Source: Clostridia bacterium
GTDB lineage: Bacteria; Bacillota; Clostridia; Oscillospirales; SIG627
Reading direction: 5' to 3'
Assembly (NCBI GenBank): GCA_017959745.1
Contig: JAGDAA010000169.1
Location: 1 to 32,293, forward strand
Length of the DNA stretch: 32,293 nucleotides
Made by a program: the position numbers and the translations under genes. The first letter of the stretch is position 1; each line of letters begins with the position of its first letter. Positions 1 to 32,293 of this stretch are shown in pieces. The notes below the pieces were generated by a model. The model was not told where the DNA came from. It ran no database searches and was given only the letters and a program-made list of their open reading frames with translations.

Positions 1-134
1 GGACGGCTGCCATTTTAGGCAGCGAGTGCTACTTCGTTGTTAGCGTTTGTGTTTAAGGTTGCAGTTTTGAAGAGTTCCTGCCACTCTACCCGCATTTCTC
101 GCTTCAAAAACCCCGTCGAAACCTTTACACCCCC
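1..134 (-). ncRNA. ssrA: tmRNA (transfer-messenger RNA), 5' part; 3' end outside window
   Basis: tmRNA rescues stalled ribosomes by acting first as a tRNA-Ala and then as a short mRNA that adds a degradation tag. On the minus strand the 5' end reads GGGGGTGTAAAGGTTTCGAC, the typical tmRNA 5' acceptor and D-like region. A tag reading frame follows, with a GCA resume codon at 60-62, ATLNTNANNEVALAA and a TAA stop at 15-17. The ending VALAA is the usual type of ClpXP signal. The tRNA-like 3' half with its T arm and CCA lies beyond position 1, so the gene is cut by the window edge, not broken. The exact resume codon is inferred from the usual alanine start of such tags. Confidence 0.93.
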
Positions 135-160
135 GAACGGTGTTATCAAGCAGCTTACTT

Positions 161-189
161 ATTATATCCGGGATGCGGATAAAAGTCAA
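161..189 (-). promoter_or_regulatory. sigma-A promoter of ssrA
   Basis: On the minus strand a -35 box TTGACT (184-189) and a perfect -10 box TATAAT (161-166) are separated by exactly 17 bases. Transcription would start near 154, about 20 bases before the mature tmRNA 5' end, so a short leader would have to be removed, as RNase P does for tmRNA precursors. The promoter begins only 9 bases after the stop codon of the preceding lipoprotein gene, with no terminator hairpin between them. Confidence 0.88.
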
Positions 190-197
190 ATGGATTT

Positions 198-1613
198 TTA
201 TGCCGCCCAGATCAGGGGCAATTCGGATCCATCGGAGAATATGATCCTGCCGCTGCCCGCTCTCCCGCTCACCGGCTTTACCGTCAAGACGTTCTTTTCA
301 AAGCTGAAATCCATTTCCGCCCCGTCGTCGGTGAAAACAGCCTTCACTCCTTCAGAGGATCTGGGGAGCAATTGGACTTGAAGCTCTCCGTTTTTCACCG
401 TGATCGGCTCGGAAGCAGGATCCGTATACACGCCGCCATCGCTTGTCAGCATGGAAACGATATTGGCGATCTCCATTTCACTTAAATGGCACTTCTCGCG
501 AACGAAATAATACGCTTTCTCCCAAGTCGTATCACCGGGGAGGCGCAGAAAGCTTTCATAGAATTTCGGGAAGTTGAAATTATGCTCACCGGAAATATAT
601 CCCGTGCGAAAGCGGTTTGGGGTCAATTCATAGTCGCAGATGAGATCGATCTCATCGACCCCGCAAAGGGCTTTCAGCAAAAACGAAAACACGCCGGTCC
701 GGTCCGCACCGCCGGTGCAGTGCATCGCAACAGGGTAATTGGAGGGCTTTGCGAATACCCGGAAGATCTTAGCGTCTTTCGATGTGTATTCGTCATCCAG
801 CACCGAATAGGACGGCGCTGAAATATTGATATAGTTCAGTGAATTCGTGAAAGGAGAATTGATAGTATCCGAGCTGGAATTGGGGTTTCTGAGATCCAGT
901 TCCGTTGTGATCTTCAACTCCCCGCGGATGGTTTTCTTTCCCTCCGCGGTAGCGTTATCCAGCAAAGCCGTCCGGTAGACCATACCCTGCCGGACGGTTT
1001 TTCCGTCCGCGGTTTCCCAGCCGCCCAGATCCCGGGCGTTTGTCACGCCGTCGATACGAAGGATGCGAGGTCCCGGCATTGTTGTAAAGGACGAAGGCTC
1101 GCTGTCGACCTTGAAGCCGCCTTTCGCGGTCATGGAAACGCGCCAGTAGTACGTAGCGCCGGATTTCAAATTGTTGACCGGGACGGAATACCCGTCACCG
1201 CTTTTGTTGCCGCGCCCGACTTTAACGGAAAGACAATCGGGAAAATCCTCCGATTCGGAGATTTCCAGATACGGGTCAGAAAATTCCTTTTCATTCTCTA
1301 TCTCAAAAGAAAACACGACGGGATTGAATCTGCTTCCCAGTTCACTGTCGTTCTGTATGGTAAAGGAAGTATCGCCGGGCACGTATTGCTCGCGCGCCTC
1401 ACGCAGGAAGTTCCGGAGGGCAGGATCCACCGTATCCCAGGTACCGTCGGGATTATAGACGAAAACAGAGGGGACCGGTCCGTTGTAGACGCGCACCGAT
1501 TCTTCCGTTGTATCGGTAATAGCCGTTTCGGTCAGGGAAAGATTTCCCGAAGAACATCCGGACAGGACGATCAGGATCACGGCAAGAAGGAGAGATAAGA
1601 GGCGTGATCTCAT
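198..1613 (-). CDS. Secreted lipoprotein with tyrosine-phosphatase (Y_phosphatase3-type) domain
   Basis: A 471-residue protein with a lipoprotein signal peptide: basic start, hydrophobic stretch and lipobox LSGC with Cys20 as the likely lipidated residue. It should sit on the outer face of the membrane. Residues about 80-180 look like a beta-sandwich (fibronectin-III-like) module ending in TYYWRVS and FTTMP. From about 185 the sequence follows the bacterial tyrosine/lipid phosphatase pattern, with NARDLGG near 192 and the P-loop HCTGGADRTG with Cys299 and Arg305. A C-terminal part of about 90 residues is beta-rich and unassigned. The family dephosphorylates phosphotyrosine or phosphoinositides; the substrate here is unknown. 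The start has AAAGGA about 10 bases upstream. It is the last gene of the run before ssrA and lies 13 bases after rluB. Confidence 0.85.
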   Translation of the reverse strand: MRSRLLSLLLAVILIVLSGCSSGNLSLTETAITDTTEESVRVYNGPVPSVFVYNPDGTWDTVDPALRNFLREAREQYVPGDTSFTIQNDSELGSRFNPVVFSFEIENEKEFSDPYLEISESEDFPDCLSVKVGRGNKSGDGYSVPVNNLKSGATYYWRVSMTAKGGFKVDSEPSSFTTMPGPRILRIDGVTNARDLGGWETADGKTVRQGMVYRTALLDNATAEGKKTIRGELKITTELDLRNPNSSSDTINSPFTNSLNYINISAPSYSVLDDEYTSKDAKIFRVFAKPSNYPVAMHCTGGADRTGVFSFLLKALCGVDEIDLICDYELTPNRFRTGYISGEHNFNFPKFYESFLRLPGDTTWEKAYYFVREKCHLSEMEIANIVSMLTSDGGVYTDPASEPITVKNGELQVQLLPRSSEGVKAVFTDDGAEMDFSFEKNVLTVKPVSGRAGSGRIIFSDGSELPLIWAA

Positions 1614-1626
1614 ACAGCGCGTCCTT

Positions 1627-2343
1627 TCATTTCACGAATCGAAGCAAATACTCTCTTTCTCTCGCGTCCAGATGACGCCAGGTCCCGCTTTTCACGTCGC
1701 CCAGGCGGATCTCCCCCTCGGCGGTGCGTTTCAGCCGCGCGACCTCCAGACCCACCTTTTCGCACATCTTCCGGATCTGCCGGTTCCTTCCCTCCTTTAG
1801 AACAAAGCGAAGCTTGGTGGGAACGGCGGGTTCCGGCATAGTGACCCGGCATGGGCGGATGGTGTATCCGTCGATCTCCATGCTCCGGTTCAGAAGGAGC
1901 ATCTGCTCTTCATCGGGTTCAGTCCTCAGTTTGACCGTATACACCTTCTCAATACCGGTGGAAGGGTGCATCAAGGCGTTGGCGAGGGCGCCGTCATTGG
2001 TCAACAACAACAGTCCTTCGGAATCCAGATCCAGCCGTCCCACGGGATAAACGCGAACGCCCAGATCGCTCACCAGATCGGCGACGCATTTCCGTCCTTT
2101 TTCATCGGACAGGGTGGAAACGTATCCCCGGGGTTTATTCAGCTTGATATAGACCTTTTCTTCCCCGCGGGAGACTTTTTCACCGAAATAGGTTACGATA
2201 TCCTTCCCGGGATCGATCTTCTGACCGATCAGGGCGGGATGCCCGTTGACCTTCACGTTGCCGTTTTCGATCTCGCTCTCGGCTCTTCTGCGGGAACAGA
2301 CGCCGCAATCGGACAAATACTTTTGAATTCTTATTTCTTCCAT
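1627..2343 (-). CDS. rluB: rRNA pseudouridine synthase, RluB/RsuA family
   Basis: A 238-residue enzyme that converts uridine to pseudouridine in ribosomal RNA; the target is probably 23S rRNA by analogy with Gram-positive RluB. The N terminus is an S4 RNA-binding domain (IQKYLSDCGVCSRRRAE, through about residue 55). The catalytic domain follows with KLNKPRGYVS near 67 and GRLDLDSEGLLLLTNDG, whose Asp105 is the nucleophile of the family. The late motif GRNRQIRKMCE is also typical. The ATG at 2343 begins at the S4 domain as in homologues; an ORF-maximal start 12 codons upstream adds residues that do not fit the family. The start overlaps the end of dacF by 13 bases, which suggests coupled translation. 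Confidence 0.93.
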   Translation of the reverse strand: MEEIRIQKYLSDCGVCSRRRAESEIENGNVKVNGHPALIGQKIDPGKDIVTYFGEKVSRGEEKVYIKLNKPRGYVSTLSDEKGRKCVADLVSDLGVRVYPVGRLDLDSEGLLLLTNDGALANALMHPSTGIEKVYTVKLRTEPDEEQMLLLNRSMEIDGYTIRPCRVTMPEPAVPTKLRFVLKEGRNRQIRKMCEKVGLEVARLKRTAEGEIRLGDVKSGTWRHLDAREREYLLRFVK

Positions 2344-3518
2344 AACGCGCGGATCCTTTCCCACAGGGATCGGAACCAATCTCCTATTCTTTCAAACAAT
2401 CCTTTTTTACGGGGCAGCTCGCCCACGTTCATCATCGGGTATAAAGGAACGCGGGCAACTTCCTTTGTCCCCTGATAAAACACCGCGTCGCCAACGGACA
2501 CTCCCGCCCTGCGGAGAACGTAGGTGCCGTCCGTTGCAAACTCAATGCCGGGAACGGGCGCGTACAGAAAATGGGGCAATTCCAGGACCATTTGCACTTC
2601 CTCCGGCCCGCGGACCATCCCCTTGACCCCGTCCAGGTTGGTGACGGGAACGGTATACAGTTCGCCGCCCACAACGGGAAGCTCCTGCCGAATCCCGGCG
2701 AACTGGCAGAATTCAACCTCCCGATACTGGGAAAACCCTTCCGCGAAAAGAGCGCGGTGATCATTCCAGTCATCCGGGTCGTTCAGGGTCGCGCAGACCA
2801 GGGTCTTCCCGGAACGCCGAAACGCCGTTACAAGGCATCGCCCAGCCGCTTTCGTAAAACCGGTTTTGCCGCCGACGCAAGATTCTTCACTCCGCAGGAG
2901 TCTGTTGTGATTGATCACCGTACGGACGCCGCCGTCGGGGGAAGGAATCTTATAAACCTTCTCCGCGGTAATCGCGGAAAAGGTTTCATCCCGCATAGCC
3001 GCTGCCATAAGCCGGCACAGATCCTTCGCGGAAGAATAATGTCCCTTGGAACTCAATCCGTGAGGATCGGCAAAACGGGTGTGACTTAATCCCAATTCCG
3101 CCGCCGTTTCGTTCATCCGATCCACGAACGCTTCCACGCTGCCGGAAACCGCTACGGCGATCGCCACCGCCGCGTCATTGGCGCTTTGGAGCATCAGGGC
3201 ATATAACAGATCCAAAAGCGGCAGTTTTTCACCGGAAACAAGGTAGACAGAGGAGCCTTCCACACCCACAGCGCAGGCGGGGACGGAGACGGTTTGACGC
3301 AGGTCTCCTTCCCGGATGGCGACCAGGCAAGTCATGATCTTGGTGGTGCTTGCCATGGGGCGCTCTTCCTCTTCCCTGCTCGCCTTCAAGATCTCTCCGG
3401 TGTCCGCGTCCATCAGACAATACGCGGCGGCGGACACGCCGAAAGCGCGGGGAGCTGAGGCGCAGAGCAAAGCCAGCGTAGTGAGAAAAGATACGAAACG
3501 GCGTATAAGTTGTTTCAT
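2331..3518 (-). CDS. dacF: D-alanyl-D-alanine carboxypeptidase (DacF/DacB, peptidase S11)
   Basis: A 395-residue penicillin-binding protein that trims the terminal D-alanine from peptidoglycan pentapeptides outside the cell. A signal peptide covers residues 1-27 (ending SAPRAFG). The three S11 motifs are present: STTK with Ser57 and Lys60, SAN at 112-114 and KTG at 218-220. The C-terminal PBP5-type domain follows, and the end is basic and aromatic (WFRSLWERIRALWKK), fitting an amphipathic membrane anchor. Its position just after gerW suggests the sporulation-linked DacF branch, but that is inference. The ATG at 3518 is preferred over an upstream one because it begins the signal peptide and has AGGAAAGAGG before it. 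That start is the arm of a strong inverted repeat (3512-3569), described separately. Confidence 0.93.
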   Translation of the reverse strand: MKQLIRRFVSFLTTLALLCASAPRAFGVSAAAYCLMDADTGEILKASREEEERPMASTTKIMTCLVAIREGDLRQTVSVPACAVGVEGSSVYLVSGEKLPLLDLLYALMLQSANDAAVAIAVAVSGSVEAFVDRMNETAAELGLSHTRFADPHGLSSKGHYSSAKDLCRLMAAAMRDETFSAITAEKVYKIPSPDGGVRTVINHNRLLRSEESCVGGKTGFTKAAGRCLVTAFRRSGKTLVCATLNDPDDWNDHRALFAEGFSQYREVEFCQFAGIRQELPVVGGELYTVPVTNLDGVKGMVRGPEEVQMVLELPHFLYAPVPGIEFATDGTYVLRRAGVSVGDAVFYQGTKEVARVPLYPMMNVGELPRKKGLFERIGDWFRSLWERIRALWKK

Positions 3519-3569
3519 GGATGAGCCTCTTTCCTGCCTTTTGGGAAATTCTATGCTCATCCATGAAAC
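3512..3569 (-). promoter_or_regulatory. 15-bp perfect inverted repeat enclosing the dacF ribosome site and start
   Basis: Arms GTTTCATGGATGAGC (3512-3526 on the plus strand) and GCTCATCCATGAAAC (3555-3569) are perfect reverse complements separated by 28 bases. In the mRNA the second arm contains the dacF ATG. The loop contains the purine-rich ribosome site AGGAAAGAGG, whose GGAAA can also pair with an upstream UUUCC to give an inner 5-bp stem. The fold would therefore hide both start signals. There is no T tract after it, so it does not look like a terminator. Whether it works as RNA or as a DNA operator cannot be told from sequence. Confidence 0.6.
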
Positions 3570-3584
3570 GTCATTCAAATATGA

Positions 3585-4070
3585 TTATACTTCGTCAAGC
3601 TCCTTTATGATCTCGTCTTCCGCTTTTTCCTCGGCGTCGACTTCGCCGACTTCCTCTTTATCGCTTCCCTTACCCTTCTTGAACATGGTCTTCAGCTTAC
3701 CGAAGATGGAAGGGGATTTATCCACCAAATCGGAAATCACGTTCACAATGGCGCTGTCGGAGGAAACCCCGGTCCCGTTCACGTTCATCAGACGAACGTT
3801 TCCGTCCGAGATGACCAGGAAGGTGACCGGCGTCACGGAAACGCCGGCGCCGTTGCCGCCGCCGAAGTGGGGCTGATCCCGCTTGGGGTTGCTCTTACTG
3901 TCAAAATCCACCCCGCCGGAGGTAAACCCGCAGGAAACCTTGGAAACGGGCACGATAACCACGTCTCCTGGCAGGGTGATGGGAGAACCCACCACCGTAT
4001 CGGCGTTCAGAAAGGTCTTCAAATTTGAGAGCGAAGAATCAATGACTTGTTTCAGCGGTATTTCGTTCAT
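3585..4070 (-). CDS. gerW: GerW (YtfJ) family sporulation protein
   Basis: A 161-residue protein of the GerW/YtfJ family, which in Bacillus is needed for normal spore germination with certain nutrients. The family core is visible: the N-terminal helix MNEIPLKQVIDSSLSNLKTF, then DTVVGSPITLPGDVVIVPVSKVSCGF, the glycine-rich HFGGGNGAGVSVTPVTFLVI and a hydrophobic beta region. The C-terminal 40 residues are charged (KGKGSDKEEVGEVDAEEKAE) and probably disordered. No signal peptide is seen, so it is cytoplasmic. The start has AAGGAAAGG about 10 bases upstream, inside the end of the DUF2953 gene, which it overlaps by 32 bases. The pairing of a DUF2953 protein with GerW matches ytfI-ytfJ of Bacillus. 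Confidence 0.92.
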   Translation of the reverse strand: MNEIPLKQVIDSSLSNLKTFLNADTVVGSPITLPGDVVIVPVSKVSCGFTSGGVDFDSKSNPKRDQPHFGGGNGAGVSVTPVTFLVISDGNVRLMNVNGTGVSSDSAIVNVISDLVDKSPSIFGKLKTMFKKGKGSDKEEVGEVDAEEKAEDEIIKELDEV

Positions 4071-4680
4071 GTTTTTGTTCCTTTCCTTGCAAGAATGTCA
4101 TCAGGGCGCGAAGCGCCAGCGTTATAAGAAACACGGGCTTTATATACAGATCCAACCGGATCCGGAATACGGAATGCTCCCCCGTAAAATCGGGCGCTAA
4201 GATCAAACGATCGTTGTTCCACTTAAAGTCTGTAAAATGCCGCAGCAGGGCAAACAATCCATTCGCCGCCTGGATCGCGGCACCGTAATAAAGAGCGGTC
4301 TTATCGGCGTCCCCCGCTCCGAAGCGGATCTCAAATGCCCTTAACCGGATATGAAGATGACGAAACAGATCCTTGATGGCGCGGGTCGCGATACGGGCAA
4401 TCAGGGAAATGAAATCCAGAAAATCGGAGATGGATCCTTTATCCTTCTTTTTCGTCTGATCTTCTTTTGGCTTTGCTTCTTCCCGCTTCTCCTTCTTCTT
4501 TTTCTCCGGCTTCTTATCGCCGCCCAGTTTATCGGCAAGTTTCAAGGCGTTTAGTTTGATAAACAACACCCTTATATATGCCCGCGGCTCCCCTTCGTAA
4601 ACAAACACCAGGTGAACGTTAATAAACAGAACAAGGGCGACCAGGGCAAGAATGCCGAGAACGACGTACAGGGCGATCAT
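4039..4680 (-). CDS. DUF2953 domain protein (YtfI-like), membrane-anchored
   Basis: A 213-residue protein with one N-terminal membrane helix (about residues 2-22, IALYVVLGILALVALVLFI), then a beta-type region, a highly charged lysine/glutamate linker at about 55-85 (KKPEKKKKEKREEAKPKEDQ), and a C-terminal part with FEIRFGAGDADKTALYYGAA, the recognisable DUF2953 core. Function is unknown, but the gene sits directly before gerW in many Firmicutes, so a sporulation-linked role is plausible. Its ATG overlaps the scpB stop as ATGA, indicating coupled translation. A second hydrophobic stretch near the C terminus (PVFLITLALRALMTFL) may be membrane-associated. Confidence 0.82.
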   Translation of the reverse strand: MIALYVVLGILALVALVLFINVHLVFVYEGEPRAYIRVLFIKLNALKLADKLGGDKKPEKKKKEKREEAKPKEDQTKKKDKGSISDFLDFISLIARIATRAIKDLFRHLHIRLRAFEIRFGAGDADKTALYYGAAIQAANGLFALLRHFTDFKWNNDRLILAPDFTGEHSVFRIRLDLYIKPVFLITLALRALMTFLQGKEQKHERNTAETSH

Positions 4681-5267
4681 ACGGGATCGGAGGGCGCTTC
4701 CTCCTCGGACGCTTCCTCCATATTCATCTGGACCGAAGTCTCCCCGGGAAGATCATCCAGACTTTCCAGTCCGAAACAGCGGAGAAAATCCGGGGTGGTA
4801 CGGTACAGGATGGGGCGGCCCGGCGCGTCCAGCCGACCGCATTCTTCAATGAGCTTTCGCTGGATCAGGGTGGTCATGATCCCGGTGCAATCCACGCCGC
4901 GCACCTGTTCGATATAGGTTTTCGTGACGGGCTGTTTATAGGCGACGATGGAAAGGGCTTCCAGCGCCGCTTTCGACAGGGGCGCGGTGCGCTTGATCTC
5001 CAGGAAGCTCTGCACGATATCGCCGTATTCCGCTTTTGTACAAAGCTGCAAGGCGTCGCCCAGGCGCGCCAGCTGGAAGGAGGTATTCCCCTCGCGCAAG
5101 CGAGAGTCCAATTCATCCGCCACAACGCCCACTTCCACTTTGGTAATATCGAAGAGCTGGGCGAAACGGTCGCGGGTCACCGGATCACCGCCCGCGAATA
5201 AAACCGCTTCCATAGCGTTGACCCAAAAAGATAGATCCCGACTGAGGAATTGAAGTGAATACTCCAT
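4677..5267 (-). CDS. scpB: Segregation and condensation protein B
   Basis: A 196-residue kleisin-associated winged-helix protein of the SMC-ScpAB condensin complex, which compacts and segregates the chromosome. Family features are clear: AMEAVLFAGGDPVTRDRFAQLF near the start, then two tandem winged-helix domains, with PLSKAALEALSIVAYKQPVTK and IEQVRGVDCTGIMTTLIQRKLIEECGRLDAPGRPILYRTT marking the second. Length is normal for the family. The ATG follows the scpA stop directly (TAA immediately before ATG), so the two subunits are made from adjacent frames. A start at the internal Met (AMEAVLF) would also fit the domain; the upstream ATG is kept because of its tight junction with scpA. Confidence 0.95.
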   Translation of the reverse strand: MEYSLQFLSRDLSFWVNAMEAVLFAGGDPVTRDRFAQLFDITKVEVGVVADELDSRLREGNTSFQLARLGDALQLCTKAEYGDIVQSFLEIKRTAPLSKAALEALSIVAYKQPVTKTYIEQVRGVDCTGIMTTLIQRKLIEECGRLDAPGRPILYRTTPDFLRCFGLESLDDLPGETSVQMNMEEASEEEAPSDPV

Positions 5268-6005
5268 TTAAGCCGTCCTTTCGTTTTTCGGATTCAAGCT
5301 GATAACGTAGTCGCCGTCGGTATGCTCAAAATGAAGACGCCCGCTCTGGATCAACTGCAAAATGGCAAGAAAGGTGGCGACCACGTCGCTCTTTCTCCCC
5401 TGCTCCGCGATCATAGAGCGGAAAGAGACGGAATTTCCCAGGGGAAAGGCACGAACCATTCGCCGAAGCACGAATACCACCTTGGATTCCACCGGCGTAA
5501 CTTTTTGGGAAAAGATGTTTTCCACGTCCGCCCGCTTCCGCTTCTCGCGGTCCTCCCGCAGAGAAGCGCGCAGATCCTGAAAGGAATCCCAAAGCAACCC
5601 GATATCCATAACCGGCACTTCCGTTGTAACAATAGGGTCCTTCGGCGTCGGCGCGTAGCGGTGATAATAGATCTTTTCCTGTTCCGAGAGGAACAGCGCC
5701 GCTTTCTTGACTTCCGAATACTCGATGAGAGAACGGACAAGCTCGTTCCGCGGATCCTCTTCATCCTCCTCGGCGGGCAGGAGCATTTTGGACTTGATAT
5801 AGACCAGTTCGCAAGCCATCACGATAAATTCGGAGGATAGTTCCGCGTCGTACTGTTGCGCCAGCTCCATATAATCCAGGTACTGATCCAGAATAAGGGC
5901 GATGGGAATATCATAGATATTGATCTTCTGCTTGTTGATGAGGGTTAGCAAAAGATCCAAGGGACCGTCAAAGGTCTCCAAGGTAAAATTCAGCTTCGAC
6001 GCCAT
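5268..6005 (-). CDS. scpA: Segregation and condensation protein A (kleisin)
   Basis: A 245-residue kleisin that bridges SMC heads in the bacterial condensin. The N terminus carries the hallmark FTLETFDGPLDLLLTLINKQKINIYDIPI, followed by QYLDYM and SEFIVMACELVYIKSKMLLP. The acidic linker EEDEEDP and a C-terminal winged helix complete the family layout. The ATG at 6005 is chosen because it begins at the conserved kleisin domain. An ORF-maximal start 30 codons further up is unlikely because those residues lie in the preceding protease gene in another frame. The start codon shares one base with that gene's TGA stop (TGATG). Confidence 0.95.
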   Translation of the reverse strand: MASKLNFTLETFDGPLDLLLTLINKQKINIYDIPIALILDQYLDYMELAQQYDAELSSEFIVMACELVYIKSKMLLPAEEDEEDPRNELVRSLIEYSEVKKAALFLSEQEKIYYHRYAPTPKDPIVTTEVPVMDIGLLWDSFQDLRASLREDREKRKRADVENIFSQKVTPVESKVVFVLRRMVRAFPLGNSVSFRSMIAEQGRKSDVVATFLAILQLIQSGRLHFEHTDGDYVISLNPKNERTA

Positions 6006-6706
6006 CAGAGGATCACCCCTGTCGCAAGGTTCATCAAAGCTCTGTAAATCAAATCCGTCAAGAAATTGATGGGCGCGGACAGAATACCGAGCCATAAGAG
6101 AAGGATCAAAGCGAACTGCATATAGCGCTCGTAAGGCATAATTTTGAATAAGACGCGGTTGGGAAGAAAGGCATACAGGATTTTGGATCCGTCCAGAGGC
6201 GGGATAGGAATCAGGTTGAAGACACCGAGACCGATATTGATCACCATCAGAAAGTAAACCAATACCGTAATGATGCTGATCACGCTGACGCCGGATAGCT
6301 GAACGTTGTATCCGGAGAGGACGGCGAGGATCCCGTTAAACTGATTGTCGGGAAACAGGCGGATCAGTCCCACGAACAGGAATGAGGAAATGAGCGCCAT
6401 AATAAAGTTAGAAACAGGACCGGCAAGTGCCGTTAATGCCATATCGCGTTTAGGGTTCTTGAAATTGCGCGCATCGACCATAACCGGTTTCGCCCAGCCG
6501 ATGTGAAAAAGCATCAGTGCGATAAAGCCGATGGGATCAATGTGCTTCAGAGGATTCAGGGAAAGTCTGCCCATACTGCGCGCCGTGGGATCACCCAATT
6601 TATCGGAAACAAAGCCATGAGAAAGCTCATGCACCGACAGTGACAGCAAAATCACCGGGAGCGTGAACAAAAAATTGAGCAGATAACGGACGACAGTTTC
6701 CTTCAT
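6005..6706 (-). CDS. Site-2 protease family zinc metalloprotease (peptidase M50)
   Basis: A 233-residue integral membrane protein of the M50 intramembrane protease family, of the short type without a PDZ domain. The zinc site HELSH (His26, Glu27, His30) lies in the first hydrophobic helix. The second conserved motif NLIPIPPLDG ends in Asp172, the third metal ligand. About five or six hydrophobic segments are present. Relatives include YwhC/YydH-type proteins next to scpA in many Firmicutes; the substrate is unknown. AGGGGT lies about 6 bases before the ATG. It is followed by scpA with a one-base overlap and lies 8 bases after the RNA methyltransferase gene. Confidence 0.9.
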   Translation of the reverse strand: MKETVVRYLLNFLFTLPVILLSLSVHELSHGFVSDKLGDPTARSMGRLSLNPLKHIDPIGFIALMLFHIGWAKPVMVDARNFKNPKRDMALTALAGPVSNFIMALISSFLFVGLIRLFPDNQFNGILAVLSGYNVQLSGVSVISIITVLVYFLMVINIGLGVFNLIPIPPLDGSKILYAFLPNRVLFKIMPYERYMQFALILLLWLGILSAPINFLTDLIYRALMNLATGVIL

Positions 6707-6714
6707 AGTTACCC

Positions 6715-7470
6715 CTAACGGTTAAAACGTAAAACTTCAAAAGCCGCAACGGCGGCGGCGGAAGAAGTAGTGAGCGAGCCGGGAAAACGCCTGCCGTACG
6801 GAATGCGGATCTTCAGATCGGCTTGCGTCAAAAGATCCTTCGATATGCCGCGCTTTTCCCCGCCTATAATCAAGAACAAGGGCTTTTTCAAATCGGCGGT
6901 AAATAAATCAGTAGCGCCGCTTTCACTGGCACAGACAATGCGGTAACCTGCTTCGTGAGCGAGGCGCGCAAGGTCGTTTGGGTCCTCGTACACGCCGCAG
7001 GGCAGCGCTTCGGAGGTGCCGGCGGAAGACCGGATCACAACACCCGCGGCGCTCATCCAGTTCCGGGTGGAAAGAATCATCCCCCCCGCGCCCGCGGCAT
7101 ACAAGGAACGAACGGCGGACCCGAAATTAAAAGGATCCTCGATACCGCAAAGCAGGAATACGAATCCTTCCCCTTTTTGAAACACTTCCGCGGGAGAAAG
7201 CATTTGTCTCTCCCCCACCCGGGCGATCACACCGCCATGGGTGTGACCGGTGGTCACGGATTCAAAAAAGGCGGGGTCGGCGGTGGAAACGGGAACGGCA
7301 TTCTTCTTGGCGAGTTTCAGCAGACGAAAGATATTCGCTTCATCCTTTTTCGCGTCCTCAAGAAACAGGATCTGCTCTACGGTGCGGGACCTGTTTTCCA
7401 GAACGGATAGAATGGAAATAGCGCCCTCCGCCCAGGAGGAATCCACACGTTTCTCCGCGTCTTTTCTCAT
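6715..7470 (-). CDS. SpoU-family (TrmH/RlmB-like) RNA 2'-O-ribose methyltransferase
   Basis: A 251-residue SPOUT methyltransferase expected to put a methyl group on a ribose 2'-OH of rRNA or tRNA using S-adenosylmethionine. The N-terminal 95 residues resemble the small substrate-binding domain of RlmB. The SPOUT domain shows DPFNFGSAVRSLYAAGAGGMIL (motif 1, with the conserved Asn and Arg), then WMSAAGVVIRSSAGTSEALP, LIIGGEKRGIS (motif 2) and IRIPYGRRFPGSLTTSSAAAVAAFEVLR (motif 3). The last motif reads SLTTSSA where the family normally has SLNVSVA, a notable change in the SAM-knot region. The start overlaps the yebC stop as ATGA. The exact target position cannot be told. Confidence 0.87.
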   Translation of the reverse strand: MRKDAEKRVDSSWAEGAISILSVLENRSRTVEQILFLEDAKKDEANIFRLLKLAKKNAVPVSTADPAFFESVTTGHTHGGVIARVGERQMLSPAEVFQKGEGFVFLLCGIEDPFNFGSAVRSLYAAGAGGMILSTRNWMSAAGVVIRSSAGTSEALPCGVYEDPNDLARLAHEAGYRIVCASESGATDLFTADLKKPLFLIIGGEKRGISKDLLTQADLKIRIPYGRRFPGSLTTSSAAAVAAFEVLRFNR

Positions 7471-8189
7471 TCGGTCTCCCAGTTGTGCCAGACGTTTTGG
7501 ACGTCATCGTTGTCATCCAGGGCGTCCAGCAGCTTCTGCATCTTCGTGACCGCTTCCTCATCGGTCAGAGCCACATTGGAGGATGGAATCTTTTCCTCTT
7601 CGGAAGAAAGGATCTTATAGCCCTTTCCCTCCAGCACTTCCTTGATGGCGTACAGGTCCGAAACGGGCGTGAGCACCTCGAAGGTATCCTCCTCCAGCCC
7701 GATATCATCCGCACCCGCTTCCAGGGCGGCTTCCATCAGAGCCTCCTCGTCAACGCCCTCCGCATCAACCAGGATCACGCCCTGATCGGTAAACTGGTAG
7801 GAAACGCAGCCGGTGGTCCCGAGATTTCCGCCGTACTTATCAAAGTAATGGCGCAGATCGGCGCTGGTACGGTTCCTGTTGTCCGTAGCACACTCCACGA
7901 TCACGGCAATGCCGGAGGGACCGTAGCCTTCATAATACACCGTCTCATAGTTCTCACAATCGGAGGACGCGGCTTTTTTGATGATCCGGTCGATGTTATC
8001 GTTGGGTACGTTCAGGCTCTTGGCTTTCTGGATCAGGTCGCGCAGTTTGGAATTAGATTCCGGATCCGCGCCGCCCGCTTTCACCGCCATGGCGATCTCC
8101 TTGCCAACCTTGGTGAAGGTCTGGGCGCGTTGAGCGTCCGTCTGTGCTGTCTTATGGGTGATATTATTCCACTTGGAATGGCCAGACAG
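7467..8189 (-). CDS. yebC: YebC/PmpR family translation/transcription factor, CTG start
   Basis: A 240-residue protein of the YebC/PmpR family; members have been described as DNA-binding regulators and as factors helping ribosomes through polyproline stretches. The first ATG gives only 207 residues and would remove the most conserved part. In the same frame upstream the sequence encodes SGHSKWNNITHKTAQTDAQR, the family N terminus, preceded by a CTG at 8187-8189 exactly where Met normally stands. GGGAGG (8198-8203) lies 8 bases before it. No ATG, GTG or TTG occurs in frame between this site and an upstream TGA, so CTG is the best start. The rest is normal: KAGGADPESNSKLR, ECATDNRNRTSADLRHYFDK, GNLGTTGCVSYQF and the end motif. 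It lies 27 bases after argS. Confidence 0.93.
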   Translation of the reverse strand: MSGHSKWNNITHKTAQTDAQRAQTFTKVGKEIAMAVKAGGADPESNSKLRDLIQKAKSLNVPNDNIDRIIKKAASSDCENYETVYYEGYGPSGIAVIVECATDNRNRTSADLRHYFDKYGGNLGTTGCVSYQFTDQGVILVDAEGVDEEALMEAALEAGADDIGLEEDTFEVLTPVSDLYAIKEVLEGKGYKILSSEEEKIPSSNVALTDEEAVTKMQKLLDALDDNDDVQNVWHNWETE

Positions 8190-8216
8190 TTCTTTATCCT
8201 CCCAGTTGCATAGTTT

Positions 8217-9920
8217 TCAGATTTTTTCGGGCGTTTTCAGTCCGATCAGTCGCAGCGCCGAGCCGAGGATATTCTTCACGGCGCGGCAAAGCCCGAGCCG
8301 GACGGCTTTTTCATCTGGTCCGGCGGTACGGATCGGACAGGAATTGTAAAACCTGTTAAAGCTCTGGCAAACGTCCAGGGCGAAGCGGGTGATCACGGAA
8401 GGCTCATACTCCTTTACGGCACGCAGCACCTTTTCGGGAAAAGCCGACAAAACGGTGATCAACTCTTTCTCCTCCGGACAAAGAGCGGGGTCCCCCGGGA
8501 ACGGGAGTTCCTCCGGATCCTTCCGAAGGATGCTGCAGGCGCGGGCGTAGGAATACTGGGCGTAAGGACCGGTGTTCCCTTCAAAATTCAGCGCCTCGTC
8601 CCAGTTAAAATCCACGTCCTTGATGCGATTGGAAAGCAGACTGTTGAAGATGACGGCACCGATGCCGACAGCCTCCGCTACGCTGTCCCGATCTTCCAGA
8701 TCCGGGTTCTTTTCATCGATGATGGCGCCAGCCTTTTCCACAGCGTCCCGGAACAGATCGTCCAGCAGTACCACGTTGCCGGTGCGGGAAGCGATCTTTT
8801 CCCCGTTGATGCTGAAGGTCCCGTAGGGGACGTGTACCAGCTGATCCTCCCAGTCGTAGCCCATCAGCCCGATAACTTTGAACCACTGAGCGAAATGAAG
8901 GCTCTGACCGGCAGAGGTGACGTAGATACACTTATCAAAATTGTATTCTTTTTTGCGCCAAAGGGCGGCGGCGATATCCCGGGTAGGGTATAAACTGGAG
9001 CCGTCCCGCTTCAGGATCAGGCAGGGAGGCATATCATATTCGGACAGATCCACTATGCTGGCGCCGTCGTCCAGTTTCAAAAGCCCCTTCGCCCGAAGTT
9101 CCTCCACCACGGCGGGCATCTTATCACTGTAAAAGCTCTCACCGTTAAAGCTGTCGAATTCGATGCCTAAAAGATCATAGGTCTTCATATACTCTTTCAG
9201 GCTGATCTCCTTGAACATCCGCCACAGACGAAGATTTTCCTCATCGCCGGTCTCCAGTTTATTGAATTCGGCGCGGGCCTCGTCCAAAAGCCCGGGATCC
9301 TTTTCCGATTCGGTCCCGAATAGAACGTACAGGCGATTTAATTCGTCGATCCCGATCTCACGGATCTTGTTCTCGTTGCCCCAGTGCTTGAAAGCGACCA
9401 CCAGCTTCCCGTACTGAGTGCCCCAATCCCCCAGATAATTGATCCCGACGCAGGAATATCCGGAAAAGCGGTGTAAAAGCTTGATGGAATTACCGATAAT
9501 GGTAGTGCCCAAATGTCCGATGTGAAAGCGTTTGGCAATGTTCGGCGAGGAATAATCGATCACCATAGTCTTGCCTTTGCCGGTCTCGTTTTTGCCGAAG
9601 TCCGCCCCTGCGTCCAGGATGGCGCGCAGGATACTGACCCGATACCGGTCGGACACGAACAGATTCAGATAGCCTCCGGCATTTTCCGCTTTTTCAATGC
9701 CGTCCACGGGGTTTTCGTTCAAATACGCCGCCAGATCGGAGGCGATCACCACCGGGCTTTTCCGCAGTGTTTTTGACAGCTTAAAGCAGGCAATGGCAAT
9801 ATCCCCCATTTCGGGAGAGGGCGGAGTATCAAACAATTCCGCAAGGGACGAGGGATCCAGGGCGTCCATACCGGGCGCGGACGCGAGCGCTTTAGAAAGT
9901 GATTCTTTCAGATTGTTCAT
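8217..9920 (-). CDS. argS: Arginyl-tRNA synthetase
   Basis: A 567-residue class I synthetase that charges tRNA-Arg in the cytoplasm. In order are the N-terminal Add-1-like domain (to about 115), the Rossmann domain with YSSPNIAKRFHIGHLGTT (HIGH at 133-136), the catalytic core with FSINGEKIASRTGNVVLLDD (the KMSKS-equivalent loop in the form usual for ArgRS) and the C-terminal DALR anticodon-binding domain with EGNTGPYAQYSYARACSI. Length is typical. The ATG is only 4 bases after the stop of the YerB-like gene and no clear Shine-Dalgarno sequence is visible (the upstream sequence is A-rich), so translation probably depends on re-initiation from the upstream gene. Confidence 0.97.
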   Translation of the reverse strand: MNNLKESLSKALASAPGMDALDPSSLAELFDTPPSPEMGDIAIACFKLSKTLRKSPVVIASDLAAYLNENPVDGIEKAENAGGYLNLFVSDRYRVSILRAILDAGADFGKNETGKGKTMVIDYSSPNIAKRFHIGHLGTTIIGNSIKLLHRFSGYSCVGINYLGDWGTQYGKLVVAFKHWGNENKIREIGIDELNRLYVLFGTESEKDPGLLDEARAEFNKLETGDEENLRLWRMFKEISLKEYMKTYDLLGIEFDSFNGESFYSDKMPAVVEELRAKGLLKLDDGASIVDLSEYDMPPCLILKRDGSSLYPTRDIAAALWRKKEYNFDKCIYVTSAGQSLHFAQWFKVIGLMGYDWEDQLVHVPYGTFSINGEKIASRTGNVVLLDDLFRDAVEKAGAIIDEKNPDLEDRDSVAEAVGIGAVIFNSLLSNRIKDVDFNWDEALNFEGNTGPYAQYSYARACSILRKDPEELPFPGDPALCPEEKELITVLSAFPEKVLRAVKEYEPSVITRFALDVCQSFNRFYNSCPIRTAGPDEKAVRLGLCRAVKNILGSALRLIGLKTPEKI

Positions 9921-9924
9921 TTTT

Positions 9925-11040
9925 TTATTTGATTACAGTTGAATTATAAATGTTTTTATTGGCTATGGCAATATAGCTTCTCCCGGGGTTCACGTCGAGC
10001 GGAGTCCCGTCTTCATTGAAATAGGAGAAGGAGCCTGTGGCGCTTTCACGGCGCCAGACAATGCTCTTGTATTCACCGCCGGAGCAGTAGTAGCCTTTTC
10101 CCTCGCCCACAATATCGATCTTCCGGTACGCCTGACCGGGATAGGGATTGGAATTGGCGTACAGAATAAAGACGTTTTCCGTAGCGACCTGCTGACCGTC
10201 CTGGGCGTCGATATGCGCCGCTCCGTACTGGCTGTGATAATACTTGTTGTCGTTTATGTTATAACTGAATTCCGATACGTTGTAAGTGGAATGGGGTATG
10301 GTGATCGAAACGGCGCTTTGGCCCGTGGCAAGCTTGGTAAACTCTTTGTTGAAACGGAAAGCGGTGAATTCCGGGTCGTTCAGCGTGGTGCGATACCCTC
10401 TGCTCCCGATGGCAAGCGCAAGGTTTTCACCGCTGGTAAACATCGTGTGTTCCAGGGGAATCCCGCGGTTCAATCGATCCTTATCCCGCCAGTAGATCTG
10501 CGTACCGTTTACATTGAAAGGGCCATTCCGAACGCCGTCAATATCGTTTACGCCGTATTTTCTGATCCACTCATAGCCCATATCACTGCCGCCCGCGTGA
10601 ACAAAAATGGCGTCGTAAGCCATGGCAAGCTCTACGTAATAAGGACGGGCGGAGCGATTACTGCCTAAAATACCGGCGTTTTCATAATCCAGGATCACGC
10701 CCAGCATTCTCAGAATACCGCCCTCCGCTTCCACCTCATATATGATCTCGCATTTGCTCAGACCGCTTTGAGGGATAGAAGCCTTATGATTATTGATCAT
10801 AATCGCGATGGGCCGTTTGCCCACCAGAGATTCGTCGCAGGGCAATCCGGTCAAAAAGTTATAGAACACCGGCTCGGGTTCCGGTTCAGGCTCCGGTTCC
10901 GGTTCCTCGGTGGTAACGGTTGCTTCTGTCAAAGTTTCGGTCTCGGTCTCCGTAGTCTCCGGTTCCGACTTTCCGCACGACGCGATGGCGGAAAGCATCA
11001 CCAATACCAACAGCAAGGAAACGATACGAAGTAAATTCAT
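9925..11040 (-). CDS. yerB: DUF3048 (YerB-like) lipoprotein
   Basis: A lipoprotein of about 371 residues. The signal peptide ends with the lipobox AIASC (Cys22). A low-complexity acidic linker follows, rich in Thr/Glu and then a run of Glu-Pro repeats at about 50-63, which would hold the domain away from the membrane. From about 65 the YerB N domain begins (FLTGLPCDESLVGKRPIAIMINNHKASIPQSGLSKCEIIYE), and the YerB C domain covers the last 110 residues. The biochemical role is unknown; B. subtilis YerB is an exported lipoprotein. The start could be the ATG at 11040 or a GTG at 11046; both lie after GGAGAAGG. It is the first gene after the promoter at 11134 and probably leads the long downstream transcript. 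Confidence 0.87.
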   Translation of the reverse strand: MNLLRIVSLLLVLVMLSAIASCGKSEPETTETETETLTEATVTTEEPEPEPEPEPEPVFYNFLTGLPCDESLVGKRPIAIMINNHKASIPQSGLSKCEIIYEVEAEGGILRMLGVILDYENAGILGSNRSARPYYVELAMAYDAIFVHAGGSDMGYEWIRKYGVNDIDGVRNGPFNVNGTQIYWRDKDRLNRGIPLEHTMFTSGENLALAIGSRGYRTTLNDPEFTAFRFNKEFTKLATGQSAVSITIPHSTYNVSEFSYNINDNKYYHSQYGAAHIDAQDGQQVATENVFILYANSNPYPGQAYRKIDIVGEGKGYYCSGGEYKSIVWRRESATGSFSYFNEDGTPLDVNPGRSYIAIANKNIYNSTVIK

Positions 11041-11133
11041 TTTCACGGTCCTTCTCCTTCCGGGGAGAAACAGCTCTCGCCCTCGAATGGATTTTTCCTG
11101 ACACGCACACTCCTACGCATATCAAGATATAGT

Positions 11134-11162
11134 ATTATATCACATCAAAAAAGCATTTGCAA
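11134..11162 (-). promoter_or_regulatory. sigma-A promoter for the yerB-argS-yebC run
   Basis: On the minus strand TTGCAA (11157-11162) and a perfect TATAAT (11134-11139) are separated by 17 bases. The leader to the yerB start is about 85 bases. The tRNA-Leu promoter lies back to back with it about 70 bases away on the other strand. Confidence 0.82.
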
Positions 11163-11232
11163 GTACAAGCGGTGTAAAAATGGCATGAAAAAATGAAAAA
11201 TAGGATCGAATGCGCCGTTATCGTCCCGCTTC

Positions 11233-11261
11233 TTGACAAGAGGAGCGAAATAGCGTACAAT
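11233..11261 (+). promoter_or_regulatory. sigma-A promoter of tRNA-Leu
   Basis: A perfect -35 box TTGACA (11233-11238), a 17-base spacer and a -10 box TACAAT (11256-11261). The mature tRNA begins 13 bases after the -10 box, so the primary transcript would have a leader of only a few bases. Confidence 0.9.
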
Positions 11262-11274
11262 ACTTCTGCGATTC

Positions 11275-11357
11275 GCGGGTATGGCGGAATTGGCAGACGC
11301 GTCGGATTTAGGTTCCGATGGGCAACCGTGCAGGTTCAAGTCCTGTTACCCGTACCA
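11275..11357 (+). tRNA. tRNA-Leu (anticodon UAG)
   Basis: The sequence folds as a class II tRNA. The acceptor arm is GCGGGTA paired with TACCCGT (one G-U pair at position 1-72). The D arm contains AATTGGCAGA. The anticodon stem is TCGGA/TCCGA with loop TTTAGGT, giving anticodon TAG. A long variable arm, TGGGCAACCGT, is followed by the T arm GCAGG-TTCAAGT-CCTGT. The 3' CCA is encoded (11355-11357). Its long variable arm and anticodon identify leucine (CUN codons). It is the only tRNA in the window and marks the left border of the accessory stretch. Confidence 0.96.
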
Positions 11358-11398
11358 TCAAAAACGCGTGATTTGTTTATCAAATCACGCGTTTTTGA
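11358..11398 (+). terminator. Intrinsic terminator after tRNA-Leu
   Basis: A perfect 18-bp stem, TCAAAAACGCGTGATTTG and its reverse complement, with a 5-base loop TTTAT. The right arm ends in GTTTTTGA, giving a U tract in the transcript, and the matching A tract on the left arm would make it work in both directions. It starts at the base after the tRNA CCA. Confidence 0.87.
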
Positions 11399-11400
11399 AT

Positions 11401-11555
11401 CCAAGCCGACGGGAACGGAGGCTTGGTATGTCATCAGCCGCTTTGCGGCTGTATGTCATCACACCGCAGGTGTGTATGTCATCACGCGTTAGCGTGTATG
11501 TCTTCACGCGTTAGCGTGTATGTTTCCCCGTCGGCTTGATGCCATACACGCCTCC
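11401..11555. repeat. Hairpin array 1: small palindromes joined by TATGTCAT linkers
   Basis: A tandem series of five different hairpins joined by an 8-base linker. Hairpin 0 is CCAAGCC/GGCTTGG (11401-11426). The others are CAGCCGC-TTT-GCGGCTG (11435-11451), CACACC-GCA-GGTGTG (11460-11474), CACGC-GTTA-GCGTG (11483-11496) and the same again (11505-11518). Linkers TATGTCAT stand at 11427, 11452 and 11475, TATGTCTT at 11497, and TATG at 11519. The whole is also enclosed by the inverted pair CAAGCCGACGGG (11402-11413) and CCCGTCGGCTTG (11527-11538), with GGAGGC/GCCTCC further in and out. Stem sequences differ but every one is paired, so structure seems to be what is kept. There is no coding sequence. 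The repeats are too short and too palindromic for CRISPR. Confidence 0.85.
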
Positions 11556-11601
11556 GGCGCGATTCAGCTGTCGCAGGTCGGATATTTCTTTATCCGGAAA
11601 A

Positions 11602-12450
11602 TCATTTGCGATCCGTTTTTCTCAGAAAATCAATAAAGCTCCTGACGTTTCCGTAATATTCGCTTGCGCGGTAGTACGAATAAACCGTATACCGCTCGTC
11701 AAAATCGGAAACGTCGAGGGCTTTTATGTTTTTGTTGTCCGGCTCGCCGCTTTCTCTTGTGACGCCTATCCCCATGCCTGACGCGAGCAGTTTTTCATAG
11801 CACTCTATGTCGTTGCAAACCACAGAGATCTCGGGAATGAATCCCGCGCGGGCGCACGCGCGTTCGAGAATGCGGTGCGTATTGCTTTCAAGTCCCATCG
11901 AAATGAACGGACGGTCTTTGAGATCGGACAACTTCAGTTTTCTGCCGCACAGGGGGTCATCAGCCGCCGCTTTGAGAAACAGTCTCATATCGTAGAGCTT
12001 AAAACGCTCGTAATGCGGATATACGTTTCTCTCCGTATCGATTATGACGTCGTATTCGTCGTAGTTTTTCTTGCTGAAGTCGAACACCGTCTTAAAAGCC
12101 GTCTTCGGATTTTGTTTTCGGTATTCGATGATATCACCCGTTATGCGGCGTCTCATCCCGCGGATAAGCAGTTTTATTTCTCTCGAATCTCCGTTTTCGG
12201 AGGAAAGCTCTCCGACCGCCGCGTCGAGTCTCGACAAAAGCCCGTTCGCCGTGTCAAGCAGTTTTTTTCCGTTAGCGTTGAGAAATACGCGGTTTGCCGT
12301 GCGGTCGAACAGCTTGCACCCGATCTCTTTTTCAAGCCTTTTAATCGATGCGGAGACCGAGGTCACCGGCACTCCGTATTTGTTAGCGGTTTTCGTAAAA
12401 CTCGCGCTTTCCGCGCTCTCTGAAAAATATCTCAGCTGTAATAACTCCAT
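11602..12450 (-). CDS. LysR-family transcriptional regulator
   Basis: A 282-residue regulator. Residues 1-60 form the winged helix-turn-helix (MELLQLRYFSESAESASFTK, then TSVSASIKRLEKEIGCKLFDRT), which is the clear LysR signature. The rest is the two-lobed effector-binding domain, less conserved. The ATG at 12450 begins at the DNA-binding domain and has GAGGGGA about 6 bases upstream; a longer frame adds 44 residues read from the promoter region and is not used. It is divergent from the ornithine cyclodeaminase-family gene with 122 bases between them, the classic layout for a LysR protein controlling its neighbour and itself. The effector is unknown. Confidence 0.92.
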   Translation of the reverse strand: MELLQLRYFSESAESASFTKTANKYGVPVTSVSASIKRLEKEIGCKLFDRTANRVFLNANGKKLLDTANGLLSRLDAAVGELSSENGDSREIKLLIRGMRRRITGDIIEYRKQNPKTAFKTVFDFSKKNYDEYDVIIDTERNVYPHYERFKLYDMRLFLKAAADDPLCGRKLKLSDLKDRPFISMGLESNTHRILERACARAGFIPEISVVCNDIECYEKLLASGMGIGVTRESGEPDNKNIKALDVSDFDERYTVYSYYRASEYYGNVRSFIDFLRKTDRK

Positions 12451-12476
12451 ATTTATCCCCTCCATCTCTGTTTTGC

Positions 12477-12505
12477 AATATACCACATCTTCAAAGATAA
12501 TGCAA
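12477..12505 (-). promoter_or_regulatory. Promoter of the LysR gene
   Basis: On the minus strand TTGCAT (12500-12505) and TATATT (12477-12482) stand 17 bases apart. The leader to the ATG is about 20 bases. Confidence 0.68.
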
Positions 12506-12538
12506 GTACATATAATCTTATTATTTACAATAATGTAC
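12506..12538. promoter_or_regulatory. Candidate LysR operator between divergent promoters
   Basis: The inverted pair GTACAT (12506-12511) and ATGTAC (12533-12538) frames an A/T-rich 21-base centre. It touches the -35 region of the regulator on one side and overlaps the -35/spacer of the target promoter on the other. LysR proteins usually bind such interrupted dyads in a shared intergenic space. Assignment is inference from position and symmetry. Confidence 0.42.
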
Positions 12539-12551
12539 ACGGTGATATGAT
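12524..12551 (+). promoter_or_regulatory. Promoter of the ornithine cyclodeaminase-family gene
   Basis: TTTACA (12524-12529), a 16-base spacer and TATGAT (12546-12551). The ribosome site AAGGAGATG lies directly downstream, before the ATG at 12573, leaving a very short leader. Confidence 0.62.
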
Positions 12552-12572
12552 CAAAGCGAAGGAGATGAAAAT

Positions 12573-13592
12573 ATGAACGCAAATCTTTTATTCATGAACA
12601 ACAAAGCAATGGAGGAAACAGGCGTTCTCAACATGAGGGCGGCGATCGATGACGTCAAGAACGTATATATGCTCGATCATAAGGGAGACGTCATCAATCC
12701 GGGAAAGTGCGTACTTCGTTGGGGCAAAACCGTTGACGACGAGAATATGCTCGGTCGTATCAACGCAATGCCCGGATACGTAGGCGGAGAATACGGTCTC
12801 GCGGGCATCAAATGGATCGGAAGCGGTCCGCAGAACTACAAAAAAGGTCTGCCTCGCGCAAGCGTGACCGTGATACTCAACGATCCCGATACCAAGCTTC
12901 CCGTCGCCGTTTGCGACGGAACGGAGATCAGCACTATGCGCACAGGAGCGTCCGGCGGCGTCGCGATAGAACTTCTTGCAAAGAGCGGCGCGAGAGTAAT
13001 GACGATATGCGGAGCGGGCGCTCAGGCTCCGAAGCAGCTCGAAGCGGCGCTCATTTCAAAGCCGACGATTGATACTCTGTACATATACGACATTATTCCC
13101 GAAAACGCGGAGCGATTCAAAAAGAAAGTCAACGAGACATATCCGGCTATAAACGCGATAGTCGCGAAGACCGCCGAGGAAGCAACGAGAAACAGCGACA
13201 TCATCGACTGCGTGACCCTAGCCTCCGAGCCCTTTATCAAGGGCGAATGGCTGCGCCCGGGCGCGCTCGTGATGAATATGGCGGACTATGAAGTCGACCG
13301 CGAGTGCGTAAGGCGCTCGTCGAAAATAGTTGTCGACTACTGGGAAAACGTCAAGCACCGTATGATCTCGACGGTTGCTCTCATGTGGCGTGATGGAGAG
13401 ATCAAAGACAGCGACATTCACGCCGAGACCGGCGAAATACTCTGCGGCAAGAAGCACGGACGCGAAAACGACGACGAGATCATCTATTTCAACGCCGTCG
13501 GCGCGGGGATCATGGACATAGCGGTTGCGACGCGCTGCTTCAGAGAAGCGCAGAAGATCGGAAAAGGAATAAGTCTTCCCTATTGGGAATGA
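12573..13592 (+). CDS. Ornithine cyclodeaminase / mu-crystallin family oxidoreductase
   Basis: A 339-residue NAD(P)-dependent enzyme of the family that includes ornithine cyclodeaminase, archaeal alanine dehydrogenase and several amino-acid or imine dehydrogenases. Visible family features are GIKWIG with Lys80, DGTEISTMRTGASGGVA with Arg123, and the Rossmann dinucleotide site ICGAGAQAPKQ near 145-155. Late motifs are ADYEVDREC and a glycine-rich end (NAVGAGIMDIAVA). Members of about this length in gut Clostridia are sometimes named tyramine oxidase subunit B; nothing in the sequence fixes the substrate. It is on the plus strand, against the surrounding operons, and opposite a LysR gene that probably controls it. 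AAGGAG lies 8 bases before the ATG. Confidence 0.88.
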   Translation: MNANLLFMNNKAMEETGVLNMRAAIDDVKNVYMLDHKGDVINPGKCVLRWGKTVDDENMLGRINAMPGYVGGEYGLAGIKWIGSGPQNYKKGLPRASVTVILNDPDTKLPVAVCDGTEISTMRTGASGGVAIELLAKSGARVMTICGAGAQAPKQLEAALISKPTIDTLYIYDIIPENAERFKKKVNETYPAINAIVAKTAEEATRNSDIIDCVTLASEPFIKGEWLRPGALVMNMADYEVDRECVRRSSKIVVDYWENVKHRMISTVALMWRDGEIKDSDIHAETGEILCGKKHGRENDDEIIYFNAVGAGIMDIAVATRCFREAQKIGKGISLPYWE

Positions 13593-13737
13593 TTTACTCT
13601 CTGCTCAGATCAGGGCGCGATTCCATTCACCGGGCAACGCAAAGAAGCGGATATGACCGAAAAATATCGCGAAAGATGATATAATCAATATAAGTTAGAA
13701 AGAGTTGTTCCGGCGGATAAAAAATCCGAGCATTAAA
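13593..13737. other. Non-coding stretch with a lone TATAAT and small hairpin
   Basis: No convincing gene is seen here. A perfect TATAAT is present at 13680-13685, but the expected -35 region (CCGAAA at 17 bases) is poor. Downstream comes a small hairpin CGGAT-AAAAA-ATCCG and then the terminator at 13738. The segment may be the remains of a lost promoter-gene unit or encode a transcript of about 85 bases. Confidence 0.3.
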
Positions 13738-13778
13738 AAGAAACCTCTTTTGTCTACTACGGCAAAAGAGGTTTTCTT
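13738..13778 (+). terminator. Terminator hairpin with TCTAC loop (copy 1)
   Basis: Left arm AAACCTCTTTTG (13741-13752), loop TCTACTACGG, right arm CAAAAGAGGTTT (13763-13774), then TTCTTT. It is a strong 12-bp stem followed by T-rich sequence, placed about 150 bases after the ornithine cyclodeaminase-family gene. Its first 20 bases (13738-13757) match the hairpin at 15831 at 18 positions. Confidence 0.82.
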
Positions 13779-13789
13779 TCGTTAAAGGA

Positions 13790-13818
13790 TTGAAAAAATC
13801 ACACTTTTCAAGTATAGT
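13790..13818 (+). promoter_or_regulatory. Promoter of the hypothetical-gene cassette
   Basis: TTGAAA (13790-13795), a 17-base spacer and TATAGT (13813-13818), placed about 47 bases before the ATG at 13866. A TTGACA at 13835 with TAATTA at 13859 also has promoter-like form, but it would start transcription inside the gene. Confidence 0.62.
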
Positions 13819-13865
13819 TTAAGATGAAATGAAATTGACAAATCGGGATTTGCGGGTTTAATTAT

Positions 13866-14270
13866 ATGAGACGTTTTTTCAATTTGTTCGGGAAAATCAA
13901 ATCTTTTGAGATCGTCACGCTTCATACAAGCGGGATGCGTCACGTGACCGATTACGAGATCGTGAAAAGCGGCGAGAACGCTGAAATTTCTCAATACGCC
14001 GTCGGATACAGAGACGGCGAGAAGGTGCGTCAACTTGAAAAACGCGCGGAATGTTCTGCAAAACGCGCGCTGAAGCTGATGAACAAATGCCGTCTGCTTT
14101 TCTGGGACGGATATCACGGAAAACGCCCAAAGGGCATCAAAGACGGCACGAATTTTATCTTCAAAGCGACCGTGAACGAAGGGAAAGAGCTTTACGCGAC
14201 CGGGTCGCTGAGGTTTCCACGGCATTACCGTGATTTTAAGAACGGATTAAACGACCTTTTGAAAGACTGA
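13866..14270 (+). CDS. Hypothetical protein, 134 aa, unrecognised family
   Basis: I do not recognise a named family. The protein is basic and soluble with no signal peptide or membrane helix. The C-terminal half has the look of a compact conserved domain: FWDGYHGKRPKGIKDGTNF, then IFKATVNEGKELYATGS and FPRHYRDFKNGLNDLL. I have an impression of similar unnamed proteins in gut Clostridia but cannot confirm it. The middle carries a short alanine/lysine-rich helix (KRAECSAKRALKLMNK). The ribosome site is weak (only GGGATTTGCGGG upstream), so the start could instead be Met24. It is 14 bases before the next gene and probably co-transcribed with it. Confidence 0.65.
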   Translation: MRRFFNLFGKIKSFEIVTLHTSGMRHVTDYEIVKSGENAEISQYAVGYRDGEKVRQLEKRAECSAKRALKLMNKCRLLFWDGYHGKRPKGIKDGTNFIFKATVNEGKELYATGSLRFPRHYRDFKNGLNDLLKD

Positions 14271-14284
14271 AAGCAGGTGAGCAA

Positions 14285-15190
14285 ATGAAAGATCGCGAGG
14301 TTTACCGTGACGAACGGTACGTTCTCGGCATGTATGACGGTTATCCGTACTTAACAATAAATGACAGAAAGTACGTTCTGACCTGCCACCCGTATGAGCC
14401 GTGTTTGTATATCACCCGGGAAGACGGCTCGATGACCGCCGTACATAACGCTTTTGATCCCTTTTACGTGCTGGAGGCGTTCCAGGGCGGCGAGACTGTC
14501 ACTTCGATCACCGGTCTTGAATATGACGCGAAGGGTTTTTGCCGGATGATCGAATACGCCGCCGATATGGTCAATATCAATATTGACGACGCAGAAAGAG
14601 TCTTCGGCGGACGTGCGAAAAAGAAGAATACGAGGCAGGAGAAAAAGAAGGAAGAAAAAGAGGATCTCCGCGAAACCCCGTTCTACCCTGAGGCGGAGCG
14701 AATCATAGTTGACGACCCTTTCTACAACGTCATCGCCGAATACCCCGACAGCGAGGTCGAGTTTTGCCTTGTCAAAAACGGGCATCCGGCATATGTTCGG
14801 GACGCACATCGGGATGCCCTTATACAGGCGTGCCGGGCGTTGTTTTTCGACGGTGAGGAACAGATTTGGCGCTACGACTGCGACGGCGCGGAGGGAAAAC
14901 CGATCACCGCCGACGCTTTCTTTGCCGCTGCAAACAAAAAACGCGGAACGAATTACCGCGGCGCGTTCTTATATCCGCCGCACGGCGGATGGTTCAGAGA
15001 CACGGATTTCGACCGCGTGAATGCGGCGCTGTTTCCGAACGGTACGAATGAGCTCGAAGTATATGAATGGACGACCGACTGGTCGGACTATTTCGACGAC
15101 GGACACGAGTGGTGGGGCGCGCTGTGCTTTACCGTGTACGACAAGACTCTCGACCGCTTTGCGGTGATTATGGCGTCGGCAACGGATTGA
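14285..15190 (+). CDS. Hypothetical protein, 301 aa, two-part with charged linker
   Basis: Not a family I can name. The N-terminal part (1-110) begins MKDREVYRDERYVLGMYDGY and contains LTCHPYEPCLYITREDGS and VNINIDDAERVF. A strongly charged linker follows at about 111-133 (KKKNTRQEKKKEEKEDLRE). The C-terminal part (134-301) is aromatic and acidic, with WRYDCDGAEGKP, GAFLYPPHGGWFRDTDFDRVNAALFP and YEWTTDWSDYFDDGHEWWGA. There is no signal peptide or membrane segment. The sharp linker suggests two modules joined together. GCAGGTGAG lies about 5 bases before the ATG. It lies in the same plus-strand cassette as its two neighbours. Confidence 0.75.
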   Translation: MKDREVYRDERYVLGMYDGYPYLTINDRKYVLTCHPYEPCLYITREDGSMTAVHNAFDPFYVLEAFQGGETVTSITGLEYDAKGFCRMIEYAADMVNINIDDAERVFGGRAKKKNTRQEKKKEEKEDLRETPFYPEAERIIVDDPFYNVIAEYPDSEVEFCLVKNGHPAYVRDAHRDALIQACRALFFDGEEQIWRYDCDGAEGKPITADAFFAAANKKRGTNYRGAFLYPPHGGWFRDTDFDRVNAALFPNGTNELEVYEWTTDWSDYFDDGHEWWGALCFTVYDKTLDRFAVIMASATD

Positions 15191-15206
15191 AGAAGGAGAA
15201 GTTACA

Positions 15207-15404
15207 ATGGGTTTGTTCGGCAAAAAGTCATGTCCGATCTGCGGTGGTAAAACCGGATTTATCACCTATCGTCTTGCGGGAGACGAGAAGATATGTCAGT
15301 CGTGCGAAAAAATGCTTCGCGGAAGGTACAACTTTGTAAGACAAGGCGTTGCTTTTCGCGACACGCTGGGCGACCTTGATCTCTGCCGGGCAAAACAGGT
15401 TTGA
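15207..15404 (+). CDS. Small zinc-ribbon protein, DUF4428-like, possibly truncated
   Basis: A 65-residue protein beginning MGLFGKKSCPICGGKTGFI, with a second Cys pair CQSC near residue 31. The CxxC...CxxC layout is that of a small zinc ribbon and the opening is typical of DUF4428 proteins. The frame ends at a TGA (15402-15404) in a region that reads like the middle of a longer helix (GDLDLCRAKQV). The same frame stays open after the TGA for 36 more codons to 15515, so a nonsense change is possible. AGAAGGAGAAG precedes the ATG by 6 bases. Function is unknown; such ribbons are often binding modules. Confidence 0.68.
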   Translation: MGLFGKKSCPICGGKTGFITYRLAGDEKICQSCEKMLRGRYNFVRQGVAFRDTLGDLDLCRAKQV

Positions 15405-15416
15405 AGCAGAATTGAT

Positions 15417-15515
15417 ATGAAGGATATAATAATACGCAGAATAAGCTACAGCCCGGGCTACGGAGATATGTTCGGCGAATACCACGAGATCACGCTCACA
15501 TATCTATACAAGTGA
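15417..15515 (+). pseudogene. Short remnant beginning MKDIIIRRISYSPGYGDMFG
   Basis: A 32-codon frame with its own ATG, in the same reading frame as the zinc-ribbon gene and 12 bases after its stop. Only the first part of a protein seems to remain (ending EITLTYLYK before TGA). It could be an N-terminal fragment of a separate gene or the tail of the preceding one after a nonsense mutation. No good ribosome site is seen. It abuts the acetyltransferase fragment at about 15515. Confidence 0.35.
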
Positions 15516-15516
15516 G

Positions 15517-15741
15517 GATGGCAAATGTTTCATTCTGGATTTCCGGGTCTTTCCGGAGTACAGAGGTAATGGAACAGGCCATGAGTGTGCTCAAGCGCTT
15601 TTTGAATATACAAAGAATGACGGAGCTTTGTACTATGCTCTCAATTATGCAAAAGAAGACTCTCGAAGGTTTTGGCAGTCCCTCGGATTTGCCAAGAATG
15701 GCATAGATGAGTATGGTTCCCCGTTGATGATAAAGATATAG
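15517..15741 (+). pseudogene. GNAT acetyltransferase, C-terminal remnant
   Basis: An open stretch of 74 codons without a start codon encodes the second half of a GNAT N-acetyltransferase. It contains FILDFRVFPEYRGNGTGHE (the acetyl-CoA pyrophosphate loop, normally R/Q-x-x-G-x-G/A), then NYAKEDSRRFWQSLGFAKNG (the terminal helix and GF strand) and a clean end in MIKI. The first 70-80 residues of a normal GNAT protein are missing: upstream in this frame there are two stops and no ATG. A shorter overlapping ORF beginning at 15512 is in another frame and is a shadow. The fragment indicates that a gene was cut here by deletion or insertion. Confidence 0.75.
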
Positions 15742-15830
15742 ATATATTCCGGTTTGTCAGGCTGAATAGCGTGTATCATTTTGGCGCTTTTAGTGATGGT
15801 TACGTATCATTATGACGGTCTTATATACAT

Positions 15831-15869
15831 AAGAAACGCCTTTTGTCTACCAAAAGGCGTTTCTTTTGT
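15831..15869 (+). terminator. Terminator hairpin with TCTAC loop (copy 2)
   Basis: A perfect 15-bp stem, AAGAAACGCCTTTTG and its reverse complement, with loop TCTAC and a T-rich end (TTCTTTTG). It differs from the hairpin at 13738 by two base pairs in the stem, and in both pairs the two arms change together. Confidence 0.85.
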
Positions 15870-15873
15870 GTGT

Positions 15874-16006
15874 TTGTGTCCACAGGACACAACATCGTTT
15901 TTCGCGTCAGCGAAAACATCGTTTGTCGGGGCAATGCCTTATCAACATCATTTTTCAGGATTGCCAAAATCATCATTTTTTCCTGCCGTCGTCAGAAAAT
16001 CATCGT
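15874..16006. repeat. Hairpin array 2: units joined by CATCGT/CATCAT linkers
   Basis: Five linkers, CATCGT at 15893, 15917 and 16001 and CATCAT at 15946 and 15971, recur every 24-30 bases. The pieces between them are palindromic or partly so. They are TTGTGTCC-ACA-GGACACAA (15874-15892), TTTTCGC-GTCA-GCGAAAA (15899-15916), a weaker one with GGCA/TGCC (15923-15945), and two that keep only T-run/A-run ends (15952-15969 and 15977-15999). On the minus strand the unit begins AAYGATGWT. The design is the same as array 1 with a different linker. There is no coding sequence. The 15742-16067 gap holds only this array and the two terminators beside it. Confidence 0.75.
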
Positions 16007-16015
16007 TTTTTCGCA

Positions 16016-16048
16016 TAAAAATCGGGCGACCCTTTCGGGCCGCCCGAT
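16016..16048 (-). terminator. Intrinsic terminator of the opp operon
   Basis: On the minus strand AATCGGGCGGCCCGAAAGGG folds back on TCGCCCGATT and is followed by TTTTATG. The strong GC stem with a TTTC/GAAA loop and a T tract, 20 bases after the oppA stop, is a standard rho-independent terminator. Confidence 0.88.
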
Positions 16049-16067
16049 TCTGTTTGGTAAATAGCGA

Positions 16068-17903
16068 TTATTTAACGGTGGTATACATGAAGAACTTGTA
16101 GCCCAGCGGGTTGGAGAAGAAGCCGTCCACGTCCTTGGAGATCATATAGATATCCGTGTAGAAGTAGAGAGGCACGATGCAGCCGGTGGACATCAGAATA
16201 TCCTCGGCGTAGTGCATCAGTTCGTACCGGGTCTCATTGTCGGTGCATGCCTTGATGGCGGCGATAAGCACGTCATAGGTCTCCGCCCAGGTGCCGTTCT
16301 CGACCTTAGTATCCAAGCCGTAAGGGGTAAGATCCAGGCTGTAGCCGGTCACCTTCGCGTGATCGCCCTTACCGAACTGGACGTCGTTGTTGCCGGAGGC
16401 GGTGGTCCACATATCCAGGAAGCAGATGGGATCGTTGTAGTCCGCCAGCCAACCGTTACGAGCGATGGAATAATCGCCGTTCTTACGGGTCTGCAGGAAG
16501 GTCGCCCACTCCTGATTCTCCAGATTCATGGTGATACCGATGTTAGACAGGGCGCTCTGCAAATATTCGCCGATCGCCTTGTGACCTTCGCTGGTGTTAT
16601 ACAGGTAGGTCATAGTCGGGAAGTCGGTGAACTTCTTAGAGGTTTCGTCAAACTTGTAGTATTTCTTCAGGGTCTCAACAGCGGAATCGTAGTTCTTTTC
16701 GATCGCTTCCTTGGAAACGTCGTAGTAACCGTCGAAATCTTTGCTGTCACCGGCAGTCTTGTAGAATTCGGTGCCGTCGGGATTGGTCATACCCATGGCA
16801 ACGAAGGAAGACGCGGGGACCTGACCCGCCTGACCGATCTCTTCCACAATGTAATTGCGGTCGAACAGGAGGGCGATGGCGTTGCGGATCTCGGCGCGGG
16901 CTGCTTCCGCTTCTTCACCGGTAAGGGTGCTGCCGGCGGGCAGGATATCTTCGTTCACGTTCCAGCAAACATAGTAGGTACCGATCTGACCGGTGATCTT
17001 GAATTCATCGGGATAAGTGGTCTTCAGATTGGCGATCTCGTTGGTGGGAACGTCGTCGATCAGCTGCCAGGTGCCGTTCTTGAAGTTGGAAAGCTGGTTG
17101 TTGGCGTCATCGGACAGATAGAACTCGATGGTGTCCATGGTGATTTCCGCGGCGTCAACAAAGTTTTCGTTCTTCTTCAGGGTGATCAGGCTGTTGTGCT
17201 CCCAGGAATCAAGGGTGTAGGCGCCGTTGCACACATAGGTGGCGGGATCGGTCGCCCAGGACTCATTGGAAACCACGTCTTCGCGTACCGGGAAGTACAC
17301 CGGGAACGCGAGGAGCTCATTCCAGTAGGAAACAGCGTTGGAGATGGTGACAACGATGGTGCTGTCATCGGGGGCTTCCACGTTCAGCTTCGCGTCGGGG
17401 TTGACGGGCTTGCCGTCGTCGTCAGCTTCGCTGATCTCTTCGTAACCGTCCACAATCTCGAACATGTAACCGTAGTCGGCGCCCAGTTCGGCGGAAGCGG
17501 CGCGGTTCCAGGCAAAGACAAAGTCACTTGCCTTCAAAGGTTGTCCATCGGACCACTTGAGCCCGTCGCGCAGGGTGTAGGTGTAGGTGACAGTACCGTC
17601 CTCGTTGGCAACGCCTTCCACCAGTTCCTTCGCGGCGTCGGGAACGATCTCGAACTTGCCGGCATCATCTTGTTTCCATTTGGCAAGGCCGGAGAACAGG
17701 TGTACCAGCAAAGTCGCGCCGTCCACCGCGGAGTTCAGCGCGGGATCGATGGTGTCCGGCTCGGAGCCGACACACACGGCGAGGGGTTGGCTGGCGTCAC
17801 CGGCGTTTTCTCCCTTGGTGGCAGGCTGCTGTTCACCGCTGCCGCAAGCGACGAGAGAAAAGACCATAACGAAAGCCAACGCAAATGCAAGGATCTTTTT
17901 CAT
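16068..17903 (-). CDS. oppA: Oligopeptide ABC transporter, substrate-binding lipoprotein
   Basis: A 611-residue extracellular solute-binding protein (SBP family 5) that captures peptides and delivers them to the OppBC channel. The signal peptide ends in the lipobox LVAC (Cys20), so it is lipid-anchored. Family features include GSEPDTIDPALNSAVDGATLL at the mature start, TYTLRDGLKWSDGQPLKASDFVFAW near 120-145 and WLADYNDPICFLDMW late in the protein. The ATG at 17903 is used because it opens the signal peptide and has AGAAAGGAAAT before it. It is the last gene of the operon, separated from oppF by 60 bases that hold a palindrome. Peptide preference cannot be read from sequence. Confidence 0.95.
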   Translation of the reverse strand: MKKILAFALAFVMVFSLVACGSGEQQPATKGENAGDASQPLAVCVGSEPDTIDPALNSAVDGATLLVHLFSGLAKWKQDDAGKFEIVPDAAKELVEGVANEDGTVTYTYTLRDGLKWSDGQPLKASDFVFAWNRAASAELGADYGYMFEIVDGYEEISEADDDGKPVNPDAKLNVEAPDDSTIVVTISNAVSYWNELLAFPVYFPVREDVVSNESWATDPATYVCNGAYTLDSWEHNSLITLKKNENFVDAAEITMDTIEFYLSDDANNQLSNFKNGTWQLIDDVPTNEIANLKTTYPDEFKITGQIGTYYVCWNVNEDILPAGSTLTGEEAEAARAEIRNAIALLFDRNYIVEEIGQAGQVPASSFVAMGMTNPDGTEFYKTAGDSKDFDGYYDVSKEAIEKNYDSAVETLKKYYKFDETSKKFTDFPTMTYLYNTSEGHKAIGEYLQSALSNIGITMNLENQEWATFLQTRKNGDYSIARNGWLADYNDPICFLDMWTTASGNNDVQFGKGDHAKVTGYSLDLTPYGLDTKVENGTWAETYDVLIAAIKACTDNETRYELMHYAEDILMSTGCIVPLYFYTDIYMISKDVDGFFSNPLGYKFFMYTTVK

Positions 17904-17930
17904 GACATATTTCCTTTCTGAAAGTATATT

Positions 17931-17957
17931 ATCAAACCGTGATATCACGGATTTGAT
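17931..17957 (-). promoter_or_regulatory. Near-perfect palindrome in the oppF-oppA gap
   Basis: ATCAAA-CCGTGAT joined to ATCACGG-A-TTTGAT forms a 13-bp inverted repeat with a single bulged base and no spacer. It begins 28 bases before the oppA ATG and fills most of the 60-base gap. No T tract follows, so it is more likely an mRNA-processing or stabilising hairpin, or a protein site, than a terminator. Such hairpins before a binding-protein gene can give it higher mRNA levels than the membrane genes. Confidence 0.6.
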
Positions 17958-17963
17958 CCATCG

Positions 17964-18956
17964 TTAGTTGATCCGGTCCACCTTGTGGCACGCCACGAAA
18001 TGACCGGCGGAAACTTCCCGGAAGGCCGGCGTCGATTGAGAGCAGCTCTCATCAGCGTAGGGGCACCGGGTATGGAAGGGACAGCCGGGGGGCGCGTTCA
18101 AGGGGCTGGGGATATCCCCGGAGAGAACGATCCGCTTGTTGCTCCGGGCGATCTTGGGATCCGGCTGAGGAACCGCGGACATCAGGGACTTGGTGTAGGG
18201 ATGCAGGGGATGATCGTAAATCTCCGCCGCGTCGGCGATCTCCGCCATCTTGCCAAGATACATAACGGCGATCCGGTCGCTGATGTGCCGGACGACCAAA
18301 ATATCATGGGCGATAAACAGATAGGTCAGACCCATCTGCTGCTGCAGTTCATCAAACATATTGATGACCTGCGCCTGAATGGAAACGTCCAGGGCGGATA
18401 CCGGCTCATCGCACACGATAAACTCGGGATCCAGAGCCAGGGCGCGGGCGATACCGATCCGCTGGCGCTGACCGCCGGAGAACTCGTGGGCGTACCGGGC
18501 GGCGTGCTCGCTGTTCAAGCCGACCCGCTCCATCAGGGACAGGATGCGTTCCATCCGCTCTTCCCTGCTTTTATACATCTTATGAATATCAAGGGGCTCG
18601 CCGATGATATCCGATACCGTCATCCTGGGATTCAGGGATGAATACGGATCCTGAAAAACCATCGTTGATTTCTTGCGAAAATCGAGAATATCGGATTTTG
18701 TTTTGATAGGCTTCCCGTTATATATGACTTCCCCTGCGGTAGGTTTATACAAGTGTAAAAGCGTTCTGCCCACAGTGGTCTTGCCGCAACCGGATTCCCC
18801 CACCAGTCCCAGGGTCTCGCCGCGATTGATGGTAAAAGAAACGTCGTCTACCGCCTTCAGCGGACGGGTGCGCATAAAACCTGTATTGATGTTGAAATAC
18901 TGTTTTAGGTTTCTAACTTCGACCAACGGGGTTTTGGATTCACTCAACGGATTCAC
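17964..18956 (-). CDS. oppF: Oligopeptide ABC transporter, ATP-binding protein OppF
   Basis: A 330-residue cytoplasmic ATPase of the peptide/nickel transporter group. Walker A is GESGCGKTT (53-61), the signature is FSGGQRQRIGIARAL and Walker B is FIVCDEPVSALD, followed by the switch-His region LFIAHDILVVRH. The C-terminal oligopeptide-transporter extension has CPFHTRCPYADESC, with the Cys cluster typical of OppD/F. OppF pairs with OppD to drive OppBC. The start overlaps the end of oppD by 17 bases. Confidence 0.96.
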   Translation of the reverse strand: MNPLSESKTPLVEVRNLKQYFNINTGFMRTRPLKAVDDVSFTINRGETLGLVGESGCGKTTVGRTLLHLYKPTAGEVIYNGKPIKTKSDILDFRKKSTMVFQDPYSSLNPRMTVSDIIGEPLDIHKMYKSREERMERILSLMERVGLNSEHAARYAHEFSGGQRQRIGIARALALDPEFIVCDEPVSALDVSIQAQVINMFDELQQQMGLTYLFIAHDILVVRHISDRIAVMYLGKMAEIADAAEIYDHPLHPYTKSLMSAVPQPDPKIARSNKRIVLSGDIPSPLNAPPGCPFHTRCPYADESCSQSTPAFREVSAGHFVACHKVDRIN

Positions 18957-19959
18957 CCCCTTCTTTGGAATCGGAGATACTGCCGTCTTCCAGCCCGCGT
19001 TTCACGTTCATCCAACAACAGGCGACGTGGTCGCCGTTGACCACCATATCCTCCGCCCGCTTTTTCAGACAGATCTTCATGGCGTTATCACAGCGCGGCG
19101 CGAAGGGGCATCCCTTGGGCATATTCAATAGGTCGATGGGTGTGCCGGTAATGGGCTTCAATCTGGTCCCGGCGGTAGTCGCCGTGGGAATGGAGCGCAT
19201 TAACCCCTTCGTATACTCGTGCCGGGGATTGTAGAAGATCTCGTCGGCAGTCCCCTGCTCACAAGCGGAACCGGCGTACATCACGATCACTTCGTCGCAC
19301 ATCTGCGCCACAACGCCCAGGTCGTGCGTGATCATAATGATCGCCATTCCCAATTCTTCCTGCAGGGACTTCATCAGTTCCAGAATCTGTGCCTGGATAG
19401 TCACGTCCAGCGCGGTGGTCGGTTCGTCCGCGATGAGGATATCCGGCTCACAGGCGAGCGCCATAGCGATCATAATACGCTGACGCATACCCCCGGAAAA
19501 CTCAAAGGGATATTGCTTCATCCTTTTTTCCGGTTCATTGATGTTCACCAGACGGAGCATCTCCACAGCCCGGTCCCGCGCCTCCTGCTTATTCCGGTCT
19601 GTATGGAGCAAAATCGCCTCCATCAACTGATGACCGATGGTGTAGGTGGGATTCAGGCTGGTCATAGGATCCTGAAAGATGATGGAGATCCTGTTCCCTC
19701 GGACGGTTTTCATTACCTTCTCACCACTGTTGACCAGTTCCTGTCCGTCAAGCTTTATGGACCCGGAAATGATCTTCCCGGTAGAGGCAAGGATCTGCAT
19801 AATAGAATACGCAGTTACGGATTTACCGGAACCGGATTCGCCCACAATCCCCAAAACTTTGCGGTGATCCAAGGTAAATGAAAGCCCGTTTACCGCCTTC
19901 ACTTCGCCGGCGGGTGTAAAGAAAGAGGTGTGAAGATCTTTGACTTCCAGAAGAGGCAT
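18940..19959 (-). CDS. oppD: Oligopeptide ABC transporter, ATP-binding protein OppD
   Basis: A 339-residue ATPase partner of OppF. Walker A is GESGSGKSV (about 40-48), the signature FSGGMRQRIMIAMAL, Walker B ILIADEPTTALD, and the switch region MIMITHDLGVVAQMCD. The C-terminal extension carries GCPFAPRCDNAMKIC. The ATG at 19959 is preferred because GAAAGGAAAGG lies at good distance; an in-frame GTG three codons upstream is almost touching that site. It lies 18 bases after oppC. Confidence 0.96.
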   Translation of the reverse strand: MPLLEVKDLHTSFFTPAGEVKAVNGLSFTLDHRKVLGIVGESGSGKSVTAYSIMQILASTGKIISGSIKLDGQELVNSGEKVMKTVRGNRISIIFQDPMTSLNPTYTIGHQLMEAILLHTDRNKQEARDRAVEMLRLVNINEPEKRMKQYPFEFSGGMRQRIMIAMALACEPDILIADEPTTALDVTIQAQILELMKSLQEELGMAIIMITHDLGVVAQMCDEVIVMYAGSACEQGTADEIFYNPRHEYTKGLMRSIPTATTAGTRLKPITGTPIDLLNMPKGCPFAPRCDNAMKICLKKRAEDMVVNGDHVACCWMNVKRGLEDGSISDSKEGGESVE

Positions 19960-19977
19960 AACAATCACCTTTCCTTT

Positions 19978-21036
19978 CTAACCGCGCAGCTTGGGATCGA
20001 ACGCGTCCCGCAGTCCGTCGCCAAAGAGGTTCAGGGAAAGCACGATCAGCGAGATCACCAGAGCGGGGATAACCATACGGTAGGGGTATGAGATCAGCCC
20101 GTTCAGGGCGTCGGACGTCAGGGAGCCCAGGGAGGGCATCGGCGCGTTGACCCCCAATCCAAGGAAGGACAGAAAGCTCTCGGTAAAAATAGCGTTGGGG
20201 ATTTGGAGCGCGGTGGAAATGATCACAACACTGATACAGTTGGGCAAGAGGTGCTTCCGGATGATCCACCCGCCCTTTGCGCCGGCGGCTTGAGACGCCA
20301 GCACATATTCCTGCTCCCGGAGGGAAAGGATCTGTCCCCGGATTAGACGGGACATAGAAACCCAGTAAAGCACGCCGAATACGATGAACAGCGAAATGAT
20401 ATTACTGCCGATTTTGGCGAGAATGGTACCCTCGATAACAGGCGCCAGGACCAGCTTCATCACGGCGGCAAGCAGAATGACCATCAGCATATCGGGCAGC
20501 GAATAGATGATATCCACAATCCGCATCAGGATCATATCCACTTTCCCGCCGAAATATCCGGCGATGGAGCCCAGGGTCATCCCGATGATCAGCACGATGA
20601 TACTGGCAAAGAAACCCACCGCCAGGGAAATGCGGGTGCCGTATACAACGCGGATAAAGTAGTCGCGTCCCGCCGCGTCGGTACCGAACACGTGGGGAAA
20701 GATGTTTTCGCCCGCCTCAATGCGCGCTTGCTCCGTCTTTCCGTAAGTGAAGGGTGGCAGGTTGTTATAGGAAGAATCCACAGGTTTCCCGGGCGTATTC
20801 CCCAGCATAGTCTCGTAGGAATAGGGCCAGAAGAAGGGAATCACGATGGAAGCCACCGTCACGAGAACGATGATAATGAAGCTGACCAGCGCCACCCTGT
20901 TCTTGACAAGCCGCTTTACGCCGTCCTTGAAAAACGTGGAGGAGGGGCGCATCTGCACCATATACTTCTTTTCTTCTTCGGTAGCGGGGAGGAAGGCATC
21001 CATATCTACGTGCATCGTAAACTTATTTTTCATCAT
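19978..21036 (-). CDS. oppC: Oligopeptide ABC transporter, permease OppC
   Basis: About 352 residues with six membrane segments. A cytoplasmic N-terminal stretch (to about 45) is followed by helix 1 (VALVSFIIIVLVTVASIVIPFFW), an extracellular loop, FGTDAAGRDYFIRVVYGTRISL (the usual OppC entry) and the permease domain. The EAA-type loop EYVLASQAAGAKGGWIIRKHLLPN contacts the ATPases. GFLSFLGLG-type sequence (ESFLSFLGLGVNAPMPSLGSL) and a C-terminal NLFGDGLRDAFDPKLR finish the family pattern. Start choice: AAGGGGGGC lies just before the ATGATG at 21036; an ATG at 21051 overlapping the oppB stop as ATGA would add five residues. Confidence 0.95.
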   Translation of the reverse strand: MMKNKFTMHVDMDAFLPATEEEKKYMVQMRPSSTFFKDGVKRLVKNRVALVSFIIIVLVTVASIVIPFFWPYSYETMLGNTPGKPVDSSYNNLPPFTYGKTEQARIEAGENIFPHVFGTDAAGRDYFIRVVYGTRISLAVGFFASIIVLIIGMTLGSIAGYFGGKVDMILMRIVDIIYSLPDMLMVILLAAVMKLVLAPVIEGTILAKIGSNIISLFIVFGVLYWVSMSRLIRGQILSLREQEYVLASQAAGAKGGWIIRKHLLPNCISVVIISTALQIPNAIFTESFLSFLGLGVNAPMPSLGSLTSDALNGLISYPYRMVIPALVISLIVLSLNLFGDGLRDAFDPKLRG

Positions 21037-21047
21037 TTTGCCCCCCT

Positions 21048-21977
21048 TCATTCCAAATTGATCCGCGGATCCACAACCTTATACAGAATATCGCTGATAA
21101 GGTTCATCACAACGATCAACGCGGCAAGTACAATGGTAGTCCCCATCACCATAGGATAATCCCGGTTGGTGATACTGCTCACAAACGCTCTGCCGATGCC
21201 GGGCACCGCGTAGATCTGCTCAACTACAAGGGAGCCGGTTACAATATAGGCGAGCATAGGACCGAAATAGGTGATGACAGGGATCAGGGAATTTTTCAGC
21301 GCGTGTCCGAAAATGATCTTTCCCGCGGAAACGCCTTTCGCTTTGGCGGTCCGGATGTAATCCTGCCCCAGCACATCCAGCATGGAAGAACGGGTCAGCC
21401 TCGTTATGTACGCCATAGGATACAGGGACAGGGTGATGATGGGAAGGATCAGTCCGGCACTGGTCGTGCCGTTTGCGGGAAGCCACTGCAATTTCACCGA
21501 AAACAGTGCCAGCATTAGGGATCCTATGATAAACGACGGCATAGAAACGAACGCGGTGGTAAAGACCATAATGATCTTGTCGATCAATTTGTTGCGGCGA
21601 AGCGCGGCGACAGATCCGAGAACGACGCCGACGATCAGCGCGGAAAAAGCGGAAATGACGCCAAGTTTGACAGAGGTCTTCATACCGTCGGCGATGATAT
21701 CCGTGACCATTCGCCCCCTTTGTTTCAAGGAGGGACCGAAATCAAATCTTGTAATAATATCCTTCAAATACGTTCCGTACTGCTCCATCAGGGGTTTATC
21801 CAGCCCGTATTTGCTCTCCAGAGCTGCCTGCGCGGAAGCGGAGATTGCCTTTTCGCCCACGAAAGGACCGCCCGGGATCGCGTGCATCACGAAAAAGGTG
21901 ATGGTAATGACCACCCAGACAGTCAGAATCGCAAGACCGATGCGCTTGATGATGTAGAAGAGCGTTTTTGAATTCAT
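21048..21977 (-). CDS. oppB: Oligopeptide ABC transporter, permease OppB
   Basis: A 309-residue inner-membrane permease and first gene of the operon. Helix 1 (IKRIGLAILTVWVVITITFFVMHAIPGGPF) is the OppB/DppB opening, followed by the KYGLDKPLMEQYGTYLKDI segment of the periplasm-side loop. The permease core carries the EAA loop DYIRTAKAKGVSAGKIIFGHALKNSLIPVIT, followed by VEQIYAVPGIGRAFVSSITNRDYPMVMG. Six membrane helices are predicted by eye. The ATG at 21977 is used; a TTG two codons upstream is possible. GGCGG is only a weak ribosome site. Confidence 0.95.
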   Translation of the reverse strand: MNSKTLFYIIKRIGLAILTVWVVITITFFVMHAIPGGPFVGEKAISASAQAALESKYGLDKPLMEQYGTYLKDIITRFDFGPSLKQRGRMVTDIIADGMKTSVKLGVISAFSALIVGVVLGSVAALRRNKLIDKIIMVFTTAFVSMPSFIIGSLMLALFSVKLQWLPANGTTSAGLILPIITLSLYPMAYITRLTRSSMLDVLGQDYIRTAKAKGVSAGKIIFGHALKNSLIPVITYFGPMLAYIVTGSLVVEQIYAVPGIGRAFVSSITNRDYPMVMGTTIVLAALIVVMNLISDILYKVVDPRINLE

Positions 21978-21995
21978 ATACAAACCGCCTATCTC

Positions 21996-22037
21996 GCAGG
22001 CGAAAAATAGGGTCCGACATCACCGATGAACGCCTGC
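21996..22037 (-). promoter_or_regulatory. Leader inverted repeat before oppB
   Basis: Within the leader of about 75 bases, GCAGGCG and CGCCTGC pair across a 28-base loop that itself contains the pair CATC/GATG. The loop ends in a T run (CCTATTTTT). The element sits between the promoter and oppB and could be a small regulatory leader; no known riboswitch is recognised. Confidence 0.35.
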
Positions 22038-22060
22038 TATTTTGCATAACACTTTTTATG

Positions 22061-22089
22061 ATTATACCACATTCTTCCGGGACAAGCAA
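22061..22089 (-). promoter_or_regulatory. Promoter of the opp operon
   Basis: On the minus strand TTGCTT (22084-22089), a 17-base spacer and a perfect TATAAT (22061-22066). The sequence upstream is A/T-rich (22090-22130), like an UP element. Confidence 0.82.
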
Positions 22090-22194
22090 CACATTTTTTA
22101 TAAAAAAATAGTTGTCACTTTTTATTATTAGATAAACCACCGCGTGTGCTTTCATTTTAAATAACAGCAGTCGCCGGAAGAAAGTATCATATAT

Positions 22195-22232
22195 AGGGAA
22201 AGCCCCGATCCGGGTGAATCAAGGCTTTTCCT
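22195..22232 (-). terminator. Possible terminator of the glg operon
   Basis: On the minus strand AGGAAAAGCC (22223-22232) and GGCTTTCCCT (22195-22204) can form a stem with one mismatch around an 18-base loop, starting 17 bases after the last stop codon. The tail is ATATATG, not a good T tract, so its termination strength is uncertain. Confidence 0.42.
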
Positions 22233-22249
22233 AAAACTGTCGGGAATGC

Positions 22250-24097
22250 TTATATGTCCTGAACCAATGCAAAACCATACTGTTCAAGCGTGATGACTCT
22301 CTCCGAACACACTGCTTTATGAGAAAAAAGGATTTTACCCGGTAGCGAGATCTCCGCGGAGTTTCCGGCGTTCAGTACCGCGCATACTGACGTATCGCCA
22401 TAGGCGCGCCTGATCCACACCCTGCCGCCAGCATCCGTATCGACGCGCACATCCCCATAAGTCAACGCCTTTGAATCTCTCCGGACGCGAGACAATTCCT
22501 TAAAAAAGCTAAGGAGTGTGGACCCCTCCACTCTGTCCCACCGAAAATAGGAGCGGCAGAAAGGATCCTCAAAGCCCTCGGTACCGACCTCATCCCCATA
22601 AAATACGCAGGGCATTCCGGGCAAAACGAACTGAAGAAAAGCCGCCGCCTTCAAACGCTCTTCCGCGATGGCAAAATCCTCCTTTGACATCCGGTATGCC
22701 GCTCGTTCCCGCTTTTCCCGGGGCGCGGGAGATGGAGAAAGCAGGGACAAGACCCGGCAGGTATCGTGGGTGGAAAGCATATTCATCAAAAGGTGCAAAA
22801 CCTGGGAGGGATAGTTTTCCGCCACCGTCATCACGGTATTCCGGAACGCCGTTCCGTCGTCCTGCCCTGTGACGAAAGCAAGCACCGCTTCCTTGAAGGG
22901 ATAATTCATTACGGAGTCCAGTTCCCCGCCGGTAAAATAGGTGCGGCGCACACCGTAGCTTATTTTGTTGGAGGCGTCCTCCCACACCTCTCCGATCAAA
23001 AGGGCGTTCGGATTGATCTCCTTCAAGCGTTCACGCAATTCTCGGATAAAGGCGTCCGGCAATTCATCCGCCACGTCCAGACGGAACCCGTCCGCCCCGG
23101 CGCGGAGCCAATGGGCGATCACACTGTCTTCCCCGGAGATGATGAAGCGCCTATAGCTCTCATTCAATTCATGGACGCAGGGCAGGGTTTTTACCCCCCA
23201 CCAAGCGGTGTAATCATCGGGAAACTTCTTGAAGTCAAACCAGTCCCGGTAAGGGGATTCCGGATCGGAAACTGCTCCGTGCCCAAACTCACCCTTTTCG
23301 TCAAAATAGACACTGCGGCTCCCCGTGTGGGAAAAAACGCCGTCGAGGATGATCTTCATATCCCTTTTATGGGCTTGATCGCAGAGATTCCTGAAGTCCT
23401 CTTCCGTCCCCAAAAGCTCATCGATTTTTTTATAATCTGCGGTATCATAGCGATGGTTGGACCAGGCTTTGAATATGGGGTTCAGATAAACGATCTTAAC
23501 GCCGATAGAGGCAAGATAATCCAGCTTGTCCGCGATTCCGGCGAGATTGCCCCCGAAGAAATCACAGTTGGTCACTTCCCCGCTCTCATCCGGCTCCCAT
23601 TCGGGAATATCATCCGGGGAATCGTGCAAATGAAAGGGCTTTAGCTTCCCGCTCGTATCGCAAAGGCCCTTGCGGGCAAATCGGTCCGGAAAGATCTGAT
23701 ACATCACGGAACCGTAAAGCGCCTCTGGTGTACGGAAGTCCGCGGGGATCACGGACAGCTGCCATTTTTCCCCCGCTTCCATATTGGTATCGTTCCATCC
23801 TTCCCGATACAGCGCGAAATCCTCCCGAGCGGTCCGGATGCGGAAATAGTAGAAAAAGAGCCCTGGGCGGTCCGGGATCATCACAACGGTAAAACGATCG
23901 TACGCGCCGTACTTCCCGTCAAAACGCGATTCAAATCGCCCCGCCTTATCCCCGTTCTCGTTTTCCAGAACGAGGGCACATCCAACCGGAGAGATCTCCG
24001 TCGGAACATATACTGTAAAGCGGCAGCTCTGACCGGGCACGAGCGTACCGAAAGGTTTCTTGAACTTTTCGTCCTTGCTGTCAAACAGAATACGCAT
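22250..24097 (-). CDS. Cytoplasmic GH13 alpha-glucan hydrolase (neopullulanase/cyclomaltodextrinase type)
   Basis: A 615-residue glycoside hydrolase of family 13 that should cleave alpha-1,4 (and possibly alpha-1,6) links in maltodextrins. The N-terminal 120 residues are a beta-sandwich of the kind seen in neopullulanases. The barrel follows with MYQIFPDRF (133-140), then DGVFSHTG. The catalytic triad is Asp341 (GFRLDVADE), Glu370 (LLIGEVWED) and Asp445 (LSTHDTCRVL). The motif AWWGVKTLPCVHELN is typical of the maltogenic/neopullulanase subfamily. There is no signal peptide, so it acts inside the cell on glycogen-derived or imported dextrins. The ATG at 24097 shares one base with the glgP stop; an ATG five codons upstream is the alternative. 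Confidence 0.92.
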   Translation of the reverse strand: MRILFDSKDEKFKKPFGTLVPGQSCRFTVYVPTEISPVGCALVLENENGDKAGRFESRFDGKYGAYDRFTVVMIPDRPGLFFYYFRIRTAREDFALYREGWNDTNMEAGEKWQLSVIPADFRTPEALYGSVMYQIFPDRFARKGLCDTSGKLKPFHLHDSPDDIPEWEPDESGEVTNCDFFGGNLAGIADKLDYLASIGVKIVYLNPIFKAWSNHRYDTADYKKIDELLGTEEDFRNLCDQAHKRDMKIILDGVFSHTGSRSVYFDEKGEFGHGAVSDPESPYRDWFDFKKFPDDYTAWWGVKTLPCVHELNESYRRFIISGEDSVIAHWLRAGADGFRLDVADELPDAFIRELRERLKEINPNALLIGEVWEDASNKISYGVRRTYFTGGELDSVMNYPFKEAVLAFVTGQDDGTAFRNTVMTVAENYPSQVLHLLMNMLSTHDTCRVLSLLSPSPAPREKRERAAYRMSKEDFAIAEERLKAAAFLQFVLPGMPCVFYGDEVGTEGFEDPFCRSYFRWDRVEGSTLLSFFKELSRVRRDSKALTYGDVRVDTDAGGRVWIRRAYGDTSVCAVLNAGNSAEISLPGKILFSHKAVCSERVITLEQYGFALVQDI

Positions 24098-26499
24098 CAG
24101 ATCATCTTCCAAATCTTTTCCGCGTATTCAAGTACCGCGCGGTCCGCCGAAAAGACACCGGCCTTGGCAATGTTGGTCAGAGACATCTGCGTAAACTTCT
24201 TCTGATCCCTGTACGCGTCGGAAACATCCCGCTGCGCCCGGGCGTAGTCAGCGAAATCGGCAAGGGTCATATACTGATCCGCCGCGCCGAAACGGTTTGT
24301 GAGAAGGGAGGCGCGGATCTCCTCAAAATGACGGCCCAGAACGCCGCTTGTGAGCATATCCACCACGCCCTGCAGATCGGGATCCGCGGCGAGATAATCC
24401 TGAGGATTATATCCCTTTCGCCACAGGTCTTCCACCTGATCCACCGTCATTCCGAACAGGAACATATTGTCTTTTCCCACCTGTTCCAGAATTTCCACGT
24501 TGGCGCCGTCCAGGGTGCCAAGCGTCACGGCGCCGTTGATCATAAGCTTCATATTGCCCGTACCCGATGCTTCTTTCCCGGCGATGGAAATCTGCTCGGA
24601 GATCTCCGCGGCGGGAATAATCACCTCCGCCAGGGAAACCCGGTAGTCCTCCAGGAAGACCACTTTAATCTTATCACGCACCACAGGGTCGGAATTGATC
24701 AGATCCGAAACGGCGATGATCAGAGAGATGATCTGTTTGGCAAGGGTATAACCCGCGGACGCCTTCGCGCCGAAAATAAAGGTGCGGGGAACGAAATCCT
24801 GCTCCGGATTCCGCTTGATCTGCTGATAGCAGTACAGAATGTGCAAAACGTTCAACAGCTGACGCTTATACTCGTGAAGCCGCTTGACCTGGACGTCGAA
24901 CAGCGACGCGGGATCCACGTTCACCCCGTTCTTTTCCGCGATATACGCCGCCAGACGCTCCTTGTTTTTCAGCTTGATGGCGGAAAGCACGTGAAGCACT
25001 TCCTCGTCATCCCGGTATTTCAGAAGCTTAGAAAGATCTGTGGCGTCATTGAGAAAACCTCTCCCGATCTTTTTTTCCAGGAAGGAGGAAAGATCCGGAT
25101 TCGCCTGGCAGAGCCAGCGACGGTAGGCGATGCCGTGTGTAACATTTAAGAACCGGTTTTGATCCAGTTGGTAGTAATCGTGGAAAATACTGTCCTCCAG
25201 GATCTGGGTATGGAGCTTTGATACGCCGTTGATGTGATGACAGCAGGCAAGGCAAAGATTTGCCATGCGCACTTCCCCGCCGGATATGACAGCCATATAT
25301 TCGATCTTGCCCGTGTCGCCGGGATAGGCCTGCCACAGGCGCTCCCGCAGGCGGCGGTCGATCTCTCGGGTGATGGCGTAAACGCGGGGCAGCTGTTCCT
25401 CAAACAGCCATTCACTCCAGCGTTCCAGCGCCTCGCTCATCACAGTGTGATTGGTATAGGACAGGGTCCGGCAGGTGATGTCCCATGCCTCGTCCCATCC
25501 GATCCCATGCTCGTCCATGAGCAGGCGCATCAGTTCCGGCACGCACAGAGCCGGGTGGGTGTCATTGATATGGATGGCGACGTGGTCCGGCAGGGTCTCA
25601 AGAGGACCGTTCCGTTTCAGATGGCGGGCAAGGATGCTTTGAAGGGACGCGCTGACTAGCAGATACTGCTGTTTTAAACGAAGCCGCTTTCCTTCCACGT
25701 GGTCGTCCGCTGGATACAGGACCTTGGAGATTACCTCCGCCATGGTATTCTCTTCCAGAGAGCGGATATACTCGCCCCGGGAGAATGCGCCCATATCAAA
25801 GCTGGGAAGCTTTGCGCTCCATAATACCAGCTTGTTTACCGCCTTGCTGTCGTACCCTGAAATATACATATCGTAGGGGACGGCCGTCACGCTTTGATAC
25901 CCGGTCTGCGCCACGCGGAACTGACCGTTGTCATACCATTCGCTGACCTTGCCGCCGAATTTCACTTCGTAGCTCTCGTCGCTGCGGGGCTGCAGCCAGA
26001 CCTCGCCCCGGTCCAGCCAGTTGTCGGGAAATTCCATCTGCCAGCCGTCGATGATCTTCTGCTTGAAAATGCCGAATTCGTAACGGATGGAATAGCCGAT
26101 GGCGGACAGATCGTTGCCGGTCAGGGAATCCAGATAGCAGGACGCAAGACGACCGAGGCCGCCATTGCCCAGGCCCGCGTCCGGATCCAGGGCGTAAAGC
26201 TTTTCCGCGTCAAAGCCCTGCTTTTTCAGGACTTCCCGAAAAACTTCTTCCAGCCCGAGATTGAACAGGTTGTTCCGAAGGGAGGTGCCCACCAGAAACT
26301 CCATGGACATATAGTAGACTTGCTTTTTCCCCTTAGGCAGGACTTCGTCCTTGAACTCCTTGCGCTTGCCGGCGAGTATCCCCTTCAAAAGGGTACAGAC
26401 CACTTTATACGCCTGCTTTTCGGTGCATTCCGACAGGTTGCAGGAGTACAGACGGGTAGAGGTCTCGTTCAGTCGTTTCAATACTTCTTCTTTTTTCAT
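24097..26499 (-). CDS. glgP: Glycogen/maltodextrin phosphorylase
   Basis: An 800-residue GT35 enzyme that releases glucose-1-phosphate from the non-reducing ends of alpha-1,4-glucans using pyridoxal phosphate. Hallmarks are YYMSMEFLVG near 57, LGNGGLGRLASCYLDS near 110, INDTHPALCVPELMR near 310 and VKRLHEYKRQLLN near 535. The PLP-binding segment is EASGTGNMKLMINGAVTLGT, with the Schiff-base lysine near residue 648. Length and motif order are normal. AAAGGAG lies about 8 bases before the ATG. It follows glgA by 12 bases and links the operon to glucan breakdown. Confidence 0.97.
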   Translation of the reverse strand: MKKEEVLKRLNETSTRLYSCNLSECTEKQAYKVVCTLLKGILAGKRKEFKDEVLPKGKKQVYYMSMEFLVGTSLRNNLFNLGLEEVFREVLKKQGFDAEKLYALDPDAGLGNGGLGRLASCYLDSLTGNDLSAIGYSIRYEFGIFKQKIIDGWQMEFPDNWLDRGEVWLQPRSDESYEVKFGGKVSEWYDNGQFRVAQTGYQSVTAVPYDMYISGYDSKAVNKLVLWSAKLPSFDMGAFSRGEYIRSLEENTMAEVISKVLYPADDHVEGKRLRLKQQYLLVSASLQSILARHLKRNGPLETLPDHVAIHINDTHPALCVPELMRLLMDEHGIGWDEAWDITCRTLSYTNHTVMSEALERWSEWLFEEQLPRVYAITREIDRRLRERLWQAYPGDTGKIEYMAVISGGEVRMANLCLACCHHINGVSKLHTQILEDSIFHDYYQLDQNRFLNVTHGIAYRRWLCQANPDLSSFLEKKIGRGFLNDATDLSKLLKYRDDEEVLHVLSAIKLKNKERLAAYIAEKNGVNVDPASLFDVQVKRLHEYKRQLLNVLHILYCYQQIKRNPEQDFVPRTFIFGAKASAGYTLAKQIISLIIAVSDLINSDPVVRDKIKVVFLEDYRVSLAEVIIPAAEISEQISIAGKEASGTGNMKLMINGAVTLGTLDGANVEILEQVGKDNMFLFGMTVDQVEDLWRKGYNPQDYLAADPDLQGVVDMLTSGVLGRHFEEIRASLLTNRFGAADQYMTLADFADYARAQRDVSDAYRDQKKFTQMSLTNIAKAGVFSADRAVLEYAEKIWKMI

Positions 26500-26511
26500 T
26501 TGACAGCTCCT

Positions 26512-27954
26512 TTACAGGCTATTATGGATCAGCCGCTCATACAGCGACAAATACTCGTTCGCGGGTTCCTTCCAGGACAGATCCGCGGTCATACAATTTT
26601 TGACAGCGCGCTTCCAAAGCGCCTTGTCCGTGCCAAACAGGGTCAGGGCGCGGCGAAGCGCGTCCAGCAAACCTTCCCTGCTGAAATCCCGGAATGTAAA
26701 GCCATACCCTTCCCCTGTATCCGCGCGGAACGGAAGAACAGTATCCTTTAATCCCCCGGTCTCGTGAACCACGGGAATGGTGCCGTAGCGCATGGCGATC
26801 AGCTGGGACAGGCCGCAAGGCTCACTGCGGGAAGGCATCAGAAACAGGTCGCAGCCGGCGTAGACGCGGGAAGCCAGTTCCTTGCTGAATCGGATCTGCG
26901 CGGAGACCCGATCCGGGCGGACGGACGCCGCTTGACGCAAGGCGTTCTCGAAACCCGCTTCCCCAGTGCCCAGAATAACAAACTGCACATCCCAGTTCAT
27001 AAGCTCGCCCAAGGCGTCGCAAAACAGGTCAAATCCTTTGTGAGATACCAACCGCGATACCATCCCGATCACGGGTACGTCCCGGCGAACGGGCAGTGCC
27101 AGTTCCTTTTGAAGCGCGGCTTTATCAGCTGCTTTTCCCGCTTCAAAATCCCGCGCCGAGTACGACGCGGCAAGATATGGATCCCGGGCGGGATCGTTTT
27201 CCAGTGGATCGATCCCGTTCACGATGCCGGATAGCTTGAACGCATGATCGGATATCACCCGATCCAGCCCGCTCCCGAAAGCGGGATCGCAGATCTGACG
27301 GGCGTAGGTGCGGGACACGGTGGTCAAAGCATCGCAATTCAGGATCGCGTTTTTCATAAAGTTGTGCCCGTCTCCCAGTTGGAAGGAATTGTTGTACTTG
27401 TCGGAAAGGCCCAGAACGTCTCCCAGAAAATACGGATGGACCCATCCCTGGTATTCTATGTTGTGTATGGTAAAAACGGTTTTGGCGTCTCCGAGTTCCT
27501 CTTGATAAAAGGCGTGAAGCAATACCGGGATCAACGCCGTTTGCCAGTCGTTGCAATGGATCACATCCGGCTTTTCACGCAACCGCGTCAGGGATTCCAG
27601 AATCGCTTTGGAAAAGAAAGCGAAACGCTCTCCGTCATCAGGCTCTCCGTATATCTGATCCCGTTTAAAATACGCCTCATTGTCTATAAAAAAAACGCGT
27701 TCCTTGCGTTTTCTGGAGACCAGACGGTACAGGCCAACATATTCCGTTCGCCAGGACAGGGACATATCAAAAGCGGCGATCCGCTCCGTTTTTATCGAGG
27801 GGTCCTCCTTGATCTTTCCGTAATAGGGCAAGAACAACAAGACCTCCGTGTGAGGAAAACGGCTCAATGCCAACGGAAGGGCCTGGGCGACATCGCCCAG
27901 ACCTCCCGTTTTGATGAAAGGCGCGGCTTCGCTCGCCGCGAAAACGATCTTCAT
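26512..27954 (-). CDS. glgA: Glycogen synthase (ADP-glucose dependent, GT5)
   Basis: A 480-residue glycosyltransferase that extends alpha-1,4-glucan with ADP-glucose. The N terminus has the sugar-nucleotide loop KTGGLGDV at 15-22. The middle has HCNDWQTALIPVLL and FTIHNIEYQGW. The C-terminal Rossmann domain has IGMVSRLVSHKGFDL and the catalytic-end motif FLMPSRSEPCGLSQLIAMRYGTIPVVHETGGLKDTV. Length is standard for bacterial GlgA. The ATG overlaps the glgD stop as ATGA with AAGGAGAG upstream, so synthase and GlgD are probably coupled. Confidence 0.97.
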   Translation of the reverse strand: MKIVFAASEAAPFIKTGGLGDVAQALPLALSRFPHTEVLLFLPYYGKIKEDPSIKTERIAAFDMSLSWRTEYVGLYRLVSRKRKERVFFIDNEAYFKRDQIYGEPDDGERFAFFSKAILESLTRLREKPDVIHCNDWQTALIPVLLHAFYQEELGDAKTVFTIHNIEYQGWVHPYFLGDVLGLSDKYNNSFQLGDGHNFMKNAILNCDALTTVSRTYARQICDPAFGSGLDRVISDHAFKLSGIVNGIDPLENDPARDPYLAASYSARDFEAGKAADKAALQKELALPVRRDVPVIGMVSRLVSHKGFDLFCDALGELMNWDVQFVILGTGEAGFENALRQAASVRPDRVSAQIRFSKELASRVYAGCDLFLMPSRSEPCGLSQLIAMRYGTIPVVHETGGLKDTVLPFRADTGEGYGFTFRDFSREGLLDALRRALTLFGTDKALWKRAVKNCMTADLSWKEPANEYLSLYERLIHNSL

Positions 27955-29066
27955 GCGGTCTCTCCTTTTTGGATGATCACGGGATGCTCGGGCGTTCCCT
28001 TCAGAACCGTCCCGTCGTTGACGGTGACGTTCTTATCCAGGATCACGCATTCCAGGTGGGCACCCTTCCCGATGCGCGCCCCCTGCATCACGATGGAAGA
28101 AACGACGGCGGCATCCTTTTCAACGGATACACCACGGAATATCACGCTGTTCTCCACCGTGCCGTTCACCTTGCACCCGTCGGCGATCAGGCTGTTTTTC
28201 ACACTGTTGCCCTCTCCGTAATAGGTAGGCGCCTCATCCCGGACCTTGGTATAAATGGGCCGGTCGGGATTGAAGAGATCATCGCGGACCGCCTTGTCCA
28301 TCAACGCCATATTGTTGGCGTAGTAACTGCGGATATCCTCATTCCGGAGAACGACCCCCTTCACCGGATAAACCGAGATCGTCAGGGCATTCTCGTTCAG
28401 CTTGCGCTGGAGAAAGTCCCGTTCCAGGTGCACAAGTCCCTTGGCATAGGTCTCCTCCAGAACCTCCAACAGATGCTTCCGGTTGAAAATGAACATTCCC
28501 AGCCCCACGTAGGAATCGGGCTGAACGAACGTATCAATCAGAATATCCGTGACAAGATTGTTCTTGTCTGCCTTCAAAATGAGCGGGTGCTTCTTCGGGG
28601 GATCGAAGGGCTCCCGGTTCGCCAGGATGGTCACGTCACAACCGGAGCGGGCATGCTGCCGAAGAGCGGCGCGGAAGTCCACGTTGCAGAGAACGGTGGA
28701 ATCGCACACGATCACGTAGTCGTGATCGGAGGTCTCAATAAAGTTCATCGCGGAATGGAGCGCCTCCAGCTTCCCTTTGTAAACGCCGGTATTCCCGGTC
28801 ACAAAGGGCGGCAGAAACAAAACGCTCTCATTCTTCCGGTTCAGATCCCAGTCAGACAGGTTACCCAGATGGTCCATCAGAGAGCGATAGTTGTACTTGG
28901 TAATGATACCGATATTGTAGATCCCGGAGTTGGACAGATTTGACAACACAAAATCGATAAACCGGTACCGCCCGCCGAAAGGAAGCGAGGCAACGGTGCG
29001 CATACTGGTCAATTGCGCCAAAGCACTGTCGTAGATGTTGGAAAAAATAACACCCATTGCTTTCAT
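27951..29066 (-). CDS. glgD: Glucose-1-phosphate adenylyltransferase subunit GlgD
   Basis: A 371-residue paralogue of GlgC found in Firmicutes, where it joins GlgC in a heteromeric ADP-glucose pyrophosphorylase. The fold is clear (LPFGGRYRFIDFVLSNLSNSGI, the hexapeptide beta-helix at the end). The N-terminal nucleotide loop GGxGxRL of active subunits is absent: the protein opens MGVIFSNIYDSALAQLTSMRTV. This fits a regulatory or weakly catalytic partner, as reported for other GlgD proteins. GGAGGGTGAAG precedes the ATG. It lies 13 bases after glgC. Confidence 0.95.
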   Translation of the reverse strand: MKAMGVIFSNIYDSALAQLTSMRTVASLPFGGRYRFIDFVLSNLSNSGIYNIGIITKYNYRSLMDHLGNLSDWDLNRKNESVLFLPPFVTGNTGVYKGKLEALHSAMNFIETSDHDYVIVCDSTVLCNVDFRAALRQHARSGCDVTILANREPFDPPKKHPLILKADKNNLVTDILIDTFVQPDSYVGLGMFIFNRKHLLEVLEETYAKGLVHLERDFLQRKLNENALTISVYPVKGVVLRNEDIRSYYANNMALMDKAVRDDLFNPDRPIYTKVRDEAPTYYGEGNSVKNSLIADGCKVNGTVENSVIFRGVSVEKDAAVVSSIVMQGARIGKGAHLECVILDKNVTVNDGTVLKGTPEHPVIIQKGETA

Positions 29067-29079
29067 AGCTTCACCCTCC

Positions 29080-30270
29080 TCAATAGATGTCCTTGGGCAA
29101 AAGGACCTTGTTCTTCTCTACCACCTTGTCCTTCCCCACAACGGCGATACCCCAGTCCTTCTTGGCGTAGAATGCGGGATCGTCACCAATCCGGGCGTTC
29201 GCGTGGACGGTGGCGTCCTCCCCGATGATGGCGTAGCGGATCACGGATCTCTTCTCGATCACCGCGTTGGGCATAATAAAGCTGTTGTGGATCTCCGCCC
29301 CCTCCTCCACGATACATCCCGTGGAGATAATAGAGTTACAGACCTTACCGTAAACGGTACTTCCCTCCGCCACGTAGGAGTTGACGATCTCAGCGCCGGG
29401 GGCGATGTAACTGCAGGGGTGGGCGTAGTTTCTGGCGTAGATCCGGTTCTTGGCGGACCGCATATCCAAAAGGGGTTTTTCACCCAGGATGTCCATATTG
29501 GACTGCCAGAGGCTCTCGATGGTCCCAACGTCCTTCCAGTACCCCTCAAAATCGTAAGCGAACAGACGATGCCCGTCCCGAATCAGCTTCGGAATGATAT
29601 TCTTGCCGAAATCGTTGCTGGATTCGGGATCTTCGTTATCTTCGATCAGATACTTTTTCAAAACGTCCCAGCGGAATACGTAGATGCCCATGGACGCCTT
29701 GTTGCTCTTCGGATTTTTCGGCTTTTCCTGAAACTCCTTGATGCGTCCGGTCTTGTCCGTGTTCATAATGCCGAAACGGGAGGCCTCCGCCATAGGCACC
29801 TCGATCACGGCGATGGTGCAATCCGCCTCGTTCTTGACGTGAAGGGACAGCATCTTGCTGTAATCCATCTTGTAAATATGGTCCCCGGACAGGATCAGAA
29901 CATTGGAGGGCTGATACCGCTCAATGAAAGAAATGTTCTGAAAGATCGCGTTGGCGGTCCCCTTGTACCACTCGGAATTCTGACTCTTGGAATACGGGGA
30001 AAGCACGTGGATCCCTCCGTTGGCGCTGTTCAAGCCCCAGGGAAGCCCGTGCCCGATGTACTCGTTGAGCTGTAAAGGCTGGTACTGGGTCATAATCCCC
30101 ACCGTGTCGATGCCGGAATTGACGCAGTTCGACAGGGGAAAATCAATGAGGCGGTACTTTCCTCCGAAAGGGACGGCGGGTTTAGCGGTATTCTCCGTCA
30201 AAACCATCAGTCTGCTTCCCTGGCCGCCCGCCAGGATCATGGCTATACAGTCTTTTTTGCGAAAGAACAT
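29080..30270 (-). CDS. glgC: Glucose-1-phosphate adenylyltransferase catalytic subunit GlgC
   Basis: A 396-residue enzyme that makes ADP-glucose from ATP and glucose-1-phosphate, the committed step of glycogen synthesis. It has [39 protein letters not shown] at the start (nucleotide loop plus Lys), then [12 protein letters not shown] near 126-137, EFQEKPKNP, and the C-terminal left-handed beta-helix. The nucleotide loop has Met where the family usually has Gly or a small residue (GSRLMVLT). GGAGGC is about 7 bases before the ATG. It is followed by glgD, its probable partner. Confidence 0.96.
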
Positions 30271-30282
30271 AGCGCTTGCCTC

Positions 30283-32145
30283 CTATTCATTCCGATTGTT
30301 GATTTCATAGAACGTCGCTGACAAAGGCGGTATGGTAAACACGCCGGAATACGGAAGATTGTGCATAGGTACCTGTTCAGCCGTCACCGGGCGCGACGTG
30401 TCGCCGGGGGCATAGGGATCCGAGGAAAAGACCGCCTGATACGTGCCTTCGTAAGGCAGTCCGATCCGGTAATTCTCCCGCAGCACGGGACAGAAATTGA
30501 AGACGCAGAGGACCTCTTTCCCGGTCCGGGAGATCCGGCGAAAGGCAATCACGCTGTTGTCTCGGTCATCCGAGGAGATCCAGGCAAAGCCCTGCCAGTT
30601 CCCGTCGTTGTCCCAGAACGCGGGATGATCCAGATAAAAATGATTCAGCGCGGAAACATAGGACTGCATCCCGCGGTGAGTATCATACCGGAGCAAAAAC
30701 CAATCCAGCTCCTTTTTATGATCCCACTCGATAAACTGGGCGATCTCGTCCCCCATGAAGGTGAGCATCTTCCCGGGGTGCGCCGTCATAAAGGCGAGAA
30801 GCGTCCGCAGGTTGGCAAACTTGTCTTCGTAGCTGCCCGGCATCTTATCCACAAGGGAGCGCTTCAGGTGCACCACTTCGTCGTGAGAAAGGGGCAGGAT
30901 GTAGTTCTCGGAATACGCGTAGGACAGGGAAAAGGTCAATTCAAAGTGCCTGCTCTTCCGGAAAAGCGGGTCCGTCTCCATATACTCCAGCACGTCGTTC
31001 ATCCAGCCCATGTTCCATTTGAAATTGAAGCCCAATCCCCCGTCGTATCCGGGTTTGGTGATCATGGGGAAGGCGGTGGATTCCTCCGCCACCATCAGGA
31101 TCCCGGGGCAGGCGGTGAAGGCGTGCTCGTTCAATTCGCGCAGAAATTCAATGGCTTCCAGATTGTGGTTCCCGCCGTACCGGTTGGGAACAAAATCCTT
31201 TCTGCAATAATCCAGATACAGCATGGAGGCCACCGCGTCCACCCGGATCCCGTCCGCGTGGTATTCCCGCAGCCAGAACAGGGCGCTGGAAAGCAAAAAG
31301 GAGATCACCTCGTACCGGCTGTAGTCAAAAATGCGCGTGTTCCACTCCCTATGCTCATTCATCCGGGGATCCGACAATTCATAGCAGGGCGTGCCGTCAA
31401 ACTCGTACAAGCCGCTCTCATCCTTGGGAAAATGAGCGGGGACCCAATCCAGGATCACCCCGATCCCGGCGGCGTGACAGGCGTCGATCAGCTTCATCAA
31501 CCCTTCCGGCGGCCCGTACCGATGGGTGGGAGCAAAATACCCGGTCACCTGATACCCCCAGGAGCCGTCGTAGGGATGCTCCGTCACGGGCATCAATTCC
31601 ACGTGGGTATAGCCCATCTCGGTCAGATACGGGACCAGGCGTTCAGCGGTCTCTTCATAGGAATAGAATCTTCCGTCCGGATGGCGCATCCAGGAGCCCA
31701 GGTGCATTTCATACACGTTGATAGGGGCGTTGATGGGATCGGATTTCGCGCGCTTTTCAAGCCACGCCTCGTCCGTCCAGGCAAATCCCGCCGTGTCCCA
31801 TATAACGCTCGCCGTATCCGGCAGGGGCGCGAAGCGCCGGGCGTAGGGATCGCTCTTATAAATGCAGGTACCGTCCTGATGCTGAACGTAGAACTGGTAG
31901 CGGTCCCCCTTTTTCGCGTAAGGGGACTCTGCCTCCCAGATGCCGTGAGGATCCATGGTCATGGGGATCTCGGCGGTATTCCAGTAATTGAAGTCCCCCA
32001 CCAGGAAAACGGCCCTGGCGCGGGGCGCCCAGACGCGGAACACGTAGCCCCGCTCCGGGAGCGCATGGGCGCCTAAAATCAGATAGGCGTCGTCGCTCTC
32101 GCCCTGGGAGAAACGCTCTTTTCGCGCGATCAACTCCTGATCCAT
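30283..32145 (-). CDS. glgB: 1,4-alpha-glucan branching enzyme (GH13)
   Basis: A 620-residue enzyme that moves alpha-1,4 chains to make alpha-1,6 branches. One N-terminal CBM48 domain ([33 protein letters not shown]) precedes the barrel; the extra N1 domain of the longer E. coli type is missing. Catalytic features are [16 protein letters not shown] with Asp303, [11 protein letters not shown] (acid/base Glu) and [10 protein letters not shown] (third Asp). [14 protein letters not shown] and the C-terminal beta domain complete the family. GGAGGCGG is about 3 bases before the ATG. It is the first gene of the glycogen operon, directly behind the palindromic promoter. Confidence 0.97.
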
Positions 32146-32173
32146 AGCCGCCTCCGTACATAAATCGCCTAAT

Positions 32174-32194
32174 TTACACTAAAGATTAGTGTAA
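32174..32194. promoter_or_regulatory. Palindromic operator at the glg promoter
   Basis: A perfect dyad TTACACTAA-AGA-TTAGTGTAA. It contains the proposed -10 box of the glg promoter and the probable start of transcription, so a bound protein would block RNA polymerase. It is not a cre/CcpA site (no TGWAANCG core). The regulator is unknown. Confidence 0.68.
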
Positions 32195-32216
32195 CACAAA
32201 AAAATATGTTTGTACA
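32188..32216 (-). promoter_or_regulatory. Promoter of the glg operon
   Basis: On the minus strand TGTACA (32211-32216) and TACACT (32188-32193) are 17 bases apart with an A/T-rich spacer. It is an imperfect sigma-A promoter that runs into the operator dyad; the leader to glgB is about 35 bases. Confidence 0.58.
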
Positions 32217-32235
32217 GGCGTTTTTAATAATTTTA

Positions 32236-32264
32236 TTGCAATCTGTCCGTGCCGAATGTATACT
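32236..32264 (+). promoter_or_regulatory. Divergent plus-strand promoter at the right edge
   Basis: TTGCAA (32236-32241), a 17-base spacer and TATACT (32259-32264), followed by GAGGTGAAA before an ATG at 32284. Confidence 0.72.
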
Positions 32265-32283
32265 TGTCCTTGAGGTGAAACAA

Positions 32284-32293
32284 ATGAAAAGAC
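32284..32293 (+). CDS. Start of a divergent gene (only MKR visible)
   Basis: Only the first three codons lie in the window. The call rests on the promoter at 32236 and the ribosome site TTGAGGTGAAA at suitable distance. Its product cannot be known; a regulator acting on the adjacent glg operator would be a natural guess. Confidence 0.5.

Follow-up and report, generated by a model that had tools for sequence, protein, structure and literature searches.

The window, as we call the whole analysed stretch of 32,293 nucleotides, carries at about 11399-11561 a hairpin array that is probably an ORF-less, non-autonomous copy of a mobile element, which inserts in one direction behind intrinsic terminators and most often behind those that end tRNA genes. 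The array is real and matches the feature that an earlier note had described. The 5' part of a complete element comprises a first hairpin with two alternative partners, followed by first-half hairpins that are joined by a 7-8-nt linker. The 3' part comprises an outer-stem closing segment, second-half hairpins on reverse-complement linkers and a small four-helix-bundle ORF. The tRNA gene, its terminator and the parts of the window copy are arranged as follows.

11275-11357, + strand: tRNA-Leu gene; the element is inserted at its terminator (ARAGORN, Rfam RF00005)
11358-11398, + strand: intrinsic terminator of tRNA-Leu, with a perfect 18-bp stem, a 5-nt loop and a T-run end (inverted-repeat search)
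11401-11426, + strand: first hairpin, CCAAGCC-loop-GGCTTGG (A:A'), with GGCTTGG at 11420-11426 (core conserved in 47 copies; one compensatory position, GC to TA)
11427-11434, + strand: first-half linker 1, TATGTCAT (sequence, linker comparison)
11435-11451, + strand: hairpin CAGCCGC-TTT-GCGGCTG (sequence, inter-linker palindrome test)
11452-11459, + strand: first-half linker 2, TATGTCAT (sequence, linker comparison)
11460-11474, + strand: hairpin CACACC-GCA-GGTGTG (sequence, inter-linker palindrome test)
11475-11482, + strand: first-half linker 3, TATGTCAT (sequence, linker comparison)
11483-11496, + strand: hairpin CACGC-GTTA-GCGTG (sequence, inter-linker palindrome test)
11497-11504, + strand: first-half linker 4, TATGTCTT (sequence)
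11505-11518, + strand: second copy of hairpin CACGC-GTTA-GCGTG, a tandem duplicate of the unit (sequence, repeat search)
11528-11538, + strand: outer-stem closing segment A'', CCGTCGGCTTG, the complement of CAAGCCGACGG at 11402-11412 (inverted repeat, folding, covariation in 37 copies)
11539-11546, + strand: second-half linker ATGCCATA, a near reverse complement of the first-half linker (sequence, linker comparison)
11547-11561, + strand: single imperfect second-half hairpin; the rest of the second half and the ORF are missing (sequence, ORF scan)

The window copy contains TATGTCAT three times, TATGTCTT once and a degenerate fifth linker. Four hairpins follow the first one and use three distinct stems, since CACGC/GCGTG occurs twice. 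The second half begins at 11539 and has shrunk to one hairpin. The varied hairpins on a constant linker directly after a tRNA terminator, as claimed in the earlier note, are present, and the RNA folding of the array yields z-scores of -6.6 (+ strand) and -6.1 (- strand), with no shuffle as stable. That description was correct as far as it went, but it missed a competing local hairpin, most of the second half and the further copies. The protein of the family and the strict placement of its members behind terminators lay beyond what it could detect. The outer inverted pair that the note saw around the whole array is also real (11402-11412 with 11528-11538), but it spans the first half only and leaves the second half outside.

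The array has the hallmarks of a structure that is maintained by selection. The local hairpin A:A' and the outer stem A:A'' are mutually exclusive, so that segment A has two competing partners. Up to A'', the predicted folding prefers the outer stem (-71.3 vs -66.2 kcal/mol). When the second half is added, the predicted minimum consists of the local hairpin together with paired first- and second-half linkers. A switch between the two folds is thereby predicted from the folding model. The pairing itself is conserved among the copies. Inter-linker segments were delimited without regard to pairing and scored as palindromic when 5 or more terminal pairs formed. Of 142 such segments, 108 qualify, with 49 distinct stems; shuffling leads to an expectation of 1.2, and chimeras built from two inter-linker segments pair in 9%. 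The outer stem, whose A'' segment was located by an anchor largely independent of the stem itself, pairs at 94% in 37 copies vs 77% with shuffled partners, and 0 of 2000 shuffles are as good. Several positions of the outer stem have changed on both sides, and one position covaries across A, A' and A'' (G/C/C to T/A/A). Furthermore, the linker type (TATG or TATA) is the same in both halves of all 34 elements compared. These pairing counts overstate the number of events because related sequences are not independent, and the differing linker families are a stronger test of selection on structure than the counts within a family. The claim that stems vary while pairing is kept holds across the copies, so that the check for copies whose stems freely lose pairing, one of two refuting checks set in the earlier note, did not refute it. 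The proposal of a structured RNA gains support from the stems, outer stem and linker complementarity, which are retained through sequence change.

The search for copies in relatives, which had been set beforehand as a refuting check, identified 39 matches to the core pattern in 26 of the 394 genomes searched across the order, and a reversed control yielded 0 matches. Seven cores reside in the window's own genome (77% complete), and 47 cores with their flanks were gathered for comparison. The position of these cores is highly uniform: 46 of the 47 begin 2-4 nt past the T-run of an intrinsic terminator and always on the same strand, and in the window CCAAGCC (11401) starts two bases 3' of the terminator. 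The upstream terminator belongs to a tRNA gene of one of many isotypes in at least 33 of the 47 cases, as defined by an adjoining ARAGORN tRNA, and several further cores are preceded by a tRNA 3' end at a contig edge. Since the terminators vary by site and the cores are conserved, we attribute only the core to the element and regard the terminator as a feature of the site. One orthologous site without an element has a terminator as well. On these comparisons, the terminator at 11358-11398 is the target site and lies outside the element. A loop motif, TTTTGTCTACCAAAA or TGTCTACCGACA, is common to the terminators of many occupied sites (window 11358-11398; L010, L011, L090, L141 and L154) and may be either a favoured target or simply a kind of terminator that is widespread in these bacteria.

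Among the pattern matches on genome contigs, L031, L032 and L036 are relatives; L033, L034, L035 and L038 appeared unrelated, and the matches on viral contigs were just unrelated tandem or coding repeats. A DNA similarity search of plasmids and phages with the array returned no match. Two contigs of a phage collection bear hairpin arrays plus the ORF. Behind a tRNA-Leu gene of another genome (L044, G009:C8, 1261-2000), several elements that differ in linker type follow one another: a TATG-type, a remnant TTTCAC-type and a TATATCAT-type element. We found no publication on these arrays among openly licensed papers.

Comparison within and between genomes points to mobility. Elements of one genome resemble each other more than they resemble those of other genomes (permutation p 0.0005), and the same tRNA isotype in another genome adds little to element similarity. 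The counterpart of the window's tRNA-Leu, matched irrespective of gene order, is empty in two sister species. At one tRNA-Thr gene, two species of the genus are empty, a third carries a TATGG-type element with an interrupted ORF and a fourth carries an element of another linker type. We infer mobility from this comparative evidence. The idea of a non-autonomous mobile repeat is thus borne out by dispersal to different tRNA terminators, by the greater similarity within genomes and by absence at sister orthologous sites. Given its multiple dispersed ORF-less copies and empty orthologous sites, the window array can be regarded as MITE-like.

What protein could act on such an array? In relatives, the array leads into an ORF of about 117 codons. 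The ORF follows 12 of the 47 cores, and the window copy is among the 35 cores without it. One ORF-bearing copy, L036 from Ruminococcaceae bacterium RUG14132, has a core that is nearly identical to that of the window. The ORF encodes a protein of the PF05635/TIGR02436 family, known as the four-helix-bundle, S23 or 23S rRNA intervening-sequence protein, with 63-96 bits for PF05635 (curated cut-off 33.8) and 68-102 bits for TIGR02436 (cut-off 24). Its solved structural relatives are 2rld and 2gsc. An AlphaFold model from one input sequence is weak (mean pLDDT 64.5), and its best matches are S23-family structures with an E of about 0.002. XCC0516, a solved relative of the family protein, is a pentamer (PMC4990558). 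In the two unsaturated ORF pairs, dN is 0.025-0.03 vs a dS of 0.43-0.73; by this measure, the ORF is under strong purifying selection. The genomes of the second unsaturated pair belong to different families, a hint of horizontal transfer. As the ORF is missing from three quarters of the copies, it might be a passenger. No complete TATG-type copy was found in the window's own genome, which is 77% complete. At L086 (G005:C51, ~1040-1175), the four-helix ORF breaks off into a piece of a first-half hairpin array; the joint lies at the short similarity TGTATGGAA and looks like the product of template switching or of recombination between copies of the element.

We propose that the element spreads with the help of this protein. 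Transcription, perhaps read-through from the tRNA gene, would yield a structured RNA, which would switch between the outer-stem form and a form with paired first- and second-half linkers. The family protein would bind the array RNA or single-stranded DNA hairpins and would help new copies to settle at terminator hairpins, and the new DNA copy may be made by host replication or repair. For ORF-less copies, such as that of the window, complete copies would provide the mobilising protein in trans. Protein binding by the array, one of the options raised in the earlier note, is likewise inferred.

The choice of host enzymes in this proposal depends on what does and does not accompany the arrays. 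In a retroelement, the array RNA and the four-helix protein would cooperate with a reverse transcriptase acting in trans, in a manner comparable to diversity-generating retroelements or group IIC introns. Group IIC introns insert in one orientation behind intrinsic terminator hairpins, and the Avd accessory protein of diversity-generating retroelements is a four-helix-bundle pentamer as well. The one-orientation insertion behind terminators and the structured RNA fit such a scheme, and the element shares target site and orientation with group IIC introns. However, it is much shorter and has neither ribozyme domains nor a reverse transcriptase; neither intron domains nor an Rfam match were found, and the structure matches of the ORF profile do not include any Avd structure. 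RVT_1 was found neither in G000 nor in 21 of the 22 family genomes, which are incomplete drafts and include the carriers G007, G009, G012, G015 and G017 at a completeness of at least 90%. We therefore consider a retroelement unlikely.

A host structure that ends or stabilises the tRNA transcript, either as a regulator or as a backup terminator, would explain why the array adjoins the 3' side of a terminator and folds strongly. This explanation is highly improbable because the array is missing at the same tRNA in sister species, a strong terminator already lies upstream, the arrays are spread over many tRNA isotypes, and a protein gene under selection follows in a quarter of cases. Rfam matches at gathering score in the window and at related loci are limited to tRNA and tmRNA, including a partial tmRNA gene that is ended by the contig edge (window 1-134, - strand; RF00023); weak matches to miRNA and sRNA families lie far under the cut-offs and were judged to be due to chance.

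Palindromes in short arrays also recall REP/BIME-like or IS200/IS605-derived repeats, which a Y1 (TnpA/RAYT) transposase would move by acting on single-stranded hairpins. REP/BIME elements are arrays of palindromic units with conserved hairpins. The element resembles them and their RAYTs in being an intergenic array of palindromic units that is apparently non-autonomous, and some relatives do contain a Y1 transposase. Its conserved part, however, is the linker and its stems vary, which is the opposite of REPs. Moreover, the arrays are accompanied by another protein family and by no consistent Y1 transposase: PF01797 was not found in the element carriers G000, G001, G005, G007 and G012, all incomplete drafts. 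Such an origin is barely credible. Since these searches found no RVT_1 in 21 of the 22 family genomes and no Y1 transposase in several carriers, and since the four-helix bundle is the only protein seen travelling with the arrays, we favour an element that moves through RNA or single-stranded DNA, is targeted to terminator hairpins, has the protein as its binding factor and leaves synthesis to host enzymes. CRISPR and coding functions were rightly set aside by the earlier note, given that the repeats are just 8 nt long vs about 23-47 nt for direct repeats and are separated by palindromic rather than unrelated spacers, and that the reading frames open across the array have no support as genes.

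Among known systems, the 23S rRNA intervening sequence and its S23 ORF come closest. Such intervening sequences are excised from the transcript by RNase III. Both systems have an extended inverted-repeat or stem-loop RNA, are scattered and apparently mobile, insert at a hairpin and, in complete copies, encode the same protein family. In contrast to an intervening sequence, which forms one long stem within a 23S rRNA helix, the element sits behind tRNA terminators, consists of many short hairpins with mirrored linkers and leaves its ORF outside the outer stem, and most copies, including that of the window, lack the S23p/IVP ORF. The window element is thus not a 23S intervening sequence because it lies outside rRNA and has no ORF. 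We conclude that the element family is related to the 23S rRNA intervening sequences. Mobility of the intervening sequences with an S23p/IVP ORF was proposed long ago and is unexplained (PMC4990558).

The association of the protein family with mirrored repeats extends beyond the window's element type. PF05635 genes of the order often follow arrays in which different linkers are mirrored in the same way (GTGAAGT/ACTTCAC, GTGATAT/ATATCAC, GTGATGT/ACATCAC and CATCRT/AYGATG), and these arrays likewise often follow terminators. At the top-scoring PF05635 loci, the linker sequences differ and the mirror rule is identical. One such other-linker array with a PF05635 gene is located in the window's own genome (L098). 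An exact-6-mer mirror test is positive in 20 of 41 IVP upstream regions, compared with 4 of the 99 control windows and 6 of the 820 shuffles. The test is blind to arrays whose linkers vary, the window's own subtype among them, and a small number of its positives may be incidental. On plasmids, the PF05635 gene has short repeats upstream and their reverse complements downstream in 14 of 16 cases vs 5 of 82 control placements, and the hosts belong to Cyanobacteria, Bacteroidota, Chloroflexota, Spirochaetota and Clostridia.

The short tandemly repeated repetitive (STRR) and small dispersed repeats of cyanobacteria are heptamer repeats that, like the element, have hairpins that keep their pairing. 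In the present analysis, heptamers and their reverse complements flank S23/IVP genes on Nostoc and other plasmids. In Clostridia, unlike in these repeats from another phylum, a hairpin stands between each linker and the next, and the ORF lies downstream of linkers in both orientations. The literature on cyanobacterial heptamer and small dispersed repeats may describe a related phenomenon. We tentatively raise the possibility, which falls short of a probable explanation, of a cross-phylum mobile class without its own transposase or reverse transcriptase, in which a mirrored-repeat RNA or single-stranded DNA and a pentameric four-helix protein would guide insertion via host machinery. Its forms would be hairpin-decorated arrays in Clostridia, bare heptamers in cyanobacteria and others, and long arms in 23S intervening sequences, and its insertion target in Clostridia would be transcript-end hairpins.

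Neither a function nor a mobility mechanism has been established for S23/IVP proteins and 23S intervening sequences in the decades since they became known, and the short palindromic and heptamer repeats of bacteria are likewise long known and unexplained. The present analysis links the two: the S23/IVP gene comes with mirrored repeat arrays, and the dispersed ORF-less arrays look like derivatives. Mobility and RNA binding become directly testable, since the target (tRNA terminators) and the minimal unit are defined and a candidate protein is at hand. If it is true that the element needs no polymerase or transposase of its own, it would represent a new way for DNA to spread.

At six plasmid loci (L117, L172, L174, L175, L179 and L182), repeat-flanked four-helix genes lie inside defence operons, next to hsdS/hsdR, DISARM/PglX, cas2/cas1 or helicase/methylase genes. 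These genes may have been inserted there or may have a role in the operon. The locus with an IVP gene between cas2 and cas1 and with flanking repeats has a context like that of the cas loci in which 23S_rRNA_IVP genes have been reported (PMC3936711).

Follow-up and report, generated by a model that had tools for sequence, protein, structure and literature searches.

The stretch of DNA analyzed here (the window, 32,293 nt of a contig assigned to a Clostridia bacterium) contains an array in which short linkers alternate with hairpins directly behind a transcription terminator, and the question it raises is what such an array is and how it came to stand there. The favored reading, with a probability of about 0.62, is that it belongs to a class of small mobile elements, as a partly decayed copy of half size that has no gene, with its linker serving as the recognition sequence of a cognate PF05635 protein.

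Five copies of CATCRTT were found at 15893, 15917, 15946, 15971 and 16001, giving spacings of 24, 29, 25 and 30 nt and a span of 139 nt. Dinucleotide shuffles of the array stretch contained a mean of 0.29 copies and a maximum of 3, with five or more reached in 0 of 5,000, while the rest of the window (starts 15701–16049 excluded) has at most one copy per 140-nt stretch. This agrees with an earlier, sequence-only reading of the DNA, which had described five linkers at 24–30 nt spacing directly behind a strong terminator hairpin; the array starts 4 nt past the hairpin at 15827–15869. The linker had been given as CATCGT/CATCAT, which is present, with the unit being better read as the 7-mer AACATCR (ATCATCR for the last two), of which 5 nt (CATCR) sit between the stems. 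The description of the intervening units as palindromic or T-run/A-run stood in part: two are clean hairpins, that at the terminator-proximal end and TTTTCGC-GTCA-GCGAAAA, with the remaining three being imperfect or barely above a T-run/A-run. The array and its borders are composed as follows.

15827–15869, plus strand: intrinsic-terminator hairpin ACATAAGAAACGCCTTTTG..CAAAAGGCGTTTCTTTTGT, with the array directly behind it (inverted repeat I4, 95% complementary)
15874–15892, plus strand: first hairpin TTGTGTCC-ACA-GGACACAA, the terminator-proximal end hairpin common to the subfamily (from sequence)
15893–15897, plus strand: linker 1, CATCG (7-mer AACATCG at 15891–15897)
15898–15916, plus strand: hairpin unit TTTTTCGC-GTCA-GCGAAAA (from sequence and fold)
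15917–15921, plus strand: linker 2, CATCG
15922–15945, plus strand: decayed hairpin unit (from sequence)
15946–15950, plus strand: linker 3, CATCA
15951–15970, plus strand: decayed hairpin unit, T-run/A-run (from sequence)
15971–15975, plus strand: linker 4, CATCA
15976–16000, plus strand: imperfect hairpin unit TTTT-C-CTG..CAG-AAAA (from sequence)
16001–16005, plus strand: linker 5, CATCG, with no inverted YGATG arm beyond it (by comparison with the copy on contig C71, locus L234)
16020–16049, minus strand: terminator hairpin of the convergent SBP_bac_5 gene, abutting the array (inverted repeat I8; gene by Pfam)

Folded as single-stranded DNA, the array beats 200 of 200 shuffles (z -2.93), and an end hairpin of the GTGTCC or GTGCC type, as at 15874–15892, was seen again in relatives. 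The array is intergenic, lying between the terminator and the SBP gene and outside any 23S rRNA helix. The only window matches to Rfam 15 at gathering score were tmRNA and tRNA, leaving the arrays unmatched, and a blastn comparison of 15820–16070 with plasmids gave no match. No PF05635 gene was found beside the array in ORF and Pfam searches. The window sequence between 15870 and 16100 has no mirrored YGATG arm and three of the hairpins are worn; the copy is read as a gene-less half copy. The nearest SBP homologue is 40% identical, too distant for the array site to be aligned, and an empty orthologous site was not readable. Terminators adjoining arrays often share a loop like TTTTGTCTACCAAAA (window 15840–15862, and loci L169, L178, L185, L336, L002 and L093), which may either belong to the target or be a separate repeat. 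The tmRNA gene (window 1–134, minus strand) is truncated by the contig end.

A further array of the window, array 1, lies at a tRNA gene.

11275–11354, plus strand: tRNA gene, host site of array 1 (Rfam tRNA)
11358–11398, plus strand: terminator hairpin of the tRNA gene (inverted repeat I3)
11400–11551, plus strand: array 1, of a sister subfamily, with a long-range stem GCCGACGGG/CCCGTCGGC around the linkers (inverted repeats, sequence)
11427, 11452 and 11475, plus strand: array 1 linkers TATGTCATCA
11497, plus strand: array 1 linker TATGTCTTCA
About 11538: inverted linker TGATGCCATACA of array 1

From our reading of the anticodon-loop sequence, the tRNA gene at 11275–11354 is probably one for tRNA-Leu. 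The sequence-only reading had judged the two arrays to be of the same architecture, with GATG on the minus strand in the linkers of both. It was right on both counts. Array 1 follows the same plan, past a tRNA gene with its terminator hairpin. Its linker TATGTCATCA recurs within the own genome on contigs C69, C102 and C162, and in one of 58 genomes; sister copies were found past tRNA-Ala on C102 and on C69, there with a second arm and a TATAAT box downstream.

The linker pattern of the window proved to be neither unique to this locus nor at the shuffled level. The pattern CATCRTTTN{8,32}CATCRTTT gave eight matches on three contigs of the own genome (G000) and none when reversed. It was found in 27 of 58 relatives, with up to 23 matches in one genome (G020), the reversed control giving at most one per genome. 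Matches within the same family are mostly hairpins (e.g., CATCATTTGCGAAGCAAACATCATTT), and many of the single matches in distant relatives are without hairpins and look like chance. A stricter pattern run over a wider contig collection returned at least 117 stretches, a lower bound for the spread. Among the 80 stretches listed, 70 are titled Clostridia, Oscillospiraceae or bacteria without another phylum and 10 name other phyla; the other-phylum stretches inspected (L065, L076, L079, L080, L085, L124) are plain direct repeats. Together with many further linkers in the same layout, the presence of the window linker in 27 of 58 relatives supports the earlier suggestion that these are elements of one general class, the linker marking off its subfamilies. 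The elements that encode PF05635, the inverted second arm and the half state of the window copy go beyond that reading.

Complete elements are built of two mirrored parts. With the terminator at the left, it is followed by the end hairpin TTTGTGTCC..GGACACAA (or GTGCC..GGCAC) and a CATCR arm of two to five linkers with hairpins between them; to the right are the centre, a YGATG arm, likewise with hairpins between its linkers, and a distal hairpin TTGCGC..GCGCAA. At several loci a TATAAT box lies 17 nt past the TTGCRC of the distal hairpin, followed by a gene. Counts were made on 53 of 62 distinct L..R elements, being those with a recognisable terminator-side end. The centre is the complement of the end hairpin and covaries with it, GTGTCC occurring with GGACAC in 26 and GTGCC with GGCAC in 22, with one mismatched and four untyped (n = 53, relatedness ignored). 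A tRNA gene lies upstream on the same strand in 25 of the 48 complete elements with enough flank, and on the opposite strand in none, while a T5 run is present within 75 nt in 45 of 48. Stems of at least 5 bp were found in 97 of 130 distinct spacers compared with 1% of shuffled spacers (an offset of 0–2 nt on each side was allowed, shuffles included; the arms carry extra T), and therefore the stems vary while the linkers stay. The number of units also differs between copies. The own genome has a complete copy on C71, with a CATCR arm like that of the window, an inverted arm and a PF05635 gene, and its array folds with a z of -6.86. Rfam 15 gave no family on the arrays of this locus (L234) or of L305, L247, L148, L178 and L209. 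Two Gut-1 RNAs (RF01706; L148:299–373 and 4915–4985) lie less than 5 kb from a complete array of the CATCR/YGATG type and do not overlap it.

The ORF behind the arm on C71 was identified as PF05635 (23S_rRNA_IVP, E 2.6e-27) and also matches the TIGR02436 four helix bundle protein (E 2.7e-29), with 2rld (E 1.5e-23) and, weakly, 2gsc as structural relatives of its product. The Xanthomonas S23p structure is described in a paper of 2016 as a homopentameric torus (PMC4990558). The C71-type protein was unmatched as a defence gene in PADLOC. PF05635 matches occur in 36 of 58 relatives, and 70 loci (30 + 40), part of all matches, were read. A 6-mer repeated above the level of 60 shuffles was found in the 300 nt upstream in 49 of 71 PF05635 cases, the other 22 having no array above the shuffles (71 of 72 cases counted, one having no flank); where a tRNA precedes the gene this rises to 26 of 28. 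Other ORFs of at least 120 aa in the same loci served as controls, and 68 of 72 PF05635 matches were kept, those with less than 300 nt upstream being dropped. Arms of at least three linkers in both orientations accompany 30 of 68 PF05635 genes and 4 of 142 control ORFs (Fisher 1.7e-13; loci not independent), and three of these four controls show the linker of their own locus's PF05635 array. A same-strand tRNA within 450 nt upstream was found for 28 of 68 genes compared with 0 of 142 controls (Fisher 1.9e-16; loci not independent). Among the complete arrays, 20 of 46 have a PF05635 gene downstream and 26 are without an adjoining one. Small membrane or lipoprotein genes often lie downstream of arrays of the latter kind (L015, L064, L070, L072, L152), with a promoter and leader resembling those of PF05635 genes, and are possible cargo.

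The linkers at PF05635 loci differ, with GTGAAG, GTGATG, GTGATAT, GTTATAT, ATGAAAT, ATGAAG, TGAATTG, GCTAAAT, AATGAAT and more being found; GTGAAG, GTGATAT, ATGAAAT, ATGAAG, TGAATTG, AATGAAT and others are arranged in the same way downstream of tRNA genes and terminators. The window linker AACATCR/YGATGTT adjoins 24 PF05635 genes of one tree group, that of C71 included. On a tree of 71 proteins, 13 linker groups needed 12 changes, which is the minimum, whereas shuffled labels needed a mean of 44.8 and were as low in 0 of 200; the tree has few columns, with 29 of 66 inner branches open, and linker labels were assigned by hand. It comprises 51 of the 70 loci L165–L234 (nameable linker, protein of at least 90 aa) and 20 of the 24 AACATCR-group genes, leaving out L002 (a duplicate of C71), L019, L088 and L116. 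Single linker groups need one to three changes, with TGATAT, TGAAAT, ATGAAG and AGTGAAG each needing more than one. In a label-free test on 64 proteins, the top repeated 6-mer was common to 0 of 148 pairs below 35% identity and to 13 of 15 above 85%; for pairs below 70% identity r was 0.22, with 0 of 2,000 permutations as high. Pairs from the same genome below 45% identity had a common top 6-mer in 0 of 33. G020 alone holds the TGATAT, TGAATTG and YGATGTT types, and one linker type is found in several families; therefore the host does not explain the linker. The simplest reason for this joint change would be that the protein reads the linker, and we infer from the tree that it probably binds it, the alternative being that gene and leader are inherited together by shared descent. 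The PF05635 protein of a MAG titled Lentisphaeria (L134) has an identical counterpart in G020 (L218), which is either a binning error or a recent transfer.

These results bear on the possibility that the arrays are terminator hairpins which grew by passive replication slippage in A/T-rich spacers, with no partner protein. The location behind terminators and the variable number of units would suit such growth. It is already contradicted, however, by the shuffles, none of 5,000 of which reached five linkers, by stem sequences which differ between units where the linkers agree, and by the occurrence of one linker across families and of different linkers within one genome, matching the protein. 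We regard it as having next to no likelihood.

Mobility is suggested by orthologous sites. Between a DUF59 gene and lpxH, genome G067 has a gap of 458 nt in which the element begins right after the stop codon. Gaps without an element are 0, 5, 6, 22, 34 and 46 nt and those with heptamers and no gene are 29, 30, 62 and 140 nt, one of 125 nt being ambiguous (of 28 loci, 12 yielded a gap; the pattern gave no LpxH start in 14, and in two the end of the upstream gene was not found). At the grpE-dnaK site, five genomes with DnaK 92–100% identical are filled, with 608–628 nt comprising an arm, the gene and an inverted arm, whereas three genomes at 93–97% DnaK identity are empty, at 36, 78 and 43 nt, and two at 90% have 25–41 nt. 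Of 30 loci at this site, the pattern yielded a gap in 21, while two had no dnaK start and seven no grpE end; the long gaps of L319 and L331 are other sequence and were excluded from the filled count. As filled and empty orthologous sites both exist, the element therefore comes and goes, with the sites alone fitting insertion or loss. No target-site duplication was recognised at either site. At grpE-dnaK, the sequence at the left junction repeats the grpE end in inverted form (GCAAACTAAC..GTTAGTTTGC, and in another genome GCGAACTAAC..GTTAGTTCGC) and stays complementary where the gene end differs between genomes (L305, L308, L309, L310, L312), which is a hint of a fold-back step.

The main rival is a purely regulatory role, in which the arrays would serve as operators, in RNA or DNA, for a regulatory PF05635 protein binding the linkers in its own leader (autoregulation) and in those of other genes, much as CsrA-type proteins are bound by repeats. 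At several Clostridia loci the second arm does overlap the -35 box of the next gene's promoter, the gene beginning within about 120 nt, and a post-transcriptional role has been proposed for TAACTGA heptamers (MacGregor, 2015; PMC4679880), with S1, Csp and Csr as candidate binders. However, arms are also found behind the gene and between unrelated gene pairs, close relatives differ in whether a given site holds an array, and the neighbours showed no common function. We therefore consider such a role unlikely, though the most serious of the alternatives.

The association of PF05635 genes with repeats was also found in other phyla. PF05635 was present in 3 of 11 genomes searched, the cyanobacterium Tildeniella, a Bacteroidetes MAG and a Prevotellaceae MAG, and the 12 genes read there sit amid heptamer repeats which are mostly inverted across the gene, as at L242 with CTGAGAACTGAGAATTGAGAACTGAGA before the gene and TCTCAGTTCTCAACTCTCAGTTCTCAG behind it. 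A strict 6-mer count covered these genes and ten more from two Clostridia genomes: 12 of the 22 PF05635 genes, and 2 of 30 control ORFs, are flanked by inverted arrays, while both arms lie upstream of 3 of 22 genes and of 2 of 30 controls. Arm placement differs: where Clostridia elements follow tRNA genes, both arms precede the PF05635 gene, and in the other phyla they flank it. The one class may be two.

Cyanobacterial STRRs are heptamer direct repeats. The published heptamer repeats of Cyanobacteria, Beggiatoaceae and Bacteroidetes (TAACTGA; PMC4679880) have a 7-nt period, are intergenic and are gained and lost between relatives. The PF05635 genes of the cyanobacterium and of the two Bacteroidota genomes lie inside such arrays, which, unlike those described here, have no hairpins between units. 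For their spread between bacteria "no mechanism is evident" (PMC4679880), and searching that text gave no mention of S23, 23S rRNA or a four helix bundle.

The same protein family is encoded by intervening sequences (IVSs) of 23S rRNA with an S23p/IVP ORF, as in Coxiella burnetii, where three tandem GACAGAT heptamers, in strain-dependent number, precede the ORF (PMC4990558). This passage was met after the pattern had emerged here. The likeness to the present elements extends to complementary borders, to tandem heptamers of variable number before the ORF and to a position in or next to the hairpin of a stable RNA gene. RNase III excision from pre-rRNA is a further feature of the IVS class. The elements described here differ in lying outside rRNA, in their multi-linker arms with hairpins between and in having gene-less copies, the window copy being without an ORF and its C71 partner having that of PF05635. 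IVSs have been called selfish and of unclear origin, and the function of the S23 protein has likewise been called unclear (PMC4990558).

REP/REPIN-RAYT systems consist of intergenic palindromes with a constant tag, in mirrored pairs and gene-less copies, with one cognate protein per repeat family. The elements here resemble them as multicopy, mirrored intergenic palindromes, the window copy being one arm, and spread of REP/BIME-like repeats by a RAYT (Y1 transposase) would account for the many copies, the constant short tag and the mirrored arms. The tag here is CATCR/YGATG, neither the GTAG nor the CGTC that reportedly marks the base of REP stems, and the arms have about 3–5 linkers. The protein is a four-helix bundle without a known catalytic site and not a Y1 transposase. 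A RAYT partner was rejected: Y1_Tnp (PF01797) is found in 25 of 58 relatives and is missing from the array-rich G000, G007, G016, G020 and G021, an absence which is not final as the own genome is 76.75% complete and several others are incomplete. We judge spread by RAYT to be highly improbable.

A somewhat better, though still poor, prospect is a reverse-transcribed non-coding RNA on which PF05635 acts as Avd does in diversity-generating retroelements. The two proteins are of related fold families (PMC10053308), and the arrays are structured and terminator-flanked. However, no reverse transcriptase was found with the elements here. RVT_1 is present in only 13 of 58 relatives and absent in G000, G003, G009, G012, G017, G020 and G036, each with 2–8 PF05635 genes, and this partner was rejected on its absence from most PF05635-rich genomes, several of which are incomplete. 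Variable-length palindromic units also argue against an integron attC or CRISPR array.

The favored explanation, that of a small mobile element class, may work as follows. Its members would be built from inverted arms of a short linker, here AACATCR/YGATGTT, usually between hairpins, with complete members adding the gene for a PF05635 four-helix-bundle protein (23S rRNA intervening-sequence/S23 family, Avd relatives). Between the hairpins the linkers would be left as exposed single-stranded bridges of short length, and the protein, the solved relative of which is a pentameric ring, could bind several linkers of one arm at once, matching ring to linkers. The protein-bound arms would be what moves or is copied, the complex most likely directing copying or insertion behind terminators. 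Landing would be favored just past intrinsic terminators, most of all the terminators of tRNA genes, and also between the stop and start codons of neighbours. Gene-less arrays such as that of the window may have been copied in trans or left behind.

A literature search, with preprints and most subscription papers outside its scope, gave no paper tying PF05635 genes in general to repeat arrays. REP-RAYT pairs are known, as are IVSs and heptamer repeats; as far as could be seen, a class joining IVSs and heptamer repeats with hairpin arrays is undescribed. We would give even odds to the wider proposal that PF05635 is the sequence-reading half of minimal mobile elements across phyla, without a transposase or reverse transcriptase of their own and each lineage with its own 5–7 nt linker. 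The 23S rRNA IVSs, the cyanobacterial and Bacteroidota heptamers and the tRNA-terminator hairpin arrays of gut Clostridia would be its members, and arrays of the window type its gene-less passengers.

Three puzzles meet at this locus, namely the role of the S23 protein, the spread of heptamer repeats and the hairpin arrays behind the tRNA terminators of gut Clostridia. If the PF05635 ring binds its own linker and not that of a neighbouring family, a family of unknown function would turn out to provide sequence recognition in a mobile element of a new kind, and many natural protein-linker pairs would be at hand for comparison.
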